Source: Halomonas huangheensis (GTDB lineage Bacteria; Pseudomonadota; Gammaproteobacteria; Pseudomonadales; Halomonadaceae). Taken from it: a stretch of DNA of 64,000 nt. The stretch covers positions 620,001 to 684,000 of the forward strand of contig NZ_CP013106.1 of NCBI RefSeq assembly GCF_001431725.1, read 5' to 3'. The notes beneath the pieces were generated by a model, which saw only the letters and a program-made list of their open reading frames with translations, did not search any database and had not been told where the DNA came from. The position numbers and the translations under genes are program-made. Shown here in pieces: positions 1 through 64,000 of this stretch. How positions within the stretch are numbered: the stretch's first letter is position 1; every line of letters starts with the position of its first letter.

Positions 1-2
1 TC

Positions 3-962
3 GGCCCTTCAGGTTCCGGCAAGTCGACGCTTTTGCGCGCCATAGCGGGCTTCGGCCCGACGCCGACCGGTCGTATTCTGGTCGGCGATCAGGACGTCAC
101 TCGCCTGCCTCCCTGGCAGCGCAATGTGGGCATGGTGTTCCAAAGCTATGCTCTGTGGCCGCACATGAGCGTGCGCAAGAATGTCGCCTTTGGTCTCGAG
201 GAACGCAAGGTGCCTCAGCAGGAAATCAACCGCCGGGTTGGCGAAGCGCTGGAGCTGGTCGGGCTCTCGGCGCTGGCTGAGCGCAAGCCCAATGAGCTTT
301 CAGGCGGCCAGCAGCAGCGTATCGCTCTGGCCCGCACCGTGGTGGTCGAGCCTCGGGTGCTACTGCTTGACGAGCCGCTGTCGAATCTCGATGCCAACCT
401 GCGGGTGCAGATGCGTCGCGATATCCTCAATCTGCAGCGCGAGCTCGGCCTGACCACGATCTTCGTCACCCACGATCAGGAAGAGGCCAACACCACGTCT
501 GACCGCATGGCGGTACTCAGCGACGGCGTTATCCAGCAGGTCGGGGCGCCCAGGGAGCTCTATGACCATCCCTGTAATCGCTTCGTGGCGGGATTTCTGG
601 GCTCGGCCAATATCCTCGATGGTGCTCTGCAGACCGGAGCCCTCGGCCAGGTATTCGTGTCCGACAAGGGGATCGAGCAGCCGGTGGACAACCCTCTGGC
701 AATCGAACGTGGGAGCCTGGTGTTTCGCCCGCAGAGCACGATGCTCGGAGGGCTCGAAGAGGCAAGCGGTGAGCACCTGACCTTCAACGGTCGGGTGGTG
801 TACCGGGAGTTTCTCGGCAGTCTGATCCGTTACGGCGTTGATGTCAGCGGGCATCACCTGGCCGTCGATGAAGTGCACACCATCGGTAAGCACCATGTCG
901 AGGTGGGCAGCAACGTCGTGCTGCGGGTGCCCAGGGACCAGACGGTGCTGGTCGCCGCCTGA
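3..962 (+). CDS. ABC transporter ATP-binding protein (5' end missing)
   Basis: The reading frame is open from the window edge, and the first visible codons already encode the Walker A loop (GPSGSGKST), so only a short N-terminal part is missing. Next come the Q-loop (MVFQSYALWPHMS), the signature LSGGQQQR, Walker B (LLLDEPLSNLDA) and the H-loop (VTHDQEEA). The last ~100 residues have the spacing of a TOBE-type C-terminal domain. This layout is that of the PotA/FbpC/UgpC group, which energises import of polyamines, ferric iron or organic solutes. The substrate cannot be read from this subunit alone, and its permease and binding protein would lie to the left of the window. Cytoplasmic, membrane-associated. 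Confidence 0.9.
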   Translation, partial: GPSGSGKSTLLRAIAGFGPTPTGRILVGDQDVTRLPPWQRNVGMVFQSYALWPHMSVRKNVAFGLEERKVPQQEINRRVGEALELVGLSALAERKPNELSGGQQQRIALARTVVVEPRVLLLDEPLSNLDANLRVQMRRDILNLQRELGLTTIFVTHDQEEANTTSDRMAVLSDGVIQQVGAPRELYDHPCNRFVAGFLGSANILDGALQTGALGQVFVSDKGIEQPVDNPLAIERGSLVFRPQSTMLGGLEEASGEHLTFNGRVVYREFLGSLIRYGVDVSGHHLAVDEVHTIGKHHVEVGSNVVLRVPRDQTVLVAA

Positions 963-1076
963 GGCATGTCATGGAGGTATTTCATCGGGGTGCTTCCAGC
1001 GGTTCGCCAACAGGGCTTTCGCCGCGAGGAGAGGCGCGGTAGCCTTCTCCCATCGCGTTCGCCGCCGGGAGCCCCG

Positions 1077-2378
1077 ATGACCCTTGCTCTTCATATCGAT
1101 CGCGCCCTGGCACAGACCGTGCCGGGGCGCGCCGTCTGGGTTGCGCTGTCCGGTGGGCTCGACTCTTCGCTGCTGCTGGCTCTGGCGGTGGCGGCCTGTC
1201 GTCGTCATCCGCGCCCCCTGTATGCGCTTCACGTCGACCACGGCTTGCAGCCGGCGGCCGCCGACTTCGAGCACCACTGTCGTCGGCTGTGTTCGCAGCT
1301 CGGCGTGCCGCTCTTTGTTGAACGTGTCCACGTCGATGCGGCATCGGGCCACGGCATCGAGGGCGCCGCCCGTAAGGCGCGCTATATGGCTTTCCAGCAG
1401 ACCATCTCTGCCGGCGATACCCTGTGGCTGGCCCAGCATCGCGATGACCAGGCCGAGACCTTCCTGCTGGCAGCATTGCGTGGTTCAGGTACGGGAGGGT
1501 TGGCGGCGATGCCTATGGCGCGTGAGCTGAGTGGCATTCATCTGCAGCGCCCCTTGCTCAAGGTCTCTCGTGCCGAACTTGAAGAGGTCGCGCAGGGCAT
1601 GGGCCTTGAGTGGCAGGAAGACCCCAGCAATGCCGAGGTTGTCTTCGATCGCAACTATCTACGCCATAGGGTGCTACCGCAGTTGCAGGAGCGCTGGCCG
1701 CAGGCAACAGCGGCATTGGCGCGTTCGGCGCAGTGGATGGGCGAGGCCGATAGCCTGTTGACTGAATTGGCGGCGGAAGAGCTGCACCGCCTCGGTGGTC
1801 TGCCGGCGGAGCTGCCGTTGGAGCGCTTGATGCTGTTGACTCCGTCTCGCCAACGGCTACTGATTCGGTTCTGCGCTCGCCAATTGGGGCTGCCAACGCC
1901 TCCTGCCGCGCGTTTGGCCACGCTACTTGATCAATTGTCAGCACGCCAGGATGCCCAGGTTCGGGTCAGTTGGAGTGGTGCTGAGGCTCGCTGTTGGCGT
2001 GGCGTGTTATGGCTGATGTCCGATGAAGTTCAATCGTTCGACACAGCGCTTGAGTGGGACGGTAGCTCGATGCTGGAGACGCGCTGGGGGCGGCATCCAT
2101 TGGCGCTTTCACTGCCCGGCGAGGAGCCGGTTGGCAAGCTGGCGCTTCGTCCACGACAGGGTGGCGAGAGCTTACGACTACCTCAGCGAGGGCGACGCGA
2201 TCTCAAACGATTGCTGCAGGAGTTGGGAGTGCCTACCTGGCGACGTCAGGGGATTGCTGTGGTCTGGCGCGGGGAACTGGCAATTGCGGCCCTCGACATG
2301 ATCGAGGGCCGTTGGCTGGTGGTGGCAGAGGGTTGGCAGTCCCGGGGCCCCTGGTGGCCCAGTGCCGGGGATCTCTGA
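1077..2378 (+). CDS. tilS: tRNA(Ile)-lysidine synthase TilS
   Basis: 433 residues. The PP-loop ATP-pyrophosphatase motif SGGLDSS lies at about residues 25-31, followed by HVDHGLQP and the AQHRDDQAET segment typical of TilS. The C-terminal half carries the family's small substrate-binding domains. The enzyme converts C34 of tRNA-Ile(CAU) to lysidine, which switches decoding from AUG to AUA, and is essential in most bacteria. The open frame extends upstream to 966, but the ATG at 1077 places the PP-loop at the usual distance from the N-terminus. The gene is convergent with ppx, with only 9 bases between the stop codons. Confidence 0.95.
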   Translation: MTLALHIDRALAQTVPGRAVWVALSGGLDSSLLLALAVAACRRHPRPLYALHVDHGLQPAAADFEHHCRRLCSQLGVPLFVERVHVDAASGHGIEGAARKARYMAFQQTISAGDTLWLAQHRDDQAETFLLAALRGSGTGGLAAMPMARELSGIHLQRPLLKVSRAELEEVAQGMGLEWQEDPSNAEVVFDRNYLRHRVLPQLQERWPQATAALARSAQWMGEADSLLTELAAEELHRLGGLPAELPLERLMLLTPSRQRLLIRFCARQLGLPTPPAARLATLLDQLSARQDAQVRVSWSGAEARCWRGVLWLMSDEVQSFDTALEWDGSSMLETRWGRHPLALSLPGEEPVGKLALRPRQGGESLRLPQRGRRDLKRLLQELGVPTWRRQGIAVVWRGELAIAALDMIEGRWLVVAEGWQSRGPWWPSAGDL

Positions 2379-2387
2379 AAAGCTGGA

Positions 2388-3965
2388 TCAGCCCGATGCG
2401 GGCGTCTTTCTCTGCTGCTCCATGCTCTCGACCTGCAGCGCGAAACCGAAGTCGGTATTAGTCATATAACGTGCTTCCTGCTCGAGATCAGTCATCATCA
2501 GACCGGGTTCATCGCTCGATTCGATGGTCAGACGCAGTGATTCTCCATCGGTTTCCAGGCGCGGTACTTCCGGTGGTGTTTCCGGCCGCGAGTGGTTGAG
2601 CAGTACCGCCAGGCGTAACAAACGAGCGAGGCGTTGATGGGAGGTCTGTTCCGATACGGGCAGCGCTTGCCATTCCTTGAGCGGAAACTTGCGTCGATGG
2701 GCACGTACCAGGAAGGCCAGCAGACGCTGCTCGGGTCGCGAGAAGCCAGAGAGGTCGGAGTGTTCGAGCAGATAGGCGCCATGACGGTGGAACTGGTTGT
2801 GTGAGATGGCCTGGCCGATCTCGTGCATCCAGCAGGCCCAGTCGAGGAAGCGTGCCTGATCATCGTCGATCTGCCAGGCATGGCGTACCTGGTTGAGCAA
2901 TGCCTTGGCCGTGGCAGCGACATTATCGGCTTGACGAGTGTCAACACCATAGCAGCGCGCCAGCATTTCGAGACTCTTGAGTCGCGAGTCTTCGGGACTG
3001 TTGCGTCCTGCCATGTCGTACAGCACACCTTCGCGGAGAGCGCCGTCGGCAAAGCGCATCTGCTCGAGATCGAAGGCCTCGAAAGTAGCGCTGAGAATGG
3101 CGATGCCCGCCGGGAAAACTCGGGAGCGGTCAGCTTTCAGACCCTCCATGTCGACCTTGTCGAGCTGGCGGCACTTGATCAGACGCTTGCGCAACAATGC
3201 CAGCCCATCTCGAGTGATTACCCCTTCCGGTGCATCACCAGCGGCGGCCAGCACTGCCGCTGCGGCCTTGATGGTGCCGCTGGAGCCGACAGGGTCATCC
3301 CAGCCGAGCTTGAGATAGGGGCGACGGATATTGGCCAGTTCCGAAAGCGCTGCCAGTTCGGCCTGGCGCATGCGCTTCTCGGTAATCTCGCCGTCGGCAA
3401 AGAACTGGCGTGTGTAGGTCACACACCCCATGCGCAGGCTTTCCAGTGCACGTGGCTCGAACTGCTCGCCGATGATGAACTCGGTCGAGCCACCACCGAT
3501 GTCGACGATCAATCGGCGCCCACTCTCGGCCAGCGCATGTGCCGCGCCCAGGTAGATCAGGCGGGCCTCCTCTCGCCCGGCGATGATCTCGATACGGGCT
3601 CCAAGCATGGCTTCGGCACGGTCGATGAATTGTTGACTGTTCTCGGCGTCACGCAGGGCGTTGGTACCAACAACCCGCAGGCGAGAGGTCGGGATGTCCT
3701 CGATGAAAGGGGCAAACCGGTTCAGGCAGTCCAGCGCTCGGGAGATGGCTTCATCACTGAGCATACCGTCATCATCCAGGCCCGCGGCCAGCTGCACCTT
3801 TTCGCCGAGGCGCGCGACAACCTGCAAACGGTCATCCTGATAGTTGGCAACCAGCAGGTGGAAGCTGTTGGAACCGAGATCAATGGCAGCCAGTCGGGCA
3901 GGATCAGAGGGCGTTTCACCGGGTGAATCGCGTAGCGCACTTAGCGTATCCGTAGGCTGGGTCAT
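2388..3965 (-). CDS. ppx: Exopolyphosphatase Ppx/GppA family
   Basis: 525 residues. The N-terminal ASKHA phosphatase motifs AIDLGSNSFHLLVAN and VDIGGGSTEFIIG are clear, and the C-terminal ~200 residues match the HD-like helical domain of long Ppx proteins (CWMHEIGQAISHNQFHRH). It releases phosphate processively from the ends of polyphosphate; some family members also hydrolyse pppGpp. The start at 3965 is preceded by GAAGGA, whereas the longer open frame to 4169 has no family similarity. ppk lies 11 kb away on the same strand, not adjacent. The gene diverges from rho. Confidence 0.93.
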   Translation of the reverse strand: MTQPTDTLSALRDSPGETPSDPARLAAIDLGSNSFHLLVANYQDDRLQVVARLGEKVQLAAGLDDDGMLSDEAISRALDCLNRFAPFIEDIPTSRLRVVGTNALRDAENSQQFIDRAEAMLGARIEIIAGREEARLIYLGAAHALAESGRRLIVDIGGGSTEFIIGEQFEPRALESLRMGCVTYTRQFFADGEITEKRMRQAELAALSELANIRRPYLKLGWDDPVGSSGTIKAAAAVLAAAGDAPEGVITRDGLALLRKRLIKCRQLDKVDMEGLKADRSRVFPAGIAILSATFEAFDLEQMRFADGALREGVLYDMAGRNSPEDSRLKSLEMLARCYGVDTRQADNVAATAKALLNQVRHAWQIDDDQARFLDWACWMHEIGQAISHNQFHRHGAYLLEHSDLSGFSRPEQRLLAFLVRAHRRKFPLKEWQALPVSEQTSHQRLARLLRLAVLLNHSRPETPPEVPRLETDGESLRLTIESSDEPGLMMTDLEQEARYMTNTDFGFALQVESMEQQRKTPASG

Positions 3966-4423
3966 GACGGGTCCTTCAATAGAGTTGAAATAAGGTTGCG
4001 ACCGACCCTGCTCGATGTCAATGATCCAGGTGAGGTGAAACTTGCGTTCATGACTCGGGTTGTCTAGTATCGGGTCATTCGCCTGTTTCGAATGTGTTTT
4101 CCGGTTGTGGTGCTGGCACGCGCCAAGCGAATTTGAATGATACGTGCCAGTGCAATGCAATCGCCCCAAGTCGTCAGACCGCCCACTTAGGTATCAGCCC
4201 CGCATATGGGCTCAGCCCCGCGACGCTGATCAGGCGAACAACCTGCTCCCACTCCAGATACCAACGGTACTCCTGTCGGAGGCGCCGTTCGATGGCCTTG
4301 AACACCTGATCGGCCTACGAAAGAGCAGCCCGGGCTCTGAACGCATTCAAGTGGCGTCGTTTCGCCTTTTCATACTAGACGGCGCCTTGCCGCCCGGCTT
4401 CCACGAGTAACTTCTGAACTCTG
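3966..4423. other. Divergent ppx-rho intergenic region
   Basis: 458 bases without a convincing gene. Two overlapping short frames on the plus strand (4094-4309 and 4144-4410) have no recognisable product. In Pseudomonas a thioredoxin gene lies between ppx and rho, but no CGPC-type active site is encoded here. The stretch must hold the ppx and rho promoters. Long untranslated rho leaders are known in enteric bacteria, where Rho terminates its own transcript, so a similar leader is plausible but was not demonstrated. Confidence 0.5.
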
Positions 4424-5683
4424 ATGAATCTGACCGAACTCAAGCAAAAGCCTGTGCCGGAGCTTCTCAACATCGCTCGCGAGATGGGAATCGATAATCT
4501 GGCACGGTCCCGCAAGCAAGACATCATCTTCGCGATTCTCAAGAAACATGCCAAAAGTGGCGAGGATATCTTCGGCGATGGCGTACTGGAAATTCTCCAG
4601 GACGGTTTCGGCTTCCTGCGTAGCGCAGACAGCTCCTACCTGGCCGGCCCTGACGATATCTACGTTTCTCCTTCTCAGATTCGGCGCTTTAACCTTCGCA
4701 AGGGCGACACCATCTCCGGCAAGATTCGCCCGCCCAAGGAAGGTGAACGCTACTTCGCACTGCTCAAGGTCAGCGAGATCAACCTCGACCGACCCGAGAA
4801 TGCCAAGCACAAGATTCTGTTCGAGAACCTTACGCCGCTGTTCCCCGATGAACGTCTGCGCATGGAGATCGGCAACGGCTCCACCGAGGATCTCACTGCT
4901 CGTATCATCGACCTGACGGCACCGATCGGCAAAGGCCAACGTGGCCTGCTCGTATCTCCGCCCAAGGCCGGTAAGACGTTGATGTTGCAGAACATCGCAA
5001 CCTCCATCACGCGCAACAACCCCGAGTGCCAGTTGATCGTTCTGCTGATCGACGAGCGCCCCGAGGAAGTGACCGAGATGTCGCGTACCGTGCGTGGTGA
5101 GGTAGTGGCTTCGACCTTCGATGAGCCGCCGGCACGCCATGTGCAGGTCGCCGAGATGGTCATCGAGAAGGCCAAGCGCCTGGTCGAGCACAAGAAGGAC
5201 GTGGTCATTCTCCTCGACTCGATCACTCGTCTGGCGCGTGCCTACAACACCGTGGTGCCGTCCTCCGGCAAGGTGTTGACTGGTGGTGTCGATGCTCATG
5301 CGTTGGAGAAGCCCAAGCGCTTCTTCGGTGCCGCACGTAACATCGAGGAAGGCGGCAGCCTGACCATTATCGCCACGGCGCTGGTCGATACCGGCTCCAA
5401 GATGGACGAGGTGATCTTCGAGGAATTCAAGGGTACCGGTAACATGGAAGCCCACCTCGATCGCCGTCTTGCCGAGCGCCGCATCTATCCGGCACTCAAC
5501 ATTCGCCGTTCCGGTACTCGTCGCGAGGACTTGCTGGCGTCCGAGGAAGAGATGCAGCGCATGTGGATTCTGCGCAAGCTGCTCAACCCGATGGACGACA
5601 CCGCCGCGACCGAGTTCCTGGTGGATCGCCTGAAGGATACGAAGACCAATATCGAGTTCTTCGAGGCTATGAAGCGTCGATAG
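4424..5683 (+). CDS. rho: Transcription termination factor Rho
   Basis: 419 residues, the standard length. The order is an N-terminal helical domain ([15 protein letters not shown]), an RNA-binding OSB/cold-shock domain ([15 protein letters not shown]), Walker A (SPPKAGKT), Walker B ([16 protein letters not shown]) and the Q/R-loop region ([21 protein letters not shown]). The protein is a hexameric RNA-DNA helicase that loads on untranslated C-rich RNA and releases RNA polymerase. A good intrinsic terminator follows the gene. Confidence 0.98.
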
Positions 5684-5685
5684 GA

Positions 5686-5724
5686 TGTGAGCTACGCACT
5701 CGAGCTTCGAGTGCGGCTGTAAAC
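5686..5724. repeat. Possible heptamer-element remnant after rho
   Basis: Immediately after the rho stop codon there are degenerate units of the form GAGCTAC, GAGCTTC and GCTGTAA. They surround a perfect small palindrome, GCACTCGA-GCT-TCGAGTGC (5696-5714). The units resemble those of the larger heptamer elements at 8.8, 10.9, 24.9 and 25.4 kb, so this may be a short or decayed member. Confidence 0.4.
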
Positions 5725-5766
5725 AAACCTCTGCAGGCTGCTGCCCGCAGAGGTTTTGTTTTTTCT
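5725..5766 (+). terminator. Rho-independent terminator of rho
   Basis: AAACCTCTGC (5725-5734) pairs with GCAGAGGTTT (5747-5756) across a 12-base loop and is followed by a T-rich run. This is a textbook intrinsic terminator for the rho transcript. Confidence 0.85.
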
Positions 5767-5847
5767 GCCGGACAGCGCCTGGCGCGTAGCCCTTGCCAGC
5801 CATGATATGCTTGCCACTTTCGTGACCAGGGCAAGCGAGACAATCGC

Positions 5848-7341
5848 ATGAAGTACCAGGATCTGCGCGAATTTATCGCCGGCCTTGAACAGCAGGGCGA
5901 ACTTCACAGGGTTACTGCCGAAGTCGACCCCTATCTCGAGATCACTGAGATCTGTGACCGAACCCTGCGAGCGGGAGGTCCGGCGTTGTTGTTCGAGAAC
6001 GTCAAGGGCCATGATATGCCGCTGCTCGGTAACCTGTTTGGCACCACGAAGCGGGTGGCGATGGGTATGGGGCAGGAGTCGGTGGATGCCCTCCGGGAGG
6101 TCGGTGAGTTGCTGGCTTTCCTCAAGGAGCCGGAGCCACCAAAGGGCCTGCGTGATGCCTGGAGCAAACTGCCGATCTTCAAGCAGGTGATGAGCATGGG
6201 GCCGAAGACCGTGCGCTCGGCTCCTGTTCAGCAGGTGGTATTGGAAGGTGACGATGTCGACCTCGATCGACTGCCGATCCAGCATTGCTGGCCTGGGGAT
6301 GCGGCTCCTCTGGTCACCTGGCCGTTGGTGGTCACCAGGGGGCCACACAAGTCGCGCCAGAATCTCGGTATCTACCGCCAGCAGAAGTTGTCCAGTAACC
6401 GTCTGATCATGAGATGGTTATCCCACCGGGGTGGGGCACTGGATTTCCAGGAGTTCCAGACCACCAATCCGGGAGAACCCTTTCCGGTAGCTGTGGCATT
6501 GGGCGCGGATCCCGCCACCATCCTTGGTGCGGTAACGCCAGTGCCGGATAGCCTATCGGAATATGCCTTCGCTGGCTTGCTGCGTGGTTCACGTACCGAG
6601 CTGGTCAAGTGTGGGCATGCCGACTTGATGGTCCCTGCCTCGGCCGAGATCATTCTTGAAGGTTTCATCTACCCCGATGACACCGCGCCGGAAGGTCCCT
6701 ATGGCGACCATACCGGCTACTACAACGAGGTCGAGCAGTTCCCGGTGTTTACGGTGACGCGCATGACCATGCGCAAGGATGCCATTTACCACTCTACCTA
6801 CACCGGGCGCCCGCCGGACGAGCCGGCGATCCTCGGATTGGCGTTGAACGAGGTTTTCGTACCCATCCTGCGTCGCCAGTTTCCCGAGATCCAGGACTTC
6901 TATCTGCCGCCGGAAGGCTGCTCGTACCGCATGGCAGTGGTGACCATGAAGAAGCAGTATCCCGGCCACGCCAAGCGCGTCATGATGGGCGTTTGGAGCT
7001 TCCTGCGTCAGTTCATGTACACCAAGTTTGTGGTGGTGCTGGATGATGACGTCAATGCCCGTGATTGGCAGGATGTCATCTGGGCGATTACCACGCGCAT
7101 GGATCCGGCTCGTGATACGGTCGTGGTCGAGAATACCCCCATCGATTACCTGGATTTTGCTTCCCCGGTGGCCGGACTGGGCTCCAAGATGGGGCTGGAC
7201 GCCACCAATAAATGGCCAGGTGAAACGGACCGCGAATGGGGGGTTCCGATCACCATGGACGATAACGTAAAGACGCGTGTCAGCGAACGTTGGAGTGAGT
7301 TCGGCATCGCTCTCCCAGACACCGACAAGAGGTCAACATGA
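5848..7341 (+). CDS. ubiD: 4-hydroxy-3-polyprenylbenzoate decarboxylase UbiD
   Basis: 497 residues, typical for proteobacterial UbiD. The N-terminus [10 protein letters not shown], the segments NLGIYRQQ and [11 protein letters not shown] and the C-terminal [15 protein letters not shown] are characteristic. The enzyme uses prenylated FMN, made by UbiX, to decarboxylate the aromatic ring during ubiquinone synthesis. It overlaps the following flavin reductase gene by 4 bases, so the two are probably translationally coupled. A reductase supplying reduced flavin would fit, since UbiX needs FMNH2; that link is inference. Confidence 0.96.
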
Positions 7342-8117
7342 CGGCAAAGACCCTGACCTGCCAGGTCATCGAGGTCGAGGATCTTACCCCCGACGTTTTT
7401 CGTGTACTTCTCGAAGGCCGCAACGAGGCCATGGCGCACGCTGCAGGTCAGTATCTCGAGATGCGTCTCGACGATGACATCTGGGTGCCGTTCTCGATCG
7501 CTAGCCGGCATGCGGACAACGGCCGGCTCGAGTTGCATATACAGCATTGGCCCGAGCGCTCCAATTCAGCACAGTTGCGCCGCATGCTGGTAGTCGCGGA
7601 GCACCTGACTCTTCGCTTGCCCAGTGGTGACTGTGTGTTGGATCCTGTCGGTGAGCGTCCCTTGCTGTTGATCGCCGCCGGTACTGGCTTCGCTCAGATG
7701 AAGGCGATCATCGAGGAAGCCCTGCATTGGTCGCCCGAGCGGCCCATTGCATTGTGGTGGGCAGCGCGTGAACGTCGCGACCTGTATGCCGAAACAATGG
7801 TGCGGGAGTGGGTTCAGGCTTTCCCTAATCTGAGTTTTCATGCGGTCTGTGAAGTCGGCTTCGAGGAAGGTTTCGTTGAGCCTCGGGTCGAGGGTCATCA
7901 TGGTCGTGTCGATAGTGTGCTGGCGACGCAATTGAGCGACGTGTCCGCAGCGGATGTGTATATCTCCGGCTCTCCCGGGATGGTCTACGCCTGTGTCGAT
8001 GTGCTGGCTTCCGTGGGGCTCGAGCCGTCGCGAGTGTTCTCCGATGTCTTTGCCTATGCGCCACGTGATCCGCTGGTGCCGACGATTGGTAGCATGGTAC
8101 GCGAGGAGTCATCGTGA
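7338..8117 (+). CDS. fre: NAD(P)H-flavin reductase (Fre/LuxG-like)
   Basis: 259 residues of the ferredoxin-NADP+ reductase superfamily. The flavin-binding motif PFSIAS lies at about residues 52-57 and the nucleotide-binding [12 protein letters not shown] at about 112-123. The C-terminal [12 protein letters not shown] is the usual pyridine-nucleotide site. It lacks an iron-sulfur domain, matching Fre/LuxG, which reduce free FMN or FAD with NAD(P)H. Its start overlaps ubiD and its stop overlaps folM, by 4 bases each. Confidence 0.85.
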
Positions 8118-8827
8118 GCGCTGCGCCGATTCTGATCACCGGTGGCGCTCAGCGCCTTGGCCGCCACTGTGCCGAGCGGTTGGTCGGCGATGGTCACCCG
8201 GTGATCATCAGTTATCGACGTGAACGCCCCGAGCTGGAAGAGTTGCGTGGTCGCGGGGTGGTGACCCTCAAGGCAGACTTTTCCACCGAAGCCGGGATTC
8301 TCGATTTCATCGCGCGGCTCAAGCAAAGCGCCGATTCTCTGCGTGCCATTGTCCACAACGCCAGTGATTGGGCCCCCGATAGTCAGGGTGATGAGGCTGG
8401 CGCCAACTTCGAGCGGCTGTTTCGCGTGCATATGCTGGCACCGTACCTGATCAATCTGCACGCTCGTGAGTTGCTGGAGGCCTGCGTCGAGCCGCAGAGC
8501 GATATCGTGCATATCACTGATTTTGTTGCCCAGAAGGGCTCGCGTAAGCATGCTGCCTATGCGGCAACCAAGGCTGGGTTGGATAACATGACACGCTCCT
8601 TTGCTGCGATGTATGCACCACGCATACAGGTCAATGCCATTGCGCCTGCGCTGATAATGCTCAACGCCGGTGACAATGAGGACTATGTCGCCAAGGCAAA
8701 GAGCAAGTCGGCGATGCAGATCGTTCCCGGCCCCGGCGTGGTCTACCAGACGTTGCGCTATGTACTCGACAATCGCTATATCACCGGCGCGACGCTGCCG
8801 CTCGATGGCGGAAGACATCTGGTTTAG
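8114..8827 (+). CDS. folM: Dihydromonapterin reductase FolM-like SDR
   Basis: 237 residues of the short-chain dehydrogenase family. The glycine-rich motif TGGAQRLG near the N-terminus is the FolM/pteridine-reductase variant, and the catalytic YAATK lies at about 155-159. FolM makes tetrahydromonapterin, the cofactor of bacterial phenylalanine hydroxylase, and has weak dihydrofolate reductase activity. The start is GTG at 8114, overlapping the end of the flavin reductase gene, so it is the third gene of a tightly coupled operon with ubiD. Assignment within the SDR family rests on the arginine motif and is fairly secure. Confidence 0.8.
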   Translation: MSAAPILITGGAQRLGRHCAERLVGDGHPVIISYRRERPELEELRGRGVVTLKADFSTEAGILDFIARLKQSADSLRAIVHNASDWAPDSQGDEAGANFERLFRVHMLAPYLINLHARELLEACVEPQSDIVHITDFVAQKGSRKHAAYAATKAGLDNMTRSFAAMYAPRIQVNAIAPALIMLNAGDNEDYVAKAKSKSAMQIVPGPGVVYQTLRYVLDNRYITGATLPLDGGRHLV

Positions 8828-8835
8828 GGCAGCAA

Positions 8836-9200
8836 TGAGAGGGAAGAGGTAAGAGGGAAGTCAGAAGCTGTAAGAAGCTGTAAGAAGCAAGTGAGAAGCT
8901 TTAAGTTGTGAGCTTTAAGTTGTAAGAGGGAAGAAGCTCCAACCCCCCGGCTCGGCTTCCTGTGAGCCGCGATGCGGTGCTTGCCAGCTCTCGGCTCGCA
9001 GCCGGATACTCCTGGCTTCTGGCTTCTGGCTTCTGGCTTCTGGCTTCTGGCTTCTGGCTTCTGGCTTCTGGCTTCTGGCTTCTGGCTTCTGGCTTCTGGC
9101 TTCTGGCTTCTGGCTTCTGGCTTCTGGCTTCTGGCTTCTGGCTTCTGGCTTCTGGCTTCTGGCTTCTGGCTTCTGGCTTCTGGCTTCTGGCTTACGGCTC
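8836..9200. repeat. Heptamer element A (inverted array)
   Basis: The left part (8860-8940) has repeated AAGCTGT, AAGCTTT and AAGTTGT units. A GC-rich core follows (8941-9010). The right part is the complementary orientation, CTGGCTT, repeated from 9012 to 9193. Read on one strand, both arms are RAGCYNN-type heptamers facing each other. The element starts just after the folM stop and ends before the aromatic leader region. Open frames through the array, in several frames, are a by-product of a 7-base unit lacking stop codons. Confidence 0.75.
9012..9193. repeat. 26 perfect tandem copies of CTGGCTT
   Basis: 182 bases consist of exactly 26 uninterrupted copies of the 7-base unit CTGGCTT (AAGCCAG on the other strand). 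The absence of any mismatch implies recent expansion or active homogenisation by slippage. This is the right arm of element A. Confidence 0.97.
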
Positions 9201-9327
9201 GGGCTCTGATTATGCCCGGCCGGATTCGTTGACTCGAGACACTTGCCATTTGCTGCAGGTGCGGGCAGGATAAAAAACAACTCGACGGGCCACTATACTC
9301 AGGCTCATCAGGAAACGGAGACACCAT

Positions 9328-9462
9328 ATGTCTGTTACTGCTCACCAGATGACTGTCATCACCACCTATCAGGGTGGCGGTGTCGTTGGTGCGGCAGGCG
9401 GCTATTGGTTTGGCTTTACCTGGTATTGGTTTGATACCGGGGAGCCGGCTACCGTTTCCTGA
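9328..9462 (+). CDS. Aromatic-rich leader peptide 1 (putative attenuator)
   Basis: A 44-codon frame, ATG at 9328 and TGA at 9460, preceded by CGGAG. Residues 26-35 read YWFGFTWYWF, with three Trp, three Phe and two Tyr among ten codons. It lies upstream of a DAHP synthase gene, the first step of aromatic amino acid synthesis, and is followed by a strong stem-loop. Peptides dense in the regulated amino acid are the hallmark of ribosome-stalling attenuation (trp, phe and his operons). No second function is visible. That it is a leader is inference from composition and position. Confidence 0.7.
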   Translation: MSVTAHQMTVITTYQGGGVVGAAGGYWFGFTWYWFDTGEPATVS

Positions 9463-9530
9463 TCCGCTTGGTTTAAACAACAGGATCAAGCAACAGGATA
9501 GCGAGGCGCTCCCCACCAGGGCCGCCTCTC

Positions 9531-9565
9531 GGAACCCCCGGATGGCAGCCCCATCCGGGGGTTCC
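9531..9565 (+). promoter_or_regulatory. Strong attenuator-like hairpin between the two leader peptides
   Basis: GGAACCCCCGGATGG (9531-9545) pairs perfectly over 15 bases with CCATCCGGGGGTTCC (9551-9565), leaving a 5-base loop. No T-run follows, so it may act with Rho, as a pause site or by RNA protection rather than as a classic terminator. CCGGGG at 9437-9442, just after the aromatic codons of leader 1, could pair with the left arm and form a competing structure. Confidence 0.65.
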
Positions 9566-9600
9566 TGCATTCAGGATTCGGTTCAACAGGAGGGTATGAC

Positions 9601-9762
9601 ATGACCGCATTTCGTGAATTCGCCAGCAGCGCATTCCATGGCCGGTATTACGGCTATGGCTGGCGATTTATCGAGGCGCGGTCGGCCCAGGTGGCCACCT
9701 CCGACCGTGAGCAATCTGGTGGCCAACAGAAGATTCGAAGTCACCGATGCCCACGGAGTTGA
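9601..9762 (+). CDS. Aromatic-rich leader peptide 2 (coupled to DAHP synthase)
   Basis: A 53-codon frame with a very good ribosome site (AGGAGGG, 6 bases before ATG 9601). Its first 23 residues hold four Phe, three Tyr and one Trp, ending in GRYYGYGWRF. The stop at 9760-9762 is 5 bases before the DAHP synthase ATG, so the two are likely translationally coupled. A stem-loop (9679-9707) follows the aromatic stretch directly. It resembles a second stalling peptide, but it could also be a small protein of unknown function. Confidence 0.6.
   Translation: MTAFREFASSAFHGRYYGYGWRFIEARSAQVATSDREQSGGQQKIRSHRCPRS
9679..9707 (+). promoter_or_regulatory. Stem-loop inside leader 2
   Basis: CGGTCGG (9679-9685) pairs with CCGACCG (9701-9707), and an inner AGGT pairs with ACCT across a GGCC loop, leaving a CCC bulge. 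It begins about 8 bases after the last aromatic codon of leader 2, where a stalled ribosome would be expected to disrupt it. Confidence 0.5.
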
Positions 9763-9767
9763 ATGCC

Positions 9768-10835
9768 ATGAATGCCCACACCGCCCTGTCTGTATCTCAC
9801 GAGTTGTCGACTGATGAGGCAGCCAGTATGCCGCTTCCCACCCCGTTGGAACTCCAACGAGAGGTTCCGCTGAGCGCCATGCTCCATGAGCGCGTCGAAG
9901 CCCAGCGTCATGAAATCCGCGATATTCTCGAAGGCCGTGATGATCGTCTGCTGGTGGTGGTCGGGCCCTGCTCGATCCATGATCCCGTTGCAGCGATGGA
10001 ATACGCTCAACGCCTTGCGAAACTGGCGGATCGGGTGCGTGATCGTCTGCTGCTGGTGATGCGTGTTTACGTCGAGAAGCCCCGTACTACGGTTGGCTGG
10101 AAGGGGCTGGCCTACGACCCGGGGCTGGATGGTCAGAGCGACATGTGCCGGGGACTGGAGTTATCGCGACGCCTGATGCGCGATATCGTCGAACTGGGGT
10201 TGCCGGTTGCTACTGAGCTGTTGCAGCCGATGATTGCTCCTTACCTGGATGATCTTCTGGCATGGGTGGCTATCGGTGCGCGGACCACCGAGTCGCAATT
10301 GCATCGTGAACTGGCCAGCGGCCTCAAGTCTGCGGTTGGCTTCAAGAATGCCACCAACGGCGATCTACAGGTGGCGCTGGATGCCATGCAGTCCGCTGCC
10401 CACCCCCATCAGCACTTCGCTATCGGTGCCGATGGACGTCCTGTGATGAAGCAGACCAACGGCAATGACATGACCCACGTAGTACTGCGTGGCGGTCATG
10501 GCGGCCCCAACTACGATGCTGACAGTATTGCGGCTGCTCGCAAGGCCATCACTGCAGGTGGCTTGGCTGTGCGACTGATGGTCGATTGCAGCCATGCCAA
10601 CGCACGCAAGGATCATCGTCGCCAGAGCGAAGTACTGCTTGATGTGCTGGCGCAGCGTGAAACGGGTGACCGAGCCCTGATCGGCGTGATGCTGGAAAGC
10701 CATATTCATGAAGGCAAGCAGTCATTGACGCCGGGCAAGCTGCGCTATGGGGTCTCCGTCACCGATGCCTGTATCGGCTGGGAGACCACCGAGCATCTGC
10801 TGACCCTGGCCGCCGAACGGTTGGCAAGAGTCTAG
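9768..10835 (+). CDS. 3-deoxy-7-phosphoheptulonate (DAHP) synthase, class I
   Basis: 355 residues, the normal length of AroF/AroG/AroH enzymes. Recognisable segments are LLVVVGPCSIHDP, RVYVEKPRTTVGWKGL, GARTTESQLHRELASGL, VGFKNATNGD, LRGGHGGPNYD and the metal-site MVDCSHANA. The enzyme condenses phosphoenolpyruvate with erythrose 4-phosphate, the first committed step to chorismate. I could not decide from sequence whether it is the Phe-, Tyr- or Trp-sensitive isozyme, so no symbol is given. ATG at 9768 was chosen because the longer frame from 9747 overlaps the leader stop. Two aromatic-rich leader frames lie directly upstream. Confidence 0.95.
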   Translation: MNAHTALSVSHELSTDEAASMPLPTPLELQREVPLSAMLHERVEAQRHEIRDILEGRDDRLLVVVGPCSIHDPVAAMEYAQRLAKLADRVRDRLLLVMRVYVEKPRTTVGWKGLAYDPGLDGQSDMCRGLELSRRLMRDIVELGLPVATELLQPMIAPYLDDLLAWVAIGARTTESQLHRELASGLKSAVGFKNATNGDLQVALDAMQSAAHPHQHFAIGADGRPVMKQTNGNDMTHVVLRGGHGGPNYDADSIAAARKAITAGGLAVRLMVDCSHANARKDHRRQSEVLLDVLAQRETGDRALIGVMLESHIHEGKQSLTPGKLRYGVSVTDACIGWETTEHLLTLAAERLARV

Positions 10836-10840
10836 CGCCT

Positions 10841-11018
10841 CTCGAGCGCTAAGCGGTAAGTTACCACTCGAGCGGTAAGCTGTAAGTTATAAGCTGTAAG
10901 TCACCCCGCAGTGACCAGCATGGAGCGGCACTGGACAGCTAGCGGTTCGTAGCCCGCAGTGTCTGTTTGACAGCACCTGGCTCGTAGCTTGTTGCTTGTT
11001 GCTTGCGGCTTACAGCCT
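10841..11018. repeat. Heptamer element B
   Basis: The left arm (10845-10900) is built of AAGCGGT, AAGTTAC, AAGCTGT and AAGTTAT units ending in GTAAGTCACC. The core holds CCCCGCAGTGACC. The right arm (10980-11016) is GTAGCTTGTTGCTTGTTGCTTGCGGCTTAC, which on the other strand reads AAGCCGC, AAGCAAC, AAGCAAC, AAGCTAC. The element fills the gap between the convergent DAHP synthase and transglycosylase genes and ends 3 bases before the latter's stop codon. A terminator-like role for both genes is possible. Confidence 0.7.
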
Positions 11019-11021
11019 CAC

Positions 11022-11672
11022 CTACCCCCGACAGAATGGCCAGAATTCGAAGGCTCCATCGCACTGGAACTCGGCTTCACAGGCGTTGAGCTGGGCCTGG
11101 TAGCGCGACGCAGTACTGGCCACCTGGCGGGCGGCACTCTGGACAGCGGACTTGCCACGGTAGCTGCCACGCTGGTAGCCGCCCTGGCCTTCGTGATAGG
11201 CCAGATACAGATGTTCAGGGTTATGCAGTGAGACACCGGCGATACGGTGGGTGCGGGCGTTGTACCAGCCGATGAAGTCGGTGGCATCATCAAAGTCGCT
11301 GCGCCCGGAAAACAGACTGCCGGCATCCTCCTGATATTCGTCCCAGACCGGGTCCTGGGCCTGCGCATAGCCGTAGGCGGAGGAAGGGCGCTTCCAGGGG
11401 ATAAAGCCCAGCAGCCTGGTTCGCGGTGGCCGAATGGTGGCGCGGAACGATGATTCGCGCTGGATAAAGGACATCTGGGTCGCTATCGGCGTACCCCACT
11501 TGTCCTGCGAGGCTCGCGCAGCGTCGTACCAATCAGGTTGTTCGCGGAATATCTCGCAGATGTTGTCCTGACGTTGTGGTGGGTTGGGAGTGACAAGAGC
11601 ACAGCCACTGAACAGTAAGGTCACGCCGATGGCGACGGCCAACCTGAATCCATTTTGATACCACTTTTCCAT
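11022..11672 (-). CDS. Lytic transglycosylase-like lipoprotein
   Basis: 216 residues. The signal peptide ends in a lipobox (LLFSGC, Cys about residue 24). The body has the SLT-like lysozyme fold signature: IQRESSFRA with the probable catalytic Glu, SSAYGYAQAQDPVWDEY, and WYNARTHRIAGVSLHNPEHLYLAYHEGQGGY. It would cleave murein glycan strands at the outer membrane. The start at 11672 has a GGAGAGGG site upstream; the longer frame to 11723 adds residues that spoil the signal peptide. It is convergent with the DAHP synthase gene across element B. Confidence 0.82.
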   Translation of the reverse strand: MEKWYQNGFRLAVAIGVTLLFSGCALVTPNPPQRQDNICEIFREQPDWYDAARASQDKWGTPIATQMSFIQRESSFRATIRPPRTRLLGFIPWKRPSSAYGYAQAQDPVWDEYQEDAGSLFSGRSDFDDATDFIGWYNARTHRIAGVSLHNPEHLYLAYHEGQGGYQRGSYRGKSAVQSAARQVASTASRYQAQLNACEAEFQCDGAFEFWPFCRG

Positions 11673-11825
11673 CCAGCCCTCTCCCTCCAACCCTTTGCAA
11701 CGATAACCGGCCATTGCCCTCATGCGATTGCGCCGGAGCGCCTCAGAGTAGCATAGGGTCCAGGCGCTCGGCGCGACCTGAATCAGTTTTAGATATTGCT
11801 TATATTTGATGTGTTCAGGCTGTCA

Positions 11826-11843
11826 CTGTCATGGCTTCGTCAT
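11826..11843 (+). promoter_or_regulatory. Pho-box-like site upstream of phoX
   Basis: CTGTCAT (11826-11832), four bases, then TCGTCAT (11837-11843). This is the 7+4+7 arrangement of the PhoB consensus, with a perfect first half and two differences in the second. It lies 162 bases upstream of the phosphatase start, so phosphate-starvation control is likely. Confidence 0.6.
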
Positions 11844-12004
11844 CTTTTGTGGTTAGCGTCCCCTTGGTTATGGAAGCGCTGGATAAATCGACGAACGTGC
11901 TCACGCGAAGCGTCGCGATTGAACCGTACAGGCTTTAGTCAGTGTTTCCTTCGAGCGAAGCGGCCGTAGACGCCGCTCATGACTAGCTGAAGAGGACCTT
12001 CTCC

Positions 12005-14125
12005 ATGAGCAAGGCAATCGAAGATCATCGTCTGTTGAACCCCAGTAGCAATGAACCGTTCTCCACTGTGCTGGAGCGCCATGTATCGCGTCGCGCGGTC
12101 ATGAAAGGAGGACTGGGGCTGGCTGCCATGGGGGCTCTCGGTGGCTTCGGTGTCTCGGCGCTGGCCAGCAGTCACGGTATGCAAAAGTCACCGCTGGCAC
12201 TGGCATTTGAATCGATCGCCGGTTCGCGGACGGACGCCATTGTGGTACCTCCAGGCTATACCGCTCAGGTATTGATCCCCTGGGGTACTCCTCTCAACGA
12301 CAGTGCGCCGGAGTGGTCCGAGGATCTGGCCATGACGCCAGAAATTCAGGCCAATAGCGTCGGTATGCACCATGATGGCATGCACGCCTTTCCGCTGGAT
12401 GACGCGAGTGCTTCACGCCGCTTCATAATGGCGATGAACAACGAGTATATCGATGAAGACGCGCTGTGGGCGCCGCAGGGTGGCCCGACCAACATGGACG
12501 AGGGCAAGCGCCCGGCCGATGAGGCTCGCACTGAGATCAACGCCCACGGCATTACCCTCGTCGAGGTCGAGAAGAGCGATGCTGGCGTCTGGCAGCATGT
12601 TCGCAACTCGTCCTTCAACAAGCGTTACACCAGTGCCACACCGATGGAGCTGGCCGGACCGGTGGCCGGCAGCGACTATGTGGTAACTCGCTATTCGACC
12701 GATGGCACCATGGCGAGGGGCACCAACAACAATTGTGCCAACGGCTATACGCCTTGGGGTACCTACCTGACCTGTGAAGAGAACTGGCCGGATATCTTCA
12801 TCAAGGATGAAGGTCGCGAGATTGACGACGACCGCCTGGGCATTCCCACTGGTCGCGGCCGCTATGGCTGGGAAACCGCCGCCGGTGACGAATCCGAAGT
12901 CGATGGCGAGTTTTCTCGTTTCAATGCTACACCGAGGGGTGCTTCGGCCAGCGAAGACTATCGTAATGAGCCGCGGACCTTCGGCTATATTGTCGAAATC
13001 GACCCCTACACCGGGGCTCGCGCCGTCAAACGCACCGCCCTTGGGCGCTTCCGTCACGAAGGCTGCTGGCCCGGCAAACTGGTTGAAGGAAAGCCAGTGG
13101 TGTTCTATTCCGGACACGACTCGCGCAACGAATACATCTACAAGTTCGTCTCGAAGGCGGTATGGAACCCTGCCGATGCTCCGGCAGATGGTGCCGAAGC
13201 AGATCGCTTGGCAATCGGCGCCAGGTACATGGACGAAGGCACGCTGTATGTCGCGCGTTTCGATGCCGACGGCAGTGGTCAATGGCTGGCGCTGACACCG
13301 GATGCCACTACCCCGGATGGCGGTACTCTGGCCGACGCTCTCGGACTGGCAGCGGACGACCATGCAGGCATCATCATCAATACCTGTGACGCTGCCGACA
13401 TCATGGGTGCGACACCGATGGATCGGCCGGAGTGGGGCGTCGTGGACCCGGAAAGCGGCGAGGTGTACATGACGTTGACCAACAACACCGATCGCACCGA
13501 AGCGGATACCGATCCGGAGTTGAAGGGTGATGGCGACAGCATTGCCGCACCGGGCACCGGTTATGCCACGGCGCCGGCCAATGCACCGAACCCGCGTGCC
13601 GCCAATGAGGCAGGCCAGATCATTCGCTGGCGCGAGGGCAGTGACCCGAGCAGTTTCGAGTGGGAGGTGTTCGTGTTTGGTGCCGCGGCAAGCGATGCCG
13701 ACAACTACTCTGGCCTGACCGAAAGCAACCAGTTCGCCAGCCCTGATGGCCTGTGCTTCGACCAACGCGAGGATGGCGGCATCCTGTGGATCGAGACCGA
13801 TAACGGCTACGCTGGTGTTGCCGATCACACTAATGACCAGGTGCTGGCGGTAGTACCCGCAGCCTTACAGAGGGCCGAAGGTGCCGCAGCTGTGGTGTCC
13901 GGCGATAATCAGCAGCACCTCAAGCGCTTCTGCGTTGGTCCCAACGGTTGCGAGATCACCGGTATCTTCCCGACGGCCGACCGCACCGCTCTATTTATCA
14001 ACGTCCAGCACCCGGGCAACTGGCCGGCTGGCGATGATGCCACTCAGGCAACGTCGGGTAACGTCCGTCCACGTGCCGCGACCGTGGTGATTCAGAAGCA
14101 GGACGGCGGCCAGATCGGTGTTTGA
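12005..14125 (+). CDS. phoX: PhoX-family alkaline phosphatase, Tat-exported
   Basis: 706 residues. The N-terminus carries a twin-arginine signal: SRRAVMKGG at about 28-36, then a hydrophobic stretch ending near LASS. The body matches the DUF839/PhoX beta-propeller family: THEGCWPGKL-like RHEGCWPGKL, CEENWPD, and SPDGLCFD with a C-terminal ITGIFPTADRTALFINVQHPG. PhoX enzymes are Ca/Fe-dependent periplasmic phosphomonoesterases that are made during phosphate limitation and use the Tat system; tatABC is encoded 6 kb away. A Pho-box-like site lies upstream. GAGGACC precedes the start. Confidence 0.9.
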   Translation: MSKAIEDHRLLNPSSNEPFSTVLERHVSRRAVMKGGLGLAAMGALGGFGVSALASSHGMQKSPLALAFESIAGSRTDAIVVPPGYTAQVLIPWGTPLNDSAPEWSEDLAMTPEIQANSVGMHHDGMHAFPLDDASASRRFIMAMNNEYIDEDALWAPQGGPTNMDEGKRPADEARTEINAHGITLVEVEKSDAGVWQHVRNSSFNKRYTSATPMELAGPVAGSDYVVTRYSTDGTMARGTNNNCANGYTPWGTYLTCEENWPDIFIKDEGREIDDDRLGIPTGRGRYGWETAAGDESEVDGEFSRFNATPRGASASEDYRNEPRTFGYIVEIDPYTGARAVKRTALGRFRHEGCWPGKLVEGKPVVFYSGHDSRNEYIYKFVSKAVWNPADAPADGAEADRLAIGARYMDEGTLYVARFDADGSGQWLALTPDATTPDGGTLADALGLAADDHAGIIINTCDAADIMGATPMDRPEWGVVDPESGEVYMTLTNNTDRTEADTDPELKGDGDSIAAPGTGYATAPANAPNPRAANEAGQIIRWREGSDPSSFEWEVFVFGAAASDADNYSGLTESNQFASPDGLCFDQREDGGILWIETDNGYAGVADHTNDQVLAVVPAALQRAEGAAAVVSGDNQQHLKRFCVGPNGCEITGIFPTADRTALFINVQHPGNWPAGDDATQATSGNVRPRAATVVIQKQDGGQIGV

Positions 14126-14152
14126 TTGCCATTTGACTGGCGGTTGTGAAAG

Positions 14153-14182
14153 GAGCTAGCCTGGCGACGACCAGGCTAGCTC
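14153..14182. terminator. Hairpin after phoX
   Basis: GAGCTAGCCTGG and CCAGGCTAGCTC form a perfect 12-base stem with a 6-base loop, 28 bases after the phoX stop. There is no T-run; it may protect the 3' end or assist the next terminator. Confidence 0.6.
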
Positions 14183-14185
14183 ATC

Positions 14186-14232
14186 ATTGCAATCACCGGC
14201 ACTATTGCAATCATCGGCACTATCACAATCAA
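14186..14232. repeat. 18-bp tandem repeat, about 2.5 copies
   Basis: ATTGCAATCACCGGCACT is followed by ATTGCAATCATCGGCACT and a partial third copy (ATCACAATCA). It lies between two hairpins downstream of phoX. Confidence 0.8.
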
Positions 14233-14242
14233 TAACAGTCTC

Positions 14243-14276
14243 AAGCCTCGGCACTGATCATTGCCGAGGCTTTTCC
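14243..14276 (+). terminator. Intrinsic terminator after phoX
   Basis: AAGCCTCGGCA (14243-14253) pairs with TGCCGAGGCTT (14262-14272), followed by TTCC. It is the probable end of the phoX transcript. Confidence 0.75.
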
Positions 14277-14839
14277 ATAATGGGAAAGTTGCTGTAGGAG
14301 AAGAAGGCGCAGCCGTGCATTTTTTCCTGAGAAAGAAAAATGGCAATAGATAAAATTACCGGCTTGAAGAAGCAGGGGGGAATGCGCAAGGAAATGAATT
14401 TCAGATAATCATTTCCGGGTATCGACGTCACTCTGGTGCCCTTGCGGCAGCTGTATCAATGGTGACACTGGTATCTCGTCTACGTGATGTCCGTGATAGC
14501 CAGCTAACGGTTCAAGACTGACAACTGGATTATTTCCCCTCCGATTTTGTGCCGAAACCTCCTTCTCTGTAGCTACAGGATGGGAGGTTGGGCTTTGAAT
14601 GCAGCTGGTTATTGATCAGTCTGTGCTCATTTTTGCCTATCTGTTTCCGCTTGAACCCCGCCTCCAGGTGCGGTCGCAAGGCCGTGAATGAGGTATGTGA
14701 TGTTTCAGATCCTGTCGTAAATGGAGAATATCCCCCGGACTGGCAGTCCTGCGCGGAGCGCCTTAGTCCCTTGCTGTCCGCCACACGCATTCGGTATCTT
14801 GTTGATGGAATCTTGACTCTATCGCAAAGGAGTGCCCTC
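14277..14839. other. Intergenic region before the small lipoprotein
   Basis: About 560 bases with local AT-rich stretches (for example 14325-14365) and no convincing gene. A minus-strand frame (14530-14901) and an upstream extension of the plus-strand lipoprotein frame lack recognisable similarity and compete with each other. The region presumably holds the lipoprotein promoter. Confidence 0.4.
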
Positions 14840-15235
14840 GTGAAACACCCTGTCCTGGCTATTCTGATATTCACCACAGTGTTGGGTTTGTCCGCCTGCA
14901 CAACGACTCAGCCTATTCAAAATGTTGAGGCACAGGCAATCACCTCGCCAGTGAGCCGAGAGCAAGTGCGTCAGGCAATTGTTGACGCTGCAGAAAACCG
15001 TGGCTGGGTAATTATTGGTGACCAGCAAAATGAGATAACTGCAGCCATTGATGTCCGCACCCACCAGGCGACGGTGCGCATTCCATATTCAAGCAGTGAC
15101 TATTCCATTATTTACAAGAATTCCATCAATTTGGATCACCGAGGCGATAGGATTCATCGCAACTACAACCACTGGGTGGACAATCTTGACCAGGACATCC
15201 GTCGAAATCTCAACGTTATAAGGACTAATCTCTAA
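14840..15235 (+). CDS. Small secreted lipoprotein, function unknown
   Basis: 131 residues. The GTG start at 14840 is preceded by AAAGGAG and gives a classic lipoprotein signal, KHPVLAILIFTTVLGLSAC, with the lipidated Cys at about residue 20. The mature part has a predicted alternating alpha/beta pattern (REQVRQAIVDAAENRGWVI, then two strands) and resembles small periplasmic domains that I cannot assign. The frame extends upstream to 14588, but that part does not look like protein and would bury the signal. Its composition is more AT-rich than its neighbours. Confidence 0.7.
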   Translation: MKHPVLAILIFTTVLGLSACTTTQPIQNVEAQAITSPVSREQVRQAIVDAAENRGWVIIGDQQNEITAAIDVRTHQATVRIPYSSSDYSIIYKNSINLDHRGDRIHRNYNHWVDNLDQDIRRNLNVIRTNL

Positions 15236-15413
15236 ACGACATAGAGAAGAGCTGGCCTTGGACTTGCCCCAGCTGAGTGGCCTGAATTCAACAGGTACCG
15301 CTCAGTAGGGGAACTTCACCAGGCCCATGGCGCGGGCACGCTCGATTACAGATTACACTCCCAGTGATCGAGCCATCGGCAGCGAACGGTGAGAGGGTGT
15401 CCAGCGTGTCTTC

Positions 15414-15455
15414 CACCGGAGTCTTGTCGACAGGGCTCCGGTGCGAAGAGTCTTT
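15414..15455. terminator. Hairpin between lipoprotein and ppk (convergent)
   Basis: CACCGGAG (15414-15421) pairs with CTCCGGTG (15436-15443), followed on the plus strand by a pyrimidine-rich, T-rich tract. It lies between two convergent genes and could serve both. Confidence 0.55.
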
Positions 15456-15476
15456 TCTTCTTTCCTCTTTCCGCCA

Positions 15477-17699
15477 TCAAGCCCGCGCCGCGTAGGCGTA
15501 GAGAAGCGTTTCCTGAGCGCTGATCGGTGCGGCGTCACCCGGTTCTTGCTTGATATAGGTGCCATCGCTCTGCAGTAGCCAGCTCTGACAATTGTCGACC
15601 AGGTAGGTTTCGAGATCCTTGCGTACGCGAGCGGCGATCTTCTTGTCGAGCAAGGGGAAACAGGTTTCCACACGATGGAACATGTTACGTGTCATGAAGT
15701 CCGCGCTGGAGCACCAGGTTTCGGGTTTGCCATCGTTGTGGAAATGGTAGACCCGAGTGTGTTCGAGGAAGCGACCGATGATCGAACGTACACGAATGTT
15801 CTCGGAGATTCCCGGCATGCCGGGACGTAGGCAGCACATGCCACGAATGATCAGGTCACACTCGACGCCAGCCTGTGAGGCACGGTACAGCGCCTGGATG
15901 AGCTTGGGCTCGGTCAGCGAGTTGCACTTGACGATAATATGCGCCCGCTTGCCCTTGCGGGCATGACTGGCCTCGCGCTCGATCATCTCCACGACCCGCT
16001 CATGCAGAGTGAAGGGGGCATGCAACAACTTCTCGATGCGTCGTGCACGGCCCATACCGGACAACTGCTGAAAGACCTTGTGGACGTCCTCGCAGAGGAC
16101 CGGGTTGGCGGTCATCAGGCTGTAGTCGGTGTACAGCTTGGCAGTCTTCGAGTGGTAGTTGCCGGTACCGAGGTGTGCGTAGTGGCGCAGCTCGCCTTTC
16201 TCGCGGCGCACGATATGCATCATCTTGGCATGGGTCTTGTAGGCCATGACCCCATAGATGACGATGGCGCCAGCTTCCTGGAGACGCGAGGCCAGCGCCA
16301 GGTTGTCCGCCTCATCGAAGCGTGCGCGTAGTTCGATAACAACGGTGACTTCCTTGCCGTTGCTGGCGGCTTCGACCAGTGCGTTGACGATGGGGGAGTC
16401 GGCGCCAGTGCGATATAGGGTCTGCTTGATCGCCAGTACATCAGCATCGCGAGCCGCCTCGCGCAGCAGATCTTCCACGGGAGCAAAGGACTGGAACGGG
16501 TGCTGAAGCAGAATATCGCCATCCTGCATGGCCTGCAGCAGGCTCTCGGACTTGCGTGCTGTTTTCGGTAACCCTGGAGTAAAGGGGCGATACATCAGGT
16601 CTGGGCGATCGAGTGTGCCGAGTACCGACATCATGCGAGTCAGGTTGACCGGTCCGTTGACGCGGTACAGGTCGCCGGGCTCGAGCTGAAACTGTTTGAC
16701 GAGGAAGTCGGACAGGTCGTGTGGACAGTTGTCGGCAACCTCGAGGCGTACACCACTGCCATAACGGCGTGCCAGCAGTTCGCCACGTAGCGCGGAGGCC
16801 AGGTCGGAGACTTCTTCGGGGTCTACCGTCATGTCTGCATTACGGGTCAGACGGAACTGATAACAGCCCTTGACCTTCATGCCGGGGAATACCTCTTCCG
16901 CGTGTGCGTGCATCATCGATGACAGGAACACGTACTCGGTGAACCCTTCCTCGCACAGATCATTGGGTAGCGCGATAACCCTCGGCAAGGAGCGTGGCGC
17001 CGGCAGAATCGCCAGGCCTCCTTCACGACCGAAGGCATCCTTGCCTTCCAGCTCGACGATGAAATTGAGGCTCTTGTTGACCAGGCGCGGGAAGGGGTGT
17101 GACGGGTCGAGGCCGATGGGACTGATGACCGGCTCGATTTCGGTACGAAAATAATCGTAGACCCAGTCGCGCTGAGCGTCGGTCCAGGAGCTGCGGCGCC
17201 GGAAACGAATGCCCTTGGCTTCCATGGCCGGAATCAGTTGCTCATTGAGAATTCGGTACTGACGCTCGACATGTTCGTGAGCGATGCTGGATATTTCATC
17301 GATTACCGAGCGCGCACTACGTCCGTCGGCTCCGGTGCCGTCATCGCCCAGCATGATCTGATTCTTGAGGCCGGCGACGCGGATCTCGAAGAACTCGTCC
17401 ATGTTGGATGAGAATATCAACAGGAACATCAGGCGATTGAGCAGTGGATGAGCTTCATCCAATGCCTGTTCAAGCACGCGGATATTGAACTGAAAATGTG
17501 ACAGCTCACGGTTGAAGTACAGACCAGGGTCCGACAGGTCCGCTTCCGGGTCCGGTAGGGCCTTGGGCTTGATACCGGTTCCGGTCTGGTTGAGTCGGGG
17601 AACGGGGGTGTCGACCAGCAACTCATCCGACAGAGATACATCAGATTTGCCGACGTTGCCGTGTCCGGCGGTGTTGGCGTCGCGTTGGGCGTCTTCCAT
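15477..17699 (-). CDS. ppk: Polyphosphate kinase Ppk1
   Basis: 740 residues. The N-terminal domain has FNRELSHFQFNIRVLEQA. The catalytic core carries YAHLGTGNYHSKTAKLYTDYSL, with the autophosphorylated His, and the phospholipase-D-like second motif at IIVKCNSLTEPKLIQALYRASQAGVECDLIIRG. It makes polyphosphate reversibly from ATP. The ATG at 17699 with GAGGA upstream is preferred to an in-frame TTG two codons earlier. hemB lies directly upstream on the same strand, as in Pseudomonas, where ppx is adjacent too; here ppx is 11 kb away. Confidence 0.97.
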   Translation of the reverse strand: MEDAQRDANTAGHGNVGKSDVSLSDELLVDTPVPRLNQTGTGIKPKALPDPEADLSDPGLYFNRELSHFQFNIRVLEQALDEAHPLLNRLMFLLIFSSNMDEFFEIRVAGLKNQIMLGDDGTGADGRSARSVIDEISSIAHEHVERQYRILNEQLIPAMEAKGIRFRRRSSWTDAQRDWVYDYFRTEIEPVISPIGLDPSHPFPRLVNKSLNFIVELEGKDAFGREGGLAILPAPRSLPRVIALPNDLCEEGFTEYVFLSSMMHAHAEEVFPGMKVKGCYQFRLTRNADMTVDPEEVSDLASALRGELLARRYGSGVRLEVADNCPHDLSDFLVKQFQLEPGDLYRVNGPVNLTRMMSVLGTLDRPDLMYRPFTPGLPKTARKSESLLQAMQDGDILLQHPFQSFAPVEDLLREAARDADVLAIKQTLYRTGADSPIVNALVEAASNGKEVTVVIELRARFDEADNLALASRLQEAGAIVIYGVMAYKTHAKMMHIVRREKGELRHYAHLGTGNYHSKTAKLYTDYSLMTANPVLCEDVHKVFQQLSGMGRARRIEKLLHAPFTLHERVVEMIEREASHARKGKRAHIIVKCNSLTEPKLIQALYRASQAGVECDLIIRGMCCLRPGMPGISENIRVRSIIGRFLEHTRVYHFHNDGKPETWCSSADFMTRNMFHRVETCFPLLDKKIAARVRKDLETYLVDNCQSWLLQSDGTYIKQEPGDAAPISAQETLLYAYAARA

Positions 17700-17748
17700 G
17701 GTCAATCCTCACAACCGGTGAGCTGGAAGGGCGACCCCCCTCCAGGCG

Positions 17749-18904
<1,156 letters not shown>

Positions 18905-18960
18905 ATTGCCTAATCAGCCGACCATGAGATGTCGGTGTTTTGCCCTTCAAGGAGAGACTC

Positions 18961-19626
18961 ATGAGTAAGCAGGTTGCGATAGTCCTGGCCGGGTGTGGCG
19001 TTCAAGATGGCTCGGAGATCTACGAGACCACCCTGACTCTGTTGCGCCTGGACCAGTTGGGTGTCGCCTATCGCTGTTTCGCACCGGATATCGGCCATCA
19101 CGAAGTCATCGATCATCGCCGTGGTGAGGCCGTGGAAGAATCGCGCAATGTGCTGGTGGAATCCGCTCGTCTTGCGCGTGGCGAAATCTCTCCGCTGGAC
19201 GAGCTTTCGGCATCGGATTTCGATGCCGTGATCCTGCCGGGTGGTTTCGGGGTAGCAAAGAATCTCTCGAACTTTGCTGAAGCGGGTTCCGACATGGTCA
19301 TTCATGACGTGCTGCGTGAGGTGTTGATCGAGTTCCATGATGCTCGCAAGCCGATCGGCTTGATGTGTATCGCACCAGTGCTGGTTCCGGGTGTGTTCGG
19401 GCACGGTATCGCGGTAACCATCGGTAATGATCCGGGGGTGGCCGGGGCGATCAGTGCCATGGGCGGGCTGCATCGTACCTGCGCGGTGGATGATATCGTC
19501 GTCGACTTCGAACACCGTGTGGTGACCACACCGGCCTATATGCTGGCCACAGGAGTTGCCGAAGCGGCCAGCGGTATCTTCAAGCTGGTTGAGCGCATCA
19601 ATGAAATGATCGACATCAAACCCTGA
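18961..19626 (+). CDS. elbB: ElbB, DJ-1/PfpI-family protein
   Basis: 221 residues. The order is VAIVLAGCGVQDGSEIYE, DAVILPGGFGVAKNL and IGLMCIAPVLVPG, with the nucleophilic-elbow Cys of the DJ-1 superfamily. This matches ElbB (isoprenoid biosynthesis glyoxalase ElbB), which has weak glyoxalase activity in E. coli; its physiological role is unclear. The ATG at 18961 has AAGGAGA upstream, so the extension to 18940 from a TTG is not needed. The gene diverges from hemB and converges on tatC. Confidence 0.88.
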   Translation: MSKQVAIVLAGCGVQDGSEIYETTLTLLRLDQLGVAYRCFAPDIGHHEVIDHRRGEAVEESRNVLVESARLARGEISPLDELSASDFDAVILPGGFGVAKNLSNFAEAGSDMVIHDVLREVLIEFHDARKPIGLMCIAPVLVPGVFGHGIAVTIGNDPGVAGAISAMGGLHRTCAVDDIVVDFEHRVVTTPAYMLATGVAEAASGIFKLVERINEMIDIKP

Positions 19627-19653
19627 CATCGATACCCAGCATCGAAAACAGCA

Positions 19654-19685
19654 CAGAAAGCGCGGCCATCAGGCCGTGCTTTCTG
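19654..19685. terminator. Bidirectional hairpin between elbB and tatC
   Basis: CAGAAAGCGCGGCC pairs with GGCCGTGCTTTCTG with one G-T pair and a 4-base loop, in the gap between two convergent genes. This is a likely shared terminator. Confidence 0.7.
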
Positions 19686-19691
19686 CATACT

Positions 19692-19730
19692 TCAGGATCA
19701 TTTCACGTCAGGATCATTGCACGTCAGGAT
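19692..19730. repeat. 16-bp tandem repeat ending in the tatC stop codon
   Basis: TCAGGATCATTTCACG and TCAGGATCATTGCACG are followed by a third TCAGGAT, whose TCA is the complement of the tatC stop codon. A duplication of the gene's end appears to have generated it. Confidence 0.7.
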
Positions 19731-20512
19731 TGCTGCTCGTTTTCCGTTTCTTCTTCCCTTTCGCGCTTGCGCTTGACCAGCCGCCCCATCAGTAGCCCCA
19801 ATTCATAGAGCAGACACATGGGAACTGCCAGCAGGGTCTGTGAGATCACGTCCGGCGGTGTCAGCAGCATGCTGATCACGAAACAGCCCAGAATGATATA
19901 AGGGCGTTTGGCCGACAGGCTTTTGGCCGTGGTGGCGCCGGAGAGAATCAGCAGGAAGGTAGCGATAGGGATCTCGAAGGCAATGCCGAAAGCAAAGAAC
20001 ATCTTCAACACGAAGTTGAGATAGGCATTGATATCGGTCATCACCGTCACGTTCCCGGGCCCAGTCTGGGTGAAGAACGCGAACAGCAGCGGGAATACTG
20101 CGTAGTAGGCGAAGGCGGCACCGAGATAGAACAGGATCACACTGGAGCCCAGCAACGGAAGGGCCAGTGATTTCTCTTGCTCGTAGAGTCCCGGGGCAAC
20201 GAAGGCCCAAGCCTGGTGTAGTACAAAAGGAATGGCGATGAATACCGCGACCACCAGCGTCAGCTTGAAGGGCGCCAGAAAAGGTGACGCCACTTCGGTC
20301 GCGATCATTTGTGAACCTTCCGGCAGTAGCGCCAGCAAGGGTTCAGCAACGAACTGGTAGATGTCGTTGGAGAAGCCGTACAACGCGAGGAAGATGACCA
20401 GAATCGCCACCACCGCGCGCAGTAGCCGCGAGCGCAACTCGACCAGATGTTCAATCAGCGGAGCATGGCCCTCCTCGTTGGACGAGGAGGGCTTGTTGTC
20501 GGTCTGGCTCAT
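19724..20512 (-). CDS. tatC: Sec-independent translocase TatC
   Basis: 262 residues with six hydrophobic segments. The N-terminal [16 protein letters not shown] and the segment [16 protein letters not shown] [16 protein letters not shown] are TatC hallmarks. It is the signal-binding core of the twin-arginine translocon in the inner membrane. Its start overlaps the tatB stop by 4 bases. PhoX in this window is a likely client. Confidence 0.97.
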
Positions 20513-21012
20513 CGCGTAGCAGAGTCCCTGTTGTCAGTGTCCCTGTTGTCAGTCGAAGGGGCGGAGGCCGGCGAGTGGCGGTCAGACGATTCTGCGTGGT
20601 TGGCTGGATCAGGCGCAGAAGTTGGGTCAGACGCATCAGTGGCTGGTTTGGGGGCGGAGCCCTGTGCCGAGGCCGACTGGGAGTTGTCCGGTACCGCGGC
20701 AGTGCTGTCAGCCGCCTCGGTGCGCTTGTCACCGTTGCTGGCCTGCGGGTCATTATCACCCAGTGATTCGACACTCTGCCTTGCACGCTTGACGCTGTCG
20801 TCGAGCCTGGTCTGTTGCTCCTTGACCTTCTGACGCAGCTCCTCTGCCTCTAGTTGGGCTGTTATCTCGCGCTGTATGCCGGACACCGAGCGCTTGATAC
20901 GCCCGATCCACAGGCCTGCCGTGCGTGCCGCACGCGGCAGGCGTTCGGGGCCAAGCACCAGCAGACCCACTACGCCGACCAGCAACAGTTCCAGGAAACC
21001 GATATCCAGCAT
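20509..21012 (-). CDS. tatB: Sec-independent translocase TatB
   Basis: 167 residues. The N-terminal transmembrane helix is followed by [16 protein letters not shown], the TatB hinge motif, and an amphipathic helix. The C-terminal half is a long, low-complexity Ala/Ser/Asp/Pro-rich tail, variable in the family. It pairs with TatC in signal-peptide recognition. Located 6 bases after tatA. Confidence 0.95.
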
Positions 21013-21018
21013 GGAGGC

Positions 21019-21288
21019 TTACTTGCGTTCGTCGGAGGATTCCGGCTTGCGCTCGGCCTCGACGTCATAGGTATGGGAGCCGGTGCTGTCGGTGTTTTCG
21101 TCGTGACGCACTTGAGCCTGAGAGTCGGACTCGCCTTTCTTCTCTTCCTCTTCGGAGACGGCTTTCTTGAAGCCCTTGACCGCTCCTCCCAGATCGCTAC
21201 CGACGTTGCGTAGTTTCTTGGTGCCGAAGATCAGGATAATGATGCCGAGTACGATCAGCAGCTGCCAGATACTGATACCACCTAACAT
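21019..21288 (-). CDS. tatA: Sec-independent translocase TatA
   Basis: 89 residues. It has a short transmembrane helix ([19 protein letters not shown]), the FGTKKLRN hinge, then an amphipathic helix ([15 protein letters not shown]) and a charged tail. It oligomerises to form the translocation pathway for folded proteins. First of the three tat genes, 72 bases downstream of hisE. Confidence 0.96.
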
Positions 21289-21360
21289 AAGAGCTTCCTC
21301 AAGGTTTGGCGCAAGGCGCCATGATTACTGTTGTCGTCGCCGCTTCTGCCATGACGGCTC

Positions 21361-21705
21361 TCAACTATCTTCCTGCTGCCGAGCAGCCTTCTCGTCGTGC
21401 CCCGAAATACCAAAACGGCGCGCCAGTTCGTCGAGAACCTGGCGGTGGTCCAGACCGAGGTGTGACAACATGACAAGACTATGAAACCACAGGTCGGCGG
21501 TCTCGGCGATCAATGCCTGTTGAGTGGCCGGATCCTTCGCGTCGGCATCCTTTGCAGCCAGCACGGTCTCGAAGGCTTCTTCGCCAACTTTCTCGAGTAT
21601 CTTGTTCAGGCCCTTATTATGCAAGGACGCCACGTAGGAAGACTCGGGATCGGCATGACGGCGGTCGGCCAGTGCTGTGTCGAGTCGTTCAAGAATATCG
21701 CTCAT
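21361..21705 (-). CDS. hisE: Phosphoribosyl-ATP pyrophosphatase HisE
   Basis: 114 residues. [17 protein letters not shown] and [16 protein letters not shown] carry the acidic metal-binding residues of the all-alpha MazG-like fold. It removes pyrophosphate from phosphoribosyl-ATP, the second step of histidine synthesis. In many bacteria hisI is next to or fused with hisE; no hisI is present here. It lies between ubiB and tatA, as in Pseudomonas. Confidence 0.95.
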
Positions 21706-21743
21706 TGGTTAACGTTCCATTGCAGTCAATCAGTTCCAGTCGG

Positions 21744-23366
21744 TCAATTCCAGATCAGCAGCAGGGTGCCCACTGCGGCTGCCACCAGAATTTGCCAGGG
21801 CTGACCATCGAGCCAGTTGGTCAGCGGTTGCCAGGCCAGTGCCAGTGCCACCAGAGCCAGGCCGATGCGTGTTCGTCGGGAGCGGCGAGTCTGTTGGCGG
21901 AGTTGAGTCTGAACGCTACTCAGAGCCCTGGTTTGATCACCGAGCTGTTGGGAGCGCTTCTCCGTCTGTGATAGGGCGCGGTGAGCGAGCACCGGAAGCT
22001 CAGGCAACTGGCGTGTCAATTCGGGAGCTTGACGCTTGAAGGACTCCCACAGGCCATGGGCACCAGCACGCTCCTTCATCCAACGCTCGAGAAATGGCTT
22101 GGCCGTTGCCCACAGGTCGAGGTCGGGATACAGCTGCCGTCCCAGGCCTTCGATGTTGAGCAGTGTCTTCTGCAGCAGGACCAACTGAGGTTGTACTTCC
22201 ATATTGAAGCGTCGTGCGGTCTGAAACAGTCCCAGCAATACCTGGCCGAAGGAAATATCCTTGAGTGGCTTCTCGAGAATGGGTTCACAGACCGTGCGTA
22301 CCGCAGCGGCAAACTCGTTGGCGCGAGTGTCCTCGGCGACCCAGCCGGACTCTATATGTAGCGCTGCCACCTCATAGTAATCCTGGTGGAAGAAGGCCAG
22401 CAGGTTTCGGGCGAGGTAGTCCTGATCCTCACGCGTCAAACTGCCGACGATGCCGCAGTCGATAGCGATATACTGCGGGTCCTGGGGATTCTCGCGGTCG
22501 ACGAAGATGTTGCCGGGGTGCATGTCAGCATGGAAGAAGTTGTCGCGAAACACCTGGGTGAAGAAGATTTCCACGCCGCGCTCGGCAAGCCGCTTGAGAT
22601 CGGTGTGCTGCGCCTTCAGTGCTTCGATATCGGCAACCGGCACGCCATGGATGCGCTCCTGAACCATGACGCGCTGGCGTGTCAGGTTCCAGTGGATGGC
22701 TGGCACATAAAGCAGCGGTGAACGGTGGAAGTTACGCTTCAGTTGCGAGGTGTTGGCGGCTTCCTTGGTCAGGTCGAGTTCGTCGAACAACGTGACTTCG
22801 TAGTCGCGGACCACTTCCACTGGATGCAGGCGGCGTGCTTCGGGGACGCATTGCAGGGCTCGTGCCAGCAGGTACATCAACGACATGTCCTGACGCATGA
22901 CCTTGTCGATGCCAGGGCGTATTACCTTGGCGACGACTTCGCTGCCATCCGGCAGTGTGGCAGCGTGCACTTGAGCAATCGATGCCGAGGCCAGGGGCTC
23001 GCGGGAGAAGTCGGCAAACGCTTCGTGCAGCGGCATGCCGAGGGCTTCCTCGATCAGCTGTTCGGCTTGTTCACCGGGGAAGGGGGGCACCTGATCCTGA
23101 AGCCGCTTGAGCTCATCGGCGATATCCCCGGGAAACAGGTCGCGTCGCGTCGACAGCATCTGGCCGAATTTAACGAAGATTGGCCCCAGCGCTTCCAGCG
23201 ACAGACGCAATCTTTCTCCCCGTGAGCGGTCACCAACGGGAATCAAGCGCAGCGGCGACCACTGAAACATCAGGCGAAGTGCCCAGGGCAGCTTGTGCAG
23301 CGGTAACAAGGTGTCGAGACGGTAGCGCGTGACTACCCAAAGGATGCGCAGTGGACGGAATATCAT
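21744..23366 (-). CDS. ubiB: UbiB, ubiquinone-biosynthesis atypical kinase/ATPase
   Basis: 540 residues. The family's KxGQ motif appears as [14 protein letters not shown], an Ala-rich nucleotide loop as [10 protein letters not shown], and the catalytic region as [14 protein letters not shown]. The C-terminus has a hydrophobic anchor ([11 protein letters not shown] and [13 protein letters not shown]). UbiB promotes access of lipid intermediates to the ubiquinone complex. Its ATG shares one base with the ubiJ stop (TGATG). Confidence 0.96.
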
Positions 23367-24019
23367 CAGGACAGCCCTCCCTCCGCATCAAGCAAACGAT
23401 GCAAGCGTGCGAGGCGTGCTTCGACACGATCGGTAGCTTGCTCAAGGTCAATCAACAAGTCGCGCAACGATTCGAATTGCTGACGCCCTGGCAACCAGCG
23501 AGCTTCTTCGAAAACATACTCCGAGATATCGCTGCGCAATTCTCTCTGGGTGCGAATTCCCCAGCGTGATAGTCCTCTCAGACCCTCCGCCAATTGATGA
23601 GCGGGAACATCACCGAGCCAACGTGCCATCTCCGCCTCCCAGTCGAGGTCCAGGTCCAGCAACAGGTCGCGGGTGGCTTCAAGAAGGTGAACCCGACCGC
23701 GTACGGCAAGACGGCCTTCGAACATCAGGCGCTCCATCTCCGCGCCGCTGGCCAACGCAGCCAGGCCCTCGCTATCGACCTCGACCACGGCATCGTAATC
23801 CTGATCGTCGTCCATCATCTCCAGGGCATCGGCGTGCATGAGATCGATGCCTTGCGCGTGGTAAGCGAGCACCAGCGCCAGTTGAGGAGACTCGAGGCGC
23901 AGCAGAATTCGCTGACCGGCCAGCTTGCTCAGTCTGGTCGGTGCTGCTGGGTCTCGGGACAGCAGGGAATTGAGCGTCTTTTCAATGCCGGCCAGTACCA
24001 GGGTCGGGATCAACGCCAT
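23366..24019 (-). CDS. ubiJ: UbiJ, ubiquinone accessory lipid-binding protein
   Basis: 217 residues. An N-terminal SCP2-like domain (about residues 10-110) precedes a helical C-terminal part. UbiJ with UbiK helps assemble the soluble ubiquinone complex and binds its lipid intermediates. The start at 24019 gives [17 protein letters not shown]; a longer frame to 24088 would run into ubiE. Located 7 bases after ubiE. Confidence 0.9.
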
Positions 24020-24026
24020 GGTGCCC

Positions 24027-24773
24027 TCATAGCTTGATGCCGCGGTGCAGGGCGACGATACCACCCGTGAGATTGGTGAATTCGACACGCTCGAGGCCTG
24101 CCGTCTCCATCATGCCCTTTAGCGTCTGCTGGTCCGGATGCATGCGAATCGACTCAGCGAGATAGCGATAGCTGTCGGCATCACCGGCGACCATTTCACC
24201 CATGCGTGGTAGCAGACGGAAGGAATATTCGTCGTAGGCCTTGCTCAATAATGGGTTGGGTGGCTTGGAGAATTCGAGTACCAGCAGGCGGCCACCAGGC
24301 TTGAGAATGCGCGCCATGGAGGCCAGTGCCTTGTCCTTGTCGGTCACATTGCGCAGACCGAAGGCGATAGTGATGCAATCGAAGGTGTTGTCGGGGAACG
24401 GCAGGCATTCGGCATTGGCCTGCACGTAATCGACGTTGCCGCCCGCACCGTTGTCGATCAGTTTGTCGCGACCAACGTTGAGCATGGAGGCATTGATATC
24501 AGCGAGGATGACCTTGCCGGTGGGGCCGACGATGCGCGAGAACTTGAGCGCCAGATCCCCGGTGCCACCGGCGATATCCAATACCTTGTGGCCTGGCCGT
24601 ACTCCGGCGCGTTCGATGGTCAGGCGTTTCCACACACGGTGGATGCCGAAGGACATCAGGTCATTCATCACGTCGTAGCGAGCGGCCACGGAGTGGAAGA
24701 CATCCGCTACACGAGAGGCCTTTTCCTCAACCGGCACATCCTGAAATCCGAAATGAGTGGTGCGCTTGTCCAT
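24027..24773 (-). CDS. ubiE: Ubiquinone/menaquinone C-methyltransferase UbiE
   Basis: 248 residues. It has the UbiE N-terminus ([17 protein letters not shown]), SAM motif I ([13 protein letters not shown]), and [20 protein letters not shown]. It methylates the quinone ring at C2. AGGAGCTCC lies just before the ATG. First gene of a seven-gene run, ubiE-ubiJ-ubiB-hisE-tatABC. Confidence 0.98.
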
Positions 24774-24900
24774 GGAGCTCCTGAGCTGTCGCTGGATAAG
24801 GCCTCGAGGCCGTAGTGAAGACTGGGTGGAGACTATTGGTGGGAGCCATTGTAGCCTTGCCGAGGAGGGGTTGTCTTCGATCCAGCGAGTCGCTCGAACC

Positions 24901-25040
24901 GTAAGCTGTAAGCCAACAGCTGTAAGTGAACCCCACAGCGGTGAGCTTCGAGCAGGCTGTGTGCGACAGTATCCCGAACTTCGGTTTGTTGCGGAAGCGC
25001 TGGACTACTCGCAGCCTGTCGCTCGGAGCCCGGAGCTTAC
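24901..25040. repeat. Heptamer element C (overlaps the DUF971 stop)
   Basis: The left arm has GTAAGCTGTAAGCC and AGCTGTAAGTG. The core, AACCCCACAGCGGTGAGC, resembles the core of element B. The right arm (25010-25040) reads, on the other strand, GTAAGCTCCGGGCTCCGAGC. The TAA within that GTAAGC is the stop codon of the adjacent DUF971 gene. The element separates that gene from ubiE. Confidence 0.6.
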
Positions 25041-25420
25041 AATTGCTTGATCTCGATTCCCAGCGCCTCCCGTGAGGCTCCGGCTTCTTCCAGGCGCTTG
25101 AGATAGTCTTCCCAGTTGGCCTGTTGATGTTCGATCAGGGAGTATAGATATTCCCAGCTGTAGAGGCCGCTATCGTGGCCATCATCGAAGTGCAACTTGA
25201 GTGCGTAGCGGCCAGCCTGGGTGATGTCGAGCAGCCCGACATGTTTCTTTCCGACCTGCAGAGTAGCCGTTTCGCCACCATGCCCGCGTACCTCCGCGGA
25301 CGGTGAGTAGACACGTAGATATTCCACCGACAGGTGATGGGTACTGCCATCGGCATAACCGACTTCGAGTTCCCTGGCCTTGCGGTGGTAATGAATCCGT
25401 GTCGGAACGGGAGTGGTCAT
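25037..25420 (-). CDS. DUF971-domain protein (GBBH-like N-terminal fold)
   Basis: 127 residues. PTRIHYHRKARELEVGYADG is the start of the small beta-rich domain also found at the N-terminus of gamma-butyrobetaine hydroxylases, and the rest (FDDGHDSGLYSWEYLYSL) is characteristic. Free-standing copies occur next to hslVU or in iron-sulfur contexts; their function is not settled. AAAGGAG directly precedes the start and abuts heptamer array D. A heptamer element lies on each side. Confidence 0.85.
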   Translation of the reverse strand: MTTPVPTRIHYHRKARELEVGYADGSTHHLSVEYLRVYSPSAEVRGHGGETATLQVGKKHVGLLDITQAGRYALKLHFDDGHDSGLYSWEYLYSLIEHQQANWEDYLKRLEEAGASREALGIEIKQL

Positions 25421-25433
25421 GGAAAACTCCTTT

Positions 25434-25576
25434 GAGCTACGAGCTACGAGCTACGAGCTACGAGCTACGAGCTACGAGCTACGAGCTACGAGCTACGAGC
25501 TACGAGCTACGAGCTACGAGCAGCTCGAGTCGTAAGCTGTCGTGAACTCCGCGGCTCGACGCTCGTAGCTCCTATG
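25434..25576. repeat. Heptamer element D, with 12 perfect GAGCTAC units
   Basis: Twelve uninterrupted copies of GAGCTAC fill 25434-25517. A core follows (GTAAGCTGTCGTGAACTCCGCGG), then a short right arm, CGCTCGTAGCTCC, which is the complementary unit. It lies between hslU and the DUF971 gene and touches the latter's ribosome site, so the repeat is probably in the mRNA leader. Confidence 0.85.
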
Positions 25577-25588
25577 CGCGGGTTACCC

Positions 25589-26911
25589 TTAGAGGATATA
25601 CCGTGACAGGTCTTCGTCCATGGCCAGCTCGCCGAGTTGGGAGTCGACATAGGCGCGGTCGATCATCAACGGGCTACCGATATCGGAACCCTTGAACGAG
25701 GCTTCCTCGAGCAGCCGCTCCATGACCGTGTGTAGACGACGGGCGCCGATGTTCTCGGTGCCTTCGTTGACGTTGTAGGCGATCTCGGCGATACGCTCGA
25801 TACCATCTTCGGTGAATTCGACCTCGAGCCCATCGGTCTTCAGCAGTGCCTCGTACTGACGAGTCAATGCCGCAGAAGGCTCAGTCAGGATGCGCTTGAA
25901 GTCATCCGGTGTCAGTGCCGAAAGTTCAACACGGATCGGCAGGCGACCCTGGAGTTCCGGAATCAGGTCCGAAGGACGCGCCAGATGGAAGGCACCAGAG
26001 GCGATGAACAGGATGTGGTCGGTCTTGACCATGCCGTACTTGGTCGACACCGTGGAGCCTTCGATCAGTGGTAACAGATCACGCTGCACGCCTTCGCGGG
26101 AGACTTCACCACCGCTGGACTGACCGCTACCCTTGGCGACCTTGTCGATCTCGTCGAGGAACACGATGCCGTTCTGCTCGACGGCTTCGATGGCACGTGT
26201 CTTGATGTCGTCTTCATTGACCAGCTTGCCGGCTTCCTCATCACGCAGTAGCGTCAGCGCCTCACGGACCGTCACCTTGCGGGTCTCGGTCTTGCCGCGC
26301 CCCATGCCGGAGAACAGGCTCGACAGTTGCTGGGTCATCTCTTCCATGCCCGGCGGTGTCTGGATGTCGATATTGGGTCCCTGAGCGGAGACCTGAACGT
26401 CGATTTCCTTGTCATCCAGCTGGCCTTCACGCAGCTTCTTGCGGAACACCTGGCGGGTCGAGGAGTCCTCGCGCGGCTCGTTTTCCTGACCTCGCGGCGG
26501 TGGCAGCAGCGCATCGAGGACGCGATCCTCGGCGGCATCTTCGGCACGGTGGCCGACTTCTGCCTTGGCTTGTTCGCGGACCAGCTTGATCGCGGCTTCG
26601 GTCAGGTCGCGGATGATCGATTCGACATCGCGGCCGACGTAACCCACTTCGGTGAACTTGGTCGCTTCGACCTTGATGAACGGGGCCTTGGCCAGCTTGG
26701 CCAGGCGGCGAGCGATCTCGGTCTTGCCGACACCGGTCGGGCCGATCATCAGGATATTCTTGGGTGTGACTTCCTGGCGCAGCTCGCCATCGAGCTGCAT
26801 GCGACGCCAGCGGTTGCGCAAGGCAATGGCTACGGCGCGCTTGGCGTCCTGCTGGCCGACGATGTACTGGTCCAGGGCGTGGACGATTTCACGGGGCGTC
26901 ATCTGGGTCAT
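25589..26911 (-). CDS. hslU: HslU, ATPase subunit of the HslUV protease
   Basis: 440 residues. Walker [10 protein letters not shown] (about 56-64), pore loop GYVGRDVES, a large I domain, Walker [12 protein letters not shown] and the C-terminal [18 protein letters not shown] with LSRYIL. It unfolds proteins into the HslV chamber. ATG at 26911 was chosen; a TTG two codons upstream is also open but unneeded. Starts 2 bases after hslV. Confidence 0.98.
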
Positions 26912-26913
26912 GA

Positions 26914-27432
26914 TCAAAGCTCTTCCAGCGTCACGTTGTGGTTGGTAAACACGCAGATGTCGCCAGCAATTTCCAACGACTTCTCGGTAATCTCGCGAGC
27001 GCTGAGGTCAGTGTTGTCGAGTAGCGCGCGTGCGGCAGAAAGGGCGAAATTGCCGCCTGAGCCGATGGCAATGATGCCGCGCTCAGGTTCTACCACATCG
27101 CCGTTACCGGTGATGATCAGCGAGGCTTTGCTGTCGGCAACAGCCAGCAGTGCTTCGAGGCGACGCAGTGCACGATCGGTGCGCCAGTCCTTGGCCAGCT
27201 CCACTGCAGCCTTCACCAGGTTGCCCTGATACTTTTCCAACTGGGCTTCAAAACGTTCGAACAGCGTGAAGGCATCCGCCGTGCCACCGGCAAAACCGGC
27301 CAGCACCTGGCCGTGATAGAGGCGACGTACCTTGCTGGCGTTACCCTTCATCACGGTGTTGCCCAGTGATACCTGGCCATCACCCGCCAGTGCAACCTGG
27401 TCGCCACGGCGCACGGAAACGATTGTGGTCAT
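26914..27432 (-). CDS. hslV: HslV, peptidase subunit of the HslUV protease
   Basis: 172 residues. After Met removal the N-terminus is [19 protein letters not shown], with the catalytic Thr first, as required for this proteasome-like protease. [14 protein letters not shown] is the S1-pocket region. The start at 27432 with AAGGAG upstream is therefore certain; the longer frame to 27504 is not used. A heat-shock promoter candidate lies at 27514-27542. Confidence 0.98.
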
Positions 27433-27513
27433 GGAGAATTCTCCTTGTGGGAAATGAACTTCCCGGTGACTTTCGAGGGGATGAACTCCCTCGTCAGAAT
27501 GCAATTGGCAAGG

Positions 27514-27542
27514 AGATGCGGGCGGGGAAGACAGAATTCAAG
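27514..27542 (-). promoter_or_regulatory. Candidate heat-shock (sigma-32) promoter of hslVU
   Basis: On the minus strand, CTTGAA (27542-27537), 15 bases, CCGCATCT (27521-27514). Compared with the RpoH consensus CTTGAA / CCCCATnT there is one mismatch. It lies about 80 bases upstream of hslV, a known heat-shock operon in other bacteria. Confidence 0.6.
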
Positions 27543-27677
27543 AGATGCGATGAGCCATGAGCGGCAAGTCAATCTGCTTTCCGATGCCATACTCGTGGCC
27601 TGCGTGGCGCGGACAGAGCGAATGGATGATCCAGAGCTTTGGAAACCACGGGTGTTGTACTGCGCTCTCCGGAGCCG

Positions 27678-30218
27678 TCAGATGCCGTCCGTGACGCCTG
27701 GGAATGATGGCGAGTGGGCCCACCAGAGTGCCGGTAGCGCGCCTGTCACCAAGGCCTCGGCGGTGGCTGCAAGTTTGCCGGGCGTCAGGTCTGCGAGTGC
27801 CTGACGCTGGGTTTCCCAGGCCGCCAGATGCCCCTTCCTTCGGCGTAGGGCCTGCCAGGTTCGCGACAGCGCCTCGGAGTGGACTTCCGGAGGCCCGCAC
27901 TGGGCGAGCAGGCTGGCGCGGCGCGCGGCGAAGCGAGTGCCGTCCAACTGTGCCAGGGCTTGGCAATGGGCGTTCAGAAAGTCACACACAGCATCGCGCA
28001 GCGTCGTGATATCGGCATGAGGCGACTGCACCACATAGCCCAGGCGGGGCCAGCCATGGGCCTCTCGATAGCGCACTGCCGCCACATAGCCCAGACCTCG
28101 ACGTTGCCGCAGTTCCCGTTGGAAAGCGGCATCGTGACACTGGGCAAGCATCTGAAAGAGCGCCTGACTCGTCGGGCTATCGTCAGGAGCATCCACCTGC
28201 AGCATCAGTGTCCGGTCATCTCCCTGGGGCGTGAGCCAACGGGTGGGGCCGGTTGCGATGTTGCCGCATGCCGGCAATGGGCAAGGAGGACTGGCCTTGC
28301 TCGAGGGCACAGGACTGGCCTTCGAGAGGTGGGCCATCAGGCGCTGACAACTGGCAAGTGCTTCGGCAGCACCGAACGTGCCGCCGACCCATGCCAGAAT
28401 TCGTGAGTCAGTGGCTTGAACAGGAGGTGGCTGGGTTTCCAGGCATGTCAACAGGCGCTGGGCAATCAGTCCGCCCGATGCGGTTGGTGCTTCGGGGTCG
28501 GTGCCTGCGCATTCGGTACTGGTGCAGGAGAGCCAGCCGGACAGTGCCTGGCTAAGACAGGATTCAAGTCGTGAAGCCTCGCCTCGAACCCATAGCCAGT
28601 CACTGTGGACATCGTAGCCCAGCGTCATGACCAGGCGTGGAGCGATCGTCTGACGCAGAGGCAGTGTGGATTGCTGCCATAGGGTCAGCCGTTCGGACTG
28701 CCCGGATACCGGTGCCGGCCAGGCCAGACCGTAGAAAGCATCAGGGGCTGGAGGCCCGCCACCCCACCATAAGACGAGTGAATCATTGTCTTCGATCAGG
28801 CCCGGTGCCGGTGAAACGTCGTCGTCCAGCAACTTGCGCTGCGCAACGAACGGTGGTGTTCGAAGCGGCCAGGACATGCAGGTGTTGTCACTTGGTGGGT
28901 AGTGGAGAAAGGGCGTGCGAGTTTCCGGCACCAGGTCGTTCATCATGGTCGAACGAGGTGATTGCTCGAGCACTCGACAGGATTCGCTATCCAGCCAGGC
29001 GACCAGTTGCTCGATTGCCTCAATATTCGACTCTTCTGTTGTCGGGGGCCGGAGCGCCGATTGGCTGACGGCAAGACGACGGGCCAGAGTTATTGGCCAG
29101 GTGTCGAGATCGTGCTGGGTGATGTCAGACGCCAGAGGTGGTGATGGAACGGTGGTCAGGCGCCTGGCCAGATGCTGTAAGTGTGTCTGGCAGGTGGCCA
29201 GGACGGTCTCGACTTGTCGCTGACCGGTTGGAGTCAGTGTCAGCGATAGCGATAGGGCGGAGGGGCTGGCATCTGGTACCAGGCTGGCCGTGAGCTCGGT
29301 AATGGCCGCGTGGTGCTGCAGGGTGGTGGTCAGTTCGCCATTGCCCAGGGCGCGGGCCAGTTGTTCATGGGCTAGCCGCTGCATCGCTGTCAGCGTGACA
29401 GGCAGTGGCCACAAGAGCTCGAGGGTTGGCTTACCCGCCGTGCAGCCGGGAGGTAGACACCACTGTATCCGCGCTGGTCGGGCCCAGCGCCAACAGCGCT
29501 CGGCCGGGCGCTCGGCACCGCCCGCAATGGAACACGCAGCGGTGGTCATCTGCTCCAGTTGGCGTTCCAGTGGTTGGGGGCCGAGCATCACCAGACTCAG
29601 GCGATTGGCGCGGTAATGGCTGGCGTGGAAGTGAACGAGCGCCTTGTGCAGCTCGTCGAGGTTCGCGCCGAGACTGCGACGGCAACCATGGTGGTTGTGA
29701 TGGGCGGGGTGCGCAGGGAGATAGAGGCGCGAGAGTGCAGCCTGGCGATGTAATGCCGGATCGGCCAGACGCGCCTGGAACTCGGCCTCGATAACGTTGA
29801 TTTCGTGAGCGATATTGTTCCGGGCCAGTTGGGGCCGGACCACTATATCCAGTAGGCGTTCGAGCCCAGCCTCTGCGGTGTCGGGGGGCAGGGTAAGGTG
29901 GATATCGGTGACGGCTTCGTCGGTGTGGGCGTTGTAGCGCCCACCCTGAGCGCCGACCCATGCGGCGAAGTCGCCGGGGTGGGGGTGGCAATCCGAGCCC
30001 AGAAAAAGTGAGTGCTCGAGTAGGTGGGCCAGCCCGAGATGGGTTGTGGGTTCATCGAGAGCGCCGGCTCCGATCGCTGCGACCAGGCGTACCTGACGTG
30101 CAGTGGGAACCTCGATCGCCACCAGCCGAGCCCCATTGTCGAGATGGCGCTCGGCGAAGCGACTACCCATTGGCAGGTCTGTGAACGGGAGGAGATTGAG
30201 TTCGGGAGGTGTATTCAT
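27678..30218 (-). CDS. pqqF: PqqF-like M16 zinc peptidase
   Basis: 846 residues. The inverted zinc motif HLLEH (about residues 65-69) and the downstream Glu are in the N-terminal M16 domain; a second inactive-type domain follows in the C-terminal half (RELRQRRGLGYVAAVRY). PqqF, with PqqG in some species, cuts the modified PqqA peptide to free the Glu-Tyr precursor of PQQ. It overlaps the upstream S9 peptidase gene by 4 bases, and ends the seven-gene pqq operon. Its 3' end faces hslV. Confidence 0.87.
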   Translation of the reverse strand: MNTPPELNLLPFTDLPMGSRFAERHLDNGARLVAIEVPTARQVRLVAAIGAGALDEPTTHLGLAHLLEHSLFLGSDCHPHPGDFAAWVGAQGGRYNAHTDEAVTDIHLTLPPDTAEAGLERLLDIVVRPQLARNNIAHEINVIEAEFQARLADPALHRQAALSRLYLPAHPAHHNHHGCRRSLGANLDELHKALVHFHASHYRANRLSLVMLGPQPLERQLEQMTTAACSIAGGAERPAERCWRWARPARIQWCLPPGCTAGKPTLELLWPLPVTLTAMQRLAHEQLARALGNGELTTTLQHHAAITELTASLVPDASPSALSLSLTLTPTGQRQVETVLATCQTHLQHLARRLTTVPSPPLASDITQHDLDTWPITLARRLAVSQSALRPPTTEESNIEAIEQLVAWLDSESCRVLEQSPRSTMMNDLVPETRTPFLHYPPSDNTCMSWPLRTPPFVAQRKLLDDDVSPAPGLIEDNDSLVLWWGGGPPAPDAFYGLAWPAPVSGQSERLTLWQQSTLPLRQTIAPRLVMTLGYDVHSDWLWVRGEASRLESCLSQALSGWLSCTSTECAGTDPEAPTASGGLIAQRLLTCLETQPPPVQATDSRILAWVGGTFGAAEALASCQRLMAHLSKASPVPSSKASPPCPLPACGNIATGPTRWLTPQGDDRTLMLQVDAPDDSPTSQALFQMLAQCHDAAFQRELRQRRGLGYVAAVRYREAHGWPRLGYVVQSPHADITTLRDAVCDFLNAHCQALAQLDGTRFAARRASLLAQCGPPEVHSEALSRTWQALRRRKGHLAAWETQRQALADLTPGKLAATAEALVTGALPALWWAHSPSFPGVTDGI

Positions 30219-32032
30219 GAAACCGTCCCACCCTGAGCGGTGAAAAAGGCCAGTTCACGAGCAATCAGACGTTGTCGGTTGCTCGGGTGACGGATGCCAT
30301 GGCCTTCATCGGGAAACACTACGACCTCAGCCGTGATCTGCCGCTGACGCAAGGCCCTGGCCATGGACAACGTCTGGTCGGGGAGTACCACCGCATCCAG
30401 GCTCCCCTGAAAGAAGATGATCGGGGCGGAGAAGTCGTTGAGCCGGTTGATCGGGCTGGCCTCTTGCCTGGCTCGGTCATCGCCCAGTAGCCAATCAAGG
30501 TACTTCGATTCAAAGCGATGGGTCATTGACGCCAAGCGCTGTGCATCGGTAACGCCGTAGAGACTGGCGCCAGCACAGAAGCGTCGAGTGCTGGCCAGGG
30601 TATTGAGCACCGTGAAGCCGCCGGCGCTCTGGCCGCGCAGAAACAGACGCCCTGGGTCGACGAGGCGGCGGGCGATCAGTTCGTCGGCCATGGCAATCGC
30701 ATCTTCGACATCCAGCCGGCCCCATTGACCGGCGAGGCGTTCGCGAAAGGCTCGCCCGAAGTTACCGCTCCCGCGTGGGTTGAGGTCTGCCACGGCGTAT
30801 CCCTGTCGAGTCCACCAGCGAATCAATGGGTCGAACACCGGATAGCATGCGGCGGTAGGACCACCATGCACACGCATGATCAGTGGCGGAAGCGCGCCAT
30901 CGGTAGCGTCGGGAAGATAGACAAATGCCGTGACATGTTCGTCATCGGGCAGTGGCGCGCTGATGTAGGTCGGTGACGGGGCATCGACCGGAGTCGGTTG
31001 TGCATGGAGTGTCTGCTGATGGCCCGTGCTCAGGTCCACACGGGCGAGCCGTGCGGCGTGACTCGGCCCTTGGGTTATGGCATACAGCCATCCTTCAGCT
31101 GTCGCCAGGCCTATCACTCGCGTGGCATCGGACAACAGCCGATGGTGGTCGCGCCCGAGACCATCGACCTGCACCGTCTGCGCGGCGCCTTGACGGAAGC
31201 GCAGCAGCAGGCCTGTGTGGCGGTCAGGCCATAGGTGATGACATTCGCCGAGTTGCCAGGGTGTAGGGACATGGTCGGCTGGGTGCTTACCGAGCGGGTA
31301 GGCGCGGCCACCTTCGATGCGGTAGGGCTGCCACCAGCCGCAGTGGTCGCTGATGACCACCAGTTTTCCATCACCGGAGAAACAGGGTTGGGTTACTGCA
31401 CCGCCGCCATCCCAGGTCTGCCGGTGCAGGATACGACCGCCGGGATCGAGATCGGCGATGACAAGGTGCGCGCGTTGCCATGGCATATGGGGGAATGCCC
31501 ATTCTACCCACGCCAGCCGCTGCCCATTCGGTGAGAGTGCAGGGGCACCATGGAAATCGGCCTCTTCGGACAGAACGATACGCTCGTTGTCGCTCAGCGC
31601 GACAAGGCGTTGTGTTGCCTTTCGCGCGCTGCCCTGTTCCTCGACAGCCAGTAGACGCTGGCGCCGGGGGTCGGCGGTCAGTCCTCCATAGCGGGTATCG
31701 GGTAGTGACCACCAGAGATGGGGCTCTGCCCCTGTCAGCGACTGACGGTAGAGCCTTTGTGTGTCATCGGCAACGAAGATCACTGTGCCGTCGAGGTACG
31801 CATGGGCACCGCCGCCATAGCCATTGACGCGGCTGGTGACGTCCAGTTCGGGCGGTGTCAGAGGGCGAGCGCGATCGTTCACCCAGTGCCAGAGTCGTCG
31901 CCGTCCGGTTGTCGGGTCGGCGGCCAGCCAAAAGGCTCCGGCCTGATTGGCTCGCAGATCACTGAGTCCATCGGCAGGCAGCGCCGCCTGACACAGATCA
32001 TTGTCGAAATCCTGAAGTTCGCGGTCATTCAT
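30215..32032 (-). CDS. pqqH: S9-family peptidase of the PQQ operon (PqqH-like)
   Basis: 605 residues. An N-terminal beta-propeller-type half is followed by an alpha/beta-hydrolase domain with RVHGGPTAA, the nucleophile motif GQSAGG (Ser) and the His motif DEGHGI. It matches prolyl-oligopeptidase-like proteins. P. aeruginosa has a similar gene at the end of its pqqABCDE operon, named pqqH; its exact role in PQQ release is not settled. Overlaps pqqE by 4 bases. Confidence 0.8.
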
Positions 32033-33177
32033 GCACGGCAGAACACCTTCGATTCGTGGGTATTACGTGGTGTCAGCTCGTGGGCCGAACGTTGGTCAGC
32101 AGCCGCTTCTTCACGGGCAGCCTCGATCAGGGAGTGATCGGGCGATAGCGCGCAGACAGGATCAGTGGCCGTAGGGTCTCCGGTCAGTAGATAGGCCTGG
32201 CAGCGGCAGCCGCCGAAATCCTGGTGGCGCTCATCGCAATCGCGGCAGGGCGCGGGCATCCAGGCGTCGCCACGGAAACGGTTGAAGGCGAAGCTCTCGT
32301 ACCAGATCGTCTCCAGCGACTGCTCGCGCACTGACGGAAATGTCATCGGCAGGATCCGCGCGCTGTGGCACGGCAGAACCGTGCCATCCGGGGCGACGGT
32401 CATGAAGATGGCGCCCCAACCGCCCATGCAGGCCTTGGGTCGCTCGGCGTAATAATCCGGTACCACGAACAGCAGGCGCATGTCGCGACCTCGGGCAGAT
32501 AGTGCCTCACGCCAGCGCTGAGTGGTGGCCTCGGCGGCCTCAAGCTGTTCGCGACTCGGTAGAAGGCCGGTTCGGTTGAGATGCGCCCAGCCATAGAGCT
32601 GGCAATTGGCGAGTTCGACGGCATCGGCACCTAGGTCATCGCAGAGCGCGATAATGGCGTCGATATCGTCGATGTTGTGGCGGTGCAGAACGACGTTGAG
32701 CACCATTGGGTACCCGGCTGCCTTGACCGCACGGGCCATGGCCAGCTTCTTCGCATGGGCCTTGGGCGAGCCGGCCACAGCCGCGGCGACGTCGGCATCA
32801 CCGGCCTGCAGGCTGATCTGGATATGGTCGAGTCCAGCCTCGCGCAGGGCCCCGATACGTGTCTCGTTGAGACCCAGTGCCGAAGTGATCAGGTTGGTGT
32901 AGAAACCCAGCTTGCGGGCTTCTGCGACCAGTGTCTCGAGGTCCTGGCGGACCAATGGCTCTCCGCCGGAGAAGCCCAGTTGCACTGCACCCATGGCACG
33001 AGCCTGGCGCATCGCATCGATCCATTCGTCGGTGCTGAGCTCGTTGTGTTGGGCGGCGAAGTCCAAGGGGTTGGAGCAATACGAACACTGCAGCGGACAG
33101 CGATAGGTCAGCTCGGCCAGTAGCCATAGCGGGCGGCCCGGTGAGGAGGGACCTTGTGCGACAGGACGTTCAGCCAT
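32029..33177 (-). CDS. pqqE: PqqE, radical SAM PQQ biosynthesis enzyme
   Basis: 382 residues. The radical SAM cluster motif is CPLQCSYC (C-x3-C-x2-C). The C-terminal SPASM-type Cys set is at [18 protein letters not shown]. With the carrier PqqD it makes the C-C bond between the Glu and Tyr side chains of PqqA. The start at 33177 overlaps pqqD by 8 bases; the longer frame to 33279 is not required. Confidence 0.95.
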
Positions 33178-33457
33178 GGTGGATCCACCCCTGGTTGGAG
33201 GCATCGTGCAGAAACTCCTCCACGTCCTGGGCAAGTTCCTGAACAGGTGCCTGAGGATAGCGGCGCTCAAGCTCGGCAATCAGCGCGGCGACGTCACGCT
33301 TGCCGTCGAGCAACGTCAGAATGGCGCCGGCACTTTCATTGAGTTGCACCATACCTTCAGGATAGAGCAGTACGTGACACTGCTGGGCTTCTTCCCATTG
33401 CAGGCGCCAGCCCGGGCGTAGTCGGTAGACGGTCGATCTATCGATTGCCTCGCTCAT
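33170..33457 (-). CDS. pqqD: PqqD, peptide chaperone for PqqA
   Basis: 95 residues, the usual length. The winged-helix-like RiPP-recognition fold is shown by [37 protein letters not shown]. PqqD binds PqqA and presents it to PqqE. It overlaps pqqC by 4 bases and pqqE by 8 bases, so translation is coupled. Confidence 0.93.
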
Positions 33458-34254
33458 GCCAACCCCCGGTGATAGACGCGCTGTTGGGTAACGGTGTGAT
33501 AGGGCGGACGATCGAGCTGATAGGCCAGGGTCATGGCATCAAGCATGCTCCACAGCACATCGAGCTTGAACTGCAGAATCTCCAGCGCTCGCTGCTGTGC
33601 GGGCAAGGTGGTGCAGATGGCCAGCGCCAGTTCCAGACCATGCTCGACGTCGCGACGTGCCTCGCCCAGCCGTTTACGGAAATACGTATAGCCGGTCTCA
33701 TCGATCCATGGGTAGTGCTCGGGCCAGGTAGCCAGACGACTCTGATGTGCCTGGGGAGCGAACAACTCAGTGAGCGACGAAATCGCCGCTTCACGCCAGT
33801 CGGCCCGTCGCACGAAGTTGATATAGGCATCCACTGCGAAACGAACTCCCGGCAACACGTACTCCTGAGACCATAGTTCTTCACGCGTCAGGCCCACGGC
33901 TTCTCCCAGTGTCAGCCAGGCCTCGATACCGCCCGTGTCGTCGCCGTGGCCGTCATGGTCGAGTAAGCGCTGAACCCAGCGACGGCGTGTGTCGGCGTCT
34001 GGGCAGTTGGCCAGCAGCGCAGCATCCTTCTGCGGAATCATCACCTGGTAGTAGAAGCGGTTGGCCACCCAGCCACGGATCTGCTCGGGAGTAGCGCGGC
34101 CTTCCGCCATGTCGACCTGATAGGGATGGTGGGTATGGTAATAGTCGCCCTTGGCGAGCAAGGCGGCACGGAATGCTGTTTGGTCGAGGGCCTGGCCTTC
34201 TGTCCGGTTATCGAAGGGGGAGGACGTCGTGAATGGAGATGTAAGCGATGGCAT
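33454..34254 (-). CDS. pqqC: PqqC, final PQQ-forming oxidase
   Basis: 266 residues. [31 protein letters not shown] and [18 protein letters not shown] are signature segments of this haem-oxygenase-like fold. It carries out ring closure and the eight-electron oxidation that completes PQQ without a cofactor. GGGAGA lies upstream of the ATG. A 14-base tandem repeat separates it from pqqB. Confidence 0.96.
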
Positions 34255-34300
34255 GGTGAAGGTCTCCCGAGTTGAGCGCTGCGATTGCCGTCACTAACTG

Positions 34301-34362
34301 GACCAGGGTGATTGGAACAGGGTGATTGGACCAGGGCGATTGAACCAGGGCGATTGGACCAG
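34301..34362. repeat. 14-bp tandem repeat between pqqC and pqqB
   Basis: Four copies of a 14-base unit close to GACCAGGGYGATTG (34301-34356), with a partial fifth. The copies differ at a few positions. They lie in the spacer of the pqq mRNA. Confidence 0.85.
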
Positions 34363-34401
34363 CGTGAGCCCCGGGAAATGATGACTGGCCTGTGGCAATG
34401 T

Positions 34402-35331
34402 TTACACCTCAAGACGCATGCCGTCGTAGGCCACGTCGATTCCTCTGGCTTCGAGCTCGGCCCGCTGGGGTGACGCTTCGTCGAGAATCGGATTGGTGTT
34501 GTTGATATGGATAAGGATCCGTCGCGTCGAGCGCGGCAAGGCATCCAGCTCACTCAATAGTCCCTGGGGGGCCGCCAGCGCCAGGTGCCCCATATCCTGG
34601 CCGGTGGCTTGTCCGACTCCCGCGCGGGGAAGTTCGTCGTCATGCCATAGGGTTCCGTCAACCAACACGCTGTCGGCGTCAGCCAACCTGGCGCGCAGCG
34701 GATCATCGAATTCTCCCAGCCCCGGCGCATAGAAGAGCGAAGTGCCTTTCACGGTATCCTCGATATACAGGCCGATATTGTCACCCGCGGTGGGAGCACC
34801 ACGGCGTGGCGAATAGGGCGGTGCATTGCTGGTCAAGGCAACGGCGGTGAACACCAGACCGGGGCAGGGAGCGACGGTAAAACGCGCCGTGGAGTGGTCA
34901 GCGTCGACGCCGATCGGTTGCCAGCGCAACCCTCCTTGCCAGTGCTCCAGCATGGGGAAAAGTGGAAAGCCGGTGCTCAGGTCCTGATGCACATTGGGGG
35001 TACACCAGACATCCAGTGGACAACCCTCGCGCAGAGACAGCAGCCCGGTAACGTGATCGATCTGGCCGTCGACCAGCAGGACACCTGCGATTCCCGTGTC
35101 GCGAGGTCCGTGTCTGGGGTGGAGTTCCTGGTTGGCCGCAATCTGGGCCCGGATATCCGGAGAGGCATTACACAGCAGCCAGCGTTCGCCGTCGCTGCTG
35201 ATGGCGATCGAGGACTGGGTGCGTGCTCGTGTCTTTATCTCGCCATGGCGCAGACCATGACAGTTATGGCAGTTGCAGTTCCATTGTGGAAAACCTCCTC
35301 CCGCTGCTGAGCCCAGTACCAGGACGTGCAT
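34402..35331 (-). CDS. pqqB: PqqB, PQQ biosynthesis metallo-hydroxylase
   Basis: 309 residues. The N-terminus [22 protein letters not shown], with its Cys cluster, and [16 protein letters not shown] are typical of PqqB, a metallo-beta-lactamase fold. It hydroxylates the cross-linked Glu-Tyr intermediate. Located 106 bases downstream of pqqA, across a hairpin. Confidence 0.95.
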
Positions 35332-35392
35332 GCCTTGTCATCCTTGTTGGAAATCGATTGCCATCCATCTTGCTCTTTTCCTTCATCACCAA

Positions 35393-35425
35393 CGCAAGAC
35401 GCCCCGAGTTCCGGAGCGTCTTGCG
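35393..35425. promoter_or_regulatory. Hairpin between pqqA and pqqB
   Basis: CGCAAGACGC (35393-35402) pairs perfectly with GCGTCTTGCG (35416-35425), 12 bases after the pqqA stop in transcription order. No T-run follows. It may act as a partial terminator or mRNA stabiliser that keeps pqqA abundant relative to pqqB-F, since PqqA is consumed stoichiometrically. Confidence 0.7.
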
Positions 35426-35437
35426 GGCGACTGACAA

Positions 35438-35515
35438 TCAGCGATTGGCAATGTAGAGAGTGACCTCAAAGCCAAGACGCAGGTCGGTATAAGCCGGTTT
35501 GGTCCACATAGACAT
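35438..35515 (-). CDS. pqqA: PqqA, PQQ precursor peptide
   Basis: 25 residues, too short for ordinary gene calling. The peptide contains [21 protein letters not shown], in which Glu-x-x-x-Tyr (EVTLY) holds the two residues fused into PQQ. GAGGAGA precedes the ATG. It is the first gene of the pqq operon and a ribosomally made substrate of PqqD/PqqE. Confidence 0.97.
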
Positions 35516-35592
35516 TCTCCTCATGGCATGCCGGGTTCGGCATTTCCTCTGAGTAGTACAGCACGGTGCAACAGAGTTGCCTTTCAACCTAA

Positions 35593-35621
35593 GTCTTAGT
35601 GCGTTGTATTGGGGAGGTCAA
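35593..35621 (-). promoter_or_regulatory. Candidate pqqA promoter
   Basis: On the minus strand, TTGACC (35621-35616), 17 bases, TAAGAC (35598-35593), about 75 bases before the pqqA start. The -35 is good and the -10 weak. Confidence 0.45.
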
Positions 35622-35720
35622 GGCAACAGGTTCTCTATCCGGCATTTCCGATAAAACGCCATGGAAATTAATTCGTTGACAGATTCTTGTCATATAGCCT
35701 GGACGAATTCCCGATCATTG

Positions 35721-35774
35721 TTGCTCAGGAGCAATAGTCTTTTGTCTGGCTGTGGGCCTGAATCGGTCCAGACA
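35721..35774. promoter_or_regulatory. Palindromes in the pqqA-xoxF divergent region
   Basis: TTGCTC-AG-GAGCAA (35721-35734) is a near-perfect 14-base palindrome. TGTCTGG (35743-35749) and CCAGACA (35768-35774) form an inverted repeat. They lie about 120-170 bases upstream of xoxF in the 377-base divergent spacer, and could be operators for a regulator not encoded here. TTGACA at 35676 has no good -10 partner. Confidence 0.4.
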
Positions 35775-35892
35775 CCCCTACTCAAGGTTCCATCTTGTGC
35801 TAGACCTTCTAGTGCACTGGCAGTAAGTCAAATAACTACAAGCAGTGAACCGGGTTCGGGGCACTGCAACTCAGAACACTGGAGACGATGCC

Positions 35893-37719
35893 ATGCTACG
35901 GGAGATAAGTTGCACAATAGCGGCGATAGGGCTTCTAACCGTGACGGCAGTCCACGCCAATCAGAATCAACTTGAACTACAGGAAAACCCAGAACTCTGG
36001 GCTACACAGCTCGGCAATTATCAAGGAAATCGCTACAGCCTTCTGGACCAGATCAATCGCGATAACGTGTCTGACCTGCGCGCGCAGTGGCAGTTCTCCA
36101 CGGGTGTTCTGCGTGGTCATGAAGGTGGTCCGCTTTATGTTGGCGATGGCCGTTTGTATATCCACACTCCATTTCCCAACAAGGTATTTGCCCTGGATCT
36201 GGAGGACGATGGTCGCGTTGTCTGGAGCTATGAGCCCGACCAGGATTCGCGTGTCATCCCGGTGATGTGTTGCGACACCGTCAACCGTGGCCTTGCCTAT
36301 GCGGATGGACGTCTCTTCCTGGGACAGGCCGACAACACCCTGGTCGCGCTGGACGCTGAAACGGGCGAAAAGCTGTGGGAAGTCAGTAACGGCGACCATA
36401 CCAAGGGTGAGTCCAACACCATGTCGCCGCTGGTGGTTCATGACAAGGTGATCATGGGGATCAGTGGTGGCGAGTTCGGTGTCCGCGGCCATATGACAGC
36501 CTACAACGTCGAGACCGGTGATATGGAGTGGCGTGGTTACTCCAATGGTCCCGATGATGAGGTGCTGATCGATCCCGAGACTACCACCATGCTGGGCGAA
36601 CCGATTGGTGAAGCGGATCTGGGCGTGTCGACCTGGCCAGAAGGAGAGTGGGAGCGCGGTGGCGGTGCCCCGTGGGGCTGGGTCACCTACGACCCGGAGC
36701 TGGACCTGATCTACTACGGTACTGGTAACCCCGGCACCTGGAACCCGGAACAACGCACCATCGATGGCGAACCCGCTGACAATAAGTGGGCGATTACGGT
36801 ATTTGCCCGAGACCCCAATACCGGGGAGGTGAAATGGGTCTATCAGAAAGTGCCCTTCGACGAATGGGATTATGATGGCGTCAACGAGAATCAGTTGATT
36901 GATGTCGAGTTCGAGGGCGAGCAGCGCAAGGGCCTGGCGATCATCGATCGTACCGGCTTCGGTTTCCTGCTCGATCGCGAGAGCGGTGAATTGCTGGTGG
37001 CCGAGAAGTTCGCCCCGGAGACCAATTGGGCGGACAGCTACGATATGGAGACCGGTCGCCCGGTGGTCAACGAGGAGTTCAGTACCTTCCGGCAAGGGGT
37101 TGATGTCAACACCACCGACATCTGTCCCACCGCCATGGGCGCCAAGAATATGCAGCCAAGCGCCTATTCCCCCGAAACCGGCCTGATCTATGCCGGTATC
37201 AACCGCATCTGCATGAACTACGAACCTTTCGAGACCGAATACGTCGCTGGCCAACCTTATGTCGGCGCCACCTTGACCATGATGCCGGCCCCCCTCCAGG
37301 AAGGAGACATGGAAGGCCGTATGGGTAGCTTCATCGCCTGGGATCCGGCTGCCGGTGAGGTCGTCTGGAAGACCGATGAGCGCTTTGCCGTATGGAGCGG
37401 TGCTCTGGCCACGGCTGGTGACCTGGCTTTCTACGGCACACTGGAAGGGTACGTAAAGGCGGTGAACATCGAGACTGGTGAGGAGTTGTGGCGCTTCAAG
37501 ACTCCCTCCGGAATCATTGGCAATATCAATACATTCCAGCATCAAGGCAAACAGTACGTTGCGGTACTGTCCGGCGTTGGCGGCTGGGCGGGTATCGGTC
37601 TAGCGGCCGGTCTACAGGATCCTGAAGAGGGGTTGGGCGCAGTCAGTGCGTTCGCAGCTCTCAAGGACTACACCGAACTGGGCGGTATCCTGACGGTGTT
37701 TGCATTGCCGGACGCCTGA
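35893..37719 (+). CDS. xoxF: XoxF-type lanthanide-dependent PQQ alcohol dehydrogenase
   Basis: 608 residues: signal peptide (cut near VHA), then an eight-bladed quinoprotein propeller. The vicinal disulfide is CC at 126-127. Metal ligands are Glu 194 (GGEFGVRG) and Asn 279 ([10 protein letters not shown]). The catalytic Asp 326 lies in DEWDYDG, and Asp 328 two residues later is the extra lanthanide ligand that separates XoxF and PedH types from calcium MxaF and ExaA. The C-terminal KTPSGIIGN and [15 protein letters not shown] are strongly XoxF-like. It oxidises methanol or short alcohols in the periplasm and passes electrons to a cytochrome c. ATG at 35893 follows GGAG. It diverges from pqqA. 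Confidence 0.92.
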
Positions 37720-37891
37720 TGTCCGTTGGTCAACAACCCTCGTTACCGCAGCATCACTCATGGCACAGGGGAAAACCCTGTGCCATGACCCGGGCCCAGC
37801 CCTGGGCCATCACCCCGATGTCGAACATCGAGCATAGCTCGGCGCAAGTGCCAGCGGCGGGGAGCTCGATATAGCGAGTAAGGTGCCTGGA

Positions 37892-38473
37892 ATGATTGTG
37901 ACCGTGATCTCACGTTGGTTGGTTGTCGTGGCCCTTGGTGTTTTTGGAAAAGATATTTTGGGAAAAGGAGTTTTGGGAGCAGGTGTTTTGGGAGCGCTGC
38001 TTGCGACAGGAGGTATAGCGACAGCGCAGGCTGAGGAGGCTTCCAGTGGCCAGCACGAACAGGGACAGAAGTCTGAAGGTGACAAGGAGGCTGCCGATGA
38101 TACCTCCGAGGCAGGGGACTATACCATCGTCGACGGCAAGGTCGATCAAGGCACCTACGATGGTTACCTTACCTATTCCCGAGTCTGTCAGGCCTGCCAT
38201 GGTCCCGATGGAATGGGCTCATCGTTCGCTCCGAGCCTGAAGGAAAGAGTGAAGAGCCGGACCTTTGCTGACTTTGCAGGGACGGTTGCAGGCGGAATGG
38301 AGATACAGCCCGGTCTGGTCATGCCGGCGTTCGCTGATGATCCCAATGTGATGAATAACCTCGAAAATATCTACAGTTATCTAAAAGCGCGCGCCGCCGA
38401 TGACATCGAGCGAGGGCGCCCCGAGGTCATGGAGGATGCGTCCGAGGAAGAATCCAGAAGCGATGACGTGTGA
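37892..38473 (+). CDS. xoxG: XoxG-like cytochrome c partner of XoxF
   Basis: 193 residues. One haem motif, CQACH (about 99-103), and the following GPDGMGSSFAPSL with GLVMPAF (axial Met) match the cytochrome next to xoxF in methylotrophs. The C-terminal NIYSYLKARAADDIERGRPE is also conserved. The position where I recall a further Cys in that family (NVMC) reads NVMN here. The signal peptide holds three 15-base in-frame repeats (37946-37990). ATG at 37892 with AAGGTG was preferred to GTG 37883. Confidence 0.82.
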   Translation: MIVTVISRWLVVVALGVFGKDILGKGVLGAGVLGALLATGGIATAQAEEASSGQHEQGQKSEGDKEAADDTSEAGDYTIVDGKVDQGTYDGYLTYSRVCQACHGPDGMGSSFAPSLKERVKSRTFADFAGTVAGGMEIQPGLVMPAFADDPNVMNNLENIYSYLKARAADDIERGRPEVMEDASEEESRSDDV

Positions 38474-39390
38474 TGGTGTCGCCATTGGGACGGCAATATC
38501 TGGTGGCCCTGGTGGAGAGTAGGCCAAAGTGGGGTAATGCCAGGCGTTACGGCTTCCTGCTATTGGGCTTCCTTGTGGTTTGGTTGGTTGGCCTTTCCGG
38601 CAAGGTGAGTGCCGATGTGCCGGAACTGACGGAGCGCAATCAATTGCGTGTCTGTGCCGACGGCAACAACCTGCCGTTTACCAACCAACAGGGTGAGGGC
38701 TTCGAGAATCGCATCGCCGAGTTGATGGCCGATGATCTGGGCCTGGAGCTGGGGTACGTGTGGGCGCCTCAGGTTATGGGCTTCGTGCGTAACACTCTGC
38801 AACTGCGCGTCTGTGATGTGATCATCGGAGTGGTGGCCGGATACGGTTTCGTGCAGAACACCCGTGATTATTACCGCTCGGTCTACTCGCTGGTCGTTCC
38901 TCAAGACTCACCTCTCGAGGTGACCTCTCTGGACGACGCGGCCCTGGCGGGGCGACATATTGGCGTGGTGTCCGAGACTCCTCCTCTTGTGGCACTACGG
39001 CGTGCCGGAGCCCGCATTGAAGGGTATGTATTGCAGACCGACACTCGGGTCAGAACGCCGGCGAGGAATGCCGTGGAGGATGTCGCTTCGGGCGTGACCG
39101 AAGGCGCGGTGCTATGGGGGCCGATTGCCGGGTATTTCGCCGCGCGTCAGGATCCTCCGCTCAAGGTGATCCCGTTGGTCGATGACAGCACCGATGCTCG
39201 TCTCACCTATCGCATTACCATGGGAGTGCGGCAAGGCGAACCGCACTGGAAAGACACCATCAATGATTTCATTGATCGTCGCCAGGACGACATCAATGCC
39301 ATCCTCGCGGATTACGGTGTGCCGCTGCTCGACCAGCATGGCCAATTGATCCCTCCCGCCACATCTCCAGGGGGAAGCGATGATGATTGA
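38473..39390 (+). CDS. xoxJ: XoxJ/MoxJ-like periplasmic binding protein
   Basis: 305 residues. After a hydrophobic signal (FLLLGFLVVWLVGLSGKVSA), it has the solute-binding fold 3 pattern ELTERNQLRVCADGNNLPFTNQQGEGFENRIAEL. XoxJ/MoxJ proteins always sit near PQQ methanol dehydrogenases and are thought to help their maturation or cytochrome coupling, rather than import. The ATG shares a base with the cytochrome stop; a GTG one codon earlier is also possible. Confidence 0.8.
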   Translation: MVSPLGRQYLVALVESRPKWGNARRYGFLLLGFLVVWLVGLSGKVSADVPELTERNQLRVCADGNNLPFTNQQGEGFENRIAELMADDLGLELGYVWAPQVMGFVRNTLQLRVCDVIIGVVAGYGFVQNTRDYYRSVYSLVVPQDSPLEVTSLDDAALAGRHIGVVSETPPLVALRRAGARIEGYVLQTDTRVRTPARNAVEDVASGVTEGAVLWGPIAGYFAARQDPPLKVIPLVDDSTDARLTYRITMGVRQGEPHWKDTINDFIDRRQDDINAILADYGVPLLDQHGQLIPPATSPGGSDDD

Positions 39391-40027
39391 TCTGCGCGGC
39401 TGGGGGCCGGGATTTTTTGTGACGCTGATGCTGCTGAGCATCGGGCTGTCGGACGCCCAGGCACAGCGTGCTGCGACCGGGCCGCCCGACTGGCCCTGTG
39501 TACAGCGTCTGATTCCTGAGCTGGCCTGGGGCACCATGTGGGCCGGGCCATCTCCGAAGGAACTGGACCAGCAATGGTGGGAGGACGAGGAAGTCGGGCG
39601 TGTGGTGCGTTTTGCAACCTCTCGTGAAACGTCTCGAGACGATGCCATCAAGCGGGTCCACGAGTTCGTCGAGCAGGTGGCGAGCGGTCCGCAAGCCGAG
39701 CGCGAGCGGCGACTTACCCTGCTGTTTGCCGGTCTATTCGAGCGGGTCAATAGCGAGCGTGGCCGCATTATCGAGCGTATCCGCAGTGCCTCTAGAGGTC
39801 AGCTCAGTCGTCTGGAGCGCGTCTCTGGCATGGTCGATGAACTGGAAGCCATGCGGGCATCGCAAGAGGCCAGTGCTAGTGATATCGAACGCCTGCAGCA
39901 GGAGTTGCACTGGGAACAGCGGACCTTCGAGCTGCGTCAGCAAACCCTGCCCGCATTATGCGAGAAGCCGTACCTACTCGAGGAAGAGTTGAGTCGAATG
40001 GTAGGCGCGATCAGGGCAGAAATGTGA
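39380..40027 (+). CDS. Secreted hypothetical protein of the XoxF operon
   Basis: 215 residues. Signal peptide to about residue 28 (DAQA), a conserved-looking WPCVQRLIPELAWGTMWAGPS segment with one Cys, then a long helical, probably coiled-coil region (about 90-190) and a second Cys near LPALCEKP. The two Cys could form a disulfide across the helical part. I recall similar proteins beside PQQ alcohol dehydrogenases but know no function. It overlaps the upstream gene by 11 bases and is tightly embedded in the operon. Confidence 0.7.
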   Translation: MMIDLRGWGPGFFVTLMLLSIGLSDAQAQRAATGPPDWPCVQRLIPELAWGTMWAGPSPKELDQQWWEDEEVGRVVRFATSRETSRDDAIKRVHEFVEQVASGPQAERERRLTLLFAGLFERVNSERGRIIERIRSASRGQLSRLERVSGMVDELEAMRASQEASASDIERLQQELHWEQRTFELRQQTLPALCEKPYLLEEELSRMVGAIRAEM

Positions 40028-40045
40028 TCCACGACAGGATCACTC

Positions 40046-41368
40046 ATGGACGTGGGGGGCAGTGTGCAGATGGTCGATCATGAACGTCAGGACGGCGCGG
40101 GCCAGGACAGGATGAGCCCGAACTATATGGGGTCGAATTCCATGGGCATGAGGGCAATGATGCAGGCAGCGCGGATGGCGTTGCTGGGGGTATTGGCAAC
40201 ATTCGGTCTGGCCAGCGGTGTCGGGGCGCAGCAAACCGACCCGCAGAGTGACACCATCACCGTGGGCTATCTGGGGCTGGAGAGAGACGAAGAGTGGGAG
40301 CCCCTGTCGGTACTCGATCCGGTGATTGACGATGAGGGAGTGCAGGGTGCACGGCTGGCCATTGACGATAACAATGCGGCCGGCCAGTTCCTGGGCCAGG
40401 AATTCGTGTTCGTCGAGGTCACCATGTCGCGGGACAGCGATATAGAAGAGGGGCTTCAGGAGCTGCTTGACCAGGGCGCGGAATGGATCATCAGCGGGTT
40501 GCCCCGCGATGACCTCGAAGCGCTTATGGAAATCCCCGCGCTGGGAGACAGGGTCGTGTTCAATGTCGCTGCGCCCGACAATGCGCTGCGTGGAGAGGCG
40601 TGTCATCCGAATCTTTTCCACACCACGCCCAGTCGGCGCATGCTGGCCGATGCGCTGGCGCAGTTTCTGGGGTACAAGCAGTGGGATCGCTGGGCGCTGG
40701 TGTACGGCAATACCGATGAGGATCGTCTACTGGCAGAGGCGCTTGGCGAAGCCGCCCAGCGTTTTGGCCAGGAGGTCGTTGGCGAGAAGATGTGGCCTCA
40801 CGATCCCATGTCGCGTCGGGCTGAGGGTGGTTTCCATGCCATCCAGCGCGAGATCCCAGTGTTCGTGCAGGATTTCGCTGATCACGATGTGTTGGTCATC
40901 GCCGATGAGAACGACTACTTCGGAGAGTACTTTCCCTACCAGACATGGCTGCCTCGTCCGGTGGCCGGCACTCAGGGCCTGAAGGCGACGGCCTGGCATC
41001 GTGCTCATGAATCCTGGGGGGGCGTGCAGTTACAGCGTCGCTTCGAGGAAAAGGCCGATCGCTGGATGACGCCTCGAGACTTTGCCGCCTGGTTGGCGGT
41101 GCGTTCGTTGGGCGAGTCATCGGCCAGAACCGATTCTGTGGCCCGCGACGAGGTGCTCAACTACATGCTCAGTGACGAGTTCGAACTGGCGGGGTATCTG
41201 GGGCTGCCGGTGAGCTTTCGTACCTGGAATCACCAGTTACGCCAGCCGATCCTGATCACCGGACCGCGCATGGTGGCTTCGGTGTCGCCTCAGGAGGGCT
41301 ATCTGCATCCGCGAACTCCACTGGACTCTCTGGGCGCCGATGAAGGGGAATCTCAATGTCGTTTCTAG
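40046..41368 (+). CDS. Periplasmic binding protein of the PQQ-alcohol ABC system
   Basis: 440 residues of the type 1 periplasmic-binding (branched-chain amino acid/LivJ-like) fold. A signal peptide is recognisable only from about Met 33 (MALLGVLATFGLASGVGAQ), so the true start may be 40112 or 40142. It matches the substrate-binding protein found with PQQ-dependent alcohol systems beside a beta-propeller protein and an ABC transporter. The ligand is unknown. It follows the hypothetical gene by 18 bases. Confidence 0.75.
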   Translation: MDVGGSVQMVDHERQDGAGQDRMSPNYMGSNSMGMRAMMQAARMALLGVLATFGLASGVGAQQTDPQSDTITVGYLGLERDEEWEPLSVLDPVIDDEGVQGARLAIDDNNAAGQFLGQEFVFVEVTMSRDSDIEEGLQELLDQGAEWIISGLPRDDLEALMEIPALGDRVVFNVAAPDNALRGEACHPNLFHTTPSRRMLADALAQFLGYKQWDRWALVYGNTDEDRLLAEALGEAAQRFGQEVVGEKMWPHDPMSRRAEGGFHAIQREIPVFVQDFADHDVLVIADENDYFGEYFPYQTWLPRPVAGTQGLKATAWHRAHESWGGVQLQRRFEEKADRWMTPRDFAAWLAVRSLGESSARTDSVARDEVLNYMLSDEFELAGYLGLPVSFRTWNHQLRQPILITGPRMVASVSPQEGYLHPRTPLDSLGADEGESQCRF

Positions 41369-42384
41369 CATGGTCATCCAGTCGATCTCCTGCGGCAGGC
41401 CCCGGGAGCATGCCGATGAGCGTCGTGCAGGGTTTCGTCCTTGTCGCCTTGTGGCTGTTACCACTGGCGGCTCACGCCGAACGGGTATTCGTCTCCAACG
41501 AGAAGGACAATACGGTCTCGGTGATCGATGGCGTGACGCTGGAGGTGGTGGAAACCATCAAGGTTGGGCGCCGCCCACGAGCCATGGCGTTCAGCAGCGA
41601 TGGCAGTGAGCTGTTCGTAGCAGTGGGCGACGATGAGGCGATCGATATGATCGATCTCGAGACGCTGCAGGTGGTGCGCAGTCAATCGTCGGGCGAAGAT
41701 CCCGAGGTGATCCGCGTCGACCCCCATCGACCCTATGTCTATGTCTCGAACGAGGACGACAATATCGTTTCGGTACTGGATTACGAGCAGCGCACGCGGG
41801 TCACGGAGATTCCCGTCGGTATCGAACCCGAGGGGTTGGGTATCAGCCCTGATGGCAAATGGCTGATTGCCACCAGTGAAACCTCCAACATGGCGCATAT
41901 CATTGATCTCGACGAAATGGAGGCGGTCTACCATCGGCTGATGGGCGCTCGTCCGCGACATGTCGAGTTCAACCACGAGGGGGATGAGGCTTGGGTATCG
42001 GCGGAGATCGGTGCCACAGTGTCGGTTATCGATATGCAGGACACCTTCGACGTCAAGCACACCATTCGCTTCGATGTGCCGGGCGTGCCGCGCGAAACAG
42101 TGCAGGCAGTCGGGGTGGCGCTGACCTCGGATGGCCGCTATGGCTTCGTGGCGTTGGGGCCCTCGAATCGAGTCGCGATGATCGATCAGCAAACCTATGA
42201 AGTCCTCGACTACATTCTGGTGGGACAGCGGGTCTGGCATCTGGCACTCAATGCTGATGAAAGTCGTCTGTACACCACCAATGGAGTCAGTGGCGACGTT
42301 ACCGTGATCGACGTTGACGGCTTCGAAGCAATCCGTTCGATTCCCGTTGGGCGCTTCCCCTGGGGAGTGATTGTCGAACCGTGA
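41356..42384 (+). CDS. YVTN-type beta-propeller protein, PQQ-system associated
   Basis: 342 residues. Signal peptide (VVQGFVLVALWLLPLAAHA) after a charged N-region, then about seven repeats of the VSNEKDNTVSVIDG type, the YVTN/NHL-like propeller pattern. AAGGGG precedes ATG 41356, though ATG 41410 or 41416 would give a more usual signal. The propeller likely acts as a periplasmic binding or scaffolding partner of the adjacent binding protein and transporter. No PQQ ligands were identified in it. Confidence 0.8.
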   Translation: MSFLAWSSSRSPAAGPGSMPMSVVQGFVLVALWLLPLAAHAERVFVSNEKDNTVSVIDGVTLEVVETIKVGRRPRAMAFSSDGSELFVAVGDDEAIDMIDLETLQVVRSQSSGEDPEVIRVDPHRPYVYVSNEDDNIVSVLDYEQRTRVTEIPVGIEPEGLGISPDGKWLIATSETSNMAHIIDLDEMEAVYHRLMGARPRHVEFNHEGDEAWVSAEIGATVSVIDMQDTFDVKHTIRFDVPGVPRETVQAVGVALTSDGRYGFVALGPSNRVAMIDQQTYEVLDYILVGQRVWHLALNADESRLYTTNGVSGDVTVIDVDGFEAIRSIPVGRFPWGVIVEP

Positions 42385-43181
42385 CCGATGAGAACAGCGA
42401 AACGCCGTCTACTGCCAGCGATGGGCCGACTGCCGGTGAGCGACATCGGCCTGTCGTTCTCGATGTGCAGGGCCTGAGCTTCAGCTACAGTGGTCAGCCG
42501 GTACTTGAATCGGTGTCCTTCGAGCTGAAGGCGGGGGAGTGCGCGGTGCTGCTTGGCCCTAATGGTGCGGGCAAGAGCACGTTGTTTTCCTTGATCACGC
42601 GCCTCTACGACCATCGTCAGGGCACAATTCGCGTCGGAGGTCATGATCTGCGTCGTGAGTCGGTTCAGGCCCATGCGCAGATGGGCGTGGTGTTCCAGCA
42701 GCCCACTCTGGATCAGGACCTCACGGTTGCGCAGAACCTCGCCTATCATGGCGCTTTGCACGGTATGACACCGGGAGAGGCACGTCGGCGAGCTGAGCAG
42801 CAGCTCTCCCGCCTCGACATGCAGGACAGCTTGCGGCTACGAGTGCGGCATCTGTCCGGCGGGCAACGTCGGCGAGTGGAGATTGCTCGGGGCCTGCTGC
42901 ACGAGCCGCGTCTGCTGCTGTTGGACGAGCCAACAGTGGGCCTGGATATCACCTCTCGTCGTACCCTGGTGGAGCATGTTCACCGCTTGAGCCGGGAGCA
43001 GGGCGTGGCAGTGCTGTGGGCTACTCACCTGATCGATGAAGTCTACCCCGAAGATCGTGTAATAGTGCTGGACCATGGGCACATTTGCGCCGATGGCAGC
43101 GTCGCTGATGTCATCGTCCAGACCCGGTCCGAGTCGATCGGTGATGCCTTCAAGCGGTTGACGGAAGGAGAGCTGGCATGA
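42381..43181 (+). CDS. ABC transporter ATP-binding protein (PQQ-system, export type)
   Basis: 266 residues. Walker A LLGPNGAGKST, signature LSGGQRRRVE, Walker B LLLDEPTVGLD and H-loop WATHLIDEV. It is like the ATPase of multidrug/drug-export (ABC-2) transporters and of the Pseudomonas ped alcohol system. Starts with GTG, overlapping the propeller gene by 4 bases; it overlaps the permease by 4 bases. Confidence 0.9.
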   Translation: MTDENSETPSTASDGPTAGERHRPVVLDVQGLSFSYSGQPVLESVSFELKAGECAVLLGPNGAGKSTLFSLITRLYDHRQGTIRVGGHDLRRESVQAHAQMGVVFQQPTLDQDLTVAQNLAYHGALHGMTPGEARRRAEQQLSRLDMQDSLRLRVRHLSGGQRRRVEIARGLLHEPRLLLLDEPTVGLDITSRRTLVEHVHRLSREQGVAVLWATHLIDEVYPEDRVIVLDHGHICADGSVADVIVQTRSESIGDAFKRLTEGELA

Positions 43182-43984
43182 GTCTGGTGGCTTATGCTCA
43201 CTGCCTTCGTGGCGTCGTCGGTCGTGAGTTGCTGCGTTTCGTGCACCAGCGCTCGCGCTTCGTGGCTGCGCTGGTCAGACCATTGGTCTGGCTGTTCGTC
43301 TTCGCCGCGGGTTTTCGCATGGCATTGGGCGTGGCCATGACCGAGCCCTATCAGACCTATATCCTCTACGAGGTCTATATCGTGCCGGGGCTGGTGGGCA
43401 TGATCCAGCTCTTCAACGGCATGCAGAGTTCGCTGTCGATGGTCTACGACCGAGAGATGGGCAGCATGCGTGTGCTGCTGGTCAGCCCCTTTCCGCGATG
43501 GTACCTGTTGATCTGCAAACTGCTGGCCGGGACCATGGTGTCTATCGTTCAGGTCTATGTGTTCCTTGCAATTGCCTACCTCTACGGGGTGCAGGCCCCA
43601 TTGATGGGCTATGTACTGATACTGCCAGCGTTGATCGTGACGGGGTTCATGGTCGGGGCGCTGGGCATGTTGCTGTCGTCATTCGTGCGTCAGTTGGAGA
43701 ACTTCGCTGGCATCATGAATTTCGTGATCTTTCCGATGTTCTTCCTCTCCTCGGCGCTTTATCCCCTGTGGCGGATTCGTGAGGGGAGTTACCTGGTCTA
43801 TCAGGTGGCCGCTTTGAACCCTTTTACCCATGCGGTGGAAATGATTCGCTTCACACTGTATGAGCAGTTCAATCTCGGCGCTACGTTGATAGCTCTGGCG
43901 ACCACTGCGGTCCTGCTTGGGCTGGCTATTCTTGCCTATAATCCAGCGCGCGGGATGGCCGCGCGCAAGGGTGGGCGAGAGTGA
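43178..43984 (+). CDS. ABC-2 type permease (PQQ-system)
   Basis: 268 residues with about six hydrophobic segments and the ABC-2 pattern (FAAGFRMALGVAM, GMQSSLSMVYDREMGSMRVLLVSPFPRWYLL, FPMFFLSSALYPLW). Such transporters usually export. With the ATPase just upstream it forms a complete transporter resembling the PedC family of PQQ-dependent alcohol systems. The cargo is unknown. Overlaps the ATPase gene by 4 bases. Confidence 0.88.
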   Translation: MSLVAYAHCLRGVVGRELLRFVHQRSRFVAALVRPLVWLFVFAAGFRMALGVAMTEPYQTYILYEVYIVPGLVGMIQLFNGMQSSLSMVYDREMGSMRVLLVSPFPRWYLLICKLLAGTMVSIVQVYVFLAIAYLYGVQAPLMGYVLILPALIVTGFMVGALGMLLSSFVRQLENFAGIMNFVIFPMFFLSSALYPLWRIREGSYLVYQVAALNPFTHAVEMIRFTLYEQFNLGATLIALATTAVLLGLAILAYNPARGMAARKGGRE

Positions 43985-44015
43985 GTCACGTTGCTGTGCG
44001 CATGTATCCGCCACA

Positions 44016-44399
44016 CTAGCGTTTGCCGACCCATTCCAGGTAATCGATCAGCAGGTGCCGGGAGTCCTCGTCCAGGCCCCAGAACACCATGCGGGTGCCG
44101 GGAAGAAAGTCATCCGGGGCGGCGAGAAAGCGGTCGAGTACCTCAGGTGTCCAGACCAGTTGGGCCTGTTGCAGGGGCGCTGAGTATTCGAAATCAGCAA
44201 CGGTCCCTGCATTGCGTCCCACCACGCCATGCAGACTGGGACCTGCGATGTGAACCCCAGGCTCCAGTGAGTGACAGCCCTGGCACTGGTTGCGGAACAC
44301 CCGTTCGCCCTGGGCGGATGAGTCGGGCTCTGCCCCGAACGAGGCACTGATGTCTGCCGCAAGGCTGAGCAGCAGGCCCCCCAGTATTCTGGAGATCAT
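44016..44399 (-). CDS. Small periplasmic cytochrome c
   Basis: 127 residues. Signal peptide (RILGGLLLSLAADISASFGA), haem motif CQGCH at about 39-43 with HSLEPGVHIAGPSLHGVVG, and the probable axial Met in GTRMVFWGL. It resembles class I cytochromes c2/c550, which carry electrons from periplasmic dehydrogenases to oxidases. Its location suggests a second electron acceptor for the alcohol system. A GTG at 44411 could be the start. It is convergent with the permease. Confidence 0.82.
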   Translation of the reverse strand: MISRILGGLLLSLAADISASFGAEPDSSAQGERVFRNQCQGCHSLEPGVHIAGPSLHGVVGRNAGTVADFEYSAPLQQAQLVWTPEVLDRFLAAPDDFLPGTRMVFWGLDEDSRHLLIDYLEWVGKR

Positions 44400-44422
44400 G
44401 GTGTGAGCCACCGGGGATACCC

Positions 44423-44800
44423 TCAGAAACAGCGTAGGTCGGCGTCGGCCTGAACGCTGCGAAAGTGTTCTACGTCGTCCTGCATGCTGCGCTCGGTACG
44501 AAACAAGACCCCCATCTCGCCGCGCTGTTCCTGCATCCCCATTACTGTTGCCACCGCTTCATAGTCGTCATAGGGGAGCTGTTCGGCAATCACGTCGATG
44601 CTGCAGGAACATTGCTGCATGGTGAGATGGTCCTGGCCATTGGCCGCCATGCAACCGATCACATAGTCCACCCGTGCTGCGGTGGGATAGTCGTTGTCTG
44701 CTGCCAGCGTTCTGGACGGTAACAGGAATGCCATGCTCAGAATGATCGCTGTCAGCCCTGTAAGGTTGATGGTGGGGCAGTACGTCTTGTGGTTGTCCAT
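44423..44800 (-). CDS. Secreted Cys-rich hypothetical protein
   Basis: 125 residues. Signal peptide (LTAIILSMAFLLPSRTLA) and a mature part with four or five Cys (YVIGCMAANG, QQCSCSID and LRCF at the C-terminus), plausible disulfides in the periplasm. I do not recognise the family. It lies directly upstream of, and on the same strand as, the cytochrome c gene (23 bases), so they are probably cotranscribed. Confidence 0.65.
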   Translation of the reverse strand: MDNHKTYCPTINLTGLTAIILSMAFLLPSRTLAADNDYPTAARVDYVIGCMAANGQDHLTMQQCSCSIDVIAEQLPYDDYEAVATVMGMQEQRGEMGVLFRTERSMQDDVEHFRSVQADADLRCF

Positions 44801-45119
44801 GCGTACCTCTGTGCCACTTCATGTGGAATCCGGTAGACGGAGGCTCTTTGCTGGTTTCAAGTTATGGTACTTGCCGGTTTTTTTCCACCTGGGGCTGGCA
44901 TGGAAGAGAGCCGCCCTCGGAGAAAATGATCCGGCCCTGAAGGAGGCGTCAGACACCTGGTCGACTTTCGAACAAGGTGCTGACACCTGTCGCTGGCAGC
45001 GCGACACTGATGGACCACCGGACGTACTGAGCTGAGCAGCACTCATATGCTCAAGCCGCGGCAGCTCCAGAATTGGCATGGGAGCCGATCCTGCGCGGGA
45101 GGCTCACTTGCCGCTGGTG
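44801..45119. other. Right edge of the PQQ/xox island, no gene seen
   Basis: About 320 bases. A plus-strand frame ending at 45035 has no recognisable product and begins inside the preceding gene. I saw no direct repeats shared with the left edge (27433-27677) and no integrase or tRNA. The promoter of the minus-strand secreted-protein pair must lie here. Confidence 0.45.
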
Positions 45120-45881
45120 CTAGTTCTGTAGCTGTATCAACAACGGCTCGATGCCCTGAGTGCTCATCAGGTCCTGGGCGCGAGCCAGTTCGTTGCGGTC
45201 GTCATACGGCCCGACCTGGACTCGGTGCCAAGTGGCGCCGCCGGTGACTTCCACGTCGCTGATCTTGGCCAGCAGGCCAAAGCCTTTCAGACGGTCGGCC
45301 AGTTGGCGAGCATCATTCATCTGGCGGAAGGAAGCGGCCTGCAGCATGTAACGTCGGCTGTCGCTACTGTTGCTGGCAGTCTCCGGGGCGCGGTTGCTGT
45401 TGTTGGTGCTGGTGCTGGTGCTGGCATTGGCGGTGATCAGCGCGGCAATCGGGTCATTGTCGGAGATGCCTTCGTTCTCTTTCTCAGGCGGCTCAGCGGC
45501 TTCGGGACGTTGAGCCGCTTCGGGGCGCTGAGCCCTGGACGCCGGAACATCTGTGTCCGCAATCACCTCGGTATCAGGTAACAACGTATAGAACTCAAAC
45601 GTCGGTGCTGGAGGTTCCTTGCTGTCGGCGGTGCCGCTGCCTTCAGTAGAACCGCTGTTCGGGGCAGAGGAACTGGGTTTGGGCAACACTGCTGCAATAG
45701 GAGAGTGTTCGTCCTGCCACGGAGCCGTGCCATTCTGGTGGTGAGCCAGCAGAAAGCCGGCAGCGACCCCCACGGCTGCCCACAACCAGCCAGGCAGTCC
45801 ACGCCCCTGTGGGGAGGCTTTGGTGCGTTTGCGGCTGGTTGTGGCGCCGCGTTTGCTTGGTGGATTCTTGCGAGGGGCCAT
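45120..45881 (-). CDS. SPOR-domain membrane protein (FtsN/DedD-like)
   Basis: 253 residues. A basic cytoplasmic N-terminus, one transmembrane helix (LPGWLWAAVGVAAGFLLA, about 29-46), a long disordered Ser/Thr/Pro/Glu-rich linker with a repeat (RPEAAQRPEAAEPPE), then a C-terminal SPOR domain (RYMLQAASFRQMNDARQL to the end). SPOR domains bind denuded septal peptidoglycan. FYTLLPDTEV in the linker recalls the FtsN-like gene next to argS in Pseudomonas. GGAGGA lies within the argS end, 3 bases before. Confidence 0.85.
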   Translation of the reverse strand: MAPRKNPPSKRGATTSRKRTKASPQGRGLPGWLWAAVGVAAGFLLAHHQNGTAPWQDEHSPIAAVLPKPSSSAPNSGSTEGSGTADSKEPPAPTFEFYTLLPDTEVIADTDVPASRAQRPEAAQRPEAAEPPEKENEGISDNDPIAALITANASTSTSTNNSNRAPETASNSSDSRRYMLQAASFRQMNDARQLADRLKGFGLLAKISDVEVTGGATWHRVQVGPYDDRNELARAQDLMSTQGIEPLLIQLQN

Positions 45882-45884
45882 GGG

Positions 45885-47570
45885 TTACATTTCCTCCGGT
45901 GCACTCACGCCCAGCAGGTCCAGGCCGTTGCGCAGTACCTGACGGGCTGCCAGCCCCAATGCCAGACGAGCATTGCGCAGGGCGTCGTCTTCGACCATTA
46001 CCTTGCAGGCGTTGTAGCAACTATGGAAGTCAGCTGCCAGGTCCTGGAGATACTGGGCGACCTGCTGGGGCTCGCGCGATCGGGCCGCATGCGAGACGAC
46101 TTCCGGGTAGCGTGCCAGCCGGTTGAGCAGCAGTTTTTCCTGCTCGGCATCCAGCAGGCCGAGGTTGGCCATGGCCAGCTCGTTATCGAATGGCAGGTTT
46201 TCCGAATCGGCCTTGCGCAGCACGCTGCAAACTCGCGCATGGGCATACTGTACGTAGTAGACCGGGTTGTCGTTGGACTGCGAGCGAGCCAGGTCGATAT
46301 CGAAGGTCAACTGCGAGTCGGCACGCCGTGCGGCGAGGAAATAACGAGTGGCATCTCGGCCCACCTCGTCGATCAGATCACGCAGCGTGACATAACTGCC
46401 CGCGCGCTTGGACAGTTTGACCTCGACGCCAGAACGCGTGACCAACACCATCTGGTGCAGTACATAGTCGGGCCAGCCCTGCGGAATGCCGGTGTCCAGT
46501 GCCTGCAAACCAGCGCGCACACGAGTCACGGTGGAGTGGTGATCGGCTCCCTGCTCGTTGACGACAGTGCCGAAGCCGCGCTGCCATTTGTCCAGGTGAT
46601 AGGCCACATCCGGCAGAAAGTAGGTGTAGCTGCCGTCGCTCTTGCGCATCACCCGATCCTTGTCGTCGCCGAAATCGGTGGTGCGCAGCCACAGGGCGCC
46701 ATCCTGCTCGTAGGTGTGACCGTTGTCGACCAGGCGCTGGGCGGTCTCCTCGACCTTGCCATCCTTGTACAGCGAGGATTCGAGGAAATAGACATCGAAG
46801 GAGACACCGAACGCACGCAAGTCGAGGTCCTGCTCGCGACGTAGCCAGGCAACAGCGAATTCACGAATCGCATCGAGGTTGTTGGCGTCAGTCGCCGCGG
46901 TGACATGACGGTCATCTGCGTGAACGGATTCGCCAGCCATGTACGCCTTCGCCACATCGGTGATGTAGTCGCCGCGATAGCCATCCTCGGGCCAGCTATC
47001 GTCCTCTGGACCGAAGCCCAGAGCTCGAGCCTGCACCGAGAGCGCCAGATTGTTGATCTGAGCGCCGGCATCGTTGTAGTAGAACTCGCGGGTCACCTCG
47101 TGACCAGTAGCCTCGAGCAGGCGGGATAGGCAGTCACCAACAGCAGCCCCACGACCATGACCGACGTGTAGAGGGCCAGTCGGGTTGGCGGAAACAAACT
47201 CCACCTGCACCTTGCGGCCCTGCCCAACAAGGCTGCGGCCGAAGGTATCGCCAGCTTCGAGTACCTGGCGAACCACCTGCGCGGCGGCATCGGTGGCGGC
47301 GAAGAAGTTGATGAAGCCGGGACCCGCGATGTCCACACGCGAAACGGCGGTATTTTCCGGCAGAGCGGCGACCAGCTTTTCGGCCAGTTGGCGCGGCGGC
47401 TGGCCGGCTGGTTTGGCCAGCATCAAGGCAATATTGGTAGCGTAATCGCCGTGGGTCTTGTCACGCGTCGGGTCGACCTTGATGACCGGGGTGATTTCGG
47501 CCGGCACAACCTGTTGCTGCTTGAGCTCGTCCAGCGCGGCTTCGAGCAGCGCAACAATAGTGTCTTTCAT
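45885..47570 (-). CDS. argS: Arginyl-tRNA synthetase
   Basis: 561 residues. The HIGH-type motif is [12 protein letters not shown] and the KMSK-like site [12 protein letters not shown]. The N-terminal additional domain and the C-terminal DALR anticodon domain ([12 protein letters not shown] to the end) are present. It charges tRNA-Arg. ATG at 47570 gives the standard start [13 protein letters not shown]; the longer frame to 47672 is rejected. Confidence 0.97.
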
Positions 47571-47715
47571 GAGAAATTCGTGTCCTGTGGCTCGGTGACG
47601 GGCAACCGACTGTCCTGAAAAACTGTTCCGAGAAAAAACAGTGCCCGTCGGCGGGCAGACCTGGCCGACCATTATCAGTGATTGCGGCCAGCCTTTAAAG
47701 GCCGAACGGTCCGAC

Positions 47716-49956
47716 TCAACTCAGCGTCTGTGGGTCAATGTCCAGTGACCAGCGCACTCGACGTGCTTCTGGACAACGTTCCAGCCATGCGACCAGCCAG
47801 GCGCAGGCTTCGTGGAGCAGGCTGCGCTTCTGCGCCGACAGCATCAACTGCAGGTGGTAACGGTTCTGTCGTCGCTCCATAGGGGCAGGAACCGGGCCGA
47901 GGCAGTCCACAGCCAGCCCACTTTGCTGGAGGTGATCGCGCATGATGGTGGCAGACTGGCTGGCCATGGTGCTCAATTGAGCCTCATTGGGGCTTTCGAG
48001 ACGTAATAGCGCCATATAGCGCCAGGGAGGCAGTGCGGCAATACGCCGCTCCTCAAGCAGTGTCGTGGCCAGAGCTTCGTATCCGCGTTCGGCCAGTAGG
48101 CGTAGGTTGGGGTCATCCGGATGCATGGTCTGCACCAGCACCCGTCCGGGGTGGGCAGCGCGACCCGCGCGCCCTGCGACCTGTTCGAGCAATTGGGCAC
48201 TGTGCTCGAGGGCGCGGAAGTCACTGGCGTAAAGGCCTGCATCGGCGTTGACGACAACTACCAGCGTTACATGTGGCAGATGATGCCCCTTGGCCAGCAT
48301 CTGGGTACCGACCAGCAGTGCTGGTTCGCCACGGCGGATCTCGGTAAGCATCCGGTCCATGGCATCTTTTGCTCGGGTACTGTCACGGTCGATGCGATAT
48401 ACCGGCACCTTGGGAAACAGCTCTCCGAGAGTTTCTTCGCTGCGCTCTGTGCCACTGCCCAGCGGACGCAGGTCGGCGCTGCCGCAGTCAGGACAGGCAT
48501 CGGGAAGCGCACGCCGCCGATCGCAATGGTGGCAGGCGAGCATGGGTGGATGGCGATGCAGGGTCATGCGCGCATCGCAGTGATCGCACTCGGCCATCCA
48601 TCCACAGGCGTGGCAGGCCAGTGTCGGGGCAAAACCACGACGATTGATGAACACCAGCACCTGATGACCGGCATCCAGCGTTGCACCAATGGCATCGATG
48701 ACCGGTGGCACCAGGCCACCGCGCCGGATACGAGCCTTGGTATCGGTAAGTTCGAGTTTCGCCGGAGGGTGACGAGTCGCTCGCTGGCGCATGGTCAGGC
48801 GCCGATAATGGCCTCGTTGAGCGTGCAGCAGACTTTCCAGCGAGGGTGTGGCACTCCCCAGCACCAGCGGGATCTGGTGATGCCGGGCGCGCATTACAGC
48901 AAGATCACGCGCGTGATAGCGCAGACCGTCCTGCTGTTTGAAAGAGCCGTCATGTTCCTCGTCGACGATGATCACGCCGGGGCGGGCGAGTGGCGTGAAG
49001 ATTGCCGAGCGAGTGCCGATAATGATCGAGGCACGACCGCTGGAGGCTGCTTGCCAGGCGTCCAGTCGTTCGTGATCGGTCAGGCCTGAGTGCAAGGCGA
49101 CGACTGGCACACGAAAGCGTTGCACGAAACGGCCTAGTGTCTGTGGGGTCAAACCGATCTCGGGAATCAGTACCAGTGCCTGGCGGCCCTTTGCGACCAC
49201 CGCTTCAATCAATTGCAGATAGACCTCGGTCTTGCCACTGCCGGTGACGCCTTGCAATAGACAGGGGTGAAAGCGCTCCAGGCCTTCGTGCAGCACCGCC
49301 AGAGCGGCACTTTGTTCAGCGTTGAGTGTCAGTGCGGGACTGGCCAACAGTCCTTTGCCCTCTGCCATGGTGTTCTGGGTAAGGGTTTCCTCTCGACACT
49401 GGACCAGTCGCTTGGCTTCAAGCGCGCGAAGCTGCTCTCGGGTAAAGGACTGAGCGAAGATTGCCTGACTGGTCAGTCCGCGCGGGTGCTGGCCCAGCAT
49501 CTTGAGCAGGGCGGCCTGGCGCGGCGCACGGGTCAGTCGCTCATCGTGCTCGGTAGTGGTGTCAGTGGCATGCCAGCGCTCGCGGGTACGCGCCTCGAAT
49601 GGGCGTCCCTGGCGCAGTAGCACCGGCATGGCATTGGCGAGCGTGTCGCCCAGAGCATGTTGATAGTAGCGTGCGGTAAAATGACACAGCCATAACCAGT
49701 CTGCTGGTAATGGAGCGTTATCGAGGCAGGCATCTATGGGTTTGAGTCGAGAAAATTCCAGTTCACTGTGATCGCGGCATTCGATGATCACGCCAACGAC
49801 CTGGCGACGGCCAAAGCTGACTCGCACGCGCAGACCGGGAACCCAGCCGCAGGAGGGCGGTGCTCCGGCTGGGAAATAGTCGAACAGGCGGCGCAGCGGC
49901 GATGGAATGGCGATGCCCAGCACGCGCGGCGCGCGCGGGGGAGAGGAATTCTGCAA
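47716..49956 (-). CDS. priA: Primosomal protein N' PriA helicase (TTG start)
   Basis: 746 residues. The N-terminal 3'-DNA-binding domain begins [13 protein letters not shown]. Then come Walker [15 protein letters not shown] box [22 protein letters not shown], the Cys-rich zinc sites ([30 protein letters not shown]) and a C-terminal domain. It restarts stalled replication forks. No ATG or GTG fits the N-terminus well; TTG at 49956 with GGAGG five bases upstream does. The gene diverges from rpmE. Confidence 0.95.
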
Positions 49957-49985
49957 TTGGCCTCCACAGCGAGTTCTGCTAGAAT
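49957..49985 (+). promoter_or_regulatory. Candidate rpmE promoter
   Basis: TTGGCC (49957-49962), 17 bases, TGC-TAGAAT (49980-49985) with an extended -10. It is immediately next to the priA start and about 125 bases upstream of rpmE. Confidence 0.55.
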
Positions 49986-50113
49986 ACCGGCCCGCTTCCT
50001 TAGCGGATGCGGTCAATACCGGCCGGCTGTGAGCGAGAACGCTCCAGTCTTTACCCCGTATGCGGTGCCTGGCATCGGATCAGGTGGCGGCATACAGCCA
50101 AGTGAGGTTCAAG

Positions 50114-50326
50114 ATGAAACAAGGTATCCACCCGGATTACAAGAAGGTCGGCGCGACTTGCTCCTGCGGCGCTACTTTCGAGGTTGGTTCGACTTCCGGT
50201 CATGACCTGAGCCTGGACGTTTGCTCCCAGTGCCACCCGTTCTACACCGGTAAGCAGAAGCAAGCCACCACTGGTGGTCGCGTCGAGCGCTTCAACAAGC
50301 GTTTTGGTGCTGCCATCAAGCGTTGA
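50114..50326 (+). CDS. rpmE: Ribosomal protein L31 (zinc type)
   Basis: 70 residues. [19 protein letters not shown] and [13 protein letters not shown] keep the four Cys of the zinc-binding (C+) L31 form. Such genes are often paired with a Cys-free paralogue induced by zinc starvation; none is seen here. ATG at 50114 is preferred to the longer frame. A strong terminator follows. Confidence 0.97.
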
Positions 50327-50345
50327 TCGCATCGCGTTCTCGCTC

Positions 50346-50380
50346 AACAAACCCGCCCTCAGAGGCGGGTTTGTTGTTTA
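50346..50380 (+). terminator. Rho-independent terminator of rpmE
   Basis: AACAAACCCGCC (50346-50357) and GGCGGGTTTGTT (50364-50375) form a perfect 12-base stem with a CTCAGA loop, followed by GTTT. Confidence 0.9.
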
Positions 50381-50731
50381 TGGCCCGTGCTGCACTGCAC
50401 CAGTGCAGGGGATTGAGTCAACGGCTAAGCTGACCAGAATAAACGTAAAGCAATGTAAGTCTTTTGCAGTAATGTTGATGGGTTGATCGCTTCTCGGCAG
50501 CAAGTTGATTGATACGGGGCAGCCCGTTTCACGCTGAGTCGAGATACCATGAATAGTTTAGGTATTGTTTTTGTTGCGGTGCGACAAAATCTTGTCGGCA
50601 CCTGCGTGGAAAATCGCTGAAATTGCGTGTATTCCACTGGAAGTCGTGTAGTGTTGAGAAATGGAAAATTTTTCTATAATCTCGATGCCACAATGTTTAC
50701 TGCCTTTCTACAGGACACCCGGACACTGAGC
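50381..50731. other. rpmE-maeB intergenic region
   Basis: 350 bases without a gene. It is AT-richer than the flanks and contains the maeB promoter candidate. Confidence 0.6.
50652..50680 (+). promoter_or_regulatory. Candidate maeB promoter
   Basis: A consensus -10 TATAAT (50675-50680) with TGTTGA 17 bases upstream (50652-50657). The -35 is weak; the start would give a leader of about 45 bases. Confidence 0.6.
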
Positions 50732-52000
50732 ATGACTGATGCCAAGAAGCAGGCCGCGCTGGATTATCACGCCTTTCCGATTCCCGGTAAGCTCTCGGTT
50801 GAGCTGACCAAACCCACGGCGACCGCCAGAGACCTGGCGCTGGCCTACAGCCCTGGAGTGGCTGAGCCGGTGCGCGAGATCGCAGCGGACCCAGAGAACG
50901 CCTATCGCTACACCGGCAAGGGAAATCTGGTTGCAGTGATTTCCGATGGCACGGCAATTCTCGGCCTGGGGAACCTGGGCCCCCTGGCGAGCAAGCCGGT
51001 CATGGAAGGCAAGGGCGTGCTGTTCAAGCGCTTTGCCGGAATCAACTCGGTGGACATCGAAGTCAATGCCGAGAGCCCTCAGGCCTTCATCGACACCGTG
51101 GCACGCATTGCGGATACCTGGGGGGGGATCAACCTCGAGGATATCAAGGCGCCCGAGTGTTTCGAGATCGAGCAGGCGCTGGTCGAGCGTTGCAATATTC
51201 CGGTCTTCCACGACGATCAGCACGGCACCGCCATCGTGACCGCCGCAGGTATGCTCAATGCTCTGGATATTGCCGGCAAGTCGCTGGAGGCGGCGCGTAT
51301 CGTCTGCCTGGGGGCCGGTGCGGCAGCCATTGCCTGCATGAAACTGCTGGTGGCCTGTGGCGCTCGCCCCGAAAATCTGGTGATGCTGGATCGCAAGGGG
51401 GTCATTCACGCCGGGCGTGAGGACCTCAATCAGCACAAGGCAATGTTTGCTGTCGATACCGACAAGCGGACGCTGGATGATGCTATCGACGGTGCGGATG
51501 TGTTCGTCGGCCTGTCTGGCCCCGGGCTGATGACTGCGGACCACATCCGCAAGATGGCGCCGAATCCGGTGGTCTTTGCCTGCACCAACCCTGATCCGGA
51601 AATTCACCCGGATCTGGCTCGAGAGGTGCGGCCTGATGTGATCATGGCCACCGGTCGTTCCGACTACCCGAACCAGGTCAACAATGTTCTTGGTTTTCCG
51701 TTCATCTTCCGCGGAGCGCTTGATGTGCGGGCCACGCGTATCAACGAAGCGATGAAGGTTGCGGCGGTGCATGCTCTCAAGGATCTTGCCCGTGAACCAG
51801 TTCCCCAGGCCGTGCTGGATGCCTATGAGGCGGACGAGATGAGTTTTGGTCGCGAGTACATCATTCCCACTCCGGTGGATGTGCGTCTGTTGGAGCGTGT
51901 GACTTCGGCTGTTGCTCAGGCAGCAGTGGACTCGGGAGTCGCGCGTAAGCCGTATCCGTCACATTATCCGCTCAAGACCGTCGAGGATGTCTACGGTTGA
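50732..52000 (+). CDS. maeB: Malic enzyme, short NAD(P)-dependent form
   Basis: 422 residues. The catalytic region has [24 protein letters not shown] and [11 protein letters not shown] (metal-binding), followed by a Rossmann site ([15 protein letters not shown]) and [17 protein letters not shown]. It decarboxylates malate to pyruvate. The phosphotransacetylase-like extension of the long MaeB is absent, as in Pseudomonas. ATG at 50732 gives the normal length; the open frame to 50627 is not used. A terminator follows. Confidence 0.93.
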
Positions 52001-52030
52001 TCCTGATCGCGAACCCTCGCCAGGAAGCAC

Positions 52031-52060
52031 AATCGCCCCGGTCAGATGACCGGGGCGATT
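52031..52060. terminator. Hairpin between maeB and DUF481 gene
   Basis: AATCGCCCCGGTCA and TGACCGGGGCGATT form a perfect 14-base stem with a 2-base gap, in the spacer of two convergent genes. A bidirectional terminator is likely. Confidence 0.8.
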
Positions 52061-52091
52061 GCGTTATGGCAGTGTTCAGTCTGAGGACTGC

Positions 52092-52850
52092 TCAAAAGGA
52101 ATAGCGCAGCGAGGCCGAAGTGGTGCGGTCGGTCTCTGAGTCGACATCCTCGGGCGGGGCTGAGTTGTGCTTGATCTCGTGGGAAAGTCGCAGCGACATG
52201 TGCGCATTGATGCGTGTATCAAGAGCCGACAGCGACCGAGTGGTGGTATTGGCCTCGGTGCCTTCCACCGACAGTTCCTGCTCGAGGCTGGCGGACTCAC
52301 TCAATTGGTAACCAGCCTCCAGGGCGCCATAGGCTACTGCCCACTGCTCGTCCTCTTCCCCTTCGATAGCATCGGCACGGTAACCCGGGCCGGCCTCCAG
52401 AGTCAGGTTGGCGGTCGGACTATCGATCAGTTGGCGGCCATAGCCGGTAATGGCGGTAAGCTGGTGGTCATAGCCGCTGAAACGATCCTTCTCCCAGCGA
52501 CCGAAACCGAACAGGTAATTTGGACCATCGAGTTCGCGGCGCTCTCGCATGGAGCCCAGATACCGCTCTGCGCTGGTTTCATCATCCTCGCTGGCATGAC
52601 GTATTTCCCCACGTAGGCTATGCATCCACAGGCCTGTAATCCACGATAGCTCACCCTTGCCCAGCAAGGTTTCGCTATTGGAGTTGCCCGATAGTTGGGT
52701 ATAGCCAAGCTCCGCCTCTCCTTCGAACGGAGGCGCATCTTTCTCTGGGGCTTCTGGAGAATAAAAGGGAGTGGCGGCGGCGTAATGGGTCGGCGCAATG
52801 CTGGCAATGCAGAGCGCAAGTGTAGCCGCTTGACGTCGTGAAAACTCCAT
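52092..52850 (-). CDS. DUF481 outer-membrane beta-barrel protein
   Basis: 252 residues. Signal peptide (AATLALCIASIAPTHYAAA), then alternating beta strands typical of the YdiY/DUF481 barrel (GEAELGYTQLSGNSNSETLLGKGELSW), ending in an aromatic C-terminal Phe (ASLRYSF), the usual BAM-targeting end. Function is unknown; related proteins include salt-induced outer-membrane proteins. The start at 52850 was chosen because the upstream extension to 53198 overlaps the PBP1A gene and lacks a signal. Confidence 0.82.
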   Translation of the reverse strand: MEFSRRQAATLALCIASIAPTHYAAATPFYSPEAPEKDAPPFEGEAELGYTQLSGNSNSETLLGKGELSWITGLWMHSLRGEIRHASEDDETSAERYLGSMRERRELDGPNYLFGFGRWEKDRFSGYDHQLTAITGYGRQLIDSPTANLTLEAGPGYRADAIEGEEDEQWAVAYGALEAGYQLSESASLEQELSVEGTEANTTTRSLSALDTRINAHMSLRLSHEIKHNSAPPEDVDSETDRTTSASLRYSF

Positions 52851-52968
52851 GAAGGGGTCTCTTTCCGGATTCAGAAAGCGACAGTTGGGTGATGAGAGAC
52901 GGCATCCATACCGCTTGATCTGGTGTCCCCCCGGCGGGTGTCGCCGGAGGGGAGAGGCGTGTCGCCGA

Positions 52969-55497
52969 TTAGAAGATGGCTTCGTAGGCGCCGGTACCTT
53001 CGGAGCCGCTGTGCTCCTCGATAACGCTTTCCACGCGCTGCGGCTGATAGGTGGGCAGATGGTCTTCGTCGAAGATCTCTTCCATGCCGCCGGGCTGGCC
53101 ATCGCTGAGCAGGCGACCGGTATTGGGGTCGATGCGTTCGGTGACGATGCCTTCCGGTGGCTCGGGGACATCTTCGGGAGTACCTTCCAGCGCAGCACTC
53201 ATGAAGTCGACCCAGATCGGCAAGGCGGCCTGGGCGCCATACTCTGCGGTCGGCGAGTAGTCGTCCTTGCCGACCCAGACCGTGGTGGCCAGGTGCTTGT
53301 TGAAGCCGGCGAACCAGGCGTCACGCTGATCGTTGGTGGTGCCTGTCTTGCCGACGATGTCCTCGCGGTTCATGGCCAGGGCCCCACGAGCGGTACCGTG
53401 TTCAACGACTTCACGCAGCATGTCGCGCAGCAGGTAGGCCGCACGCTCGTTGACCACTCGCGGAGCGACTTCATAAGTCTTGCCGTCAATCTCGGTGGTG
53501 GTTTGATCCGGGCCACACTCACGGCAGGCGACACGCGGATTGGCTTCGTCCACCAGCGTGTTCTGTTCTCCCTGGGTGATCTTCTCGATAAACCAGGGGG
53601 AGACTCGGAAGCCGCCGTTGGCCAGTACCGCGTAGGCGTTGGTCATTTCCAGCGGTGTCAGGCTGGCACTACCCAGGGCCAGCGACAGGCCGTGGGGCAG
53701 ACGATCACGCGAGAAGCCAAAGTCCACCAGGAAATCGATGGTGCGATCGAGGCCGATGGACTGCAGCAGGCGAATGGTCACCAGGTTACGTGACCGGGCA
53801 AGTCCTACGCGCAGGCGCGTCGGGCCGAGGAAGTCTCCGCTCGAGTTGGAGGGGCGCCACAGCTGGTTGCTGCCGTCGTTGAGTACCACCGGTGCGTCAT
53901 TGATGACGGTAGCGGGTGTGGCTTCACCGCTATTGAGGCCTGCCAGGTAGATGAATGGCTTGAAGATCGAGCCCGACTGACGACGTGCCTGAATAGCACG
54001 GTTGAACTTGCTGGCATCGAAGTCGAAGCCTGCCTGGAGAGCGAGAATTGCCCCCGTCTGCGGTTCCATGACCACCAGTGAGCCTTCTGCATCGGGCTGC
54101 TGCGACAGGCGCCAGCTATCGTCCTCACGCTCGAGGATGCGCACCAGGTCGCCGCGGCTGGCAATCTCGGAGGCACTGGACGGAGCCGCGCCACGATAGC
54201 GCGCGGACTTGTAGGGCGCTGCCCACTTCAGCCCATCCCACTCGATGGTGACCACCTCTCCGTCACTCATCAGGACCTTCATCTGCTGGCCTTCGCTGCT
54301 GACAACAATCGCCGGCTGCAGTGGACCGTAGGAATGCGAGCGCTCGAGTACCTGGAGCCAGTTACTGACGTCGCCTTCCACACCCTCGACTGTCGTCTGG
54401 CTGCGTTCAGCGGCACGGCGTGCGGTTTCGATGACTTCGGGCGACTCGGACAGCTCTTCTTCCAGGCCACTGCGCTCGGTCCGATCCTGAGCCTCGGCAA
54501 GGCTCTGGGGAATATCGGTCTGCTCGGCCCCACGCCAGCCATGGCGAGTGTCATAGGCAATCAGGCCATCGGCCAATGCTCTGCGTGCCATCGGCTGCAG
54601 TTTGCTGTCGATGGTGGTGGTAATTCGGTAGCTACCGTTGTACGCGTCGTCTCCGAAGCGTTCGATGGCGAACTGGCGAGCCATTTCAGCAACGTAGTCG
54701 GCCTGGACCTCGGCGCGTGCAACATGACGTTTGGCGGTGATCGGCGCTTGAACGGCTCCGTCATAGGCAGCCTGGTCGATATAGCCCAGCTCACGCATGC
54801 GATACAGAATCCAGTTACGACGGATCAGTGCACGCTCGGCATTGGCCAGTGGGTTGAAGGCTGATGGTGCCTTGGGCAAGCCAGCTATCATGGCAGTCTG
54901 TGCCAGATCCAGTTCGCTGAGTGGCTCGTTGTAGTAGACCTCCGCCGCGGCGGCGATACCGTAGGCGCGGTGCCCCAGGAAGATCTTGTTGACGTAGAGC
55001 TCCATGATCTCCTGTTTGGACAGAATCTGCTCCATCTGCAATGACAGGAGAATTTCTCGCACTTTGCGAGTAAAGGTCTGATCCAGCGTCAGCAGGTAGT
55101 TACGCGCGACCTGCATGGTGATAGTCGAGCCCCCTGACTGGATATCACCACCACTGGTCACCAGTTGTACCGCCGCGCGAACAAGACCTTTGGGATCAAC
55201 GCCGTGGTGTTCGAAGTAATTCGAGTCTTCGGCAGCCATCAGTGCCTCCACCATCTGTGGAGGGATATCGTCGTAATCGACGGGCATGCGTCGCTCGTCG
55301 CCGAACTCGCCGATCAGTTGATTATCGCGGGTATAGATGCGCAATGGGGTCTGCAGTTCGAAATCCTGCAGCTGGCGCACATCGGGAAGGCCCGGGGCGA
55401 AATACAGCGCGGCTCCGACGAGGGCCAGCGCAGCAGCGGCCCCAAGCGAGATCGCCAGCCACACGGCGGAAAAGATAAGAGTTCTGAGGTACTTCAT
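52969..55497 (-). CDS. ponA: Penicillin-binding protein 1A
   Basis: 842 residues. Short cytoplasmic tail, one transmembrane helix (about 8-33), glycosyltransferase motif AAEDSNYFEHHGVD, an OB-like insert, then the transpeptidase motifs SGSIFKPF (Ser nucleophile), SRN and GKTGTT. It polymerises and cross-links peptidoglycan. ATG at 55497 is the standard start. It diverges from pilM, the order seen in Pseudomonas. Confidence 0.97.
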   Translation of the reverse strand: MKYLRTLIFSAVWLAISLGAAAALALVGAALYFAPGLPDVRQLQDFELQTPLRIYTRDNQLIGEFGDERRMPVDYDDIPPQMVEALMAAEDSNYFEHHGVDPKGLVRAAVQLVTSGGDIQSGGSTITMQVARNYLLTLDQTFTRKVREILLSLQMEQILSKQEIMELYVNKIFLGHRAYGIAAAAEVYYNEPLSELDLAQTAMIAGLPKAPSAFNPLANAERALIRRNWILYRMRELGYIDQAAYDGAVQAPITAKRHVARAEVQADYVAEMARQFAIERFGDDAYNGSYRITTTIDSKLQPMARRALADGLIAYDTRHGWRGAEQTDIPQSLAEAQDRTERSGLEEELSESPEVIETARRAAERSQTTVEGVEGDVSNWLQVLERSHSYGPLQPAIVVSSEGQQMKVLMSDGEVVTIEWDGLKWAAPYKSARYRGAAPSSASEIASRGDLVRILEREDDSWRLSQQPDAEGSLVVMEPQTGAILALQAGFDFDASKFNRAIQARRQSGSIFKPFIYLAGLNSGEATPATVINDAPVVLNDGSNQLWRPSNSSGDFLGPTRLRVGLARSRNLVTIRLLQSIGLDRTIDFLVDFGFSRDRLPHGLSLALGSASLTPLEMTNAYAVLANGGFRVSPWFIEKITQGEQNTLVDEANPRVACRECGPDQTTTEIDGKTYEVAPRVVNERAAYLLRDMLREVVEHGTARGALAMNREDIVGKTGTTNDQRDAWFAGFNKHLATTVWVGKDDYSPTAEYGAQAALPIWVDFMSAALEGTPEDVPEPPEGIVTERIDPNTGRLLSDGQPGGMEEIFDEDHLPTYQPQRVESVIEEHSGSEGTGAYEAIF

Positions 55498-55734
55498 GAA
55501 ATCGCGGTGTCCATGCTGGAAACGAAAACGGCAGGGCGCTGAGTCTGGGTCTGGCATTCCATTGCGATGGCCATTATAGGATCACGCGCTGTTCGCCACC
55601 ACCATTGGCAGTAAATGCCTGTGCCAGGACGATAGTCAAACCGCATTCACTATCAAATGTGGGACGACAATGCGCTAGCGTAAGTAGTGGAGGCTGAGCG
55701 GGATGCTTGGCATCGCTTTTCAGGGGTGCAAGGA

Positions 55735-56766
55735 ATGCATTTTACCTCTTCTGCCAAGGGTTTGGTTGGCGTTGACATCACTTCGACCACTGTCAGGTGT
55801 ATCGAGCTCAAGGCCTGGCGGTCCACCTGGCGGGTGGGTGGCCATGCGATTGAGCCGTTACCACCTGGTGCTGTGGTCGGGCGCTGCATACAACAGCCGG
55901 CGGCTGTCGCCGCGGTTCTGTCGCGTGCGGTGGCCCACCTGGGCCCGCATTCGTACCGGGCTGCCGTTGCCGTGCCGGTCAGTGCGGTGACCATTGCACG
56001 GTTGAGTCTACCGGCGACGTTCAATGATGCCGATATTGCGGCACGCCTTGAGTGGGATTCGGACAAGTATTTTGCCGTTCCGTTCACCGAGATGGCTATT
56101 GATTTTCATCATCTCGGGATTGATGAGTCCAACGCGTCATACCAGAACATCGAACTCGTGGCTTGCCACGAGCGTTGGATAAACCAATGGGTCGGTCTGT
56201 TGCAGGATGTCGGCCTCGAACCGGTGGCGGTGGACTGTGAGAGTCTGGCACTACACAGGGTGCTGCGGTTCTGTTATCCCGGACCGGGAGGAACGGACCT
56301 TATGCTGATCGACTTGCGTGCTGAATTGATCGCCATATACGTGTGGCGTGACGGCGTGCTGGGCTACAGCCGAGATTTTCCTGGTGAAGAGTATCGTCAA
56401 CAGGAAGAGTCTGTCGATATACCCGGTAGTGAGCAATTGGCATACCGAGTTCTCAGTTGTCTGGGGCTGTGTGGTTCCGTCTGTGATACGTCCAGGCTAC
56501 ATCACCTGGTGGTCAGTGGGGATGTTCCCGAGGACAGCCGGACCTTGCGTACTTTACTCGAGCAGGCAGGTTTTGCCGAGGTCTGCTTCGCTGACCCGTT
56601 GGCGACACTTCTCGGCAGTTCGTCCACCCATCAGCGAGATCCTTCATCGCACTGCTCCTCACTACAGGAATCTTCGCAACAGGGCTCGTCACAACAGGGC
56701 TCTCCACAACAGCATTCTGCAGCTCTTCTGGTGGCTTGTGGGCTGGCGATGTGGGGCCAGCGATGA
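55735..56766 (+). CDS. pilM: Type IV pilus assembly ATPase-like protein PilM
   Basis: 343 residues. It has the actin-like PilM/FtsA fold beginning GLVGVDITSTTVRCIEL and DSDKYFAVPFTEMAIDFH. A low-complexity Ser/Gln insert near residues 310-330 (SSLQESSQQGSSQQGSPQQ) interrupts the C-terminal subdomain. PilM binds the N-terminus of PilN at the inner membrane. ATG at 55735 is preferred to the longer frame from 55687. It overlaps pilN by 4 bases. Confidence 0.87.
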   Translation: MHFTSSAKGLVGVDITSTTVRCIELKAWRSTWRVGGHAIEPLPPGAVVGRCIQQPAAVAAVLSRAVAHLGPHSYRAAVAVPVSAVTIARLSLPATFNDADIAARLEWDSDKYFAVPFTEMAIDFHHLGIDESNASYQNIELVACHERWINQWVGLLQDVGLEPVAVDCESLALHRVLRFCYPGPGGTDLMLIDLRAELIAIYVWRDGVLGYSRDFPGEEYRQQEESVDIPGSEQLAYRVLSCLGLCGSVCDTSRLHHLVVSGDVPEDSRTLRTLLEQAGFAEVCFADPLATLLGSSSTHQRDPSSHCSSLQESSQQGSSQQGSPQQHSAALLVACGLAMWGQR

Positions 56767-57305
56767 ATCATGTATCCATCAACCTGATGCCATGGCGAGA
56801 GGCGGAAGACAGGCGTCGTGCCCGATGCTTCTGGGTGCAGGTGGCGTTGTGTGCAGGGCTGGCATTTCTGCTGGCAGGAGGGGTGGCTGCGTTCTTCCGC
56901 CATGAGGTCGGTATCGCACAGCAGCGTCAGAGGCACATAGAGGCCGCGATAGAGGCTCTGGAGCCCCAGCTGAACCAGCTGCGGAGGTTGAGACAGCAGG
57001 TCACTGCGCGGGAGGCTCGGCTCATGGAGTGGCGTCAGGAGTTGCAGACTCGACGACTCAGAGTGGAGCTGTTCAACGAGCTGGCCGCCAGCATTGAGCC
57101 TGGCGTGCGCTATCAAGTGGCAACAGTGCGAGGGCAAAGCGTGGAGCTGCGTGGTGATAGCGTTGACAGTGCTGCACTGGATCGGCAGCTACAGCGCCTC
57201 GAACTGTCCGATATCTTTGAGCGGGCCGAGTTGACTGGTGTCGTAGCTCGAGGTGGGAGACAGCATTTCACCTTGAGCATGAGCCTGACGATGAGTGGCG
57301 ACTGA
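56763..57305 (+). CDS. pilN: Type IV pilus assembly protein PilN
   Basis: 180 residues. The N-terminal ISINLMPWRE-like VSINLMPWREAEDRRR is the PilM-binding motif, then one transmembrane helix (ALCAGLAFLLAGGVAAFF) and a ferredoxin-like periplasmic domain. It forms the inner-membrane alignment complex with PilO. Starts with ATGA over the pilM stop. Confidence 0.92.
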   Translation: MNHVSINLMPWREAEDRRRARCFWVQVALCAGLAFLLAGGVAAFFRHEVGIAQQRQRHIEAAIEALEPQLNQLRRLRQQVTAREARLMEWRQELQTRRLRVELFNELAASIEPGVRYQVATVRGQSVELRGDSVDSAALDRQLQRLELSDIFERAELTGVVARGGRQHFTLSMSLTMSGD

Positions 57306-57943
57306 TGAGCCTCGCTCGGGAGTGGCGGCGGGTGTGTCAGTTGCGTCGGGACCAACTGCAGCTATCCGAGGCAGGCCGGTGGCCGTTGCTGTTGCGACTG
57401 ATGATGCTGGTGGTGGCCTTTGTCATTAGCCTGGTGGCGGCCCGAGTATGGCTTGTAGAGCCACAGCAACAGGCTTTGCGGGAGGCGCGGGCAAGAGAGG
57501 AGCAACGACTGGATAGCTATCGCCGTTTGAGATGGGAAATTGCGGGAAGTGGACAGCTCGAGAAGCGTGCTCGAAATCTGGGTGAGCAATGGGAGATGTT
57601 GAGGAAGCCCGCTCGAAACATGACAGCCCCATCGCTGATGGAGCAAATCGGTGAGTTGGCAGCCGAGCACGATCTGAATGTCGAGACACTGGCACTTGCA
57701 GGCAAGGCCACAGGTTCCATGGAGGGGGCGCTGGATCTGGAACTGTCCGGAGGCTACCACCGGATCGCTGAGTTTGTTGCGTCATTGGTGGGCATGCCGG
57801 TGAACATGACGTTACGTGATATGAGCCTGATCAGGAACGATCAGTCTCTGGAAATGACCGCGAGGATCGAGATTTTTCGCGTAGTTCCTTCCACAAATGA
57901 CGCCCTGGAGAGCTCGGTAGAGCCCGGGAGAGGTTCGCCATGA
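57305..57943 (+). CDS. pilO: Type IV pilus assembly protein PilO
   Basis: 212 residues. One transmembrane helix (about 30-50), a coiled-coil (about 50-95) and a C-terminal ferredoxin-like domain (NMTAPSLMEQIGELAAEHDL to the end). It partners PilN. Its ATG shares a base with the pilN stop and its stop overlaps pilP. Confidence 0.9.
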   Translation: MSLAREWRRVCQLRRDQLQLSEAGRWPLLLRLMMLVVAFVISLVAARVWLVEPQQQALREARAREEQRLDSYRRLRWEIAGSGQLEKRARNLGEQWEMLRKPARNMTAPSLMEQIGELAAEHDLNVETLALAGKATGSMEGALDLELSGGYHRIAEFVASLVGMPVNMTLRDMSLIRNDQSLEMTARIEIFRVVPSTNDALESSVEPGRGSP

Positions 57944-58449
57944 GTGGCTGGCGCCTGGTGAAGTGCTGCGGCTGGTGGTTGGCAGCGCTGCTCTGCGGCT
58001 GTGATGGAGTGGATGCTGAGAGATTGGAGTCAGAGCTGGCAGCGAAAGCAGATTCGCTGCCGGTTGTGGAGGTGATGGATGTTGCTGCCGATGAGTTACC
58101 TATGCCGGCAGCCTATCTCCATGCCGCAGGAAGAAGTCCCTTTTACCTCGACGGCAGCGTTGATGTCCCGGTAGGTGCTTCGGAGCAGGAGTATTCCGCT
58201 CTGCAACAGTACCCTCTGGAGATGCTCACCCTGCGGGGCATTCTTGTTCAGGGTGATGAGCGTTGGGCATTGATGGCGTCACCTGATGGCCGTCTTCATC
58301 GACTGGGTATGGCGCAGCACATGGGGCGAGCCGGGTGGCGGGTCACTGATGTCGGTGTGCAAAGCGTGACGTTGGTAGCTTCGGATGCTGCGGATGACCA
58401 TGCGTCTGCTTCGCGTGTGCTGTGGCTTGGTGGCGCGGGTCGTGAATAG
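57940..58449 (+). CDS. pilP: Type IV pilus lipoprotein PilP
   Basis: 169 residues. The N-terminal signal ends in a lipobox (LLCGC). The beta-sandwich domain contains LEMLTLRGILVQGDERWALMASPDGRLHRL, the core PilP motif that docks on PilQ. It links the PilNO complex to the secretin. Overlaps pilO by 4 bases; pilQ follows after 32 bases. Confidence 0.9.
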   Translation: MSGWRLVKCCGWWLAALLCGCDGVDAERLESELAAKADSLPVVEVMDVAADELPMPAAYLHAAGRSPFYLDGSVDVPVGASEQEYSALQQYPLEMLTLRGILVQGDERWALMASPDGRLHRLGMAQHMGRAGWRVTDVGVQSVTLVASDAADDHASASRVLWLGGAGRE

Positions 58450-58481
58450 AGGGTTTTGACAGCCACAGGGAAGGTGGTGAC

Positions 58482-59804
58482 ATGCGTAGATGGGTAGGGA
58501 TGCTGTGTATATTTGCGGTGCTGGCTGCCCCCATGGCAGTGGCGGAGTCCGTGGAGAAGGAACCGATATCACTGAACTTCCATGATGCTGAACTCAGCGC
58601 TGTATTGGCGGCAATCGCTGATTTTACTGGGCTCGATATCATCGTCAGTGATGCCGTGAGGGGGCGGGTGACACTGCGCCTCGATCGAGTACCCTGGGAC
58701 CAGGCGCTTGAGCTTGTATTGCGTAGCCAGGGGCTTTCAAGCCAGCGTCAGGGCAATGTGATCATGGTGGCGCCAGCCATGCAGACGGCCAGTCAAGTTG
58801 TCGCACCAGCAATCCGAATGCCGGTGGAATCAACCCCTTCGCTGGTTCTGGAGCAGTTGACGCTGCGTTACGCTCGTGCTGCAGACATGGCGTCGCTATT
58901 GCGAGGTGAGCAGGGCCTGGGCCTACTGTCGGAATATGGCCGAGTGGCCGTTGATGAGCGGACCAATACCCTGTTGGTGCAGGACAGGCAGCAGCGTCTG
59001 GCATCAATTCGCAACATGCTGCAGAGTCTGGATATTCCTGCCGCTCAAGTACAGATTGAGGCGCGCATTGTCGTCGTGCGTGATAGCGCGGCACGAGAGA
59101 TCGGCATTGACTGGGGATTGTCGAGCCGTAGAGGGTTGATTGCGGGCAGCGACGGTCGCACACGGTTGGCGGACCGGTTCTCGGGTCGTGGAGGTCACGG
59201 TGGTCTGGCGGTGGATCTCGGAGATCCGGTGGCGCCGGGAGGCGCTTTCAATGTGGGGTATCTTGCCAGTGATGTACTGCTTGACCTCGAATTGCGTGCG
59301 CTGGAAAGCGAGGGGCGCAGCAAGACCATCTCCGAGCCGCGCATCATTACCGCCAATCAGCATCCGGCCGTCATCAAGCAGGGTAAGGAGGTTCCCTATC
59401 AGGAGGAGACCTCCAGCGGGGCGACCAATACCGAGTTCAAGGAAGCGGTGTTGGCGCTGGAGGTGACACCGCAGATTACGTCCGATGACGCTGTTGTCCT
59501 CGACCTGCGCATCAACAACGACACCATCGCCGATCAGAGTTTTGCGGGAGCGCCGGCGATCGATACCAATCAGATAGCCACGCGGGTGCGGGTGGCCAAT
59601 GGGGCCACGGTGGTGCTGGGCGGCATTCTGACTCATGACCAGGCACGTAACCTCCATCGCATCCCCTGGTTGGGTGATCTGCCGCTATTGGGAAACCTCT
59701 TTCGGTATACCGAGGAAGTCCGCGATAGGGTAGAGTTGTTGGTATTCATAACACCCCGAATTCTCGACGACGGCCTGGCGGTTGCTGATGCAGGAAGTAC
59801 CTAA
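58482..59804 (+). CDS. pilQ: Short-form PilQ/HofQ-type secretin
   Basis: 440 residues, much shorter than the ~700 of Pseudomonas PilQ. After the signal peptide it goes straight into the N-terminal secretin repeats ([31 protein letters not shown]), with no AMIN domain. The secretin core has [16 protein letters not shown] and ends in a typical [12 protein letters not shown]. The shape is like HofQ/ComE of DNA-uptake systems. It forms the outer-membrane pore. It overlaps aroK by 17 bases. Confidence 0.92.
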
Positions 59805-60336
59805 CCTGATCTTGATTGGCCCCATGGGGGCCGGTAAAAGCACTATCGGCCGCCTGCTGGCGGCCGAAATGTCACGCAATTTCCATGATAGCGACCATGA
59901 GATACAGGCGCGCTGTGGAGCGGACATCCCGTGGATATTCGATGTCGAGGGCGAGCAGGGGTTTCGTGATCGTGAAAGCTCCATGATCGAGGAACTGGTC
60001 GCCAGACAGGGCGTGGTCATTGCCACTGGCGGTGGCGCTGTGCTGCGCGATGAAAATCGTCGCCTGATTCGCGAAGGCGGCACCGTCATCTATCTGTTCA
60101 CCACCGTAGAGCAGCAGCTCAAGCGCACGGCGCGGGACCGTAACCGACCGCTGTTGCAGCGTGGTGATCGCGAGCAGTTGCTGCGAGACATGTTTGCCCT
60201 GCGTGATCCGCTGTATCGTGCCACGGCGGATATGGTTGTGCGTACGGATCGTCGCGGGCCGCGCGCTGTTGTCAATGACATCATTCGTCGCGTTCAGCGA
60301 CTGGTTGACCCTCTCACCTGCAAGGCTGGCCCATGA
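59788..60336 (+). CDS. aroK: Shikimate kinase AroK
   Basis: 182 residues. Walker [10 protein letters not shown], shikimate-binding [19 protein letters not shown] and [10 protein letters not shown], and the lid arginine region (DRNRPLL). It phosphorylates shikimate. ATG at 59788 lies within the pilQ end; the frame extends two codons upstream from a TTG. It overlaps aroB by 4 bases, as in most gammaproteobacteria. Confidence 0.96.
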
Positions 60337-61451
60337 GTACCGATACCTCGACTGCATCCAGCAACCTGTTGACCCTCAATGTGGCGTTGGGTGAACGCAG
60401 TTACCCTATTGTCATTGGCCCCGGCCTGATCGGCGATGGCGAGCGGCTGGCCGCTAGTCTCGCAGGTAGGCAGGTGATGGTGGTTACCAATGACAGCGTG
60501 GCTGAGCATTATCTGGAGCGCCTGACCTCCTCGCTGCCCGATAGCCTGGAGGTCAGGACGCTGATTCTGCCCGATGGTGAGGTCCACAAGACTTTCGCCA
60601 GCGTCGAGCGTATATGGGATGCATTGCTGGAAGCCGGGTTCAATCGCCGTTCTTCGTTGGTGGCACTGGGAGGCGGTGTCATCGGTGATATGGTCGGTTT
60701 CGCTGCGGCCTGCTATCAGCGTGGCATCGACTTCATTCAGGTGCCCACCACGTTGCTCTCCCAGGTGGATTCCTCGGTGGGTGGCAAGACCGGGGTCAAC
60801 CACCCTCTCGGCAAGAACATGATTGGTGCGTTCTGGCAGCCGCGTGCCGTGCTTATCGATACCGATGCCCTGACGACCCTGCCATCCCGTGAGTTGTCGT
60901 CAGGATTGGCTGAGGTGATCAAGTACGGTCTGATCCATGACCAGTGTTTCCTTGAATGGCTGGAGAGGGAAATGAGTGGTCTGCGCGAGCTCAACACTGA
61001 GCTGCTGGCGCGTGCCATCGAGCGCAGTTGTGCGATCAAGGCCGAGATTGTTGCCGCGGACGAGACCGAGCAGGGGGTGCGTGCGCTACTCAATCTGGGG
61101 CATACCTTCGGTCACGCCATTGAGGCGTATATGGGATATGGCCGTTGGTTGCACGGTGAGGCAGTGGCGGTCGGTATGGTCATGGCGGCGGATCTTTCGC
61201 AGCGGTTGGGGTGGATCGATGCCGCAGCCGTTGAACGTACCCGCCGTATCATCGCGGCAGCCGGATTGCCGGTTGAAGCGCCTGCCGAGATGAGTGTCGA
61301 CGACTTCCTGGCGCGCATGAAACTGGACAAGAAGAACCTCGACAGTCGTTTGCGTCTGGTGCTGATACGTAGCATCGGTGCAGCCTGCGTTCATGATGAA
61401 GCGCCGCTGGAAATGCTCAAGTCGTGTATTGCCGAATTTCCGCGTCGTTGA
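60333..61451 (+). CDS. aroB: 3-dehydroquinate synthase AroB
   Basis: 372 residues. Nucleotide and metal segments are [44 protein letters not shown] and [11 protein letters not shown]. It converts DAHP to 3-dehydroquinate with NAD and a divalent metal. DAHP is the product of the attenuator-controlled synthase at 9.8 kb. A terminator follows. Confidence 0.97.
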
Positions 61452-61520
61452 TGTTCGGCGACTCATGTCTCGCGGAGTCTGGTTTTCTCCCCGGTGATGG
61501 CTGAACTGAATTTCCCGCCT

Positions 61521-61550
61521 CACGCCCGCCTTGTGCGGGCGTGATTCGTT
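61521..61550 (+). terminator. Terminator after aroB
   Basis: CACGCCCGC (61521-61529) pairs with GCGGGCGTG (61535-61543), followed by ATTCGTT. The T-run is poor but the hairpin is strong. Confidence 0.7.
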
Positions 61551-61715
61551 TCGCTGAAGATGATCTCTTGTCGTCTGTGCCGGGTATGTCTCCCGCGTGG
61601 TATGGGGATGCCTGAGTCGCATCATCAACAACATTCCCGTCATTATTGTGCCGAAATGAGCCTAACCTTCTACAAGGTCCGCCAACACGGTGGGCTAACC
61701 TGGAGGATGGGCACC

Positions 61716-62477
61716 ATGAGTCTCATCAAGAAGCTGGTTGCAGAGAGCATTGGAACGTTCTGGCTGGTCTTGGGTGGCTGTGGTAGTGCTGTATTGGCAG
61801 CCAATTTCGGTGGCGATGGCAATCCCCTCGGGATTGGGTTTCTGGGTGTAGCGCTGGCCTTTGGTCTGACGGTGTTGACCGCTGCCTATGCGTTCGGCCA
61901 TATCTCGGGAGGGCATTTCAATCCTGCGGTGAGTGTGGGGTTGTGGGTAGGAGGGCGGTTCGAAGCCCGGGAGGTATTGCCTTATATCATTGCTCAGGTA
62001 TTTGGCGGTCTGGTTGCAGGGTTCGTCCTGATGATGATTGCGCAGGGGAATGCCGACTTTGTCAGTGATTCCTCTGTGGCCGGTAATTTTGCCAGCAATG
62101 GCTTTGGTGAATTGTCGCCTGGCGGCTATAGCCTGGGAGCAGCCTTGCTCACCGAGGTAGTGCTTACCGCCATGTTCCTGATCGTGATAATGGGCGCAAC
62201 TCACAAGCTGGCACCTGCTGGCTTTGCCCCTGTGGCCATCGGTCTTGCCTTGACGCTGATCCACCTGGTCAGCATCCCTGTTACCAACACCTCGGTGAAT
62301 CCTGCGCGTTCCACTGCTGTGGCTGTGTTTGCCGGCTCGGGGGCGCTTTCACAGCTATGGCTATTCTGGATTGCGCCGGTCATTGGCGGTGCGCTCGGTG
62401 GCTTCGTGTATGGCTGGCTTGGCAAGGGGGAGGTCGATCGGGAGGTGTCTGGAGAGCAAGACCTACCCGAGACCTGA
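61716..62477 (+). CDS. aqpZ: Aquaporin Z-like water channel
   Basis: 253 residues, six transmembrane helices and two half-helices. The two NPA motifs are [10 protein letters not shown] and SVNPARSTA, and [19 protein letters not shown] is the AqpZ N-terminus. The Arg after the second NPA is the selectivity-filter residue of orthodox aquaporins, so water rather than glycerol is favoured. GGAGG lies upstream of the ATG at 61716. It sits between aroB and gltB. Confidence 0.93.
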
Positions 62478-62492
62478 TCAACGCTGTTACCT

Positions 62493-62520
62493 CAATGCCC
62501 GCTCCATGGCGGGCATTGTC
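62493..62520. terminator. Hairpin after aqpZ
   Basis: CAATGCCCGC and GCGGGCATTG form a perfect 10-base stem with a 6-base loop, 15 bases after the stop codon. No T-run. Confidence 0.65.
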
Positions 62521-62918
62521 ATGTCTCGCTGATGAAAATAGGCCGTGAGGTGCGGATTGGAACCTCTTTCGCATGCGTCTATCCGCATGTCGTATGCTTT
62601 ATCGGCATGGGGTTTTGATGGTTATTACGACTAAAGTCTAGTGGCGAGCCAAGAGCGTCTGAGCTTACTGAAAAATCATTCCAAGTGTTTGACGTGGTGA
62701 GGTTTTTTTTGCAACCTTTCTTGCAAGCTACAGATTTACGGTGTTTTTTTACTGAGGCGTCGCTGGCGGGTGATTGCGTGGCAGGCGGGGCGTGGATATG
62801 CTTGGGGCTCTTTTTCAGTGCAGTTAGCGATAGTCTGCAAAGATCTAAGATAATAAGAAAAACCAATAATAATATCGCGAAAATGCTGTGACTACAACCC
62901 TTCATCTGAGGCGCGCCC
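62521..62918. other. gltB upstream region
   Basis: About 400 bases, more AT-rich than the surroundings (runs such as GTTTTTTTTGC at 62703 and AATAATAATATCGCG at 62866). The overlapping minus-strand frame (62579-62920) looks accidental. The region should hold the gltB promoter and its regulatory sites. Confidence 0.5.
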
Positions 62919-64000
62919 ATGAACAGAGGTCTTCATCAACCCGGCGAGTTCCGTGACAACTGCGGGTTTGGCCTGATCGCCCACATGGAAGGGCAGGCTA
63001 GCCATGAGCTGCTGAGTACTGCCATCGAATCATTGACCTGTATGACGCACCGGGGCGGCATTGCTGCCGATGGCAAAACCGGTGACGGCTGCGGTTTGTT
63101 GCTCAAGATGCCCGACACCTTCATGCGCCAGGTGGCCCGCGAGGCAATCGGAGTTGAACTGAGCGAGACATTTGCCGTCGGTGCCATTTTTCTGCCCGAC
63201 GACGATGCTCGTGAAGCTGCTGCGCGTGAGGTAATGGAGCGTGAACTGACCGAGCGTGGGCTCAAGGTGCTGGGCTGGCGCGATGTGCCAGTCGACCCCA
63301 GCGTCTGTGGCCCGATGGCGCTGGAATGTCTGCCGCGCATTCGTCAGCTGTTCGTCGAGCCGGGGGCTGTAGACGGTGAGGCCTTCGATGTCTCGCTGTT
63401 CATGGCTCGTCGCCGCGCCGAACAGGCTCTCAAGCATGAAGCCGACTTCTATGTCTGTTCGCTGTCCAGCGAAGTGGTGTCCTACAAGGGCCTGGTGATG
63501 CCGGTGGATTTGCCGGCCTTCTATCGCGACCTGGGTGACGAGCGTCTCGAAACCGCCATCTGCGTGTTCCACCAGCGCTTCTCGACCAATACTGCACCGC
63601 GCTGGCCGCTGGCACAGCCCTTCCGCATGCTGGCGCACAACGGTGAGATCAATACCATCGAGGCCAACCGTGGCTGGGCCAACTCGCGCAAGGAAAACTT
63701 CGTCAGCGAGCGTCTGCCCGAGATCACCGAGCTCGACGAAATCGTCAATACTACCGGCTCCGACTCATCAAGCATGGATAACATGCTGGAGGTGCTGCTG
63801 ACCGGTGGTATGGAACTGCATCGTGCGGTACGCATGATGGTGCCGCCGGCATGGCAGAACGTCGAGATCATGGATAGTGAGCTGCGTGCCTTCTATGAGT
63901 ACAACTCCATGCACGTCGAGCCCTGGGATGGTCCGGCGGGTGTGGTCATGACCGATGGTCGCCAGGCACTGTGCATGCTCGACCGCAACGGCCTGCGTCC
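62919..64000 (+). CDS. gltB: Glutamate synthase large subunit GltB (3' end missing)
   Basis: 360 codons are visible and the frame is open to the window end. A 14-residue propeptide (through DN) precedes the catalytic Cys of CGFGLIAHM, the Ntn amidotransferase nucleophile. Further glutaminase-domain segments are [45 protein letters not shown] and GSDSSSMDN. The full protein is about 1,480-1,500 residues in relatives. It transfers the amide of glutamine to 2-oxoglutarate with GltD. The ATG at 62919 follows the AT-rich leader; the ribosome site is weak (CTGAGG). Confidence 0.96.

Follow-up and report, generated by a model that had tools for sequence, protein, structure and literature searches.

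Tandem leader peptides precede the erm resistance genes, where they serve antibiotic-induced translation attenuation and not amino acid control. Ribosome-mediated transcription attenuators of the trpL/pheL type are characterized by control codons within a leader ORF, by helices that exclude each other and by a terminator, as described in the available parts of two reports (PMC1183508, PMC11802643). With regard to DAHP synthase genes, the available parts of the corresponding papers describe the Phe-Tyr-Phe leader aroR in front of aroF of Corynebacterium glutamicum, with attenuation under Phe limitation (PMC11802643, PMC4046766), and a predicted regulatory RNA at Shewanella aroF noted as “Attenuator sensing tyr-tRNA” (PMC2659441). 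The main text of PMC2965389 and PMC8297930 contains no leader terms at the DAHP synthase gene, and no such leader appears in the accessible portion of PMC5343134, which deals with aromatic regulons. For Pseudomonas and Halomonas no description of leaders before DAHP synthase was found, which is a weak absence, subscription papers being mostly outside the coverage, and, with the same coverage, no biosynthetic gene preceded by two conserved aromatic leaders in series was found either. Single leader peptides before DAHP synthase are known, aroR and the Shewanella prediction being such cases; the first-pass annotation of the locus presented here had mentioned single-peptide attenuators of aromatic genes but was aware of no double arrangement.

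The locus belongs to Halomonas huangheensis and is located in a 64,000-nucleotide stretch of DNA, hereafter called the window. Judging from sequence comparison and folding models, it is probable that a single transcript carries a leader 1 attenuator responding to charged Trp/Tyr/Phe tRNA, a leader 2 that may act on translation, and the DAHP synthase gene.

Organization of the locus

All the elements are located on the + strand in the order leader 1 (9328-9462), hairpin (9531-9565), leader 2 (9601-9762) and DAHP synthase ATG (9768), so the layout and coordinates of the two aromatic leaders, the 15-base hairpin and the enzyme gene reported in the first-pass annotation are all correct. Leader 1 codes for 44 aa, ends with TGA and is preceded by the ribosome site CGGAGAC (9316..9322) recognized from sequence, with the aromatic run YWFGFTWYWF, the putative control codons, occupying residues 26-35 (9403..9432). 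Leader 2 codes for 53 aa, has a strong ribosome site CAGGAGGG (9587..9594), likewise recognized from sequence, and carries eight F/Y/W among its first 23 residues, and its TGA (9760-9762) is followed 5 bases further on by the DAHP synthase ATG. These details, i.e. the residue numbers of the run, the early aromatic residues, the ribosome site of leader 2 and the stop-start gap, had also been given correctly. Neither leader peptide matched any Pfam or NCBIfam family.

The gene downstream (9768..10835) codes for a type I DAHP synthase of the aroFGH family, with a TIGR00034 match of 452.7 bits against an equivalog cut-off of 173.2 and a match to PF00793. There is an alternative in-frame ATG at 9747, which would overlap leader 2.

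A weak candidate promoter (TTGCCA, 17 bases, CAGGAT; 9243..9271), matching the consensus at 8/12 positions and lying under the promoter-scan threshold, is located upstream of leader 1. Among the relatives, a match of at least 9/12 was present in 33/168 regions 5′ of leader 1 and in 1/153 regions between the hairpin and leader 2, the numbers at equal region length being 4/153 vs 1/153. There are also 26 perfect copies of the heptamer CTGGCTT at window positions 9012-9193, ending about 50 bases 5′ of the candidate promoter; arrays of this type can change length by slippage and might modulate the promoter. Short imperfect TAAGCTGTAAG-type repeats are found on both sides of the DAHP synthase region, at 8863-8923 and, noticed by eye, at 10850-10900.

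Conservation of the two leaders in relatives

The loci compared were picked as best matches to the window's DAHP synthase and are not a random sample; the 213 loci were reduced to 194 distinct 300-base upstream regions, of which 174 contain both leaders, 19 leader 1 only and one leader 2 only, the last being L128, whose leader 1 has three aromatic residues and falls short of the criterion. Thus, both frames are kept in relatives, and a lack of such conservation was one of the outcomes that the first-pass annotation had named as refuting its reading. The enzyme match itself is present in 90/90 genomes of the sample of the Halomonas huangheensis genus.

Both leaders were found in all 53 distinct Pseudomonas-type regions (two of these loci being gammaproteobacterial bins), in one of the three distinct regions of a third family, f43, and in 120/130 distinct regions of Halomonadaceae other than Salinicola and the genus g4, while in the latter two all 8 distinct regions (10 loci) possess leader 1 only; the family labels f1 and f21 were assigned from named relatives. 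The typical cores of leader 1 are YFGYWFSHWRA in Pseudomonas and YWYWFSxGVPAA in Halomonas, and those of leader 2 are YYGYGWRFS or YATYYRYxxxxAWRF. Natural losses are represented by L112, where leader 2 is without its Trp and most aromatic residues, and by L115, which has no leader 2 and an intact leader 1. In family f20 (L172-L174) the enzyme gene is preceded by a single leader of another kind, FFWWFGYGFYFS. With the same criterion, no aromatic-rich leader was detected at 15 paralogue-group loci (L175-L189) or at the second DAHP synthase of the same genome (G000:C1:1726740-1727747; L002, L254).

The 213-locus count omits duplicates of the own locus (L083, L160), pattern hits (L153-L159), the f20 loci, the paralogue or non-orthologue loci L002, L254, L072, L074-L082 and L175-L189, the placeholder L250, and L244, for which no alignment was obtained. 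In a search with a DNA pattern for leader 2, 16/145 genomes gave a match, and among the 8 loci fetched only the own one was located at a DAHP synthase gene; a protein search with leader 2 returned three entries, namely that of the window and two relatives. In the genus g3 (G162, G261, G311, G318, G328) the DAHP synthase matches are listed with one internal stop codon.

Leader 1 and its predicted switch

Downstream of the aromatic run, leader 1 contains segments able to form a mutually exclusive chain of helices. Segment 1 (GGGGAGC, 9439..9445) lies within codons that follow the run and pairs with segment 2 (GAGGCG and GCTCCCC, 9503..9514), located after the stop codon; segment 2 may instead pair through GAGGCG with segment 3 (GGGCCGCC, CGCCTC; 9519..9528), this helix 2:3 being the least supported one; and segment 3 pairs either upstream or with its antiterminator partner, segment 4′ (GGCAGCCC, 9544..9551), within the terminator hairpin.

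Co-variation was assessed by setting the duplex energy of segments taken from one species against that of segments exchanged between species in 2000 permutations, which do not remove relatedness, and the structure tests for leader 1 covered 188/213 loci, the other 25 being missed by the search pattern. In the Halomonadaceae-type loci the cognate energy of segment 1 with the post-stop region is -24.53 vs -21.97 kcal/mol for swapped segments (0/2000 permutations), that of 3:4′ is -21.25 vs -19.07 kcal/mol (0/2000), and two control pairings are null (1756/2000 and 1988/2000). Helix 2:3 shows no co-variation in these loci (1940/2000), with chosen windows that cut through segment 2. In the Pseudomonas-type loci, f43 included, the counts out of 2000 are 0 for 1:2, 9 for 2:3, 3 for 3:4′ and 0 for a hairpin formed by the GGGTAT codons with post-stop bases, and 404 and 1726 for the control pairings.

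Positions of helix 1:2 free of the search pattern are paired in 12, 12, 9 and 12 of 12 distinct forms, one position showing five pair types, and those of helix 2:3 in 12, 15 and 17 of 21, its inner pairs being fixed by the pattern and uninformative; up to 30/132 and 51/56 rows per helix were dropped from these counts. From such sequence evidence, helices 1:2 and 3:4′ are well supported and 2:3 in the Halomonadaceae-type loci is putative. Compensatory stem changes in relatives were one check put forward in the first-pass annotation; for leader 1, co-variation is seen in helices 1:2 and 3:4′, with null controls in the Halomonadaceae-type loci.

To model the switch, the RNA ending with 4′ was folded while each codon in turn was covered by a ribosome footprint, as equilibrium folding with kinetics ignored. 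In the window, an A-site at codons -20 to -12, counted from the stop, gives 3:4′ a probability of 0.70-0.87 and one at codon -11 a probability of 0.41, while the other tested positions and the RNA without a ribosome give 0.00-0.11, so the high values cover the aromatic run except for the last Phe (0.01) and, partly, the preceding Trp (0.41). In the Pseudomonas-type leaders the antiterminator is higher on aromatic than on other codons in 49/53 cases and peaks on an aromatic codon in 39/53 (14.3 expected), with 0/24 circular shifts performing as well; the corresponding values for the Halomonadaceae-type leaders are 87/107 and 53/107 (26.0 expected), with 5/24 shifts as good. Without a ribosome, the Halomonadaceae-type RNA is antiterminated with a mean of 0.66, vs 0.04 in the window. 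A delay on the aromatic codons is thus predicted to result in read-through, as expected for a biosynthetic gene.

The terminator-like hairpin itself (9531..9565) has 15 bp, a 5-base loop and an energy of -32.8 kcal/mol. Its T-run is weak in the window, with no proper T-run after the hairpin, and a terminator scan of 8800-9900 found no terminator; in the Pseudomonas relatives a good T-run, mostly TTTTGTTTTT, is located 3′ of it. Taken together, the leader ORF is rich in codons for the products (8/10 aromatic in the run, conserved), and mutually exclusive antiterminator and terminator helices are indicated by the co-variation and the predicted switch, the linking helix 2:3 being weakly supported. 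In silico there is good support for leader 1 behaving as an attenuator of transcription under ribosome control, from which we infer termination in vivo and sensing of tRNA.

Leader 2 and the start of the DAHP synthase gene

The most conserved part of leader 2 is the codon triplet TGG CGA TTT (9661..9669), exact in 188/192 loci with leader 2, i.e. in 135/138 Halomonadaceae-type and 53/54 Pseudomonas-type loci. A locus was counted as possessing leader 2, duplicates included, if it had WR with one more residue and four or more aromatics (192/213 loci); frame 0 is open by construction in the codon count, so the comparison between frames is no evidence. Tyr codons preceding the triplet are mixed (309 TAT and 235 TAC), and in L211 the triplet reads TGG CGA TAT, i.e. 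TTT has been replaced with TAT and an aromatic residue kept. In genomes of this kind, CGA and TTT are as a rule uncommon codons. The leader 2 stop codon is TAG in 51/54 Pseudomonas-type loci, and in the Pseudomonas-type sequences inspected (e.g. L032, L042) a G+C-rich hairpin follows and then the DAHP ribosome site.

This conservation bears on the reading that leader 1 is the sole sensor and leader 2 a mere coupling ORF, bringing ribosomes to the DAHP start, with aromatic codons that are a matter of timing or a remnant. It is a real possibility, if not a likely one, given that leader 2 is missing or degenerate in the 19/194 distinct regions that keep leader 1, including all 10 Salinicola and g4 loci, and that in the window its stop codon lies 5 bases before the next ATG. 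On the other hand, the aromatic codons and the exact TGG CGA TTT are kept across two families, the substitution in L211 is still aromatic, and in the Pseudomonas-type loci the stop and the start are further apart with a hairpin between them. It is quite improbable that leader 2 is a nascent-chain arrest peptide, for which TnaC would be the model, sensing a free aromatic amino acid, stalling at plenty and so breaking the coupling with the DAHP start: such a sign would agree with coupling and WRF is nearly invariant at one position of the peptide, yet the codons CGA and TTT are themselves conserved, which a peptide signal does not need.

As for the preferred reading, with leader 2 acting on translation, several pairings around the DAHP ribosome site were evaluated. 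The first-pass annotation had placed a stem-loop right after the aromatic codons of leader 2, and such a hairpin, a:b2 (9678..9707; GCGGTCGG at 9678-9685 with CCGACCG at 9701-9707), can be drawn and shows a small co-variation effect, but without a ribosome the RNA of the window favours other folds, the pairing probability of a:b2 being 0.00. A possible helix b3:d (9705..9758; 9705-9711 with 9752-9758) would hide the DAHP ribosome site GGAG (9755-9758) by pairing it with codons inside leader 2; in Halomonas it co-varies (0/2000, with 60 of 73 distinct sequences used), and a retest on 101/138 usable loci gave 0/2000 both overall and within classes, with one of the three classes alone giving 1053/2000 and one of three control pairings also reaching 4/2000.

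The predicted effect of ribosome stalls on the accessibility of the site is small. In the window, the DAHP site is 0.16-0.47 unpaired with a ribosome on the aromatic codons of leader 2 vs 0.26 without one; the mean is 0.22-0.39 at all ribosome positions in the Halomonadaceae-type loci (n 97) and 0.39-0.43 in the Pseudomonas long form (n 32), and in the Pseudomonas short form (n 21) the stretch from the site to the ATG changes only from 0.46 to 0.54-0.58 unpaired. Compared to shuffled leaders, the site is not significantly more hidden (0.278 vs 0.324, n 50, p = 0.08). A ribosome on the last four codons of leader 2 leaves the site fully unpaired, but its footprint covers the site, so this is no evidence for coupling.

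Pairing of the leader 2 core TGGCG with the DAHP start region was rejected as a general mechanism, with 0/84 Halomonadaceae-type loci; in Pseudomonas, 9/48 loci reached p ≤ 0.05, the mean longest match being 5.5 vs 4.4 in shuffles. An unsupervised search for column co-variation on leader 2 alignments was dominated by relatedness and was also set aside. Of the suggestion that one leader acts on transcription and the other on translation, the former half is backed in silico by the attenuation predicted for leader 1, and the latter stays a hypothesis; stalls on leader 2 are predicted to shift the access to the DAHP site little and inconsistently.

Relation of leader 1 to the P15 RNA

The Rfam family RF00627 (Pseudomonas sRNA P15) is filed as an sRNA gene without an assigned role, and the P15 RNAs of the literature were equated with it by name. 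No Rfam family reached its cut-off in the window. In a permissive search of 9200-9800, a full-length P15 match was found on leader 1 (9408..9561, + strand) with 26.5 bits against the cut-off of 70 and E values of 0.002 and 0.0037, which leaves the window outside the cut-off membership of RF00627; the other permissive matches, i.e. sX12, His_leader (minus strand) and P15 (minus strand), are weak and were taken as chance.

In the relatives the P15 model passes the cut-off in 9/18 sources, each time on the leader 1 region, and all nine are Pseudomonas-type (75.7-125.7 bits); none of the seven Halomonadaceae sources does so, nor do L169 and L172, and no Rfam family reached its cut-off on leader 2 in any of the 18. 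Out of 145 genomes of the order, searched with strict filters that lose weak matches, 12 were matched (6 over the cut-off), and in 12/12 the match is located just upstream of the DAHP synthase orthologue. In one Pseudomonas-type genus, each of the 25 genomes contains exactly one match above the cut-off, again just upstream of the orthologue in all cases. A second match of 25.9-30.3 bits is present elsewhere in 13/25 of these genomes (e.g. G183:C1:2529984-2530101), and the two of these 13 that were inspected have a terminator-like hairpin and no aromatic ORF. A score of the level found in the window thus lacks specificity on its own, and it is place, ORF and helices that link the window leader to P15.

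That the leader 1 RNA is a trans-acting small RNA adjoining the DAHP synthase gene by chance is highly improbable. Rfam types RF00627 as a gene, and the accessible portions of two reports describe an RNA of that name detected in Pseudomonas aeruginosa by Livny et al. (PMC2375449) and, in a 2026 study, overexpressed as an sRNA candidate (PMC13086519); against this, the element holds a conserved aromatic ORF together with switching helices and a terminator, and above the cut-off it is located directly upstream of the orthologue in 25/25 genomes of one genus. Moreover, P15 was already suspected to be a riboswitch rather than a trans sRNA in the part of PMC2527527 available, although the synteny with the TPP riboswitch used there does not point to the DAHP synthase gene. 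The “P15” named beside MvaT (P16) in the accessible part of PMC10215021 may be something else. Based on the sequence comparison, P15 in Pseudomonas is most likely the terminated leader of this DAHP synthase gene, and a secondary trans role beside the leader function may exist. This reassignment is the firmest new point of the analysis.

The possibility that both leaders are chance ORFs of a G+C-rich leader is practically nil and is refuted by conservation across families, even though short ORFs are frequent (9 kb contain 111 with 30 aa or more), and two aromatic-rich ORFs occurred together in 0/3000 dinucleotide shuffles of 9300-9767. At least one ORF with at least five F/W/Y in 10 residues was obtained in 71/3000 of these shuffles and one with 8 aromatic residues in 10 in 0/3000, leader 1 alone reaching 8/10 in the whole window on both strands.

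Proposed mechanism

When the ribosome is delayed on the aromatic run of leader 1, segment 1 would remain free and pair with segment 2, which would leave segment 3 available for 4′ in the terminator hairpin, and transcription would continue. When the ribosome has moved on, or is absent, segment 3 would be taken up by upstream sequence, probably by segment 2, the terminator would form and a short RNA would be released, which in Pseudomonas is most likely P15. The read-through transcripts would carry leader 2, which may act on DAHP synthase translation, most simply by translational coupling. This role is suggested by the window, where the stop and the start nearly touch and the DAHP ribosome site lies in the last codons of leader 2; the stop codon 5 bases before the start suggests coupling as such. 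The single transcript and all of the action of leader 2 are what we infer from this arrangement.

With pure coupling through leader 2, starvation would lower DAHP synthase, a sign opposite to that of leader 1. The two leaders could then form a band-pass, in which leader 1 would turn transcription on when charged Trp/Tyr/Phe tRNA is scarce and leader 2 would need ribosomes crossing its aromatic codons. We consider this unlikely; if true, synthesis of the enzyme would be confined to moderate shortage and be shut off both at plenty and at collapse, and a biosynthetic gene controlled by two leader peptides of opposite sign would represent a new logic.

Comparison with known systems

With leader 1 assigned in this way, P15, an orphan RNA family that is still entered as sRNA, acquires a concrete function, and attenuator control is suggested for DAHP synthase, with which aromatic synthesis begins, in two industrial hosts, Pseudomonas and Halomonas. 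In the Pseudomonas-type genomes, P15 is the leader 1 element in front of the same gene, beginning at the aromatic core and extending through the terminator. The conservation of leader 2 raises the testable question of what a cell gains from two aromatic leader peptides in series.

Like the attenuators of the trpL/pheL type (E. coli trp, pheA), the locus has control codons within a leader ORF, helices that exclude each other and a terminator-like hairpin. Unlike them, it contains an additional helix (1:2 / 2:3 / 3:4′ / terminator), its control codons cover three amino acids, and a second leader ORF comes next. The aroR leader of Corynebacterium glutamicum is also located before a DAHP synthase gene, but it belongs to a different phylum and is described, in the portions of the papers available, as a single leader, and the Shewanella aroF element, again before a DAHP synthase gene, is a prediction with no tandem leader described in the part of the source available. 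The erm genes likewise possess two leader ORFs in series before one gene, whereas here the leaders are rich in aromatic residues and precede a biosynthetic gene.
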